Assembly: GCA_945907245.1 (NCBI GenBank)
Contig: CAMDTB010000028.1
Span: 1 to 40,776, forward strand
DNA length: 40,776 bases
Direction of reading: 5' to 3'
Origin: Rhizobium sp. Q54
Lineage (GTDB): Bacteria; Pseudomonadota; Alphaproteobacteria; SMXS01
The notes beneath the pieces are model-generated. The model was not told where the DNA came from and searched no databases. It was given only the letters and a program-made list of their open reading frames with translations. Both the position numbers and the translations under genes were made by a program. This document shows, piece by piece, positions 1-40,776 of this stretch; positions within the stretch are counted from its first letter, which is position 1; each line of letters opens with the position of its first letter.

Positions 1-1213
1 CCAGACCGTCGCGCAGCGCGATGTCGATCATGGCGCGCGGCATCGGCACGCCCAGCTCGTTCGCCACCTCGTGCAGCCCGCGCCCCTCGAACGGCTTGTT
101 GTCCGGATGGGTCACCCGGCCGACGCGCAGCGCGCCGAACGCGGCCATGATCGGGCCGGCGCTCATCTCCTTGATCAGGATCTCCTGGGTGTCCGGGTCC
201 GAGAAATAGGCCAGCCGGTCCTGCAGCGGCATTTTCAGCGCCCTGGCCCAGGCCGGCATCGACAGCAGCAGGAACGAGTTCTCCGACAGCCGCATGTTGA
301 GGTCGAACGGCCGCGGCATGGACTGGCCATAGACATTGGCGCCCGCCGCGCGCACCGCGGCCAACCGGTCCAGCGAGTCCTGCCACAGCGTGCCCAGGGG
401 GCTGTAGACGATGGGCGCCAGGGTGCACATCACGCCGGTCTCGCGGGAAATCTCGGCCAGCTCGTCGATGCAGCCGATCTGCTTCACCGGGTCGAGAAAG
501 AACGGCACGGTCTGCATCACGCCGCGGCCGGTCGCCGCCATGGCGCGGGCCAGCGCCAGCTTCTCGCGCATGTCGGCGAAGCGGCTGGGCACCGGCTTCA
601 TGTTCTCGTCCACGTCGATGTACGAGGTCGACAGGCCGATAGCGCCGGCGTTCATGGCTTCCTTCAGCAGCCGCACCATCTCGGCGATTTCCTCGTCGGT
701 GGCGACCCGCTCCTGCGCGGCTTCGCCCATCACGTAGAGCCGCAGCACCGAATGGCCGACCAGCGCGCCCACGTTGATGCCCAGGCCTTGGCGGATGTAG
801 TCCAGATAGTCCGGAAAGCTCTCCCACGACCACGGCACACCCGCATCGAAGGTGGCGTCGCCGATGTCCTCGATGACCCGAAACATGCTGACCAGCTTCT
901 TCGCCGCCGCCTTGTCGCGGATCGGCGCGACCGACAGCGAGCAGTTGCCGATCACCACCGTGGTGCAGCCATGCTCCAGCGACGGGGTCGCCAGCCGGTC
1001 CCAGCAGAGCTGTGGATCATAATGGGTGTGGATGTCGATGAACCCGGGCGCGACGGCCCGGCCCGTGGCGTCGATGGTCGTCGTGGCACTGCCGGAGAAG
1101 CTGCCGACGGCGACGATCCTGCCATCAGCGATGGCCACGTCGCCCGTGAACGGCGCGCCGCCTGACCCGTCGACGATCAGCCCGTTGCTGATCAGAATAT
1201 CCGCCTGCGCCAT
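1..1213 (-). CDS. N-acyl-D-amino-acid deacylase-like amidohydrolase (C-terminus off the window)
   Basis: The reading frame opens at an ATG (MAQADILISNGLIVDG) and stays open to the left edge, so about 404 residues are visible and the C-terminus is missing. It begins with the short beta-sandwich strand typical of D-aminoacylase/dihydroorotase-type amidohydrolases. The metal motif GFIDIHTHYDPQL follows near residue 60, then IGNCSLSVAP, which carries the cysteine that bridges the metals in D-aminoacylases. Family members hydrolyse N-acyl-D-amino acids or related amides in the cytoplasm. The later THMR-type histidine of classical D-aminoacylase appears replaced (GRGVMQTVPF), as I believe happens in a broad subgroup of unknown substrate, so 'deacylase' is a family name and not a proven activity. 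It lies 90 bp downstream of the aldehyde dehydrogenase on the same strand and probably shares its transcript. Confidence 0.85.
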   Translation of the reverse strand, partial: MAQADILISNGLIVDGSGGAPFTGDVAIADGRIVAVGSFSGSATTTIDATGRAVAPGFIDIHTHYDPQLCWDRLATPSLEHGCTTVVIGNCSLSVAPIRDKAAAKKLVSMFRVIEDIGDATFDAGVPWSWESFPDYLDYIRQGLGINVGALVGHSVLRLYVMGEAAQERVATDEEIAEMVRLLKEAMNAGAIGLSTSYIDVDENMKPVPSRFADMREKLALARAMAATGRGVMQTVPFFLDPVKQIGCIDELAEISRETGVMCTLAPIVYSPLGTLWQDSLDRLAAVRAAGANVYGQSMPRPFDLNMRLSENSFLLLSMPAWARALKMPLQDRLAYFSDPDTQEILIKEMSAGPIMAAFGALRVGRVTHPDNKPFEGRGLHEVANELGVPMPRAMIDIALRDGL

Positions 1214-1303
1214 CCCCGTCTCCCCGACGTTGTTACCGTATGGTCACAGACGATAGAGCGCCGGGTCGCGGCGGTAAACGGGCAAATTGGATCGGTTTGG
1301 CGG

Positions 1304-2674
1304 CTACGCCACCACCACCGTCTTGATGTTGGTGAACTCGCGGATGCCGAAGATGCCCAGCTCGCGGCCATAGCCGCTTTCCTTGACGCCGCCGAACGGC
1401 AGGCGCGGGTCGGACTTGACGAAGTCGTTGACGAAGCAGACGCCGGCGTCGAAGTGGTCGCGGGCGATGCGCTCGCCGCGCTTGCGGTCCTCGGTGAACA
1501 CCGCCGCGCCCAGGCCGTAGGGCGTGTCGTTGGCGATCTTCAGCGCCTGTTCTTCGTTGGCGGCGCGGACGATCGACGCGACCGGGCCGAACAGCTCCTC
1601 GTCGAAGGCGGGCATGCCCTTCTCGACGCCGTTCAGGATGGTCGCCGGATAGTACGCGCCCGGCTCGTTGGGAATGGCGCCGCCCAGGATGTTGCGGGCG
1701 CCTTCCTTCAGGCTGCGCTCGACCTGGTCGTGCAGCTCGTCGCGCAAATCGGCGCGGGCCAGCGCGCCAAGCGCGACCGTCTCGTCCATGGGGTCGCCCA
1801 TCTTGCGCGCGAGCAGGCGCTCGGCCAGCTTGTCCTCGAATTTCTTGGCAATGGACTCGATCACGATGAACCGCTTGGCGGCGATGCACGCCTGTCCGGT
1901 GTTGAAGAGCCGACTGGCGGCACCCGCTTCGGCCGCCTTGTCCAGGTCGGCGTCCTCCAGCACCACGAAGGGGTCGCTGCCGCCCAGCTCCAGCACGCTC
2001 TTCTTCAGGCAGCGGCCGGCCGTCGCGGCGATGGCGCGGCCGGCGGCGTTGGAGCCGGTCAGGGTGACGGCGCGGACATGCGGGTTCTCGATCACCGCCT
2101 CGACCATGCCGCTGGGGATCAGCAGGGTCTGGAACACGCCGTCGGGCAGGCCGGCCTCGCGCAGCGCCTCTTCCAGCGCCAGCGCCGAGCCGGGGACGTT
2201 GGAGGCGTGCTTCAGCAGCGCCGCGTTGCCCGCCAGCAGGCTGGGGATGGCGAAGCGCAGCACCTGCCAGAACGGGAAGTTCCACGGCATCACCGCCAGC
2301 ACCACGCCCAGCGGCCGGAACGCCACGAACGCCTTGTGCGCCTCGGTCCTGACGATGTCGTCGGCCAGATAGGCCGGGCCATGCTCGGCGTAGTATTTGC
2401 ACGCCCAGGCGCATTTCTCGACCTCGGCGCGCGCTTCCTTGATGGGCTTGCCCATCTCGGCGGTCATCAGCCGGGCGTAGCGCTCCTTATTGGCCTCCAG
2501 CACGGCGGCCAGCTTGGGAAGCAGGGCGGCGCGTTCCTCGATCTTGGTGGCCGACCAGCCTGCGAAGGCGCGGCCGGCGTCGTCTACCTTGCGGGCCACC
2601 TCGCCCGCCGTGTGCTGCTGGTAGGTGGCGATAATGTCGCCATTGGCCGGATTGATCGCCTGCATCACGCTCAT
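1304..2674 (-). CDS. NAD(P)-dependent succinate-semialdehyde-type aldehyde dehydrogenase
   Basis: 456 residues, the length of the short SSADH subgroup (GabD1/Sad type). Visible motifs are MPWNFPFWQVLR (129-140; the Asn stabilises the oxyanion), the general-base Glu229 in LELGGSDP and the nucleophile Cys263 in GQACIAAKR. The C-terminal LPFGGVKESGYGRELG signature is also present. These enzymes oxidise succinate semialdehyde or similar aldehydes to the acid with NAD(P)+ in the cytoplasm. The ATG (MSVMQAINPANG) starts the protein exactly where the family N-terminus begins. The gene is 19 bp downstream of the methyltransferase gene and 90 bp upstream of the amidohydrolase, in a minus-strand run. 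The substrate is inferred from the subgroup only; other aliphatic aldehydes are possible. Confidence 0.9.
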   Translation of the reverse strand: MSVMQAINPANGDIIATYQQHTAGEVARKVDDAGRAFAGWSATKIEERAALLPKLAAVLEANKERYARLMTAEMGKPIKEARAEVEKCAWACKYYAEHGPAYLADDIVRTEAHKAFVAFRPLGVVLAVMPWNFPFWQVLRFAIPSLLAGNAALLKHASNVPGSALALEEALREAGLPDGVFQTLLIPSGMVEAVIENPHVRAVTLTGSNAAGRAIAATAGRCLKKSVLELGGSDPFVVLEDADLDKAAEAGAASRLFNTGQACIAAKRFIVIESIAKKFEDKLAERLLARKMGDPMDETVALGALARADLRDELHDQVERSLKEGARNILGGAIPNEPGAYYPATILNGVEKGMPAFDEELFGPVASIVRAANEEQALKIANDTPYGLGAAVFTEDRKRGERIARDHFDAGVCFVNDFVKSDPRLPFGGVKESGYGRELGIFGIREFTNIKTVVVA

Positions 2675-2693
2675 GGCTGGTTCCTCAGAAGGT

Positions 2694-3818
2694 CTAGTTC
2701 TTCACGCGCTCGAGCGGCGTGGTCCACAGATAGATAGTCCGCTCGCGCTTGTATGCACCGCCCGGCGTGACGTTGACAACGGTCTGCTGGCGGATGCCGG
2801 GAATGTCGAAATCGTGGCTGACGATACGCGATCCCGGCTTCATCCGGTCGAACTGGGGCAGCAGCTTGGCGTTCATCGTCGGGCTGAGATAGAGCGTCAC
2901 CACGTCGGCCTGGCTCAGGTCGGCCTCGAACAGATTGCCTTCGCGGACCTCGATCTTGCTGCCCAGGCCCAGCTCCTTGATGCGCTGGCGCGACTCCGCG
3001 ACCAGCTTGGGATTGATCTCGTAGCCGACGGCCTTCGCTCCGTATTTCCGCGCCGCCGCGATCAGGATGCGGCCGTCGCCCGAGCCCAGGTCGTAGACGG
3101 TCTCGTGCGGCATGACCCGGGCCATCACCAGCATCTCCTCGGCGACGGTCTCCGGTGTCGGCACGAAGTTGATGCCGGCGGTGTTCGGCCGGTCGACCGC
3201 CGTGGCGCCGGTGCCGGTCTTCAGCGGCGTGGTGTAGACATAGATCAGGTGCTCGCGGCCGCCTTCCACCTCGGGCGCGAAGCGGATCAGCTTCTCCGGC
3301 GCGTAGTCGCCCAGGCCGTGGTCGTGGCTGACGATCCGCGCGCCGGGCTTCAGCTTCTCCAGCTGCGGCAGCAGCTTGCGGTTGAGCTCGCGGCTCAGCG
3401 ACAGGGTGATGATATCGGTGTCCTGCAGGTCGAGGGTGAGGATGTCGCGGCGCGCGAAGCTGACCTTGGACTCCAGCCCGGCTTCCCGGGCCGCCTTGCG
3501 CGATTGCTCGACCAGCTTCGGGTCCAGTTCGAAGCCCTCGGCCTTCACGCCGTAGGTCAGCGCCGCCTTGATGACGATGCGGCCATCGCCCGAGCCCAGG
3601 TCGTAGAGCACCTCGCGGCGCTTCGGCCTGGCGGCTTCCAGCATGCGCTCGACCACGATCATCGGCGTCGGCGCATAGGGAATGTCGGGCTGCTTGAAGG
3701 TTTCCGCCGCTTCGGGCTGGTTCTGCTCGCGATAGTCGCGCCAGCCGCTCCAGCCGAAGAAGCCGGCCGCCGCCACGGCGAGCACGACGAAGATGCCGCG
3801 CGATACGGCGCGGTTCAT
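2694..3818 (-). CDS. Tandem-duplicated SAM methyltransferase with N-terminal export/anchor segment
   Basis: 374 residues. An N-terminal segment MNRAVSR plus a hydrophobic stretch (about 8-24) looks like a signal anchor or uncleaved signal peptide. Two copies of a class I methyltransferase domain follow, offset by exactly 170 residues. Copy 1 has PYAPTP (48-53) and YDLGSGDGR (72-80); copy 2 has NFVPTP (217-222) and YDLGSGDGR (242-250). Both also share KPGxRIVSHD and YxxTTPL endings, and both keep the SAM-binding glycine motif. The P-Y/F-V-P-T-P entry motif resembles the aKMT/FAM173 lysine methyltransferase group; that likeness is my recognition, not a search result. The duplication is visible in the DNA too, around 3070-3100 and 3575-3605. 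Neighbours (MBL hydrolase, dehydrogenase) give no clear function. The positive-inside rule would put the domains outside the cytoplasm, which is odd for a SAM enzyme. Confidence 0.85.
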   Translation of the reverse strand: MNRAVSRGIFVVLAVAAAGFFGWSGWRDYREQNQPEAAETFKQPDIPYAPTPMIVVERMLEAARPKRREVLYDLGSGDGRIVIKAALTYGVKAEGFELDPKLVEQSRKAAREAGLESKVSFARRDILTLDLQDTDIITLSLSRELNRKLLPQLEKLKPGARIVSHDHGLGDYAPEKLIRFAPEVEGGREHLIYVYTTPLKTGTGATAVDRPNTAGINFVPTPETVAEEMLVMARVMPHETVYDLGSGDGRILIAAARKYGAKAVGYEINPKLVAESRQRIKELGLGSKIEVREGNLFEADLSQADVVTLYLSPTMNAKLLPQFDRMKPGSRIVSHDFDIPGIRQQTVVNVTPGGAYKRERTIYLWTTPLERVKN

Positions 3819-3858
3819 GGCCTCGTTTCCCGATGCGGCGCGCTGTTGTTGACGGTTC

Positions 3859-4755
3859 CTACTCCTCGACGTCCAGCCGGTACGCGTCGCCGTCGCGCAC
3901 CAGCCGCCCGGCGGTCGGGCTGGCGAAATGGGTGCCGATGATCAGGGTCGGCGTATCGGCGAAACGCTCGAACACCTCGCGGCGGGTCCTGGTCGAGCGG
4001 TCCGAATCGTAGTCGACGGCGGCGGCCCAGTCGGGGCGGGCGATCTGACAGGGATGGTGCATGAAGTCGCCGGTGATCAGCGCCGTCTCGCCCTTCGACT
4101 CGATCAGCACGCTGACATGGCCGGGCGTGTGTCCGACCGTCGGGATCAGCCGGACCGTGTCGGACAGCACATGGTCGGTGCCGACCAGGTCGACCAGGCC
4201 GGCTTCGAACACCGGCCGCACGGAATCCCCGAACACGGTGCCGCTTTCCAGCATGTCCTTCTCGCCGGCCGGCTTGGCGTCGTCGGCGTCGGCCTCGGCC
4301 TTCCAGTAGGCGAATTCGTCGGCGCCCATCAGGTAGCGGGCGTTGGGGAAGGTCGGCACCCATTTGCCGTCCACCCACATGGTGTTCCAGCCCACATGAT
4401 CGATGTGGAGATGGGTGCACAGCACCGTGTCGATGCTCTCGCGGGGGAAGCCGGCCTTGGCCAGATCGTCGAGGAACGGGCCCTGCATGTGGTTCCAGGC
4501 GTCGAACGCCCGGTCCTTGTCGTTGCCGACGCAGGTATCGACCAGGATGCGCCTTCCGCCGGTCTCGACGATCAGCGCGTGGATGCTGGCCAGCATCTTC
4601 AGGTCGTGGGTGACGAAATGCGGCTGCAGCCACTTGATCGGCTCGATCGCCTCGCGGGTGGCGGCGGGAATCAGCCCGCGCATGCCGGGCACCCGGTCCA
4701 GCTCCGGCACCTTGGTGACGGTGACGTCGCCCACCGTCCATTTCATGAAGTCCAT
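3859..4755 (-). CDS. MBL-fold metallo-hydrolase
   Basis: 298 residues with a complete metallo-beta-lactamase-fold zinc site: HLHIDH (115-120), His213 within GHTPGHVSV, Asp230 in ITGDFMHH and His276 in IGTHFASP. No signal peptide is seen, so it is likely cytoplasmic. The layout (long N-terminus with IHALIVETGGRRILVDTCVGN, then the metal motifs) is like the lactonase/methyl-parathion-hydrolase-like branch. That branch includes quorum-quenching lactonases and organophosphate hydrolases, but most members have unknown substrates. The start MDFMKWTVG is 22 bp after the stop of the exported protein upstream, and the stop is 40 bp before the methyltransferase start, so an operon is likely. Confidence 0.88.
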   Translation of the reverse strand: MDFMKWTVGDVTVTKVPELDRVPGMRGLIPAATREAIEPIKWLQPHFVTHDLKMLASIHALIVETGGRRILVDTCVGNDKDRAFDAWNHMQGPFLDDLAKAGFPRESIDTVLCTHLHIDHVGWNTMWVDGKWVPTFPNARYLMGADEFAYWKAEADADDAKPAGEKDMLESGTVFGDSVRPVFEAGLVDLVGTDHVLSDTVRLIPTVGHTPGHVSVLIESKGETALITGDFMHHPCQIARPDWAAAVDYDSDRSTRTRREVFERFADTPTLIIGTHFASPTAGRLVRDGDAYRLDVEE

Positions 4756-4777
4756 CGTTCTCTCCCCACTTCCAATC

Positions 4778-5776
4778 CTATTGCAGCCGCGTCGCCACCG
4801 TGCGCTTCATCCGCCGCTCCGGCCCGATGACCGAGACGCGCTCCATGGTCATGCTGTCGGCCCAGCCATCGGCAAGGCGCAGGATGGTGGTCTGGTTCTG
4901 CTGCACGTCGAAATTCTCCATCGCCTTGATCGGCGCGGCCAGCCTTTCCGGTACGGTGCCGCCGTTCTGCGCCGCGACCTGCGTCGACGCCAGCGCCAGT
5001 CCCTCGCGCACGCTGTCCCGGTCATAGGCGGTGCGCAGCTGGATCACCGCCTGGGCGGTATCCTGGCGCACCAGCTTCAGCGTGCCCCTGGTCTTCAGCA
5101 GCGTGCCGGTCATGGCCCATGGTTCGTCTTCGCTGAACTGGATCTCGCCATCGGGCGGCAGGTCGATGCCGGTGGTGCCGAACAACGGCCTGATATCCTC
5201 CAGCAACGCCTTGTTCGCCTGTTCCTGGGTCATGGTCGCGTAGGCCTTCTCCATGTTGTCGACCATGGCGATGGCCTGTGGCGGCAGTTTGGCCTGCTTG
5301 AAGAAGTAGCGCAGGTTCTCGGTGTTCCTGGCCATCATCTCCTTCAGATCGGCCAGGTTCTCCAGCGACGCGGGATTGCCGTTGTGGTCGCACAGATAGA
5401 CCAGCGTGGTGCGCTCGAACCGCTTGCCGATCTTCTCGGCCGCCTCGTCGCTGATGCCGAGCGCCTTCATCTGCGGCGAGCGGCTCTCCACCTTGTCGTA
5501 GTTCATCGCCATGCGGTAGCCGTCGCTGCGGGTCGACAGCACCCGGAACGACACCTCCGCCACCTGGGTCGCGGTCACCGTCGGGCCGGGCTCGCCCTCC
5601 TTCTGGCGCGACTGGGTCACGTCGATGCGGTAGCGGACGATGGTGGTCGGCGCCGCACGGAACGCGATGTTGATGTCGCCGGGCCGGGAGGTCGGCTGCG
5701 CGACGATCGGCTGCGCCGCCGCCGCGCCCGGCAGCAGCAGGAGGACGATCGACAGCAGGGCCAGCCTTGCGCGCAT
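4778..5776 (-). CDS. Exported protein of unknown function
   Basis: 332 residues. Residues 1-21 form a clear Sec signal peptide (MRARLALLSIVLLLLPGAAAAQ, cleavage after AAA). The mature part is a mixed alpha/beta protein without membrane segments, cysteine pairs or catalytic motifs that I recognise. It contains beta-rich stretches (VRYRIDVTQSRQ near the start; MTGTLLKTRGTLKLV in the second half) that suggest a periplasmic beta-sandwich or lipid/ligand-binding fold, but this is a guess. It is the first gene of the minus-strand run leading to the MBL hydrolase and methyltransferase. It is divergent from the acyl-CoA ligase operon across 130 bp, where promoters for both sides must lie. Confidence 0.75.
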   Translation of the reverse strand: MRARLALLSIVLLLLPGAAAAQPIVAQPTSRPGDINIAFRAAPTTIVRYRIDVTQSRQKEGEPGPTVTATQVAEVSFRVLSTRSDGYRMAMNYDKVESRSPQMKALGISDEAAEKIGKRFERTTLVYLCDHNGNPASLENLADLKEMMARNTENLRYFFKQAKLPPQAIAMVDNMEKAYATMTQEQANKALLEDIRPLFGTTGIDLPPDGEIQFSEDEPWAMTGTLLKTRGTLKLVRQDTAQAVIQLRTAYDRDSVREGLALASTQVAAQNGGTVPERLAAPIKAMENFDVQQNQTTILRLADGWADSMTMERVSVIGPERRMKRTVATRLQ

Positions 5777-5906
5777 GTGCCTGAATCCAAAAAGGTCGCG
5801 AGCCGAACCCTATCGCGCGGCGGCGACGGTGGATAGACCCGTGATCCGCCGATTGATGCGCCTGCGGGGCGTCGATAGAGTGGGCGCGGGGAAACGGGGT
5901 AGTAAC

Positions 5907-7472
5907 ATGACCGAACTGGCCGAAGTCCATCTGGGCACCACCGCGGGCGAGATCTCGCGGCGGGCCATCGAGCGCTATGGGAGCCGCGAGGCGCTGGTGT
6001 GCGGCGACGTCCGACTGACCTACCGGCAGCTCGGCGACCGGATCAGCCAGATCATGCAGGCGCTGCAGGCGCGCGGGCTGAAGCGCGGCATGGCGCTGTG
6101 CCAGCTCGGCTCCAACCGGCCCGAGACGCTGATGGTGCGCCTCGCCTGCACCCTGCTGGGCATCCGCTACACCGCGCTGCATCCGCTGGGCGCGGTGGAG
6201 GACCACGCCTTCATCATCGAGGACAGCGAAGCCGACGCGTTGGCCGTCGATCCCTACTACGCGGAACGCGGCGCGGCGCTGGCGGCGCGCGCGCCCAGGC
6301 TGCAGCACATCTTCGGCATCGGCGCGACCAATATCGGCGACGACCTGCTGGCACGCGCCGACAGCTTCGAGCCGAAGAAACTGTGGGACGAGGCCGATCC
6401 TGCCGGCATTGTCGGCCTGGTCTATACCGGCGGCACCACCGGCCGGCCCAAGGGCGTCATCCACCGCCACCGGGCGACGGTCAACGCCATCCTGATGATG
6501 CTGGCCGAATGGGAATGGCCGCGCGACATCCGCACCCTGGTGGTCACCCCGCTGTCGCACGCAGGCGGCTCCATGGTGGCGCCCAGCTTCGTCAAGGGCG
6601 GCACGGTGCATTTGCAGGAAGGCTTCGACCCGGACAAATTCCTCGACTGCGTGGTGCGCGAGAAGATCAGCGTCACCTGGCTGGTGCCGACCATGCTCTA
6701 CCGGCTGCTCGATCACCCGCGCATCCGCGAGCTCGACCTGTCGAGCCTGAAGCTGGTGGTCTACGGCGCCTCGCCCATGTCGCCGACACGGCTGAAGGAG
6801 GCGCTCGGCATCTTCGGCCCGGTGTTCCTGCAGCTCTACGCCCAGTCCGAGCTGCCGATGACGGTCACCACGCTCAACACCTGGGACCATGATCCGAACC
6901 ATCCCGAGCGGCTGGCGTCATGCGGCTTCCCGGTCGCCAACGTGCAGGTGAAACTGCTCGACGAGAACGATGTGGAGGTGCCGCAGGGCGAAGTCGGCGA
7001 GATCTGCGTGCGCAGCCCGCTCGCCATGGACGGCTACTGGAAGCGGCCCGAGGAGACGGCGGCCACCCTGCGCAGCGGCTGGCTGCACACCGGCGACATG
7101 GCCCGCAAGGATGAGGAGGGCTACCTCTACATCGTCGACCGCAAGAAGGACATGATCATCTCCGGCGGGTTCAACGTGTACCCGAAGGAGGTCGAGGACG
7201 TGCTGACCCACCATCCGGGCGTGGCGCAGGCCGCCGTCATCGGCGTGCCGGACGACAAGTGGGGTGAGGCGGTCACCGCCGTCATCGTCCGCAAGAACGG
7301 AGCGGCCGTCACCGCCGAGGAGCTGATCGCGCTGGTGAAGGAACGGAAGGGCTCGGTGCAGGCGCCCAAGAAGATCGAGTTCGCCGATTCGATCCCGGTG
7401 ACCGCCATCGGCAAGCCCGACAAGAAAGTGCTGCGCGCCCGCTTCTGGGGCGAAGGGCGCCAGGTAAATTAG
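5907..7472 (+). CDS. Fatty-acyl/aryl-CoA ligase (AMP-forming)
   Basis: 521 residues of the ANL superfamily. The phosphate-binding loop YTGGTTGRPKG is at 173-183. The adenylation motif reads YAQSELPM in place of the common YGxTE. HTGDMARKDEEGYLYIVDRKKDMIISGG spans the hinge, and the catalytic lysine lies in GKPDKK near the C-terminus. The enzyme activates a carboxylic acid to its acyl-CoA using ATP. The open frame runs further upstream, but ATG at MTELAEVHLG is chosen because the upstream codons lie inside the divergent gene's leader and this start fits the family length. It heads a three-gene operon: the next gene starts 10 bp after its stop. The acid cannot be named; linkage to a DUF35/thiolase pair suggests a branched, cyclic or side-chain acid. 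Confidence 0.9.
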   Translation: MTELAEVHLGTTAGEISRRAIERYGSREALVCGDVRLTYRQLGDRISQIMQALQARGLKRGMALCQLGSNRPETLMVRLACTLLGIRYTALHPLGAVEDHAFIIEDSEADALAVDPYYAERGAALAARAPRLQHIFGIGATNIGDDLLARADSFEPKKLWDEADPAGIVGLVYTGGTTGRPKGVIHRHRATVNAILMMLAEWEWPRDIRTLVVTPLSHAGGSMVAPSFVKGGTVHLQEGFDPDKFLDCVVREKISVTWLVPTMLYRLLDHPRIRELDLSSLKLVVYGASPMSPTRLKEALGIFGPVFLQLYAQSELPMTVTTLNTWDHDPNHPERLASCGFPVANVQVKLLDENDVEVPQGEVGEICVRSPLAMDGYWKRPEETAATLRSGWLHTGDMARKDEEGYLYIVDRKKDMIISGGFNVYPKEVEDVLTHHPGVAQAAVIGVPDDKWGEAVTAVIVRKNGAAVTAEELIALVKERKGSVQAPKKIEFADSIPVTAIGKPDKKVLRARFWGEGRQVN

Positions 7473-7482
7473 GAGAGTCTTG

Positions 7483-7911
7483 ATGACCGACACCGCACTG
7501 GCCAACCCGCCGACCATCGTGCCGTTCCTGAAGTTCGGCGCCGACGGCGCGCCCTATCTGGAAGGCCAGCAATGCGCCGACTGTGGCGAGATCTACACCA
7601 CCGAGCGCATGGCCTGCTCGAAGTGCTTCTCGCGCAAGCCGTTCAAGGCGGTCAGGCTGCCCACGACCGGCGAGCTCTACACCTTCTCGATCGTCCACCG
7701 GTCCTATCCGGGCATCAAGGTGCCGTTCGTGTCGGCCACCGTCGACCTGGACGGCGCCTGCTCGCTGAAGGGCACTCTTATCGAAGTGGAGCCTGACCCG
7801 AACCATGTGAAGACCGGCATGAAGGTCGAGGTGGTGTTCCGCGAACTGGAGCACAAGAACAAGGAAGGCCGGACATACGTGTCCTACTTCTTCCGTCCGC
7901 GTCAGGCCTAG
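7483..7911 (+). CDS. Zn-ribbon OB-fold protein (DUF35 family)
   Basis: 142 residues. A four-cysteine rubredoxin-like zinc ribbon is visible (CADCGEIY then ACSKCFS, near residues 30-50), followed by a beta-rich OB-fold half (GELYTFSIVHRSY to YVSYFFRPRQA). This is the standard DUF35/'OB-fold nucleic acid binding' arrangement. Known members do not bind nucleic acid in this setting. They form complexes with SCP2-type thiolases or aldolases and acyl-CoA hydratases and help bind acyl-CoA. The ATG is taken as start, not the TTG three bases before, because AGGAGA sits 7 bases upstream of it. The thiolase partner begins 10 bp downstream, so a protein-protein complex with that thiolase is the natural inference. 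Confidence 0.92.
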   Translation: MTDTALANPPTIVPFLKFGADGAPYLEGQQCADCGEIYTTERMACSKCFSRKPFKAVRLPTTGELYTFSIVHRSYPGIKVPFVSATVDLDGACSLKGTLIEVEPDPNHVKTGMKVEVVFRELEHKNKEGRTYVSYFFRPRQA

Positions 7912-7921
7912 GAGAACAGCG

Positions 7922-9067
7922 ATGAGCGAAGACGTTTACGTACTCGGCGTGGACATGATCAAGTTCGGGCGCTTCCCGCACCGGACCATCGACGGCCTGG
8001 GCGCGGAAGCCGCGCTGCTGGCGCTCGACGACGCCGGGCTCGGCATCAAGGACATGCAGGCGCTCTATCTCGGCAATGTGGGCCACGTCACCCAGTTCGT
8101 CGGCCAGAAGATCCTGCAGCAGATCGGCCAGACCGGCATTCCGGTGGTCAACTGCACCAACGCCTGCGCCTCGGGCGCGACCGCGTTCCGCGAGGCCTAC
8201 CTGGCGGTCAAGTCCGGCGAGTTCGACCTGGTGCTGGCCGTCGGCGTCGAGCAGATGGGCAAGGGCCTGCTGGGCAACGCGGGCGGCGGCGATGACGGCA
8301 TCCCGCGCGAGGGCCTGCTGGGCTCGCGGCTGATGCCGGCGCTGTTCGCCGAGGTCGGCATCGAGCACTCGCGCAAATACGGCACGAAGCCGGAGCATTT
8401 CGCCAAGGTGTCGGTGAAGAACCACCACCATTCGACGCTCAATCCCAAGGCCATGTACCAGATCGAGACGCCGCTCGAGGAGGTGATGGGCGCCGAGATG
8501 ATCGCCTATCCCAACACCAAGCTGATGTGTTCGGTGAACGTCGACGGCTCGGCCGCGGCGGTGATCGCCTCGGCGAAGAAAGCGCGCGAGTTGGGCATGG
8601 GCCGCGCCGTTCGCGTCCGCGCCTCGGCGCTGACCAGCGACCGCTTCACCCAGCGCGACCTCACCTTGCCCGACTTCAACACCTGCACGCGGGACGCCGC
8701 GAAGATCGCTTACGAAAAGGCCGGCATCGGCCCGCAGGACATCAACCTGGTGGAACTGCACGACTGCTTCGCCACCGCCGAGATCGTCCACTACGAGAAC
8801 CTGGGCCTGTGCGGCGAGGGCGAGGCCGGCGCATTCATCGATTCGGGCGCCACCTGGCTGGGCGGCAAGGTACCGGTCAACGTCTCGGGCGGCCTGCTGT
8901 CGAAGGGCCATCCGCTGGGCGCCACCGGCATCGCCAACATCTACGAGGTGGCGACCCACCTGCGCGGCGAGGCCGGCGCCCGGCAGGTCGAGGGCGCGCG
9001 GCTAGGCCTCACCCACGTGCTGGGCCTGGGTCAAGCCTGTGCGGTGCATGTGCTGGAGAAGGTGTAG
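7922..9067 (+). CDS. SCP2-type thiolase / lipid-transfer-like acyltransferase
   Basis: 381 residues, thiolase fold in two halves. Visible active-site positions are Cys82 in TNACASG (acyl-cysteine nucleophile), His280 in ELHDCFATAE and His330 in GHPLGATG. The usual last catalytic cysteine (CxGGG of classic thiolases) is replaced by VLGLGQA, which is normal for SCP-x/SCP2-type enzymes. Its role is likely thiolytic cleavage or condensation of a 3-oxoacyl-CoA. With the DUF35 partner a retro-aldol type side-chain cleavage is also possible, but enzymes of that kind generally lose the nucleophile, which is kept here. GGAG lies upstream of the ATG. The 3' end overlaps the convergent transporter gene by 59 bp. 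Confidence 0.9.
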   Translation: MSEDVYVLGVDMIKFGRFPHRTIDGLGAEAALLALDDAGLGIKDMQALYLGNVGHVTQFVGQKILQQIGQTGIPVVNCTNACASGATAFREAYLAVKSGEFDLVLAVGVEQMGKGLLGNAGGGDDGIPREGLLGSRLMPALFAEVGIEHSRKYGTKPEHFAKVSVKNHHHSTLNPKAMYQIETPLEEVMGAEMIAYPNTKLMCSVNVDGSAAAVIASAKKARELGMGRAVRVRASALTSDRFTQRDLTLPDFNTCTRDAAKIAYEKAGIGPQDINLVELHDCFATAEIVHYENLGLCGEGEAGAFIDSGATWLGGKVPVNVSGGLLSKGHPLGATGIANIYEVATHLRGEAGARQVEGARLGLTHVLGLGQACAVHVLEKV

Positions 9068-10466
9068 ACCACTCGGCCGACGCCCGGGCCGCTTCCGCGA
9101 CCCGATCCCGTTCGGCGCGCCGTGCATTGCGGCGCGCGATCGCGTCGCGCATCTTGCCGTGGCGCGACTCGGTGATCGGGTAGCGCCAGGCCACCCAGGC
9201 GGTCAGGATCATGAAGATCGGCGGCCCCAGGGCGAACACCGCCTTGACGCCCCACAGGCTTTGCGCGTCGTTGACGGCTCCCGGCTTTGGATCGAAGCCC
9301 AGCGTCGCCAGTGCGTAGAGCGCGATGGCGGGGCCGACCGACAGCGACGCCTTGGTGATGAACGCCCAGACCGAGAAGAACAGGGCGGCGCGGTTCTGGC
9401 CGGTCTTCAGCGTGTCCAGGTCGATCACGTCGGCCTTCATGGAATTGGCGAGCACCGCCGACGAGCCGCCGCCGAAGCCGGTCATGGCGGCGATCGGCAG
9501 CATCCACCAGAAGTCGCCCGGCCCCAGCAGTAGGTAGAACGGGCTGAAGCATGGATAGACCATCAGGCAGGCGATCCACGCCCGGTGCTTGCCGATGCGC
9601 TTGGACAGCCAGACCCAGAACGGAATGCCGATGAGGCCGGCCAGGTAGAACACCAGCAGGAACAGGATCGCCAGCTTCTCCTCGCCCATGACGTTGCGCA
9701 CGTAGTACAGCGCCGTCGCCGTCGCCACCGTCGTGCCCATGGAGTTGACGAAGAAGGCGAACAGCAACCGCTTGAACGGCCCGTTGCGCCACATGGCGAC
9801 AATGCCGCGGCCGAACGAGATGGTCGGCGGCTTGTACGCGGGATTCTCCGGCACGTTGGCCACGGTGAGGCCCACGGTGAGCGGCACCAGGATCAGCGTC
9901 ATGATGCCGATCATGTGGAGCACTTCGCGGGTGCCGCCATAGGCGAACGCCAGCACCGCGACCACCGGGATGATCTTGCTGGTCACGTTCGCCGCCATGC
10001 CGAGCCACACGCGCGCGCCGACGATCACCGACCGTTCGTTGTAGTCGGTCGAAAGTTCGGCGGCCCAGGCGTAATACGGGATCAGCAGCATGGTCCAGCC
10101 GAGCCACAGCACCAGCATCCAGGTGAGGAAATACACGGCGTCGACGGGCGGATCGGGGAAGAACAGCTTGTAGATGGACAGCATGATGATCGGCACGGAG
10201 GCCACCATCCAGACGCGCCGCCGGCCCCAGCGCGTTTTGGTCCGGTCGCTGAGGTAACCGATCAGCGGGTCGGTGACGCCGTCGAAGATGCGCGCCACCA
10301 GCCAGATAGTGCCGACGGCGGCAAGGCCGACGCCCAGGTCGGCGGAATAATAGTTGAGCAGATAGGCCGAGATCACCACGCTCGCTACCTGCAGCGGCAT
10401 CTCGGACAGGCCATAGTAGAAAATCGTCCGCTTCGACAGCGGGCGGTGTCCCGTTTCCTCGACCAT
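9009..10466 (-). CDS. MFS transporter, GPH (sugar/cation symporter) type
   Basis: 485 residues with about 12 hydrophobic segments. The MelB/GPH-family signature is in the first loop: ARIFDGVTDPLIGYLSDRTKTRWGRRR, with the paired aspartates that bind the coupling cation in MelB. The protein sits in the inner membrane and would import a small solute with Na+ or H+; the family also includes transporters for non-sugar organic acids. The frame is open for 73 more codons upstream, but ATG at MVEETGHRPLSKR is chosen because GGGGAG sits just before it and the upstream part is not membrane-like. The C-terminal tail is long, basic and Ala-rich (DAIARRNARRAERDR onward). It extends 59 bp into the convergent thiolase gene. 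Confidence 0.88.
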   Translation of the reverse strand: MVEETGHRPLSKRTIFYYGLSEMPLQVASVVISAYLLNYYSADLGVGLAAVGTIWLVARIFDGVTDPLIGYLSDRTKTRWGRRRVWMVASVPIIMLSIYKLFFPDPPVDAVYFLTWMLVLWLGWTMLLIPYYAWAAELSTDYNERSVIVGARVWLGMAANVTSKIIPVVAVLAFAYGGTREVLHMIGIMTLILVPLTVGLTVANVPENPAYKPPTISFGRGIVAMWRNGPFKRLLFAFFVNSMGTTVATATALYYVRNVMGEEKLAILFLLVFYLAGLIGIPFWVWLSKRIGKHRAWIACLMVYPCFSPFYLLLGPGDFWWMLPIAAMTGFGGGSSAVLANSMKADVIDLDTLKTGQNRAALFFSVWAFITKASLSVGPAIALYALATLGFDPKPGAVNDAQSLWGVKAVFALGPPIFMILTAWVAWRYPITESRHGKMRDAIARRNARRAERDRVAEAARASAEWSTPSPAHAPHRLDPGPARG

Positions 10467-10593
10467 GATACTCCCCAATATCGACTGGTCCCGGCTCCCG
10501 TTAAGCAAACGTCGGTCTTCCCGTAATGTCCAGCGATGTTTCCGGCACGGGTGCAGAAAAACCGTCGCGCTGGACGCGCCGCGCCGCCGTGCT

Positions 10594-10947
10594 ATGAATC
10601 GGGCGATGCGGGCAAGAATTCTCCTCATGATCGCGGGTCTGGCGGCGCTGGGCGCCTGCGGCGAGCCGTTGGGCAAGCACCCCATGCTGGCCGGATGCGA
10701 AGCCTCGGCCGCCGCCTTGAACCCTGAACTGGACAGCGCGGCGCTCGACTACCGCGCGGTGGTTGGCCGCGAGGCGATCCTGCGGTTCCATGTGCCGCAG
10801 GCGGCCGGCGAGCCGAAGGCGGTCAACGTGAAGTGCAAGGTCACCATGGGCGGCGGCCTGAAGCGCATCAAGATCGACGGCGTGCGCGCGCAGGCCGAGG
10901 AACTGGCGGACGCGCAGGCGGCATTCTCCGCCGCGGTCCGCCCGTGA
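10594..10947 (+). CDS. Small lipoprotein, paralogue A
   Basis: 117 residues. A lipoprotein signal peptide ends in the lipobox L-G-A-C (Cys22). After the lipid-anchored cysteine come two further cysteines, in LAGCEAS and VKCKV, suited to one disulfide. A C-terminal part follows with GGGLKRIKIDG and a helix EELADAQAAFSAAV. No known family recognised. The next gene product has the same arrangement and clear identity at these points, so they are a tandem duplicate pair. The ATG at MNRAMRARILL is chosen; a second ATG four codons in is an alternative. Predicted location is the outer or inner membrane, facing the periplasm. Confidence 0.72.
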   Translation: MNRAMRARILLMIAGLAALGACGEPLGKHPMLAGCEASAAALNPELDSAALDYRAVVGREAILRFHVPQAAGEPKAVNVKCKVTMGGGLKRIKIDGVRAQAEELADAQAAFSAAVRP

Positions 10948-11051
10948 CCTGTCGTTCCGGCAGGCCGGATTCGAGGTTCGGAAGGGCTGATGCCACTTTC
11001 TCGCGGCCGCGCCTTTCACCTATAAGGGCGAGGGCCATGGAGGGAATACCG

Positions 11052-11411
11052 ATGAAGGGGTTGTGCTGGATCGTCCTGTGCGCGGGGCTCGCGGTCGCGG
11101 GCTGCGGCGTCGTCTACAAGCCGGAAGTGCTGACCAGCGGCTGCATTTCGGCCTCGCGCGCCCTGGGAGAGCCGCTCCGGGGCGGCAAGGTCGATGCGCA
11201 CAGATGGGGCCCCGGCCAGTCGCAGATCGACTTCATCACCCAGGATTCGGCCGAGGAACGGCGGATCGTCGTTTCTTGCGACATCGACCATGACGGCGAA
11301 CTGGGCCGGATCAAGGTCGAGGGCAAGGAAATCGAGGGCGAGCCGTTCGACGCGGCAAGAAAGGCGTTCGGCGACATCGCCCGCTCGCCGGCCTGGTCCA
11401 ACGACAAGTAG
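11052..11411 (+). CDS. Small lipoprotein, paralogue B
   Basis: 119 residues. The signal peptide ends in lipobox V-A-G-C (Cys18). The mature domain mirrors the preceding lipoprotein: a first cysteine in LTSGCISASRAL, a second in VVSCDI, then DGELGRIKVEG and a helix with FDAARKAFGDIA. The ATG preceded by AGGGA is chosen over an ATG five codons upstream. No family recognised. The 104-bp gap from paralogue A may hold its own promoter. Its stop lies 12 bp from the convergent DHA2 transporter stop, so there is almost no room for a terminator between them. Confidence 0.72.
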   Translation: MKGLCWIVLCAGLAVAGCGVVYKPEVLTSGCISASRALGEPLRGGKVDAHRWGPGQSQIDFITQDSAEERRIVVSCDIDHDGELGRIKVEGKEIEGEPFDAARKAFGDIARSPAWSNDK

Positions 11412-11423
11412 CTGCCGCAGCCA

Positions 11424-12872
11424 TCACTCGGCGGGCTGGTCGACGGGCGGCAGCTTCCGGCGGTAGCCGCTCATCACCTCGCAGGCATTGGGCGCCAGCG
11501 TGCGGAACCACAGCCACGACGCGGCGCACATCAGCCCGGCGGCGCCGAAGATCGGCAAGAAGTCACCGGGGTCGATGCGCGCGACCGCGTGGCCGGCCGC
11601 GACGCCGGGCATCAGACTCAGCAGCAGCGCGGCGAGCGCCACGCCCATGCCCAGGCTGAGCTGCTGGGCGACGCTGGAGAAACTGGTGGCGTTGCTCATG
11701 CGCGCGTCGTCCACGTCGGCGAAGCTCAGCGCGTTGAGGCAGGTGAACTCCAGCGACCGGAAGAATCCCGAGACCATCAGCACCGCCAGCACCACCAGAT
11801 AGGGCGTGTCCGGCTGGATCAGGCCGGTGGCGGCGAGCAGCGCGCCGCTGAACAGCGCGTTCCAGGTCAGCAGCGTCTTGAATCCGAAGCGGCGCAGCAC
11901 CCGAGTCGCCACCGCCTTCATGGTCATGGCGCCGATGGCGGTGGCGAAGGTCAGCGCGCCGGATTCGAGCGGCGACAGGCCGAAGCCGAGCTGGAACATC
12001 AGCGGCAGAAGGAACGGCACGGTACCGATGCCGATGCGGAACACCGAGCCGCCGACGGTGGCGATGCGGAAAGTGGGGATGCGCAGCAACCGGAGGTCCA
12101 GCGCCGGATGCCGGCTGAGCAGCGCGTGGCGCACATAGAGGCCGAGCACCAGCGCCGCCACGACGAAGCCGGCGGCGACCACCCAGCCCGGCAGCAGGCC
12201 GCGGCCCAGATTGTCGATAGCGAAGGCGAAGGTGCCCAGGCCGACGCCCAGCAGCAGAAACCCGGTGATGTCGGGCTTTTTCGGCTTGGGACCGGTGACC
12301 GGGCCAATGTAGCGGAGCGCCAGGAACAGGCCGAGAGCGCCGATCGGCAGATTGATCAGGAAGATCCAGCGCCACGACCAGTAGGTGGCGATGAAGCCGC
12401 CCACCAGCGGCCCCATCGCCGGGCCGACCAGCGCCGGGATCACCACCCAGCTCATGGCCTGGACGAACTGGCTCTTGGGAATGGTGCGCAGCAGGATCAG
12501 CCGCCCGACGGGCATCATCATGGCGCCGCCCATGCCCTGGCAGATGCGCGCCAGGATCAGGGTGTTCAGGTCGACCGCCAGCGCGCAGCCCAGCGAGCTC
12601 AGGGTAAAGACGACGATGGCGGTGCAGAAGATTCGCCGGGCGCCGAAGCGGTCGGCCAGCCAGCCGCTCAGCGGGATGAATATGGCGAGGCTGAGCATGT
12701 AGGCGGTCATCGCCAGGTTGAGCGCCAGCGGGCTTTCGTTCAGGTCACGGGCAATGGCGGGAATGGCGGTGGCGATGACCGTGCCGTCCAGCGTCTCCAT
12801 GAACAGGGCGCAGGCGATCACGAGCGGCACCAGCATGGACGGGCGATCTGCGGCGGACGGCAATTTCGGCAA
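11424..12872 (-). CDS. MFS drug transporter, DHA2 family (14 TM)
   Basis: 482 residues with 14 apparent membrane segments. Visible motifs are the DHA2 motif LDGTVIATAIPAIA in TM1, motif A GWLADRFGARR after TM2 and the antiporter motif C region WVVIPALVGPAMGPLVGG in TM5. Members (EmrB/MdtD type) export hydrophobic drugs or metabolites in exchange for protons. The start is uncertain: the frame opens at TTG with no good ribosome site, and an ATG 12 codons further in (MLVPLVIACALFM) is an alternative. No adaptor (EmrA-like) gene is next to it, so it may act alone. Confidence 0.88.
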   Translation of the reverse strand: MPKLPSAADRPSMLVPLVIACALFMETLDGTVIATAIPAIARDLNESPLALNLAMTAYMLSLAIFIPLSGWLADRFGARRIFCTAIVVFTLSSLGCALAVDLNTLILARICQGMGGAMMMPVGRLILLRTIPKSQFVQAMSWVVIPALVGPAMGPLVGGFIATYWSWRWIFLINLPIGALGLFLALRYIGPVTGPKPKKPDITGFLLLGVGLGTFAFAIDNLGRGLLPGWVVAAGFVVAALVLGLYVRHALLSRHPALDLRLLRIPTFRIATVGGSVFRIGIGTVPFLLPLMFQLGFGLSPLESGALTFATAIGAMTMKAVATRVLRRFGFKTLLTWNALFSGALLAATGLIQPDTPYLVVLAVLMVSGFFRSLEFTCLNALSFADVDDARMSNATSFSSVAQQLSLGMGVALAALLLSLMPGVAAGHAVARIDPGDFLPIFGAAGLMCAASWLWFRTLAPNACEVMSGYRRKLPPVDQPAE

Positions 12873-12953
12873 TGGATCGATCCGGCTCGGGACGGGACAC
12901 CTTAGGCCGAAGGCAGGGCCGGTCCAAGGTTTTACCAGCGCCTGTGCAGGAAT

Positions 12954-14516
12954 TCAGGCGGCGGCGAATGCGCCGCAGGCTTGCAGCGGCAGCGGCCGTC
13001 CGTCGCCGCCGCCGGGCGGCACGCCCAGCAGGGCGAGGATGGTCGGGGCGATGTCGAGCACGCCGCCATCGGGCAGCCGCCGCCCTGCCGGTATGCCCGG
13101 CCCCGTTGCCCACAGGCGGGTGTTCGGCACATGGTCGCCGGTGCGCGGATAGCCCGGCGAGTTGATCGGCACCGCGACGAGCCCGATACGCGGCGACTCG
13201 CAGGACTCAATGCGGCCGATATCGGCGCGGAACCGGATCATCAGGTCCGGCACGTCCGGATGATGGTCCGGGCCGAAGGCCTCCCCGGCGGTGATGATGC
13301 TGTCGATGATGGTCCTGCCCGAACCCGGCTGCCTCAGGGCCAGCAACTCGGTGCGCAGCTCCGCGACCAGCGCGTCCGCCTCGGCGCCGGGCGCCACGGA
13401 TCCGAACGGCTCGCGCCCCTTCAGGTTCAGCCGGATGGCGCCGCAGCGGTTGTTCCTCACCGCGCCCGCGCGGGTGGCCGGCGACACGAACGGGTCGAGC
13501 AACGCCCCGATCCCCGCCTGGGCACGGCGCAGCGCGCCGATGCCCGTCGCCTTGCGCAGCAGGCGCTTGACGCCGAACGGCAGATAGCGAGCCTTGTCGT
13601 GCAGGGCGCGCAGGCGGCGGCGTCCCGGTGTGTCCCGGACCGAGGCCATGCCCAGCCGCGACAACACCTCGGGCAGCAGCTGTGGCCCGCCGATATAGGG
13701 TCCGATGCCATGGCTGGCCAGCGCGATGACCGTGGCGCCGGGTCCGGCTTGGGCGATCAGGCGTCCCATTCCCTCGTCGATGGCCGAGTACAGCCGTTTC
13801 ATGGCATCGCGCAGCTGCGCGGGCGTGTCCGCGGGATGCTCCGGGTGCGATTTGTCGATCAGGTGCCACAGCTGATGACCGGCGCAATGCGGTTCGCCGA
13901 AGACGCAGGTGAAGAGATCCCACGACTCCCGGCCGATCAGGTCGGCCAGCATGTCGCTCTTGATCCTGCAGCCTTCGAGCAGGCCGTCGAGGAGCGTCCC
14001 GAGGCCGTCCTGGCTGGCCAGCGTGTCGCAGGCGCGGCCCTGGACCGGGTGGTCGCCATACAACGCCCGGATTTCGTCCAGGAGGCCCGGCGGGTGCGAG
14101 GCGATCGTGAAATTGCGGTCGTGCAGGCCCCATTCGCAAAGCTGGATGCCGTTGAGCTCCGGTGAAAGCGTGGTCTGCGGCATGTCGATGGCGGCGACCC
14201 GGCGGCCGGCGCGGCTCGCCTTGACCCAGAAATACCGCTCCGGGTCGATCTCGCTTTCCTCCAGCGGCCTTATATGTGCCTCGCCGGTGCGGATCTGGGC
14301 GGGATGGTAGAATTCGCCCGTCATGCCGCTGGAGATGCCGGTGCTGATCTCGGGCCAGATGGCGCCCGGCAGCGTGCGCAGCGGGCTTTCCAGCCGGCAC
14401 AGCACGCCGTCGCGTTCGAGCCGCGCGAAGGTCGGCATGGCGCCTTCGCCGGCGAATCGGTGGATCAACGCGGCGCTGCCGGCGTCGAGACCGATGAACA
14501 ACACCTTGGCCGGCAC
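12954..14516 (-). CDS. Alkaline-phosphatase-superfamily phosphodiesterase/phosphatase
   Basis: About 520 residues. The N-terminal metal motif is VLFIGLDAG. The nucleophile region reads LRTLPGAIWPEISTG, where the Thr before LP is the likely nucleophile. LASHGIGPYIGG takes the place of the usual SDHG motif (Asp to Ser), and GDHVPN then DIAPTILALLGVP are near the end. This is the layout of the 'type I phosphodiesterase/nucleotide pyrophosphatase' branch, which hydrolyses phosphate or phosphonate esters. A GTG preceded by GAGGGGG is taken as start (protein begins VPAKVLFIGLD); the frame extends 13 codons further to an ATG that has no ribosome site. No signal peptide is seen. The Asp to Ser change suggests altered metal binding or a subfamily variant. 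Confidence 0.82.
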   Translation of the reverse strand: MPAKVLFIGLDAGSAALIHRFAGEGAMPTFARLERDGVLCRLESPLRTLPGAIWPEISTGISSGMTGEFYHPAQIRTGEAHIRPLEESEIDPERYFWVKASRAGRRVAAIDMPQTTLSPELNGIQLCEWGLHDRNFTIASHPPGLLDEIRALYGDHPVQGRACDTLASQDGLGTLLDGLLEGCRIKSDMLADLIGRESWDLFTCVFGEPHCAGHQLWHLIDKSHPEHPADTPAQLRDAMKRLYSAIDEGMGRLIAQAGPGATVIALASHGIGPYIGGPQLLPEVLSRLGMASVRDTPGRRRLRALHDKARYLPFGVKRLLRKATGIGALRRAQAGIGALLDPFVSPATRAGAVRNNRCGAIRLNLKGREPFGSVAPGAEADALVAELRTELLALRQPGSGRTIIDSIITAGEAFGPDHHPDVPDLMIRFRADIGRIESCESPRIGLVAVPINSPGYPRTGDHVPNTRLWATGPGIPAGRRLPDGGVLDIAPTILALLGVPPGGGDGRPLPLQACGAFAAA

Positions 14517-14665
14517 GTTCCCCCTCACAGCGCAGCACGAGCGCAAAAACAACATTAAGCGAGCGTTCCGATGGCGGCAACGGGCTAAGCCGCATAACGG
14601 GCTTTCGCTGGCTCGGCGCGAGGGGCTACTCTCCCCGGCTAAACGGGGCTTTCGCAGGTGACACC

Positions 14666-15295
14666 ATGACCATTCGGCTCGACGGACTGACGCTGCTCGA
14701 CAACAAGGCCGGCTCCAACACCAAGCGGGTCCGCATGTACCTGGCCGAGAAGGGGCTCGAGATTCCGCGGGTGAATGTCGAGTTCTCGAAGATGGAGCAC
14801 CGCACGCCCGAGTTCCGGAAGATCAATCCCATGGCGGCGCTGCCGGTGCTGAAGCTCGAGGACGGCACCTATCTGAGCGAATCCTATGCCATCTGCCGCT
14901 ACCTGGAGGAGCTCCATCCCGAGCCGCCGCTGTTCGGCGCCACGCCCAGGGAGCGTGCCATCATCGAGATGTGGAACCGCCGCATCGAGCTCGACGTGGC
15001 CAGCTACGTCACCAGCTTCGTCAAGCATCAGCAGCCGTTCTTCGCCGAGGTGCTGACCCAGGTGCCCGAATATGTCGAGGCCTGCCGCAAGGACGCCCTG
15101 AAGAAGTTCGACTGGCTCGACGCGGACATGGCGGGCCGCGACTACATCGCCGGCGACGCATTCTCGGTCGTCGACATCACCGCCTATGCGCGCATCGGCA
15201 CCGGCAAGCATGTCGGCCTGTTCTTCACCGACGATCATCCCAACCTGCTGCGCTGGTGGGAGCGGATCGAGCAGCGGCCCAGCGCTCTGGCCTAA
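14666..15295 (+). CDS. Glutathione S-transferase family protein
   Basis: 209 residues. The N-terminal thioredoxin-like domain (1-85) carries the glutathione-binding NPMAALPVLKLEDG and LSESYAICRYLEE motifs. The all-helical C-terminal domain has the capping DYIAGDAFSVVDITAYARI motif. The enzyme conjugates glutathione to electrophiles or reduces peroxides in the cytoplasm. The first-domain catalytic residue is probably the Ser in KAGSNTKRVR. The gene is divergent from the phosphodiesterase gene across 149 bp and convergent with a small exported protein, with a short tandem repeat between the two stops. Confidence 0.9.
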   Translation: MTIRLDGLTLLDNKAGSNTKRVRMYLAEKGLEIPRVNVEFSKMEHRTPEFRKINPMAALPVLKLEDGTYLSESYAICRYLEELHPEPPLFGATPRERAIIEMWNRRIELDVASYVTSFVKHQQPFFAEVLTQVPEYVEACRKDALKKFDWLDADMAGRDYIAGDAFSVVDITAYARIGTGKHVGLFFTDDHPNLLRWWERIEQRPSALA

Positions 15296-15340
15296 GACTC
15301 AGCGCTCGCCTAGGACTCGGCGCTCGCCTGGGGCTCAGTG
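15293..15340. repeat. 18-bp imperfect tandem repeat, about 2.7 copies
   Basis: Between two convergent stops the unit TAAGACTCAGCGCTCGCC is followed directly by TAGGACTCGGCGCTCGCC and then by a partial TGGGGCTCAGTG. The first copy contains the stop of the GST gene, and the third overlaps the stop of the convergent gene. It looks like local slippage duplication, and no hairpin with a T-run is present. Confidence 0.6.
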
Positions 15341-15898
15341 CGGCAGCGGCGCGCCCGGCACGTCTCCGGGGCGGAGAGCCGGTTCGTCTTGCGGCGGCAG
15401 CGCCTCGGGCAGCGGCGTCTCGCGCGGCACCGGGCGCGGCGCGCCCTGCGGCGGATCCATGTTGTAGTTGCGCGCGAATGGCTCGGCGAAGTTACGGCAA
15501 TACTTGAAGTCCTGATTGACCAGCGAGCCCTTGCCGGAGGTGGGGCTCTGCACGTCGTACTCGGCCACCATGCGCTCGACCTCGTCCATGACGCCGTTGG
15601 CGGTCGCGGTCGGGTCATCGCCCGCCTTCATGCGGAACGAGGTGCCGATGGCGATCATCTTCATCGCCGTCTGCATCACGTTTTCAGCCTTCTCCGGCGT
15701 CACGTCGGCCCAGGCCACCTTCAGCGACGACATGTAGAGCGCGCCGCAGCGCATCAGCGGATAGGCATGGTCGCGCTCGCCCGCCCGGCCGGTCTCCAGA
15801 TAATCCTGGATCGGCGCCATGGCCCACGCCGGTCCCGCCGCGAGCAGCAGCAGGCCCAGTATCAGCGGCAGCGCCCGGGTCGGGTTGTGAGGAGGCAT
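15335..15898 (-). CDS. Exported protein of unknown function
   Basis: 187 residues. The signal peptide MPPHNPTRALPLILGLLLLAAGPAWA is followed by a helical domain with two cysteines (LMRCGALY and KYCRNFAEPF) that could pair. The last about 45 residues are Pro-rich (APRPVPRETPLPEALPP) and probably disordered. No family recognised. The start is the ATG preceded by GGAGG in the order GAGGAGGC...; the frame runs 20 codons further upstream without signal-peptide character. The protein is predicted to be periplasmic. Confidence 0.7.
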   Translation of the reverse strand: MPPHNPTRALPLILGLLLLAAGPAWAMAPIQDYLETGRAGERDHAYPLMRCGALYMSSLKVAWADVTPEKAENVMQTAMKMIAIGTSFRMKAGDDPTATANGVMDEVERMVAEYDVQSPTSGKGSLVNQDFKYCRNFAEPFARNYNMDPPQGAPRPVPRETPLPEALPPQDEPALRPGDVPGAPLPH

Positions 15899-16029
15899 GG
15901 CTCGCGCATGAAGGGTTGGCGTCGCGAGGAAAGTAGGGGCACGCGGACGCGGCGGCAAGCGGCCAGCGGAGTCATCGGCGTCCCGCTGGCCGTTGCCGGG
16001 TTAGACCCCGCCGCAAGTCGTCGGGGAGA

Positions 16030-16359
16030 TCAGCCGGGCGTCTGGGGCACAAGCTTGGCGACGCAGGCGTTGGTGGCTTCCTCGCCGATCTTCTCGCTGC
16101 GCTCGCTGACCGGGTTGGCGAGCTCGGCGCGGGTGAGGCGCTCGCTCATGTAATCCCCCATGCAGGCGCACAGGTCGGCCGCCATCTTGGCCTCGACCCG
16201 GGGTCCCGCGCCCTTGATGCAGGACTTCACGAAGGATTCCTTCCAGCTCCGGTCGAAGCCCTTGTCGAACCCTTCCTTGAACTCGCTCTCGCCGCAGCCG
16301 GCCAGCGTCATTGGGATAATCGCCAGGCACAGGACAGCGGCGGCGCGGCGGAAGGTCAT
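16030..16359 (-). CDS. Small lipoprotein with Cys-rich helical domain
   Basis: 109 residues. Lipobox L-A-G-C (Cys22) follows MTFRRAAAVLCLAIIPMT. The mature region starts GESEFKEGFDKGFDRSWKESF, a repeated amphipathic helix. It then has four cysteines (SCIKGAG, DLCACMG, NACVAKL) in a compact helical block. Such CxC-containing small lipoproteins are common and uncharacterised in alphaproteobacteria. The start is the ATG with GGAG upstream. It is divergent from the broken PAP2 gene across 137 bp. Confidence 0.72.
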   Translation of the reverse strand: MTFRRAAAVLCLAIIPMTLAGCGESEFKEGFDKGFDRSWKESFVKSCIKGAGPRVEAKMAADLCACMGDYMSERLTRAELANPVSERSEKIGEEATNACVAKLVPQTPG

Positions 16360-16496
16360 GGTCTGCTCCGTGTTGAGGACGCCGAAGATGTTGCGATACC
16401 GGAACGGTAGACGCAAGCGCGCGCGGTGCTTCCGTTGGCGCATGGGGCGGCCTTCGACTACCATCGGCGCCGGGCGACATCGGCTTGGGCGGCAGG

Positions 16497-17557
16497 ATGG
16501 ATTCACAGGCAACGCTACACGGAGGATGGTCGTCCTTCAGGCGCGCCGTCAGACAGGCGGTCTGGCGCAACAGGCTGCTGCTTGCGACGGTCACCGTCCA
16601 CTTCGCGGCCGCCCATGTCATCGCCCTGTCCCTCGGAAAGCCGTTCACCTCGGGGGCGATGGATATCATTGTGACCGTCGCGCAGATCTTCCTGCCGTTT
16701 TTCCTGATCGCCGTCGTGGTGGCGCGTTTCCTCCACATGGCGGTCCGTGTGCGTCCCGAAAAGCCGATCCAGTGGCTGCTCGGCGATCTCAGGGCCACGG
16801 TCCTGGACAGGGACAGGATCGTCAACGGCATCGTCGCGTTCGGGGCGGTCGCGGTCATGGCCGGCGCCTTCACCTTCATCAAGGACCAGATTCCGCTGAT
16901 CGCGCCGTTTTCCTGGGATCCGGCGTTCGCCGCCCTCGACCGGATGCTGCATGGCGGCCACGATCCCTGGCGCCTGCTGTTGCCGGTGCTGGGCACGCCG
17001 CTGCGCACCACCGCCGTCAATGCGGTCTACAACGCGTGGTTCTTTGTCATGTTCTTCGTGGTGCTGGTCGCCTGCTTCGGCAAGCCGGGCCGGCGCGACC
17101 ACACCGCTTTCCTGCTTGCCTTCGCCCTCACCTGGGCGATCGCCGGGAACCTGCTGGCGCGATCCTGCTGTCGTCGGCGGGGCCGGTCTATTACGCCGCG
17201 CTCGGCTACGGCGACTATTTCCAGCCGCAGATGGACCTGCTGCACGATTTCGCGCGGACCAGCCCGGTCTGGGCGCTCGACATCCAGCGCCTGCTACTGG
17301 AAGGCTACCAGACCGATGGCCCGGTCCGCGGCATCTCGGCGATGCCGAGCCTGCACGTGGCCAGCAGCGTCATCATGGCGCTGTATGGTTTTTCGCTGGG
17401 CCGCTGGGTCGGCTGGCTGCTGACGGCGTTCGCCGTCTGCATCCTGATCGGCTCCGTCCATCTGGCGTGGCACTACGCGGTGGACGGCTATCTCGCCCTC
17501 CTGGTCGCGGCGCCGATCTGGTACGCGTCGCGCTGGCTGGTGCGCAGGATGAAGTGA
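16497..17557 (+). pseudogene. PAP2-family lipid phosphatase / inositolphosphotransferase-like protein, frameshifted
   Basis: The first part (MDSQATLHGGW to TWAIAGNLLA) reads in one frame with five or six membrane segments. At about 17157-17162 the homologous text moves to another frame (ILLSSAGPVYYAALGYGDYF) and continues to a natural stop at VRRMK. The shift corresponds to one missing base; restoring one there would join the halves at LLA-x-ILLSSAGPVYY. The second half holds the PAP2 motifs PSLHVA and SVHLAWHYAVDGY (His and Asp of the phosphatase site). The SAGPVYY and AMPSLH layout matches the Aur1/inositolphosphotransferase-like PAP2_3 group, which lacks the first KxxxxxxRP motif. Intact members work on membrane lipids. 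Whether this is real inactivation or a sequencing slip in a GC-rich run cannot be told from one read of the sequence. Confidence 0.75.
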
Positions 17558-17571
17558 GGCCGATCGGTCGA

Positions 17572-17599
17572 GGGAGACCGGCAGGCGCGAACGTCTCCC
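17572..17599. terminator. Inverted repeat between convergent stops, possible weak bidirectional terminator
   Basis: GGGAGAC and GTCTCCC (7 bp perfect) flank a 14-nt loop exactly between the stop of the PAP2 gene and the stop of the SDR gene. There is no T-run on either side, so efficiency is doubtful. Confidence 0.35.
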
Positions 17600-18385
17600 C
17601 TAGAGCGGCGCCGGGTTCACGCAGGCGGCATTGTCGATGCGCAGTTCGGCGCCGTTGATGAACTTCGATTCGTCCGAGGCGAGGAACAGCACCGTGTTGC
17701 CCACGTCCATCGGTTCGCCAAGTCCGGGGCCAGGTTTTGCCTCGCCCGCTTGCGGCTGGATCTGCCCGGCCGCGCCGGTGCCGGCGGTCTGCGCGCGCAG
17801 ACCCAGCACCAGCGGCGTGACAATCACTCCGGGCAGCAGGCAGTTGACGCGGATCGGATAGCGCTGCTGCTGGCAGTGGATCGCCGCGGCATTGGTCATC
17901 GACCGCACCGCCCCCTTGCAGGCGGCATAGGCGAAGACATCCTTGTAGCCCATGAGTGCCGTGGTCGAGGCCATGTTGATGATCGAGCCCGGCCTGCCAT
18001 TCCGCTTGATGGTCTCGATGCCGTATTTGAGGCCCAGATAGGTGCCGTCCATGTGGATGCGCTGGTGCAGCTGGTAATCCTCCCAGCTGCAGGTCTCCAC
18101 ATTGCCGGGCTTGACCATGCCGGCATTGTTGACCACGACGTTGAGCTCGCCGAAATGGCCGAGCGTCTGCGCGATGACACGCTCCCACTGGCCGCGCTCG
18201 GCGACATCGTGCTCGATGAAGATGGCGTTGCCGCCCGCCTGATGGACCGTTTCCTCGCCGCCCTGGCGGTCGATGTCAGTGACGACTACCTTCGCGCCCT
18301 CGCGCGCCAGCGCCAGCACGTCCGCCCGCCCCAGGCCCGAGCCGCCGCCCGTGACCAGACACACCTTGTCCTGCACCCGTCCCAT
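17600..18385 (-). CDS. SDR-family oxidoreductase
   Basis: 261 residues, classical short-chain dehydrogenase. The cofactor loop TGGGSGLG is at 12-19, and DI at 37-38 after the second strand favours NAD(H). Also seen are NNAG (86-89), catalytic Ser140, and Tyr153/Lys157 in YAACK. The enzyme oxidises or reduces an alcohol/ketone in the cytoplasm; the substrate is unknown. An insertion rich in Gly/Gln/Pro (TAGTGAAGQIQPQAGEAKPG) sits in the substrate-lid region and is less conserved-looking than the rest. The ATG preceded by GGGAGGT is the start. Upstream lies a 357-bp region without a gene. Confidence 0.9.
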   Translation of the reverse strand: MGRVQDKVCLVTGGGSGLGRADVLALAREGAKVVVTDIDRQGGEETVHQAGGNAIFIEHDVAERGQWERVIAQTLGHFGELNVVVNNAGMVKPGNVETCSWEDYQLHQRIHMDGTYLGLKYGIETIKRNGRPGSIINMASTTALMGYKDVFAYAACKGAVRSMTNAAAIHCQQQRYPIRVNCLLPGVIVTPLVLGLRAQTAGTGAAGQIQPQAGEAKPGPGLGEPMDVGNTVLFLASDESKFINGAELRIDNAACVNPAPL

Positions 18386-18742
18386 CAACGACCTCCCTCG
18401 GTTCCCGAATGGAGATGCATGCTATGGGCGGGCACCCGGTGCCGCAATCGGGAAAGTCCGGCCCGAACCTCGCGCACCAAGTGAAGCCGGTGGAAGCCAC
18501 TCCGACGTTCACGGATGGGCACCATCGGCTTTTTTAACCTTAGCCGCCGCCAGAAGCGAGGCATGCGGCCCGAGTCGCCCTTGTTGAGTCTCATTCCATG
18601 GACGGTCGTAAAGGTGCCGAAGGAGCGGTATGAAGGTGATCGGTCAGCCGTCGTAGCCGTTTCTCGCCACCCACGACGCCTACTTTTCGATTCAGGCGCG
18701 ACCCGTTCCGAGTTTGAGGCAGCCTCAAGGACACTGACCCAA
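18386..18742. other. Intergenic region without a convincing gene
   Basis: About 357 bp between two minus-strand genes. I see no reading frame with plausible codon use. It holds a perfect inverted repeat TTGAGGC-A-GCCTCAA (18715-18729) just past the stop of the chalcone-isomerase-like gene. It also holds a weak plus-strand hairpin GATGG-GCA-CCATC followed within a few bases by six Ts (about 18513-18536). The promoter of the SDR gene should lie in the part nearest that gene, but no clear -35/-10 pair stands out. Confidence 0.5.
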
Positions 18743-19327
18743 TTACACGCAGGAGCCGCCCAATAATCCTGCCTTTATTTCCGGATTCGGGGGATGGGAA
18801 CCGAGCCAGATTGCCAGAAAGGTTCTGGCGAAGTCATCGCCCTTGATGGTGCCCTTGACCGTGCCGTCTACGCTCACCTGGACCCCCGTTCCCGGTGTGT
18901 GAACGAAAGTCAGCCGCTCACCGGTCTTTACGTCGGCCATCCAGCTATTGAGCGTCGCAATGCGCTCCTTCAAGGCAGGGAGCTGGTCCTTGGCATTTTT
19001 TTCAAAACCCTCGCTCCAAGCCCCCCTCAGGTCGTCGGCGCTCACGTTGCGCAAGAACTGGAGGATCAACTCGTTCGGTGCGTTTGATGCCAGCACGGCG
19101 TTTGGATCGGTCGCGGTCTTCGGTAAATACAGTGCGGCGACGTACACCTTGACTTTAAATGCCGTTGCCAGACGCAAGCCTAAACCGTTGAGCGTCAGGT
19201 TACTGCCGTCCACCTGGGCATGGTCCGGAAAGTCGATACCGTTGCACTCCTTGCCGTGTGCCACGCTCGCACCCGACGCCAAAAACAGGAATGCCTGGAC
19301 TAGAATTCTCTTCGTACCCTGTTTCAT
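18743..19327 (-). CDS. Exported chalcone-isomerase-like domain protein
   Basis: 194 residues. A signal peptide (MKQGTKRILVQAFLFLASGASVAHG) is followed by the chalcone-isomerase-like fold. Strand GIDFPDHAQVDGSNLTLNGLGLR leads to the family hallmark FKVKVYVAALYLPK, then ELILQFLRNVSADDLRGAWSEGF and the closing FARTFLAIWLGSHPPN. Bacterial members are periplasmic and do not make flavonoids; fatty-acid or other ligand binding has been suggested for the fold. The ATG preceded by GGGGA is chosen over an open frame extending 41 codons upstream. Base composition is lower in GC than its neighbours. Confidence 0.85.
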   Translation of the reverse strand: MKQGTKRILVQAFLFLASGASVAHGKECNGIDFPDHAQVDGSNLTLNGLGLRLATAFKVKVYVAALYLPKTATDPNAVLASNAPNELILQFLRNVSADDLRGAWSEGFEKNAKDQLPALKERIATLNSWMADVKTGERLTFVHTPGTGVQVSVDGTVKGTIKGDDFARTFLAIWLGSHPPNPEIKAGLLGGSCV

Positions 19328-19550
19328 CGGTTCCCCAGATTGCGCGTCATGAAGGCCAGACGGCATCATAGCACCACATTGGTCCTCGGGCTCACGGGAT
19401 GTTTCAGCGCTCAGGTTTTGGATCGACCTTTGCCGGCCTTTGCCCGTCATGGCTTCAAGAAAGCGATCGAACCCACCGCCGTTGACATGACGTCCCAGTG
19501 ACGGGCCGAATGTGCCGCCGCAAGGAAGGTAATGAAGGCAAATGAGGGAA

Positions 19551-19625
19551 TGGTGGGCGCAGCAAGGTTCGAACTTGCGACCCCTACGATGTCAACGTAG
19601 TGCTCTACCACTGAGCTATGCGCCC
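19551..19625 (-). tRNA. tRNA-Val (anticodon GAC), CCA encoded
   Basis: A full cloverleaf is visible on the minus strand: acceptor GGGCGCA/TGCGCCC, D-arm GCTC-AGTGGTA-GAGC, anticodon stem CTACG/CGTAG with loop TTGACAT (anticodon GAC), 5-nt variable loop and T-arm GCAAG-TTCGAAC-CTTGC. An encoded CCA follows the discriminator A. It totals 75 nt including CCA and reads GUC/GUU valine codons. Confidence 0.97.
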
Positions 19626-19641
19626 CTCGGGATCGGCGCGG

Positions 19642-19669
19642 ACTATAAGCAAAACGTCCGGCGGTGCAA
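19642..19669 (-). promoter_or_regulatory. Sigma70-type promoter of tRNA-Val
   Basis: On the minus strand -35 TTGCAC, 16-bp spacer and -10 TATAGT lie about 17 bases upstream of the tRNA 5' end. That distance leaves a short leader for RNase P, as usual for a tRNA gene. Confidence 0.75.
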
Positions 19670-19730
19670 GACCTGTGTTGCGGCTCCAGGCCGCTGGAAT
19701 GCGGCGCCGGCCGGTTTCGTGTCCACCCGG

Positions 19731-19758
19731 TTGCCCCGCCGCCAAATTCCGTCATAAT
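19731..19758 (+). promoter_or_regulatory. Probable sigma70-type promoter of the N-formylglutamate amidohydrolase gene
   Basis: -35 TTGCCC, 16-bp spacer and -10 CATAAT (five of six consensus bases) on the plus strand, 52 bp upstream of the chosen start codon. The placement supports the start at the ATG of MTPSEPALK and not further upstream. Confidence 0.5.
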
Positions 19759-19810
19759 TCTCTGTGGAAGTCTCTTGCCGGAGGCGCATCCCGTACCAGA
19801 TGATCGGACG

Positions 19811-20734
19811 ATGACCCCCAGCGAACCCGCACTCAAAGTCCACGCCGCGCCCGAGACGGATGCCGGACCGCCCGCGTGCCTGGTGACCGAGCCGGCGCGC
19901 CAGACGGCCGCGCTGGTGTTTTCCTCGCCGCACAGCGGCCGCTACTACCCGGAGGACTTCGTCTCCTCGTCCCGGCTCGACCCGCACACGCTGCGCGCGT
20001 CCGAGGACGCTTATGTGGACGAACTGTTCGGCGACGCGCCCCATCTTGGCGCGCCGCTGATCCAGGCCAACTACGCCCGCGCCTACCTGGACGTGAACCG
20101 CGAGGCGTGGGAACTCGACCCGGAGATGTTCGACGGGCCGCTGCCCGAGTTCGTCAACGCCCGCTCGGGTCGCGTCGCCGCCGGCCTCGGCACCATCGCC
20201 CGCGTGGTGGCGAGCGGCACGGCGATCTACAGCGGCCTGATGCCCTTCGCAGAGGCCGAGCGGCGGGTGTCGGAGGTGTACAAGCCCTATCACCAGGCGC
20301 TGACCCGGCTGCTCGACCGGACCCGTGGCCAGTTCGGCTGCGCTGTGCTGATCGACTGCCATTCCATGCCGTCCTGCGGCGGCTCCTGGGGCGACATGCC
20401 GCTGAAAAGCGGCGGCGCCGTACCGGACTTCATCCTGGGCGACCGCTATGGCAGGAGCTGCCACGGCGAGGTGATGGCCGTCGCCCAGCAGGCGCTGGCC
20501 GCGCGGGGCTACCGGGTGGTGCGCAACGATCCCTATTCGGGCGGCTTCAACACCCGCCACTACGGCGTGCCCCGCGAAGGCCGCCACGCGCTGCAGATCG
20601 AGATCAACCGGGCGCTGTACATGGACGAGGCGACCATGGGGCGCGGCGACGGCTTCGCGCCGCTGCGCGAGGCCATGAACGCGCTGATCCTGGCGCTGGC
20701 CGGGCTGCCGCTGAGCCTGCTCAAGGCGATGTGA
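19811..20734 (+). CDS. N-formylglutamate amidohydrolase family protein
   Basis: 307 residues. The FGase fold is shown by VFSSPHSGRYYPEDF (metal-binding His), the acidic SEDAYVDELF, RAYLDVNREAWELDP, the second metal motif LIDCHSMPSCGG and the closing RHALQIEINRALYMDE. Family members deformylate N-formylglutamate in histidine degradation, or act on other N-formyl amino acids. No hut genes are adjacent, so the histidine pathway role is not supported by context. The ATG 52 bp after a good promoter is chosen; the frame is open upstream but crosses that promoter. Confidence 0.9.
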   Translation: MTPSEPALKVHAAPETDAGPPACLVTEPARQTAALVFSSPHSGRYYPEDFVSSSRLDPHTLRASEDAYVDELFGDAPHLGAPLIQANYARAYLDVNREAWELDPEMFDGPLPEFVNARSGRVAAGLGTIARVVASGTAIYSGLMPFAEAERRVSEVYKPYHQALTRLLDRTRGQFGCAVLIDCHSMPSCGGSWGDMPLKSGGAVPDFILGDRYGRSCHGEVMAVAQQALAARGYRVVRNDPYSGGFNTRHYGVPREGRHALQIEINRALYMDEATMGRGDGFAPLREAMNALILALAGLPLSLLKAM

Positions 20735-20803
20735 TCAACCCGCGGAAAATCCTTACGGCGGTGTAACCTTTTCTCCGTGGCCACGTTCGTTGGCGGATCG
20801 ACC

Positions 20804-20837
20804 AAAAAAAAGAGCCACTCCAGTTGCCTGAAGTGGC
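20804..20837 (-). terminator. Strong intrinsic terminator
   Basis: On the minus strand a 10-bp stem GCCACTTCAG/CTGGAGTGGC (one G-U pair) closes a GCAA tetraloop. It is followed by TC and a run of eight Ts. No coding gene ends close to it on this strand; the nearest stop is 186 bp away. A small RNA promoter lies 74 bp upstream. Confidence 0.88.
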
Positions 20838-20905
20838 CCAAGTTTAGGGAGGAAACGCCCACGAAGGGCAGTACCTTCTCGCGAGAAACGCGGGCGAAGG
20901 TACAT
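20804..20905 (-). ncRNA. Candidate trans-acting small RNA with anti-Shine-Dalgarno loop
   Basis: A transcript of about 100 nt is predicted from a promoter just upstream to the strong terminator. Reading 5' to 3' it would fold as adjacent hairpins. The first is an 8-bp stem GTACCTTC/GAAGGTAC (20871-20903) with an inner CGCG/CGCG. The second is a short GCCC/GGGC hairpin (20857-20869). The third is GTTT-CCTCCCT-AAAC (20842-20856), which presents CCUCCC in its loop, and the last is the terminator hairpin. A CCUCCC loop in front of an intrinsic terminator is the hallmark of several alphaproteobacterial riboregulators (AbcR/alpha-r types, Cuckoo RNAs) that pair with ribosome-binding sites. I do not recognise the sequence as a named family, and it is not 6S, SRP or RNase P RNA. 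Confidence 0.65.
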
Positions 20906-20910
20906 CCGTG

Positions 20911-20938
20911 ATTTTAGGACTCCCCGGCCGTGAATCAA
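20911..20938 (-). promoter_or_regulatory. Sigma70-type promoter of the small RNA
   Basis: Minus strand: -35 TTGATT (preceded by C, as in the alphaproteobacterial CTTGAc form), 16-bp spacer, -10 TAAAAT (five of six). The predicted start falls at about 20905, one or two bases before the first hairpin. The element CCGTGA recurs three times on the plus strand (near 20906, 20928 and 20957) and might be a regulator site. Confidence 0.6.
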
Positions 20939-21022
20939 GGCATTTCGGGAAATCTTCCGTGAACAATGGGTTACAGGGCGGATTCGCGCGAAACGACTAC
21001 TGCCCTGCTACCGCGGCTTGCC

Positions 21023-21994
21023 TCACGGCGTGATCACGACCTTGCCCGTGGACTTGCGGGTCACCACCGATTCCAGGCCGTCGATGGCCTGCTCCAGCGG
21101 GAACGTCTTCGATACCAGCGGCGCGATGCGGCCCTGCGCCAGCCATTCGAGCAGCTGCTCCTGGCTGCGGCGCGATACCTCGGGGGCCAGCACGTCATAG
21201 GCCGGTCGGTTGACGCCGATGATGTCGACGTTCTTCACCATGACATGGTTGGCCGGGATCTGCGGCACCCGCCCACCGGCAAAGCCGATCACCAGGATGC
21301 GCCCTTCGAAGGCGACGCAGCGGAGCGACGCGTCGAACACGTCGCCTCCCACCGGATCGTAAATCACGTCGGCGCCGCGCCCGCCGGTCAGCGCCTTCAC
21401 TCGTTCGCGGATGTCCTCCGCCAGGTAGTCGATCGCCTCGTCGGCGCCGGCGGCGCGGGCGATCTCCAGCTTGTCCGGGCCGCCCGCGGTGGCGATGATC
21501 CGCGCGCCCATGATCTTGCCCAGTTCCACCGCGGTCAGGCCGACGCCGCCCGCCGCGCCGTGCACCAGCAAGGTCTCACCCGGCTTGAGCCGCGCCCGGT
21601 GCGCCAGCGCCACGTGGCTGGTGCCGTAGGTGACCGCGAAACTGGCCGCCTGTTCGTAGGTCAGGCCATCGGGAAGGTTCGTCAGCCGGTCGGCGTTCAC
21701 CGCCGCCAGTTCGGCGTAGCCGCCGCCCGTCAGGCCCATCACCCGGTCGCCCACGGCGAACCCATCGACGCCCTCGCCCAGCGCGACGACGTCGCCAGCG
21801 ATCTCCGAGCCGGGGATGAACGGCAGGGCCGGCTGGTTCTGATACTTGCCCGCCGCCATGATGCTGTCGGCGAAGTTGATGCCGCAGGCGCGGATGCGCA
21901 CCAGCGCCTGGCCGGGACCGGCGACCGGATCGGGCACCTCCTCGAGCTTGAGGACGGACAGGTCGCCGAACTCGCGGCACATGATGGCTTTCAT
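21023..21994 (-). CDS. NADPH:quinone oxidoreductase family protein (zinc-independent MDR)
   Basis: 323 residues, medium-chain dehydrogenase/reductase of the quinone-reductase branch. The N-terminal GroES-like domain has RACGINFADSIMAAGKYQ and PGSEIAG (61-67). The Rossmann domain has HGAAGGVGL (145-153) and ADVIYDPVGGDVFDASLRC. The catalytic zinc cysteine/histidine set is absent, as in QOR/crotonyl-CoA-reductase-like proteins. It reduces quinones or conjugated enones with NADPH in the cytoplasm. It follows the FAD oxidoreductase by 10 bp, so both are on one transcript. No terminator lies within the first 100 bp after its stop. Confidence 0.9.
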   Translation of the reverse strand: MKAIMCREFGDLSVLKLEEVPDPVAGPGQALVRIRACGINFADSIMAAGKYQNQPALPFIPGSEIAGDVVALGEGVDGFAVGDRVMGLTGGGYAELAAVNADRLTNLPDGLTYEQAASFAVTYGTSHVALAHRARLKPGETLLVHGAAGGVGLTAVELGKIMGARIIATAGGPDKLEIARAAGADEAIDYLAEDIRERVKALTGGRGADVIYDPVGGDVFDASLRCVAFEGRILVIGFAGGRVPQIPANHVMVKNVDIIGVNRPAYDVLAPEVSRRSQEQLLEWLAQGRIAPLVSKTFPLEQAIDGLESVVTRKSTGKVVITP

Positions 21995-22004
21995 CGAGAT
22001 GTCC

Positions 22005-23132
22005 TTAGTCGAAGCGGTCGGGGTCGTAGGTGGCGGCGGTGACGTCGAAGCCCGCCAGTTCCTCGGGCATCCGGCGGTCGACGATCAGGCTTTCGGCGAG
22101 GCGGCCCATCATCGGCGCGGTCTGGATGCCGTAGCCGCCCTGGCCGACGAACCAGAAGAAGCCGGCGCCCTGGTTGTCGAAGCCGACGACGGGCGTGCGG
22201 TCGGGCGAGAAGGTGCGCAGGCCCGCCCATTTGTTCTCGACCCGGCGCACCGGGATGTCGGCCGCCTGCTGGATGCGGTCGACGGCGATGGCGACGTCGA
22301 TCTCCTCGGGCTGGGCGTCGACCGGGTCGCTGGGCGTCTCGTCGGCGGGCGAGGCGAGGATGCGGCCCGATTCCGGCTTGAAGTAGAACTGGTCGTCCAC
22401 GTCCAGCACCACCGGCCAGTGCGGCGAAAAGAGCGGCGGCGGCGGCAGGATGACGATGGTCCGCCGCAGCGGCCGCATGCCGATTGGCTTCAGCCCGGCG
22501 AGCCGCGCCACCTGGTCGGCCCAGGCGCCGGCCGCGTTGACCAGCACCGGCGCGCGCCAGACGCCGGACGGCGTCTCGACGACCCACTTGCCGTCGGCGC
22601 GGACGATCGACAGCGCGGTGGCGTCGGTGATCACGCTGCCGCCGCGCTGGCGCAGGCCGCGAAGGAAGCCCTGGTGGACGGCGTTGACATCGAGGTCGGC
22701 GCATTCCGGCTCGAACAGCGCCGATGCCACATAGTCCGCGCGCAGCACCCCGCACCTCTCGCGGGCCTGCGCGGCGTCCATCCGGACGATGTCGGGCTCG
22801 AACGGGCGGAGCGCCGCCTCGAACGCGTCGAGCGCGGCGATCTGGTCGTGGCGCGCGATATAGAGCGCGCCTCGGTCGGTCAGCAGCGGCGTGCCGGTGA
22901 ACCCGTCCGGCGGCGTGCGCAGGAACGGACCCGACGCGATGGTCAGCGGCCGGATGTTCGGTCCGCCATAGGACGGCGCGTAGAATGCCGCCGACCGGCC
23001 CGTGGTGTGATAGCCGGGCGCGCTTTCCCGCTCGAGCAGCGCCACGCTGCCGTGCCGGCTCAGGAAATAGCCGGCGCTCGCGCCGGCGATACCGGCGCCG
23101 ATGATCAGGAAGTCGCAGTCGCGGGCGGACAC
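22005..23132 (-). CDS. FAD-dependent D-amino-acid dehydrogenase, DauA-like
   Basis: 375 residues, the same length as Pseudomonas D-arginine dehydrogenase DauA and alignable by eye over the whole chain. Shared features are the FAD motif IGAGIAGAS, ERESAPGYHTTGRSAA, VLVNAAGAWADQVA and GYGIQTAPMMG. Two residues known to shape D-arginine binding in DauA differ: the His of GRSAAHY is Phe50 here, and the position of Glu87 appears to be Ala89. The tyrosine (Y55) is kept. I infer a D-amino acid or other amine substrate different from D-arginine. Electrons would go to the quinone pool. It is first in a two-gene operon with the quinone reductase and divergent from a HisN-like gene across 70 bp. Confidence 0.82.
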   Translation of the reverse strand: MSARDCDFLIIGAGIAGASAGYFLSRHGSVALLERESAPGYHTTGRSAAFYAPSYGGPNIRPLTIASGPFLRTPPDGFTGTPLLTDRGALYIARHDQIAALDAFEAALRPFEPDIVRMDAAQARERCGVLRADYVASALFEPECADLDVNAVHQGFLRGLRQRGGSVITDATALSIVRADGKWVVETPSGVWRAPVLVNAAGAWADQVARLAGLKPIGMRPLRRTIVILPPPPLFSPHWPVVLDVDDQFYFKPESGRILASPADETPSDPVDAQPEEIDVAIAVDRIQQAADIPVRRVENKWAGLRTFSPDRTPVVGFDNQGAGFFWFVGQGGYGIQTAPMMGRLAESLIVDRRMPEELAGFDVTAATYDPDRFD

Positions 23133-23202
23133 TTGGGTGCTTCCCCTGTTGGAACGGAGTGCCTAACCTAGGCAGCCAAACATTGCACGCAAGGGGAAAT
23201 CC

Positions 23203-24003
23203 GTGGCCGGCAACGACGGCAGACCGCGACTGAGCGACGCCGAGGCGCGCGACCTGCTCGCCTTCGCCCACACGCTGGCCGACGCCGCCGGCGCGGTGAT
23301 CAAGCCACTCTTCCGGTCGGCCGGCGTAATCGACAACAAGCGCGCCGCCGACTTCGACCCGGTGACCGCCGCAGACCGTGACGCCGAGTCCGCCATGCGC
23401 GACCTGATCGCCGCGCGCTACCCGGACCACGCCGTCTATGGCGAGGAACACGGCGCCGAATGGGGCGAGCGGTTCACCTGGGTGCTCGATCCGCTCGACG
23501 GCACGCGCTCGTTCATCGGCGGCTTTCCGACATGGGGCACGCTGATCGGCCTGGCCGAGTACCGCCGCCCGGTGATCGGCATCATGGACCAGCCGGTGAC
23601 CGGCGAACGCTTTACCGGCGGCCCCGACGGCGCGTTCCTCGGCGACCTGCGGCTGAAGGTCCGGCCTTGCCGGCGGCTCGAGGACGCGGTGCTCTACGCG
23701 ACCACGCCCGACATGTTCAAGGGCGAGGACATGGCCGCGTTCCGCCGGGTGGAGCAGCAGGTGAAGCTGCGCCGCTTCGGCGGCGACTGCTATGCCTACT
23801 GCATGCTGGCGCACGGGCTTGTAGACCTGGTCGTCGAGGCCAGCATGCAGCCCTACGACATCCATGCCCTGATCCCCATTGTCGAGCAGGCGGGCGGCAT
23901 CGTCACCAACTGGGAAGGCGAGCCGGCATGGCAGGCAGGGCGCATCCTTGCCGCTGGCGACCGCCGGGTGCACCAGGCCGCGCTCGACGCGCTCCACGGC
24001 TGA
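23203..24003 (+). CDS. Inositol-monophosphatase-family phosphatase, probable histidinol-phosphatase (HisN type)
   Basis: 266 residues starting at GTG, with AAGGGGA 9 bases upstream. Metal-site motifs are GEEHG (80-84), DPLDGTRSFIGG (96-107) and QPYDIHALIPIVEQAGG near the end. The DPxDGTRSF-I-x-G-x-P-T-W-G-T run and the lone Asp in YDIHA suit the HisN subgroup, which dephosphorylates histidinol phosphate in histidine synthesis using Mg2+. A general inositol or sugar phosphatase cannot be excluded, because no other his genes are near. A second, clearly different member of the superfamily lies at 30905-31717. Confidence 0.82.
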   Translation: MAGNDGRPRLSDAEARDLLAFAHTLADAAGAVIKPLFRSAGVIDNKRAADFDPVTAADRDAESAMRDLIAARYPDHAVYGEEHGAEWGERFTWVLDPLDGTRSFIGGFPTWGTLIGLAEYRRPVIGIMDQPVTGERFTGGPDGAFLGDLRLKVRPCRRLEDAVLYATTPDMFKGEDMAAFRRVEQQVKLRRFGGDCYAYCMLAHGLVDLVVEASMQPYDIHALIPIVEQAGGIVTNWEGEPAWQAGRILAAGDRRVHQAALDALHG

Positions 24004-24101
24004 GCGCACCGCGCAACATTCTTTCTCCTTCCGCAACAAAGTGGTAATATTTGTTCGGTCCTCGCCGATCCAGGGACCGCTGGATGAAGGGGAGACGAAT
24101 C

Positions 24102-24692
24102 ATGTCATCGTTGAAACACGGAATGGCGGGGCTGTTCGCTCTGGCCACCAGTTGCGTCGTGGCCGTCCCGGCCATGGCGGCGTCGGACATCTACCTGAAG
24201 ATCGAGGGCATTCCGGGCGAGAGCGCGGCCGCCGACCATAAGGGTGAGATCGAGGTCCTGTCCTGGTCGCTCGGCGCCAGCCAGCCGGCATCGCCGCGTT
24301 TCGGCGGGTCCGCGGCCGCGGGCCGCGCGGCCCAGGGCGCGCCTGCCGCGCCGCCACAAGGACCGGGCGCCATCACGGTGTCCAAGTCCTATGACCCGTC
24401 TTCGGCAAAGCTGGTGCAGGCCTGCGCCCAGGGCAAGCACTTCCCCAAGGCGACCCTTAGCGTCAGGAAAGCGGGCGGCGGCCAGCAGGAATACATGACC
24501 TACGAGCTCGAGAACGTGATGATCAGCAGCTACTCGCTATCGCCGCAGGGCGGCGCGTCGGGTGGGGGCGACCGGCCCATGGAGAGCCTGTCGCTCAACT
24601 ACACCAAGATCACCTACAAGACGACCGACGACGACGCGAAGTCGAGTGCGCCGAAGACCGGCTACGACCTTGCGCCGGCCAAGAAGATCTGA
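24102..24692 (+). CDS. Sec-exported Hcp1-like protein (T6SS tube-protein fold)
   Basis: 196 residues. A signal peptide (MSSLKHGMAGLFALATSCVVAVPAMA) is followed by the Hcp fold. The visible hallmarks are DIYLKIEGIPGES, KGEIEVLSWSLG, KLVQACAQGKHFPKATLSVRKAGG, QEYMTYELENVMISSYS and the end ESLSLNYTKITYKT. An Ala/Pro/Gly-rich insertion replaces the usual loop between strands 2 and 3, and a polar tail follows. True Hcp forms T6SS tubes inside the cytoplasm and has no signal peptide, so this orphan probably works in the periplasm or outside. No other T6SS gene is in the window. The start ATG has AAGGGGAGA upstream. The CsgG-family gene follows 70 bp later. Confidence 0.88.
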   Translation: MSSLKHGMAGLFALATSCVVAVPAMAASDIYLKIEGIPGESAAADHKGEIEVLSWSLGASQPASPRFGGSAAAGRAAQGAPAAPPQGPGAITVSKSYDPSSAKLVQACAQGKHFPKATLSVRKAGGGQQEYMTYELENVMISSYSLSPQGGASGGGDRPMESLSLNYTKITYKTTDDDAKSSAPKTGYDLAPAKKI

Positions 24693-24762
24693 CGGGTTGG
24701 CGGCTTCATTCGATGACGCGGGGCGCCGCTGAAGCGGCGTGATCCGCCTTGGGGGCGTGGGA

Positions 24763-25716
24763 ATGGCTAGATATCGTTTGACGATGAGCGCCCGCGGCGC
24801 GCCGCTTTGCGCATGGCTGGCCGTCGCCCTGCTGCTCGCGGGACCGGTGCTGGCGCAAGGTCCGCCGACGACCTACGCGGGTCCGAAGAAGACCGTTTTC
24901 GTCAGCACGTTCGACTCGGCCAACATGCTCTATGGCGCGGCGACCGGCGAAGGCCTGTCGCAAATGCTGCTCGAGGCGATCATGACCGATGGCCGATTCG
25001 TCGCCGTCGAGCGTCTCGGCTTCGGCGACATCGAGGCCGAGCAACAGCTCGGCAAACTCGGCGCCACGACGGCGGAATCGGCCCCCAAGGGCGGCCAACT
25101 GATCGGCGCCAGCGTCATCATCCGGGGAACGGTCACCAAGTTCGCCCCGAAGGCCAAGGGCGGCGGTATCTCACTCGGCTCCAGCATGTTCGGCGGCAAC
25201 AGCGGCGTCGGCATGAGCGGCAACACCGCCGTGGTCGAAATCAGCCTGCGGCTGATCGACGCCACCACCGGGCAGGTCATCTCCACCTCCAAGGCCGAGG
25301 GCTCGGCGTCGTCGAAGGAGTTCAACGCCACGCTCTACCAGCGGGACGGCTTCCAGATCGGCGGAACCCAATTCAGGGAGACGCCGCTGGGCCAGGCCGC
25401 CGAGCAGGCAATCCAGGCGGCGCTGGCGAAGATCGCCACCGGCATGGAAAACGTGGCGTGGTCGGCGCTGGTGATCGAGAACACCAACGGCGCCGTCTAT
25501 GTCAACGCCGGCGCCAACCAGAACGTCAAGCCGGGCATGAAGCTGGCGGTCTACCGCAAGACCAAGGAGTTGACCGATCCGGCGACCGGCATCGTCATCG
25601 ACACCCTTATCGACAAGGTGGGCGCGGTGGAGGTCGAAACCGTGCGCGAGAAGACCGCGTTGGCCAAGGCGGTCGAAGGCGCGCCAGTCCGCGGCGACGT
25701 GCTGCGCGCGGAGTAG
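24763..25716 (+). CDS. CsgG-family protein
   Basis: 317 residues. A signal peptide is present (cleavage near LLLAGPVLAQG) without a lipobox cysteine, unlike curli CsgG. The CsgG domain follows: KKTVFVSTFDSANMLYGAATGEGLSQMLLEAIMTDGRFVAVER, then QLIGASVIIRGTVTKF, then TAVVEISLRLIDATTGQVIST. The C-terminal part (ENTNGAVYVNAGANQNVKPGMKLAVYR onward) resembles the FlgT-like beta domain. CsgG forms outer-membrane secretion pores; other relatives are periplasmic or lipoprotein adaptors. The Gly-rich stretch AKGGGISLGSSMFGGNSGVGMSG lies where CsgG builds its membrane hairpin. The start could also be a GTG 8 codons upstream or an ATG 7 codons downstream. It is paired with the exported Hcp-like gene upstream. 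Confidence 0.85.
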   Translation: MARYRLTMSARGAPLCAWLAVALLLAGPVLAQGPPTTYAGPKKTVFVSTFDSANMLYGAATGEGLSQMLLEAIMTDGRFVAVERLGFGDIEAEQQLGKLGATTAESAPKGGQLIGASVIIRGTVTKFAPKAKGGGISLGSSMFGGNSGVGMSGNTAVVEISLRLIDATTGQVISTSKAEGSASSKEFNATLYQRDGFQIGGTQFRETPLGQAAEQAIQAALAKIATGMENVAWSALVIENTNGAVYVNAGANQNVKPGMKLAVYRKTKELTDPATGIVIDTLIDKVGAVEVETVREKTALAKAVEGAPVRGDVLRAE

Positions 25717-25925
25717 AGCTCGAGCCGTTCGATAGGCTTTACGTGCAGGCCGGGATCGTGGGCGAGGGCGACGCGGAACACGGCCTCGCCATCGATCTGA
25801 CGGGCGGTCCGTTCGGCATCGTTGGGCGGCGGGAACACCACCTGCCCGATGCCGATCCAGCCGCCCAATCCCATGGCGATCATCGCCAACGCGACGACCG
25901 CCATTCCGCTTCCCATGCTTTCCAC
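25551..25925 (-). CDS. Possible small membrane protein overlapping the CsgG-family gene end
   Basis: A frame of 124 codons starting at GTG, 21 bp after the alpha/beta hydrolase stop, with a GGGGGC run upstream. The first about 65 residues look real: one membrane segment (AVVALAMIAMGLGGWIGIGQVVF) then a charged part (NDAERTARQIDGEAVFRVAL), with G/C-rich third positions. The last about 55 residues, antisense to the CsgG-family gene, are Ser/Thr-rich and look like shadow coding. The true gene may be shorter or broken. No family recognised. Confidence 0.35.
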   Translation of the reverse strand: MESMGSGMAVVALAMIAMGLGGWIGIGQVVFPPPNDAERTARQIDGEAVFRVALAHDPGLHVKPIERLELYSARSTSPRTGAPSTALANAVFSRTVSTSTAPTLSIRVSMTMPVAGSVNSLVLR

Positions 25926-25946
25926 GAGCGCCCCCGAGTAGCCCCG

Positions 25947-26870
25947 TCAGATATGCCTTGCCGCAAACTCGTCGAATATAGCCCAGAATTGATCGCGCAG
26001 CGCGTCACGCTCCTTCAGCAGTTCGTGCCGCGCGCCCGCGATGCGGTGCAGCTCGCAGCTCGGCACCCGCTCGGCGAAGCGGTCCTGCGCGGCGTTGGAG
26101 ACCACCTTGTCGTCGCCCGCCTGGACGATGCAGATCGGCGTGCGGAACAGGTCCAGATAGGCGCGGTCCTCGAACAGCCGGACCGAGCGGAGCGCCGCCT
26201 TCAGCCAGCCATAGGTGCCGCCGCCTGAGGCGAGCTTCGCGTTCTGGGCGATCCAGGAATGGGCGTCCATGAAGCGGACCGGGTCGGACGTCAGTGTGTT
26301 GCCCTCGAACTCCTGTTTCCAGGGGCCGTAGTCGCGGGCGCCCGGCGCGTAGGCCTCGTCGAAACCAAGGCTGACCGCGCTGTTGACGATGGCGGCGATC
26401 GCCCAGCGCAGCTTGGCCGGCAGGGCGATGTCGATCATCGGCGCCGACAGGACCGCGCAGGCGATCATGGGCGGCCTATTGTGCAGGTAGCGCAGAGTGA
26501 TGTGGCCGCCCATGGAATGGGCGAGGATCAGGTACGGCCCGGGCAATGCCGGCGCGACGATCCGCTCCTGGAACTCCTGCAGGTCGTCGGCGTAGCGGCG
26601 GAAGCTGGTGGCGTGGATCTTGTTGGTGTTGGCCAGGAACCGGTGCGACAGTCCCTGGCTGCGCCAGTCCATTGCGGCGACGGCGAAGCCCCGGTCCAGC
26701 AGGTCCCGGACGCTCTCGAAATGCTTCTCGATGAACTCGGTGAAACCGCCCTGCAGGGTCACCGTGCCGCGCGCGCCCTCGCGCGGCCACAGCGCGTAGC
26801 GCAACTCGGCGCCGTCGCTCGCCGCGAAGGTGGCGACTGCGCCGCCCGGCGGCATAGGCGCCGGACTCAT
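25947..26870 (-). CDS. Alpha/beta hydrolase (monoacylglycerol lipase/lysophospholipase type)
   Basis: 307 residues. The nucleophile elbow is AHSMGGH, the acid is in QAGDDKVVS and the histidine is in AGARHELLKE, completing a catalytic triad. The N-terminal layout (LRYALWPREGARGTVTLQGGFTEFIEKH) is that of the serine-aminopeptidase-S33/PldB group, which cleaves monoacylglycerols or lysophospholipids. No signal peptide is present. The start codon overlaps the stop of the ABC-F gene (ATGA), so the two are translationally coupled. Confidence 0.9.
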   Translation of the reverse strand: MSPAPMPPGGAVATFAASDGAELRYALWPREGARGTVTLQGGFTEFIEKHFESVRDLLDRGFAVAAMDWRSQGLSHRFLANTNKIHATSFRRYADDLQEFQERIVAPALPGPYLILAHSMGGHITLRYLHNRPPMIACAVLSAPMIDIALPAKLRWAIAAIVNSAVSLGFDEAYAPGARDYGPWKQEFEGNTLTSDPVRFMDAHSWIAQNAKLASGGGTYGWLKAALRSVRLFEDRAYLDLFRTPICIVQAGDDKVVSNAAQDRFAERVPSCELHRIAGARHELLKERDALRDQFWAIFDEFAARHI

Positions 26871-28693
26871 GCCGCTCCCTCCAGATCCTCCCGTACCATT
26901 TCCAGCTCCAGCCAGCGGTCGTTCTTGCGCTCCAGCAAACTTTGCGCGGTTTCCAGCAGCTTGGCCAGCCTGGCAATGCCGTCGCCGTCGAGGCCCGCGG
27001 GATTACCCAGCTGGCCCTCGATCCGGGCGATGTCGCGCTCCAGCGCCTCGATCTCGCCCGGCAGGTTCTCCAGCTCGCGCTGGTCCTTGTAGGTCATGCG
27101 CGCCCTGGGCGCGGAACGCGGCGTCTCCACCTGCTTCGGCTTTGCGGGTTCGGGCTGCGGCAGGGCGGCCAGGATCGCCTTCTCGCCGCCGCGCTGCATC
27201 AGCATGTCGGAATAGCCGCCGGCATATTCGCGCACCTTGCCATCCGGATCGAAGCTGATGGTGCTGCTCACCATGCGGTCGAGGAAGTCGCGGTCGTGGC
27301 TGACCAGCAGCACGGTGCCGGCGTAGCCGGCGACGATGTCCTCGAGCACGTCGAGCATGTCCATGTCGAGGTCGTTGGTCGGCTCGTCGAGCACGAGGAC
27401 GTTGGATTCCTTGGTGAACAGCTTGGCCAGCAGCAGCCGGTTCTTTTCGCCGCCCGACAGCGCACCGACCGGCTGGCGCGCCTGATCGGGGTCGAACAGG
27501 AAGTCCTTCAGGTAGCCGACCACGTGGCGGACGGTGCCCTGGACGTTGACCGAATCGCCGCCGCCGCCGCTCTTCTTGTCGGTCAGGGTTTCCCAGAGGG
27601 TCAGCTTCGGATCCAGCTTTTCGCGGGTCTGGTCGAAATAGGCGACTTCCAGGTTGGTGCCCAGCTTGATCTGGCCCGAATCCTGCCGCAGTTCGCCGGT
27701 CAACAGCTTGATCAGTGTGGTCTTGCCGGCGCCGTTGGGGCCGACGATGCCGACCCGGTCGCCGCGCATGATCCGGGTCGAGAAGCCGTCGATGACGGTC
27801 TTGCCGCCATAGGACTTGCTGATGTTGCGGGCCTCGACGATGCGCCGGCCGGCGGGCGGTCCGTCGGTCAGGTCCAGCTCGATCTTGTCGGGCTGCTTGA
27901 GCTGTTTCTGGCGACGCTCACGCAGGACATGAAGCTCGCGCAGCCGGCCCTGGTTGCGCTTGCGCCGGGCGGTCACGCCCTTGTGCAGCCACTCGGTTTC
28001 CTCGGCGATCTTTTTCGACAGCCGGTGCCGCACCGCTTCCTCTTCGGCGAAAACCGCCTCCGACCACTCGTCAAACGCGCTGTAGCCCTTCTCCATCACC
28101 CGCATGTTGCCCCGGTCGAGCCAGAAGGTGCGCTGGCTGACGGCGCGCAGGAAGGCCCTGTCGTGGCTGATCAGCACCAGCGCCATCGGCGTGGCGGCCA
28201 GGGTCTTTTCCAGCCACAGGGTAATGGCGATGTCGAGATGGTTGGTCGGCTCGTCCAGCAGCAGCACGTCCGGGTCGCCGACGAAGGCGCGGGCAAGCGC
28301 CGCCTTGCGCAGGGCGCCGCCCGACAGGGTGCCGACGAGCGCCGCCGGGTCCAGCCCGAAGGTGCCGAGCAGGTCGCGCACCCGGTACATGCGCTGCTCC
28401 CGGTCGGCCTCGTCCAGGCCGCCCGAGATGTAGTCGGTCACCGTCCAGGCCGGGTCGGGCCGCGGATCCTGCGGCAGGTAGGCGATCTTCGTGCCGGGTT
28501 GGACGAAGCGCTCGCCCTTGTCCACGTCGATCAGGCCGGCGAGCGCCTTCAGCAGGGTGGACTTGCCGCTGCCGTTGCGGCCGACCAGGCAGATCTTGTC
28601 GCCGGGCGACACGGCCAGTTCGACGCCGCTGAACAGCGGCTTGCTGCCGAAGGCGAGGCCGGCATTCTTCAGGGCGAGGATCGGTGGACTCAT
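26867..28693 (-). CDS. uup: ABC-F ATPase, Uup type
   Basis: 608 residues: two ABC domains without membrane segments and a C-terminal coiled-coil. The first Walker A is GRNGSGKST (38-46), with signature LSGG (123-126) and Walker B LLLDEPTNHLD. The second Walker A is GPNGAGKTT (318-326), then ALSGGEKNR and VLDEPTNDLD. The charged linker (about 205-280, EEEAVRHRLSKKIAEETEWL onward) is the ribosome-contacting arm of ABC-F proteins. The C-terminal helical segment (ENLPGEIEALERDIARIEGQL) is typical of Uup, which acts on ribosomes and affects precise transposon excision. It lies between tetR (42 bp upstream) and the hydrolase (4-bp overlap). Confidence 0.92.
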   Translation of the reverse strand: MSPPILALKNAGLAFGSKPLFSGVELAVSPGDKICLVGRNGSGKSTLLKALAGLIDVDKGERFVQPGTKIAYLPQDPRPDPAWTVTDYISGGLDEADREQRMYRVRDLLGTFGLDPAALVGTLSGGALRKAALARAFVGDPDVLLLDEPTNHLDIAITLWLEKTLAATPMALVLISHDRAFLRAVSQRTFWLDRGNMRVMEKGYSAFDEWSEAVFAEEEAVRHRLSKKIAEETEWLHKGVTARRKRNQGRLRELHVLRERRQKQLKQPDKIELDLTDGPPAGRRIVEARNISKSYGGKTVIDGFSTRIMRGDRVGIVGPNGAGKTTLIKLLTGELRQDSGQIKLGTNLEVAYFDQTREKLDPKLTLWETLTDKKSGGGGDSVNVQGTVRHVVGYLKDFLFDPDQARQPVGALSGGEKNRLLLAKLFTKESNVLVLDEPTNDLDMDMLDVLEDIVAGYAGTVLLVSHDRDFLDRMVSSTISFDPDGKVREYAGGYSDMLMQRGGEKAILAALPQPEPAKPKQVETPRSAPRARMTYKDQRELENLPGEIEALERDIARIEGQLGNPAGLDGDGIARLAKLLETAQSLLERKNDRWLELEMVREDLEGAA

Positions 28694-28735
28694 GACGCGG
28701 GGTTTAGCAGGAAGCCGGCAGCGGCGAAAGCGCGG

Positions 28736-29383
28736 TCAGGCGCTGGCCTTGGCCTCTTTTTCATGGGCATCGAACACGCTGCGGACCAGCAGGCCGAACG
28801 CCTTCTCCAGCCGCTGCCAGTCTTCCTCGGACCGCAGCGGGACGCCCCAGAAATCCTCGGCGACCCGCGAGCGCAGCACCAGGTGCTGGAAGCCCGACAG
28901 CAGAATGGCGTAGACCGCGTCGGCGTCGATTCCGGCGGGCGGCTCGACGCCGTGCATGAACTTGCCGGTCGAGGCCCGCGCCGCGCCGCGCCGGGCGCGG
29001 GCAAGCGGCTCGATCAGCTCGGGCGCCGCCGTCAGCTCGGACGCCATGATTTCCTGCATCATCGGCCGCTGGCGCAGGATGCGCGTGTAGCAGGTGATCG
29101 ACAGGCGCACCAGCTCGGCATAGTCGTCGATCTGCCTGCCGCCGGTCTCGTGCTGCGCCTCGGCCGAGATGTCGGCCACCGCCAGCCAGAAATGCGCGTC
29201 CTTGCCGAACTCTTCCAGCAACGGCGCCAGGCCGCCGAAATAGCGGTAGATCAGCGGCTTGCCGATGCCGGCTTCCTTGGCGATGGCGTTGACGCCAAGG
29301 CCGGTGAAGCCGTCCCGGGAAAGCACCCGGCCGACGGCTTGGAGAATGTTCTTGCGGGTTGCCTCGGCGTCTCGATGAGCCAT
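28736..29383 (-). CDS. TetR/AcrR-family regulator
   Basis: 215 residues. The N-terminal helix-turn-helix (about 10-56: ILQAVGRVLSRDGFTGLGVNAIAKEAGIGKPLIYRYF) has the K-x-x-x-Y-x-Y-F signature. The C-terminal ligand domain is helical. It is a likely repressor of its own operon (tetR-uup-hydrolase) and of the divergent pmbA, because the 190-bp region between contains several palindromes. The start is the ATG with MAHRDAEATR; its ribosome site is weak. The ligand cannot be predicted. Confidence 0.92.
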   Translation of the reverse strand: MAHRDAEATRKNILQAVGRVLSRDGFTGLGVNAIAKEAGIGKPLIYRYFGGLAPLLEEFGKDAHFWLAVADISAEAQHETGGRQIDDYAELVRLSITCYTRILRQRPMMQEIMASELTAAPELIEPLARARRGAARASTGKFMHGVEPPAGIDADAVYAILLSGFQHLVLRSRVAEDFWGVPLRSEEDWQRLEKAFGLLVRSVFDAHEKEAKASA

Positions 29384-29409
29384 CTGATGGGGCTGCGGCT
29401 TGTTTTTGT

Positions 29410-29517
29410 TACCGGTAGTTTACACCAGAGTCTATACGCCGCGCCATGGCCTCGGTTGCCTCGGGTGAACATTGATCCTCGCGGCGGCCTGTCCAATTTC
29501 CCGGGCGGTAACCGGTA
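29410..29517. promoter_or_regulatory. Repeated ACCGGTA element, candidate TetR operator pair
   Basis: TTACCGGTAG near the tetR start and TAACCGGTAT further out share GTnACCGGTA with starts exactly 100 bp apart. The first contains the 8-bp palindrome TACCGGTA. Two like elements in a tetR-divergent region are what autoregulation would look like. Confidence 0.45.
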
Positions 29518-29548
29518 TTCACGCCGCGTGAAACCACACTATAGTGTG
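29518..29548 (+). promoter_or_regulatory. Promoter with two palindromes upstream of pmbA
   Basis: TTCACG-CCG-CGTGAA (29518-29532) is followed 2 bp later by the perfect 14-bp palindrome CACACTATAGTGTG (29535-29548). Reading plus, TTCACG can serve as -35 and TATAGT as -10 with a 16-bp spacer, so both boxes lie inside palindromes. The pmbA start follows 26 bp later with AAGGAGA. Confidence 0.6.
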
Positions 29549-29574
29549 CGCCGACATTCCATGAAGGAGACATC

Positions 29575-30918
29575 ATGACCCAGACCGGGCCATCCCTCGA
29601 CATTCTGGCCAGGCTGCTGGATCTCGCCAAGCGCGCGGGCGCGGAAAACGCCGATGCGGTTCTGCTGGAAAACGCCTCGCTCGGCGTGTCCTGCCGCCTC
29701 GGACAGATGGAGGACCTGGAGCGCTCGGAAGGCCGCGATGTCGGGCTGCGGGTGCTGATCGGACAGAAGCAGGCTATCGTCTCGGGCAGCGACACGGCGC
29801 CCATGGCGCTGGAGCTGCTGGCCCAGCGCGCCGTCGACATGGCGCGCTACGCCACCGAGGACCCGTTTGCCGGCCTCGCCGACCCGGCGCTGCTGGCGCG
29901 GAGCTGGCCCGACAACCTGGACATGATCGATACCTCCGAGCCCGGCGCCGAGGAGCTGATCGAGCAGGCCCGCGCCACCGAGGATGCGGCCCGCGCGGTC
30001 GCCGGCATCACCAATTCGGAAGGCGCCAGCGCCAGCTGGAGCCGGGGCCGCATCGCCATCGCCACGTCGCACGGATTCGCCGGCAGCTACGAGAACACCA
30101 GCTTCGCCGTCGGCGTCTCGGTGCTGGCGGGCGAAGGCACCGCCATGGAGCGTGACTACGAGTATGACAGCGCCCGCCACCGCTCCGACCTCGCCGATCC
30201 GGCCGAGATCGGCCGCAGGGCCGCCGAGCGCACCGTCCGCCGCCTCGGCGCGCGCAGCGTCAAGCCGACCAGGGTGCCGGTGGTGTACGATCCGCGCGTC
30301 GCCGGCGGCCTGCTCGGCCATCTGACCGGGGCGATCTCGGGCAGCGCCGTGGCCCGCGGCACCAGCTTCCTGAAGAACAGTCTGGGCGAGATGATCTTCG
30401 CGCCCGGCATCGACGTCATCGACGATCCGCTGCGGCCGCGCGGCCAGCGCTCCAAGCCGTTCGACGGCGAGGGCGTGGCGACGAAGCGCCAGAGCATCAT
30501 CGAGGACGGCCGGCTGACCACCTGGCTGATGGACAGCGCCTCGGCCCGCCAGCTCAACATGGCCAGCACCGGCCATGCCAGCCGCGGCACCGGCTTGCCG
30601 GCGCCCGGCCCGACCAATTTCTACATGGCGCCCGGCAAGGTCAGCGCCAAGGAGTTGATCGGCGCCATCGACGACGGTTTCTACGTCACCGAGATGATCG
30701 GCATGGGCGTCAACGGCGTGACCGGCGACTACAGCCGCGGCGCGTCGGGCTACTGGATCGAGAAGGGCGAGCTGACCTATCCGGTGGCCGGCCTGACCAT
30801 TGCCGGCAACCTGAAGGAGATGTTCAAGGCCATCGTCCCGGCCGACGACCTGGTGTTCAAATACGGTATCAACGCGCCCACCCTGCGCATCGACAGGATG
30901 ACCATTGCCGGAAGCTGA
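29575..30918 (+). CDS. pmbA: TldE/PmbA-family metalloprotease subunit
   Basis: 447 residues, matching the TldE/PmbA length. Typical stretches are AENADAVLLENASLGVSCRLGQMEDLERSEGRDVGLRV at the start, VPVVYDPRVAGGLLGHLTGAISGSAVARGTSFLKNSLGE in the middle, and GMGVNGVTGDYSRGASGYWIEKGE then AGNLKEMF near the end. TldE lacks the HExxH zinc motif and works as the partner of TldD, processing unfolded or modified peptides. No tldD is in the window, so its partner must be encoded elsewhere. The ribosome site AAGGAGA fits the ATG. It overlaps the CysQ-like gene at its end. Confidence 0.93.
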   Translation: MTQTGPSLDILARLLDLAKRAGAENADAVLLENASLGVSCRLGQMEDLERSEGRDVGLRVLIGQKQAIVSGSDTAPMALELLAQRAVDMARYATEDPFAGLADPALLARSWPDNLDMIDTSEPGAEELIEQARATEDAARAVAGITNSEGASASWSRGRIAIATSHGFAGSYENTSFAVGVSVLAGEGTAMERDYEYDSARHRSDLADPAEIGRRAAERTVRRLGARSVKPTRVPVVYDPRVAGGLLGHLTGAISGSAVARGTSFLKNSLGEMIFAPGIDVIDDPLRPRGQRSKPFDGEGVATKRQSIIEDGRLTTWLMDSASARQLNMASTGHASRGTGLPAPGPTNFYMAPGKVSAKELIGAIDDGFYVTEMIGMGVNGVTGDYSRGASGYWIEKGELTYPVAGLTIAGNLKEMFKAIVPADDLVFKYGINAPTLRIDRMTIAGS

Positions 30919-31717
30919 TTACAGCGAACGCCGGAAGATATTGCTGGATGCCGTGAGCGAGGCGGGCGCGCTCGCCATGGACTATTTCCGCAAGGGCGCC
31001 CGCAAGTGGGAAAAGGCCGCCGACGATCCGGTCACCGAGGCTGACCTGGCCGTCGACGCCCTGCTGCGCGAGCGGCTGCTGAGCGCCCTGCCCGACGACG
31101 GCTGGCTGTCCGAGGAATCCGAGCGGGCGCCGCACACGCCGGGCCTGCCGTTCACCTGGGTGGTCGATCCCATCGACGGCACCCGCGCCTTCATCGAGCG
31201 CAAGCCGCATTTCACTATCTGCGCCGCGCTGGTCCATGGCGACGAGGCGGTGCTGGCTGCCGTGTTCAACCCGGCGACCGACGAGTTCTTCGAAGCCGTC
31301 CTGGGCGCCGGCGCGACCTGCAACGGCCAGCCGATCCGGGTCAGCTCTCACGCCGAGCTGAAGAATGTGCGCATGATCGGCTACCGCGCCATGTTCGACG
31401 ACCGCCACTGGCGCACGCCGTGGCCGCCGGTGAAGATCCACATGGTCAACTCCATCGCCTACCGGGTGGCGCTGGTGGCGCGCGGCGACCATGACGCCTG
31501 CATCAACCTGAAGCCGCAGAACGACTGGGACATCGCCGCCGCCGAGCTGATCCTGCGCGAGGCGGGCGGCATCTGCACCAACCGCGACGGCCAGCCCTAC
31601 GTCTTCCACGGCAAGGGCGGCAAGAACCAGAACGTCATCGCCGCCAACCCGGTGCTGCAGGAAAAGCTCGTCGCCAAGCTGCGCGAATTCGAGCCGCAGA
31701 TTCCGAAGAAGGATTAG
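30905..31717 (+). CDS. CysQ-like 3'(2'),5'-bisphosphate nucleotidase / inositol monophosphatase family
   Basis: 270 residues starting at TTG (MPEADYSERRK), overlapping the pmbA stop by 14 bp with AGGA eight bases before it; translational coupling is likely. Metal motifs are LSEESE (68-73), VVDPIDGTRAFIERKPHF (87-104) and NDWDIAAAELILREAGG. The DPIDGTxxF form and the WDIAA end fit the Mg2+-dependent lithium-sensitive phosphatase group. CysQ recycles 3'-phosphoadenosine phosphate; inositol phosphatase activity is the alternative. A nested hairpin terminator follows the stop. Confidence 0.88.
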   Translation: MPEADYSERRKILLDAVSEAGALAMDYFRKGARKWEKAADDPVTEADLAVDALLRERLLSALPDDGWLSEESERAPHTPGLPFTWVVDPIDGTRAFIERKPHFTICAALVHGDEAVLAAVFNPATDEFFEAVLGAGATCNGQPIRVSSHAELKNVRMIGYRAMFDDRHWRTPWPPVKIHMVNSIAYRVALVARGDHDACINLKPQNDWDIAAAELILREAGGICTNRDGQPYVFHGKGGKNQNVIAANPVLQEKLVAKLREFEPQIPKKD

Positions 31718-31726
31718 GTCGCTCCT

Positions 31727-31779
31727 TCTCCCAAAAGAAAAGTGCCCGGAACCTTGCGGTTCCGGGCCCAGTTGGGAGA
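31727..31779 (-). terminator. Nested-hairpin terminator between convergent genes
   Basis: A perfect 10-bp stem GCCCGGAACC/GGTTCCGGGC with a 4-nt loop (31744-31767) sits inside a larger 8-bp stem TCTCCCAA/TTGGGAGA. On the minus strand the inner hairpin is followed by ACTTTTCTTTT, so it best fits the torF-like porin transcript. It may also stop the plus-strand transcript. Confidence 0.85.
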
Positions 31780-31804
31780 GAAGCTGGCTAGCTTATCTAA
31801 CGAA

Positions 31805-32593
31805 TTAGAATGCCCGGCTGATCATCGCCGTGAACTGCTCGTCGCAACGCAGCGCCTTGCAGGCGACGCCGTTCAGGCTGGTGTCGTGGTAGCGCAGGTC
31901 GACGTTGAACCAGTCGGTGATCGCCACGGTCAGGCCGATGTTCCAGTTCCAGTAGTCGTCATGGATGCCGTCCCAGGTCACGCCGGTCTCGGTGAACACG
32001 TTGTAGCCGAGCTGGCCGCCGATGCTGAGGCCCCAGGTGTCGCTGCCCAGCGGGATCGGGATGCTGAAGTTCAGCGGTACGTTGATCATGTCGCCGGTGT
32101 TGGCGAAGAAGTCCGGCGAGTAGACGAAGCCGGTGCCGAGGGTCATGAAGCCCAGGTCGGCGTTCAGCTTGGCGTAGAATTCCCAGTAGTCGTAGCCGGT
32201 TCCGGCGTCGCCGGGATAGGCGTAGAAGATGGCGCCAACGTCATAGCTGAAGATGCTGTTGCCGAAGGTACCCTTGTAGCCGGCGTAAACGTCGATCTCG
32301 AACGTCGAGTCGTTCAGGCCGGTGGCGCCGTCCTTGAACTCGACGTTCGACGCCCAGGTGCCGACATACAGGCCGCTCTTGTGCGACAGGTCCATGCCGC
32401 CCTGCACCGCGAAGTCGCCGTTGGTCTGGCTGAAGCCGCGGAAGATGTAGTTGTTGGTCAGGGCGATGTTGCCCGTAAAGGTGAAATCGGGCGTCGGCTC
32501 GGCCGCGGCGTCCTGGGCCATGGCGGGCGCGCTCGTCGCGATGAACCCGGCGGCCAATGCGGCCAGTGCGATTGCCTTCGTGAACTTCATCAT
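31805..32593 (-). CDS. TorF-family outer-membrane porin
   Basis: 262 residues. The signal peptide (MMKFTKAIALAALAAGFIATSAPAMA) is followed by a beta-barrel domain with alternating aromatic strands. The family opening FTFTGNIALTNNYIFRGFSQTNGDFAVQGG is present, and the chain ends in AMISRAF with the terminal Phe needed by the BAM machinery. An unusual CKALRCDE pair of cysteines sits in the last loop. It is predicted to form a small outer-membrane barrel of unknown solute. It is well isolated, with a strong terminator after it and a 277-bp AT-richer leader region before it, suggesting separate, regulated expression. Confidence 0.9.
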   Translation of the reverse strand: MMKFTKAIALAALAAGFIATSAPAMAQDAAAEPTPDFTFTGNIALTNNYIFRGFSQTNGDFAVQGGMDLSHKSGLYVGTWASNVEFKDGATGLNDSTFEIDVYAGYKGTFGNSIFSYDVGAIFYAYPGDAGTGYDYWEFYAKLNADLGFMTLGTGFVYSPDFFANTGDMINVPLNFSIPIPLGSDTWGLSIGGQLGYNVFTETGVTWDGIHDDYWNWNIGLTVAITDWFNVDLRYHDTSLNGVACKALRCDEQFTAMISRAF

Positions 32594-32870
32594 ATGTCCT
32601 TCCTTACCCTTGGGGCGCGTTTTTCTCGTGTCTCAGAGCAGGTGTCTGCGCTCTGCATTCTCATATTCAAGAGACGTGCCAACGCGGCATGTCGCATTGC
32701 GGAATGCAGCAGATTCCAAGGCAGGTCAACGATTTATGGAATTTTTTCGATACGTTGTGCTGCATTTGCGCTTCGCTGTTGCAATACTGCAACGGCCTAA
32801 ATTGCACATTAAATAACCAGCAACTGCAACAAAGAAGAAATAATAGGCAGCATCCGCCGGGTTGCGGCGG
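32594..32870 (-). promoter_or_regulatory. Leader/control region of the porin gene
   Basis: 277 bp without a credible gene and visibly richer in A/T than the surroundings. It contains the inverted repeat GTTGCA-ATAC-TGCAAC (32778-32793) and several more TTGCA/TGCAA half-sites (in TGCATTTGCG, ATTGCACATT and AACTGCAACA) between about 32757 and 32832. TTGACC near 32725 on the minus strand could be a -35, but no matching -10 is obvious. A regulator with a TGCAA-type half-site is inferred; which one is unknown. Confidence 0.45.
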
Positions 32871-33698
32871 TTAATTTTGAGGCATAGGCGAAACGACCAG
32901 TTCCGGATCGAGGCGGACCCCGTTCCAGTTCATGCGCCAGTCCACATGGGGACCGGACGCCCGTCCCGCCGCCCCCAGCAGCCCGATTCGCTGACCCTGC
33001 GCGACTGATTCGCCGGCTTTGACATCGACGCGCTCCAGGTGGATCAGGGTGGAGGAGACGCCGTAGCCGTGGTCGATGATGACGATGCCGCCCTCATAGT
33101 AGAAATCGGACTCGGCCAGGGTGACGGTGCCCGCGCCCGGCGCCGTCACCGGCGATCCTTTCGGTCCGGCGACGTCGACCCCGTAGTGTGGCTGTCTTGG
33201 CTCCCCGTTGAGAATACGTTGACTGCCGTAGACACCCGAGATGCGGCCCTTCGCCGGCCATGCCGGCTTCTCGGCCCAGAACATGGCGTCGGACGTGTGC
33301 TTGCGGGCCGCGCCCACGGCGGCGCGCTCGCGCTTCAGGCGCTCGTCCAGCGCCGGGTCCGGCGTCACCTTCGACGGCGGCAGGCCGTCGATGCGCTGGA
33401 TGTCGTATGTCCGCTGGGCGATGGCCAGCGTGCGCCGCTCTGCCGGGCCGCCCGGCGGCGTCACCTCCAGCACGGCGGACGGCGGCGCCTCGCGGCCGAA
33501 GCCGAACACGAAGCGGCCATCCGGCGCGACGCGCACGGGCTCGCCGTCCAGCGTCACCGCCGCGCCGGGTTCCGTGTGGCCGATGATCATGCCGCCCTGG
33601 GTCATCGGGCCGTCGAGGCGCAGTTCAGCGTGCGCGGGCAGGATCACGGCGACGGCAAGGGCGGCGGCGAGTGAGAGAGCGACTGGAAGCAGTCTCAG
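32871..33698 (-). CDS. Exported M23-family (LytM) peptidase, probable CTG start
   Basis: 275 residues if translation begins at CTG in CTGA, where the TGA is the xseA stop; AGGGAG lies 7 bases before. The protein then has a full signal peptide (LLPVALSLAAALAVAVILPAHA). No ATG, GTG or TTG exists at a useful place: the first in-frame GTG is inside the hydrophobic core. ATT one codon earlier is the alternative. A beta-rich N-terminal domain (25-100), a helical linker and the LytM domain follow. Zinc ligands His171 and Asp175 are in HYGVD; the HxH motif reads HVD (251-253), with Asp in place of the last zinc His. It probably cleaves or regulates cleavage of peptidoglycan cross-links in the periplasm. 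Confidence 0.82.
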   Translation of the reverse strand: MRLLPVALSLAAALAVAVILPAHAELRLDGPMTQGGMIIGHTEPGAAVTLDGEPVRVAPDGRFVFGFGREAPPSAVLEVTPPGGPAERRTLAIAQRTYDIQRIDGLPPSKVTPDPALDERLKRERAAVGAARKHTSDAMFWAEKPAWPAKGRISGVYGSQRILNGEPRQPHYGVDVAGPKGSPVTAPGAGTVTLAESDFYYEGGIVIIDHGYGVSSTLIHLERVDVKAGESVAQGQRIGLLGAAGRASGPHVDWRMNWNGVRLDPELVVSPMPQN

Positions 33699-35257
33699 AA
33701 TAGGTCTCCCTGCGGCACGGCCGGGGCCGGCTTCTTCTTCGGCTGAGGCCTGGGCGCGCCATCGCCCGTCGCCAGCACATGGGCGCGGCCATCGGCGAAC
33801 TCGATGCTGAGCGCGTCGCCGGGCGACACGGCCGCGCTCTCCGTGACCGGCTTGTCCGACGCGTCGCGGATCACGGCATAACCGCGCTTCAGCACGTTCT
33901 GGTAGCTCAGGCTGTCCAGCACGCGGGACGCGGCGGTCAGCTCCTTGTCCTTGCCGATCACGATCCGCTCCAGCGCGGGCGACAGGCGCCCGGCCCGCTC
34001 CTCGACGGCCCGCACCGTGTCGGCGACGCGGGCGCGCAGTGGCGCGGGGCGCAGGCCCGCCTCGGCGCGGGCAAGCTGGTGGCGATGAGCCTGGATGTTG
34101 CCCAGGAGCGCGCGCGGCAGCCGGGCGCTCTTGTTCTCCAGCATCTGGGCGGCGTCGGCGGCGCGGCTGCGCAGCAGCGACGGCCGCAGGCCGCCCGCGG
34201 CGTCGGCCAGCCTGTGGCGGTGCGCCTGGGTGTTGGCGACCAGCGCGCGCGGCAGGCGCTCCGACAGTTCGTCGAAGCGCTGCTGGCGCAGGCCGAGGAT
34301 GGCATTGAGGTCGGGCAGCGCCCGCGCCGCCGCGGTCAGCGCGGTGCGGCGCTCGTCCATCAGCCGGCGCGAGCCCTGCCGGTGCCGCCGCTCCAGCCCG
34401 GCGATGCGGTCGAGCAGGTCCTCGCGCACCGGCACGGCCATCTCGGCGGCAGCGGTGGGCGTCGGCGCGCGGCGGTCGGAGGCGTGGTCGATCAGGGTGG
34501 TGTCGGTTTCGTGGCCCACGGCCGAGATCAGCGGGATCTGGCTGGCGGCGGCGGCGCGCACCACGATCTCCTCGTTGAACGCCCACAGATCCTCGAGGCT
34601 GCCGCCGCCGCGCGCCACGATCAGCACGTCCGGGCGCGGCACCGGACCGCCCGGCAAGAGGGCGTTGAAGCCGTTGATGGCGGCGGCGACCTGCGTGGCG
34701 GCGTCCGGTCCCTGCACCAGCACGGGCCACAGCAGCACGTGGCGCGGGAAGCGGTCGGCCAGACGGTGCAATATGTCGCGGATCACCGCGCCGGTCGGCG
34801 AGGTCACCACGCCGATCACCGCCGGCAGATAGGGAATCGGCCGCTTCCGGTCGGCATCGAACAGGCCTTCGGCGGCCAGCTTCCGGCGGCGTTCCTCGAG
34901 CAGCGCCATCAGCGCGCCGGCGCCGGCCGGCTCCATGCTCTCGATCACCAGCTGGTATTCGGAGCGCGGGCCGTAGGTGGTGAGCTTGCCGGTCACCAGC
35001 ACCTCCAGCCCGTCCTCGGGCCGGAACGTCAGGCGGCTGGTCGTGCCTTTCCACATCACCGCCTTCACCTTGGCGGCCTCGTCCTTCAGGCACATGTAGA
35101 GGTGGCCCGAGCGGGCGGCCATGAATTCGGTGATCTCGCCGCGCACGCGCACGTGGTCGAACCGGGTCTCCAGCGTCTTCCTGATGGCGTTGGAGAGTTC
35201 GCCGACCGAATATTCGGGGACGTTCGGGGCCGCGCCGGCCGTGGGACTTGTGCTCAT
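33695..35257 (-). CDS. xseA: Exodeoxyribonuclease VII large subunit
   Basis: 520 residues. The N-terminal OB-fold reads YSVGELSNAIRKTLE then VRVRGEITEFMAARSGHLYMCLKDE. The catalytic core has GVVTSPTGAVIRDILH, VLIVARGGGSLEDLWAFNEE and ISAVGHETDTTLIDHASDRRAPTPTAAAE. A long coiled-coil (about 285-430) and the C-terminal VLKRGYAVI complete it. With XseB it degrades single-stranded DNA to oligonucleotides. The coiled coil has an internal duplication: LPRALVANTQAHRHRL (335) and LPRALLGNIQAHRHQL (380), exactly 45 residues apart. It is divergent from purD across 47 bp and overlaps the M23 gene by 4 bp. Confidence 0.95.
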   Translation of the reverse strand: MSTSPTAGAAPNVPEYSVGELSNAIRKTLETRFDHVRVRGEITEFMAARSGHLYMCLKDEAAKVKAVMWKGTTSRLTFRPEDGLEVLVTGKLTTYGPRSEYQLVIESMEPAGAGALMALLEERRRKLAAEGLFDADRKRPIPYLPAVIGVVTSPTGAVIRDILHRLADRFPRHVLLWPVLVQGPDAATQVAAAINGFNALLPGGPVPRPDVLIVARGGGSLEDLWAFNEEIVVRAAAASQIPLISAVGHETDTTLIDHASDRRAPTPTAAAEMAVPVREDLLDRIAGLERRHRQGSRRLMDERRTALTAAARALPDLNAILGLRQQRFDELSERLPRALVANTQAHRHRLADAAGGLRPSLLRSRAADAAQMLENKSARLPRALLGNIQAHRHQLARAEAGLRPAPLRARVADTVRAVEERAGRLSPALERIVIGKDKELTAASRVLDSLSYQNVLKRGYAVIRDASDKPVTESAAVSPGDALSIEFADGRAHVLATGDGAPRPQPKKKPAPAVPQGDLF

Positions 35258-35304
35258 GGAGGCCTATGCTACAAGAGCCGCTCCCCGGATGAAAGGAGAG
35301 CGGC

Positions 35305-36570
35305 ATGAAGGTTCTCGTCGTCGGCTCGGGCGGCCGCGAGCACGCCCTCTGCTGGGCCATCGCCGCCTCGCCGCTGTGCTCCAGACTGTACTGCGCGCCC
35401 GGCAACGCCGGCATCGCGCGGGACGCCGAATGCGTGCCCATCGCCGCCGACGACATCGCCGGGATCGTGAATTTCTGCAACGACGAGGCCATCGACTTCG
35501 TGGTGGTCGGGCCCGAAGGGCCATTGGTCGCCGGCCTGGTCGACCGGCTGGCGGAAGCCGGCATCATGGCGTTCGGCCCGCGCGCCGACGCGGCGGTGCT
35601 GGAAGGCTCCAAGGGCTTCACCAAGGATTTGTGCGCCAGATACGGCATCCCCACCGCCGCCTATGGCCGCTTCGCCGACGCCGCGTCGGCCAAGGCGTTC
35701 GTCAGGGAGAAGGGCGCGCCGATCGTGGTGAAGGCCGACGGCCTCGCCGCCGGCAAGGGCGTGATCATGGCCGAGACCGAGGAACAGGCGCTGTCGGCCA
35801 TCGACGAGATCTTCGGCGGCAAGTTCGGCGCCGCCGGCGCCGAGGTGGTGATCGAGGAATGGATGATCGGCGAGGAAGCCAGCTTCTTCGCTTTGGTCGA
35901 CGGCGAGCACGCCCTGGCGCTCGCCACCGCCCAGGACCACAAGCGGGCCTTCGACGGCGACACCGGCCCGAATACCGGCGGCATGGGCGCCTACTCGCCC
36001 GCGCCGGTGATGACCCAGGCGATGATCGATGCGGTGATGGACCGCATCATCAATCCCACGGTCGCCGCCATGCACCGGGAAGGCCGCGAGTTCCGCGGCG
36101 TGCTGTTCGCCGGGCTGATGATCACCGACAAGGGTCCGCAACTCATCGAATACAATGTCCGTTTCGGGGATCCGGAATGCCAGGTGCTGATGATGCGCCT
36201 GAAGTCCGACATCCTGCCCGCGCTGATCGCCGCCGCCGACGGCCAGCTCGCCAATTTCGACCTGCGCTGGCGCGACGAGCCGGCGCTCACCGTGGTGGTG
36301 GCGGCGAACGGCTATCCGGGGGATTACAAGAAAGGCACCGTCATCGGCGGCCTCGACGAGGCCGGCAAGGACGGCGTCCAGGTGTTCCACGCCGGCACCG
36401 CGATGAAGGACGGCAAGGTCGTCGCCACCGGCGGCCGCGTCCTCGCTGTCACCGCCCTCGGCAAGACCATCGCCGAGGCGCGGGAAAAAGCCTACGAGGC
36501 GGTCGACAGGATCGACTGGCCGGATGGCTTCTGCCGCCGGGACATCGGCTGGCGGGCGATTGGACGGTAG
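35305..36570 (+). CDS. purD: Phosphoribosylamine-glycine ligase
   Basis: 421 residues, ATP-grasp enzyme of purine synthesis, joining glycine to phosphoribosylamine with ATP in the cytoplasm. Motifs are [15 protein letters not shown] at the start, [24 protein letters not shown] (ATP-grasp), [23 protein letters not shown] and [12 protein letters not shown] (metal binding). The ribosome site is AAAGGAGA. The shared 47-bp region with xseA contains TATGCT, which reads as a weak -10 on plus and TAGCAT on minus; no -35 is clear. Confidence 0.96.
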
Positions 36571-36585
36571 CGGCGGTCTGGGCGA

Positions 36586-37431
36586 TCACGTCAGCCCATA
36601 AAGCCTGTCGCCCACCGCGATGACGCCCTCGTTGACGGCGCAGGCATGGACGCCGGCGATCACCGACATCATCTCGCCCGGGGCGAAGGTGATGCTGCGG
36701 GCCTTCACCGGGGCGGCGGCGGCGAACACCGCCGGGTCGCGCGGCAGGTCGGCCTGGGCCAGGGTCGTCATCACGCAGCGCGGCGTCGGGTCGATGAACT
36801 TCATCTCCAGCGGGCCGACGGCGGCGCTCGAGCCTGGCCATTCGTGCTCGGCGAAGCCGTCGCCCTCGATCAGGATGTTGGGCCGGAAGCGGCGCGGGTC
36901 GAACCGGCTGTCCGGCGTCCGCGCGGCCAGGCTCTCCAGCGTGGTGGTGCTCAGCACATGGATCGGCGCGAAGTCGAGAAACGTGCCGGGCGCGGCCAGC
37001 CCCAGCGCTTCCTGCCGCACGTCCTTGGCGCTGCCCAGGTCGCCCTCGGTACGGTCGGCCTCGCGCTCGGCGGCGGCGGGCGGCTTCGAGATCAGCCGCA
37101 CCTCGCGGCCCAGATAGGCCGACAGCATGTCGTCCACGGCGTCGTTGGTGCTGGCGATCTCGGTGCCGTCGGGAAACACGATGCGGATCGGCGGCAGCGG
37201 CCGGCCCGGCTCGGGCTCGGCGACGAACGTGGCGCGGCAGGTCAGCAGCTTGCCCCATTTGGTGGGGTGCTTGGCGCTGGCGACGATGCCGCTCATCATG
37301 TCGAGCACCGCATAGGCCCGGTCACCCAGCATCCCCTTCTCGTCGAACCATGCGGTGTCCGGCATTTCGCCCTGCATGGACTTCACCGGATGACGCCACA
37401 GCGCCTTCACTCGTCCCGAACCAATCGTCAC
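36586..37431 (-). CDS. MOSC-domain protein with N-terminal beta-barrel (MOSC_N)
   Basis: 281 residues. It begins with the MOSC_N opening VKALWRHPVKSMQGE. The C-terminal MOSC domain has FRPNILIEGDGFAEHEWPG, IDPTPRCVMTT (the conserved cysteine) and GVIAVGDRLYG. Members handle molybdenum cofactor sulfur or act as mARC-like reductases. The GTG with GACAGGAG six bases upstream is the start; the frame is open 21 codons further upstream but without coding character. It is convergent with purD, 15 bp between stops. Confidence 0.87.
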   Translation of the reverse strand: MTIGSGRVKALWRHPVKSMQGEMPDTAWFDEKGMLGDRAYAVLDMMSGIVASAKHPTKWGKLLTCRATFVAEPEPGRPLPPIRIVFPDGTEIASTNDAVDDMLSAYLGREVRLISKPPAAAEREADRTEGDLGSAKDVRQEALGLAAPGTFLDFAPIHVLSTTTLESLAARTPDSRFDPRRFRPNILIEGDGFAEHEWPGSSAAVGPLEMKFIDPTPRCVMTTLAQADLPRDPAVFAAAAPVKARSITFAPGEMMSVIAGVHACAVNEGVIAVGDRLYGLT

Positions 37432-37533
37432 GCCGTACTCCTGTCGCCTTGGCCCACGGTGACCCGGATTGACGGCTTCGTCCAATAGGGACAATGACGT
37501 AGGCGCGAAGCCTTGCTGTTCGCGATTTTAAAC

Positions 37534-38562
37534 CTAGTGGGCCGGATGCTTCGGCGACGTCGACCGCTCGCGAAAGCCGCGTTTGTCGAGGGCAGCGCGG
37601 GTCCGGGCATTCCACGTCCGGCTGCCTGAGTACAGCGCCAGGACATCAAGTGATGCAGGCCAGTCGCGCACAGCGAGCGCGTCGAGATCAAGCTTTGTGC
37701 CAGATATCCGGAGGCTTTCGATGCTGGACAGTGCATCCAAATCCACAAGCGCTTCCAGATTCTTGCAGTTTATGATTTCCACGCCGGTCAGGCGCGCTCC
37801 CTCAAAGGAGATGGACCCTATCTGCAGCTGGTCTTCGAGATGCAGTTTTCTCAGATTGGGAAATCTGCCGAGGTCGCCAAGAGTCTCCAGCCCGCGTAAC
37901 CGGATGATCGTCAGCTCTTGCAGTCCGGCGTGGCTGAATTCGTCGAAGGTTTGCCGGCCGCCGAGAATTAAAGTCAGGGCCTGCAGGTCTGCCAGTTTAC
38001 AAAGAAACCCCAATTCCTGCTGGTTCTTGATCGCGCTCAAACCAAGGGTCTTGAGTTTCGGCAGAACTGCAATGGCGCCGATATTCTTAGTATGACCGTT
38101 GATGAACAGGTCGGTAATTGCCTCTCCCCTGCCGAGCGGCATCAAATCAAAATTGCGCTTCTTGTTTTCGACCAAGGTCAAGTGGGTCAGATTTTCTAGG
38201 GGTAGATGTTCGAGAAACCGTGGGTGGTCGAAATTGTAAACCCCGAACGCAAGACGCGTGAGCTTTTCCAGGCGGCAGAGGTGGGACTCGTTTTCGATCT
38301 GGTCCAGCGAGTCCACCGACAGCCACCGGACGTCGGGCAGCGAGGAAAGAACGGAAGCATCATATCGCCGTCCGTAGTAGCCAAAGAAGCGGACTTGAAT
38401 CCGATCGCCGAGCTCGATGCAAAGTTGATTCAGAGTGCGCAACAGGCCCGAGGAACCAGGAGGTTCGGAAAACTGGATCACCGGTGTGCGACCGTCGTCA
38501 ATTGCCGCCCGAATGGCGACTTGATCAAGTGCCGTCGGATCCGTCGTGCGAACTGGAATCAT
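37534..38562 (-). CDS. Leucine-rich-repeat protein
   Basis: 342 residues from MIPVRTTDPTALDQ. After about 90 residues of alpha/beta leader (TPVIQFSEPPGSSGLLRTLNQLCIELG) come roughly nine leucine-rich repeats of 20-23 residues (for example LTHLTLVENKK, LKTLGLSAIKN, LQALTLILGG, LRKLHLEDQLQ, IESLRISGTKL). No signal peptide or membrane segment is seen, so it is probably cytoplasmic and binds a protein. GC is visibly lower and codon use less biased than the neighbours, suggesting recent acquisition. The start is uncertain: the ribosome site is weak, and an ATG 41 codons upstream (MALELGVRTF) is possible. No toxin or effector gene is beside it. Confidence 0.78.
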   Translation of the reverse strand: MIPVRTTDPTALDQVAIRAAIDDGRTPVIQFSEPPGSSGLLRTLNQLCIELGDRIQVRFFGYYGRRYDASVLSSLPDVRWLSVDSLDQIENESHLCRLEKLTRLAFGVYNFDHPRFLEHLPLENLTHLTLVENKKRNFDLMPLGRGEAITDLFINGHTKNIGAIAVLPKLKTLGLSAIKNQQELGFLCKLADLQALTLILGGRQTFDEFSHAGLQELTIIRLRGLETLGDLGRFPNLRKLHLEDQLQIGSISFEGARLTGVEIINCKNLEALVDLDALSSIESLRISGTKLDLDALAVRDWPASLDVLALYSGSRTWNARTRAALDKRGFRERSTSPKHPAH

Positions 38563-38718
38563 CGAAACTTCTCGCGGGTGAAAATGGCCTGTAACGAGGT
38601 GATGTGTCTCAACAGGCCCATCTACGCTGCCCCAAAGGGCCGCGTCAACGCAGGCAAATGTTCGGACGCCCAGTTCCAAAGCCATTGCCCGCCGCTTTAC
38701 ACCCCGCGCAATTGCGCT

Positions 38719-38742
38719 AAAAAAGGCCGTGCCCTCGGGCAC
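38719..38742 (-). terminator. Intrinsic terminator or attenuator upstream of the LRR gene
   Basis: Minus strand: GTGCC-CGAG-GGCAC, then GGCC and six Ts. It lies upstream of the LRR start and in front of a plus-strand gene, so no known minus-strand transcript ends here. It could attenuate an LRR transcript or shield the gene from antisense reading. Confidence 0.45.
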
Positions 38743-38768
38743 CACAACCGTCAGTAACGGGGACAGGC

Positions 38769-39839
38769 ATGGCGATCGACCGCGCGACCGAATTTTCCGG
38801 CACACAGGAGGTGCGCGAGCAGCACCGCTTCGACGTGTCGAAGCTGCAGGCGTTCATGGAAAAGAACGTCGAGGGCTTCTCCGGCCAGCTCAACGTGGCC
38901 CAGTTCAAGGGCGGCCAGTCCAATCCCACCTTCATGCTGGACGCGGGCGGCAAGCGCTATGTCATGCGCCGCAAGCCGCCGGGCGAGCTGCTGAAGTCGG
39001 CCCACGCCGTCGACCGCGAGTACAAGGTGATCACCGCGCTGGGCAAGACCGACGTGCCGGTGCCGAAGACCTACGCGCTGTGCACCGATGACTCGGTGGT
39101 CGGCACCTGGTTCTACATCATGGATTGCGTCGACGGCCGCATCTTCTGGACGCCGGACCTGCCGGAAGTGCCCAAGGAAGGCCGCCGCGCCATCTACGAA
39201 GGCATGGTCGACGCGCTGGCCCGGCTGCACAAGGCCGATTTCCGCGCCATCGGGCTCGAGGATTTCGGCAAGGCCAGCGACTACATCGCCCGCCAGATCC
39301 ACGTCTGGTCGAAGCAGTACCGGCTGTCCGAGACCGAGGAAATCGAAGCCATGAACAAGCTGATGGACTGGCTGCCGGCCAATCTGCCGCCGGATCACGG
39401 CCCGTGCGTCGTCCACGGCGACTTCCGGCTCGACAACATGATCTTCCACCCGACCGAGCCGCGGGTCATCGGCATCCTGGACTGGGAGCTGTCGACCATC
39501 GGCGATCCCATGGCCGACTTCAGCTACAACTGCATGCCCTATCACCTGGTGTCGCAGGCCAACACGACGGGCCTCGTCCACCGCGACGTGCGCGAGCTGG
39601 GCATCCCCACCGAGGACGAGTACATCCGGATGTATTGCGAGCGCACCGGCCGCGCGGGCATCGACAACTGGGATTACTACCTCGTCTACAACATCTTCCG
39701 GCTGGCGGCGATTTCCCAGGGCATCATGGGCCGGGTCAAAGCCGGCACGGCGGCGAGCGCCAAGGCGGCCGAATCCGGCCGGCAGGCGCGTCCCCTTGCA
39801 GAAAAGGCATGGGAGATGGCCCGCAAGATCGGGGCCTGA
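38769..39839 (+). CDS. ACAD10-like aminoglycoside-phosphotransferase-fold kinase
   Basis: 356 residues. The APH-fold kinase site is complete: catalytic HGDFRLDN (216-223) and metal Asp in GILDWELSTIGDPMADFSY (235-253). The N-terminal FKGGQSNPTF with YVMRRKP supplies the ATP-binding lysine region. This is the group fused to acyl-CoA dehydrogenase in ACAD10/11. In that setting it phosphorylates 4-hydroxyacyl-CoA, so the likely job is hydroxy-acid catabolism. No dehydrogenase gene is adjacent here. The ATG follows a GGGGAC site. Confidence 0.9.
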   Translation: MAIDRATEFSGTQEVREQHRFDVSKLQAFMEKNVEGFSGQLNVAQFKGGQSNPTFMLDAGGKRYVMRRKPPGELLKSAHAVDREYKVITALGKTDVPVPKTYALCTDDSVVGTWFYIMDCVDGRIFWTPDLPEVPKEGRRAIYEGMVDALARLHKADFRAIGLEDFGKASDYIARQIHVWSKQYRLSETEEIEAMNKLMDWLPANLPPDHGPCVVHGDFRLDNMIFHPTEPRVIGILDWELSTIGDPMADFSYNCMPYHLVSQANTTGLVHRDVRELGIPTEDEYIRMYCERTGRAGIDNWDYYLVYNIFRLAAISQGIMGRVKAGTAASAKAAESGRQARPLAEKAWEMARKIGA

Positions 39840-39978
39840 CCGCCACTTCGGGCTGTCAATCGGCGGCTCTTGCCGGTAACAAGCTGCGCGAAACGGCGGG
39901 CAGTCTGGGGGCGTCCTCAGGCGTGGCGCGGCCGTTGGCCGCTCCATCCGCCGCAAGAAGAGCGATCAAGGAGCGCAG

Positions 39979-40515
39979 ATGAACCTCGACAAGATCACGG
40001 CCGGCGTCAATCCGCCCGGCGACATCAACGTCATCATCGAAATCCCGCTGGGCGGGGTGCCGGTGAAGTACGAGCTGGACAAGGATTCGGGCGCCCTGTT
40101 CGTCGACCGGTTCCTGCACACCGCCATGTACTATCCGGGCAATTACGGTTTCATCCCGCATACCCTGTCCATGGACGGCGACCCGTGCGACGTGGTGGTG
40201 ATCAGCCAGGTGCCGGTGGTGCCGGGCGCGGTGATCCGCTGCCGCCCGATCGGCGCGCTGGTGATGCAGGACGAGGCCGGCGCCGACGAGAAGATCCTCG
40301 CCGTGCCGGTCGACGCGCTCCACCCGTTCTACACCGGCATCAAGTCGTACCGCGACCTGCCGCCGATCCTGGTCGAGCAGATCGGCCACTTCTTCCAGCA
40401 TTACAAGGACCTTGAGAAGGGCAAGTGGGTGACCATCGCCAAGTGGCTCGACGTCGAGGACGCCCAGCAGCTGGTGCTCGACGGCATGGCGGCGGCCAAG
40501 GCCGCCAAGGGCTGA
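39979..40515 (+). CDS. ppa: Inorganic pyrophosphatase
   Basis: 178 residues, family I soluble pyrophosphatase hydrolysing PPi to two phosphates in the cytoplasm. Motifs are the active-site IEIPLGGVPVKYELDKDSG (Glu, Lys), YPGNYGFIPHT, the metal signature DGDPCDVVV and FFQHYKDLEKGKWV. The ribosome site AAGGAG is 6 bases upstream of the ATG. It lies 139 bp after the phosphotransferase gene. No hairpin terminator was seen directly after the stop. Confidence 0.96.
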   Translation: MNLDKITAGVNPPGDINVIIEIPLGGVPVKYELDKDSGALFVDRFLHTAMYYPGNYGFIPHTLSMDGDPCDVVVISQVPVVPGAVIRCRPIGALVMQDEAGADEKILAVPVDALHPFYTGIKSYRDLPPILVEQIGHFFQHYKDLEKGKWVTIAKWLDVEDAQQLVLDGMAAAKAAKG

Positions 40516-40629
40516 ACGCAGCCTGCGCGAACTCGTCGCGTTGGTGTTCCGATTGCTATAAACTGGTAACATTCTGTCGGGCGTGTACGCTTTCGCACCG
40601 CCACTTCATTTCGGCGAGGCACGATTTAT

Positions 40630-40776
40630 ACCAACCTGCATTGATCATGACCCATGCGCCCACTTGCGCCGCCCGATGGTCATGATGTGCCAAGGCTGAT
40701 CGACGAGCTTGTTCCAAGCCTCGCAGCAGTGGTCGACGATGTTGTCATATGAGGTGAAGACCCGGTTGGAGAGCCA
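40630..40776 (-). mobile_element. Right-edge part of an IS630-family element
   Basis: The DNA from about the TATACC at 40627-40632 onward belongs with the transposase fragment beyond. IS630 elements insert at TA and end in short inverted repeats; the TA/TACCAACC junction is a guess at this end. The other end is outside the window. Confidence 0.5.
40645..40776 (-). CDS. IS630-family transposase, C-terminal end
   Basis: The frame enters from the right edge and stops after 43 visible residues (WLSNRVFTSYDNIVDHC then AWNKLVDQPWHIMTIG). This is the well-known C-terminal tail of IS630-type DDE transposases. The catalytic residues lie outside the window, so intactness cannot be judged. It points toward ppa. 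Confidence 0.85.
   Translation of the reverse strand, partial: WLSNRVFTSYDNIVDHCCEAWNKLVDQPWHIMTIGRRKWAHGS

Follow-up and report, generated by a model that had tools for sequence, protein, structure and literature searches.

We found a genuine, intact and conserved small RNA gene on the minus strand of the window (the whole 40,776-nt stretch of DNA analysed). The gene, at about 20904-20804, very probably encodes a trans-acting small RNA of the alpha-r8 (suhB/MmgR/SisA) family that is linked to an N-formylglutamate amidohydrolase (FGase) gene, has its own sigma-70 promoter and an intrinsic terminator, and would pair with Shine-Dalgarno (SD) sequences with Hfq. It represents no new type of RNA, as its family is already catalogued under RF00519 in Rfam (suhB, "Makes More Granules Regulator RNA") and under alpha-r8 in the literature.

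An Infernal comparison with the Rfam suhB model, which a preliminary description of the locus had suggested, was clearly positive. The covariance model RF00519 matches with 62.7 bits, well over its gathering score of 41, and with an E-value of 9.8e-11 over the window. In the literature, alpha-r8 RNAs are recognized by UUUCCUCCCU, internal and single-stranded, with a hairpin upstream of it and a Rho-independent terminator, and by the location of the main copy beside an FGase gene (PMC12559287). All of these occur here: the 10-mer is predicted to be single-stranded, a weak hairpin lies on its 5′ side and a Rho-independent terminator on its 3′ side, and the neighboring gene encodes FGase. Coordinates are listed in Table 1.

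Table 1. Features of the small RNA locus, its neighboring genes and two divergent sibling RNAs located outside the window
Feature	Position	Strand	Basis
-35 hexamer TTGATT	20938-20933	-	Sequence reading
-10 hexamer TAAAAT, 16-nt spacer	20916-20911	-	Sequence reading
Transcription start, predicted about 6-8 nt past the -10	20902-20905, about 20904	-	Sequence reading, predicted
5′ stem-loop: 8-bp outer stem GTACCTTC/GAAGGTAC and inner CGCG stem	20903-20871	-	Fold of ten family members
Short hairpin GCCC-UUCGU-GGGC (DNA GCCC-TTCGT-GGGC)	20869-20857	-	5′ stem of Rfam model; conserved
Linker stretch GTTTCCTCCCTAAAC / GUUUCCUCCCUAAAC	20856-20842	-	Sequence reading
alpha-r8 signature 10-mer UUUCCUCCCU, predicted single-stranded seed	20855-20846	-	Exact match to family 10-mer (PMC12559287)
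Rho-independent terminator: 12-pair stem (20839-20812), GCAA loop, eight T (20811-20804)	20839-20804	-	
RF00519 suhB/MmgR (alpha-r8) match, model positions 1-77 of 77	20876-20799	-	
FGase ORF, probable ATG 19811	19664-20734	+	PF05013, E 1.3e-74
NADPH:quinone reductase-type zinc-binding dehydrogenase, separate upstream gene	21023-21994	-	PF00107/PF08240/PF13602
Second anti-SD small RNA, upstream of a presumed lgt-like gene	G000:C3:19106-19201 (L002:1474-1569; L177)	+	
Third sibling RNA, with a CCCUCCCUU loop and ATGACUCCCCCAGACUUGGCCGC linker	G000:C18:24722-24821 (L207:1023-1122)	+	

The preliminary description had reported a small RNA gene made up of a promoter, hairpins, a CCUCCC stretch and a terminator, and these parts do lie on the minus strand where it had placed them. 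The promoter TTGATT, 16-bp spacer and TAAAAT can be read at 20938-20911, the 8-bp first hairpin and the short second one are both present, and the predicted transcript has the proposed total length of about 100 nt. For the terminator, the GCAA loop and the eight T residues stand as described, while the stem, given as 10 bp, has 12 pairs when G-U pairs are allowed. The view that such a regular arrangement of parts is unlikely to be due to chance is borne out by the Rfam E-value and by a folding z-score of -4.3 with none of 200 shuffles equally stable, for a folded stretch that included the promoter.

TTGATT-16-TAAAAT is the sole promoter-like site within 20500-21200, where 0.2 would be expected from shuffled sequences. 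Its -35 hexamer does not vary among the seven genomes of the genus and has drifted in the two sister genera (TGGATT/TTGGAT, TTGAAA and TTGTAA), and the -10 hexamer is kept in relatives as TAAAAT, TATAAT/TAATAT, CATATT or TACTAT. The predicted promoter is conserved within the genus, and drifts among consensus-like forms in the sister genera.

Ten family members have a common predicted fold, consisting of two 5′ stem-loops, an open linker containing the 10-mer, and the terminator. The 10-mer is unpaired in nine of these ten predicted transcripts, the exception being relative G008, where it is predicted to be partly paired. In the fold of the window RNA, its residues are unpaired with probabilities of 0.87-1.0 (about 0.99-1.0 for CCUCCCU and about 0.87-0.89 for the first three U residues). 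An exact UUUCCUCCCU occurs in 26/30 and 49/55 distinct relatives. The preliminary description had placed CCUCCC in the loop of a third hairpin, GTTT-CCTCCCT-AAAC. We rejected this hairpin: it is predicted to form at only about 13%, its pairs are lost in variants such as TGAC and GAAC, and it exhibits no covariation. Because the GUUU/AAAC hairpin is unstable and lacks covariation, the CCUCCC stretch is better read, on the predicted folds, as part of a single-stranded linker than as a sequence presented by a loop. This reading fits the results of in-line probing for the Agrobacterium suhB RNA, where the conserved sequence proved unstructured (PMC1273637), and the single-stranded state described for the SisA 10-mer (PMC12559287).

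The RNA had been likened in the preliminary description to AbcR (alpha-r15) and Cuckoo-type RNAs. Its placement in a stand-alone, trans-acting, anti-SD class holds, but according to the RF00519 match the family is alpha-r8, which includes MmgR and SisA-D, and we consider an AbcR-type or Cuckoo-type RNA highly improbable. All of these RNAs have a general design in common, in which hairpins and a terminator accompany open CU-rich anti-SD stretches. Cuckoo-type RNAs follow a small DUF1127 ORF and have a CCUCCUCCC loop. Here, by contrast, the upstream gene encodes a zinc-binding dehydrogenase, the conserved promoter of the RNA sits between the two, and CCUCCC is found instead of CCUCCUCCC. The suggested comparison with the corresponding Rfam models came out negative, in that a permissive scan of the locus (E <= 1) reported neither ar15 nor a Cuckoo family. 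The AbcR model (RF02345) also lacked a match anywhere in the genome at E <= 0.001, although this is weak evidence because control genomes gave no match either. A partial homology of alpha-r15 to suhB (PMC7143759) is in favor of AbcR. However, the window RNA has a single anti-SD stretch and its own conserved promoter, and its locus has FGase synteny rather than tandem copies near lsrB.

The alpha-r8 family is common among relatives. RF00519 had a match in each of the ten genomes searched from the GTDB family of the window (seven of its genus and three of sister genera), and scored above the curated cut-off in 32 of 60 relatives. We also built a model, R1, from the loci of 30 relatives and ran it on 80 FGase loci taken from public genomes by protein similarity. 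At E <= 0.05, the RNA was present in 53 of the 80 loci, invariably downstream of FGase and on the other strand. The median distance between the RNA and the end of the FGase match was 66 nt, and the RNA was within 200 nt in 48 of the 53 loci. When 16 of these FGase loci were scanned with Rfam, RF00519 exceeded its gathering score in seven. In the window, the FGase ORF converges on the RNA, with a gap of 69 nt from its stop codon.

This proximity on opposite strands, together with the widespread synteny, could also indicate a cis-acting element, i.e., a 3′-UTR or antisense regulator of FGase or a mere bidirectional terminator. We assign this explanation only a very small probability. The RNA lies entirely outside the FGase coding region, its most conserved part is the 10-mer, no T run follows the stem on the plus strand, and family copies occur elsewhere without FGase (PMC12559287, PMC1273637). 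It is similarly hard to believe that the locus is a degenerate, non-transcribed copy of an alpha-r8 gene, since the promoter, seed, hairpins and terminator are intact and are kept in seven species of the genus.

Other genes in the vicinity were noted. A tRNA-Val(GAC) gene (19551-19625, minus strand) is situated near the start of the FGase gene, and one or two tRNA genes lie upstream on the opposite strand at many FGase loci of other alphaproteobacteria. An inositol-monophosphatase-family gene (23203-24003, plus strand) is 2.3 kb from the window RNA. An ORF at 24051-24692 (plus strand) has a T6SS Hcp-family domain (PF05638) and occurs among metabolic genes.

The 77-nt Rfam model omits nearly the whole 5′ stem-loop, overlapping it only at its 3′ end. 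We compared the 5′ arms after anchoring on the conserved TGCCC; a MAFFT alignment misplaced the arms of the sister genera. Five of the eight pairs have changed on both sides, and all five distinct arm pairs form 8/8 pairs. Thus, 100% of cells are paired, compared with 80% in shuffles and 32-47% when the partner was slid, in a test that leans towards structure because the arms were chosen by eye. Judged by this covariation, the predicted 5′ hairpin is real and kept by compensatory changes. The covariance analysis proposed in the preliminary description therefore favors its first hairpin, with 5/8 pairs covarying, and not its GUUU/AAAC hairpin. The short hairpin is conserved among relatives, and a terminator-like 3′ end occurs in every aligned relative.

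We considered the 5′ hairpin as a novelty of this lineage, but dropped the idea, as most distant relatives likewise fold a hairpin at this position. For this reason, the 5′ hairpin is probably a variable feature of the family rather than an invention of the lineage. In favor of a short protein gene, there are mechanically open frames on the minus strand (a 61-codon TTG ORF at 20938-20753 and a 100-codon GTG ORF at 20862-20560). Such a gene nevertheless has next to no chance of explaining the locus, because the 61-codon ORF begins inside the -35 box, both ORFs cross the terminator, and base pairs are kept where the transcript varies.

Two divergent siblings, located outside the window, have two anti-SD stretches and are more unusual than the window RNA. 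In both, CCCUCCCUU lies within the loop of a strong 5′ hairpin, the linker provides a second CUCCC stretch, and a terminator follows. The first lies upstream of a gene that we take to be lgt-like from reading its protein rather than from a profile search, and consists of an 11-bp hairpin with a UUUCCCCUCCCUU loop, a CCUCCCUAAACUUGGGCC linker and a terminator. It scores 32.6 bits with RF00519, which is under the cut-off, and has orthologues in three genomes of the genus (G001, G003, G004) and a related copy in G007. An assignment of this sibling to ar7 (RF02342) was rejected, with 22.6 bits against a cut-off of 60 and no match in the genome. The other sibling was detected using a model, R2, built from the lgt-linked sibling and its relatives, and Rfam reported nothing for it at the gathering score. 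Similar copies exist in G002, G005 and G006. Outside the genus, matches to R2 are mostly the alpha-r8 loci themselves.

All nine siblings examined (L002, L113, L114, L115, L117, L119, L178, L179 and L207) are preceded by TTAA-N7-TTAA or TTAA-N7-TTCA, whose distance to the hairpin loop downstream, about 50 nt, hardly varies. Both sequences have the form of a CtrA box. Each of the seven genomes of the genus has the combined pattern of box and sibling, which is never reversed and occurs at ten places, of which one (G002:C2:223129) is outside the nine siblings examined and may be due to chance. With the second CCCUCCC loop and the CtrA-type promoter box of the two siblings, the three RNAs could form an anti-SD set, in which one nutrient-linked and two cell-cycle-linked RNAs compete for the same SD sites. 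We regard this idea as tentative and rather unlikely.

The window RNA most likely acts as follows. A sigma-70 promoter would give rise to a transcript of about 100 nt that is ended by the intrinsic terminator. The two 5′ stem-loops and the terminator would keep the 10-nt UUUCCUCCCU open, and with Hfq this sequence would pair with the A/G-rich SD regions (GGGAGGAA-type and GGGAGG-type) of a set of mRNAs. The pairing would block ribosome binding and so repress translation. We infer transcription, Hfq dependence and translational repression at this locus from SisA of Caulobacter and MmgR of Sinorhizobium; a role in carbon or nutrient adaptation, involving transporters or the storage polymer, is suggested by the same two RNAs. 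The FGase-linked SisA represses many mRNAs, prominently those of TonB-dependent receptors, by base pairing through the 10-mer, and is neutralized by the sponge CrfA, whose binding to the 10-mer is Hfq-dependent (PMC12559287). As a homologue of SisA, the window RNA probably also acts on many mRNAs. MmgR limits the accumulation of storage granules (PMC7143759), and the sources consulted named no direct mRNA target of it.

The genome has an hfq gene and three PhaC-type genes, so partners for such an action exist. The full 10-nt complement does not occur before an ATG in this genome, and across the genus there are few, non-recurrent cases. The 8-nt version GGGAGGAA is upstream of an ATG at 21 listed places in the genome, versus two for the reversed pattern, but GGGAGGAA is also a good SD sequence, and ordinary SD usage alone would produce such an enrichment. 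The 21 places, which include genes for a TonB-dependent receptor, a biotin carboxylase, ClpB and several dehydrogenases, are a list of candidates and not evidence of targeting.

Since alpha-r8 is an already catalogued family with a mechanism demonstrated in Caulobacter, the window locus alone changes little in what is known of it. The locus contributes a well-supported alpha-r8 gene from an environmental lineage of alphaproteobacteria, whose named relatives in this analysis are mostly metagenome-assembled drafts. In addition, the covariation indicates that the alpha-r8 5′ stem-loop, nearly absent from the Rfam model, is maintained by compensatory changes.

Among known systems, CcnA is a CtrA-controlled RNA with a C-rich loop (PMC8959179), and its likeness to the siblings extends to putative CtrA control and the C-rich loop alone. 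AbcR (alpha-r15) has the same trans-acting anti-SD logic as the window RNA, but is a different family without a match here. The Agrobacterium suhB element belongs to the same Rfam family as the window RNA, and has a conserved stretch without structure between its promoter and its terminator (PMC1273637). It was named for a nearby suhB-like gene, whereas the inositol-phosphatase-family gene of the window is too distant to be a neighbor. MmgR of Sinorhizobium meliloti is an Hfq-type small RNA (PMC7143759); the window RNA matches the Rfam model named for it (RF00519) over the full length and has the anti-SD motif in common with it. MmgR is 77 nt long and the window RNA is predicted to be about 100 nt. 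MmgR is under NtrC and AniA control (PMC7143759). SisA-D of Caulobacter crescentus, like the window RNA, have the UUUCCUCCCU 10-mer after a short hairpin and an intrinsic terminator, and sisA also exhibits the FGase synteny (PMC12559287). The seed G is at about nt 49 of the predicted window transcript and at residue 33 of SisA, so the predicted 5′ part of the window RNA is the longer one.
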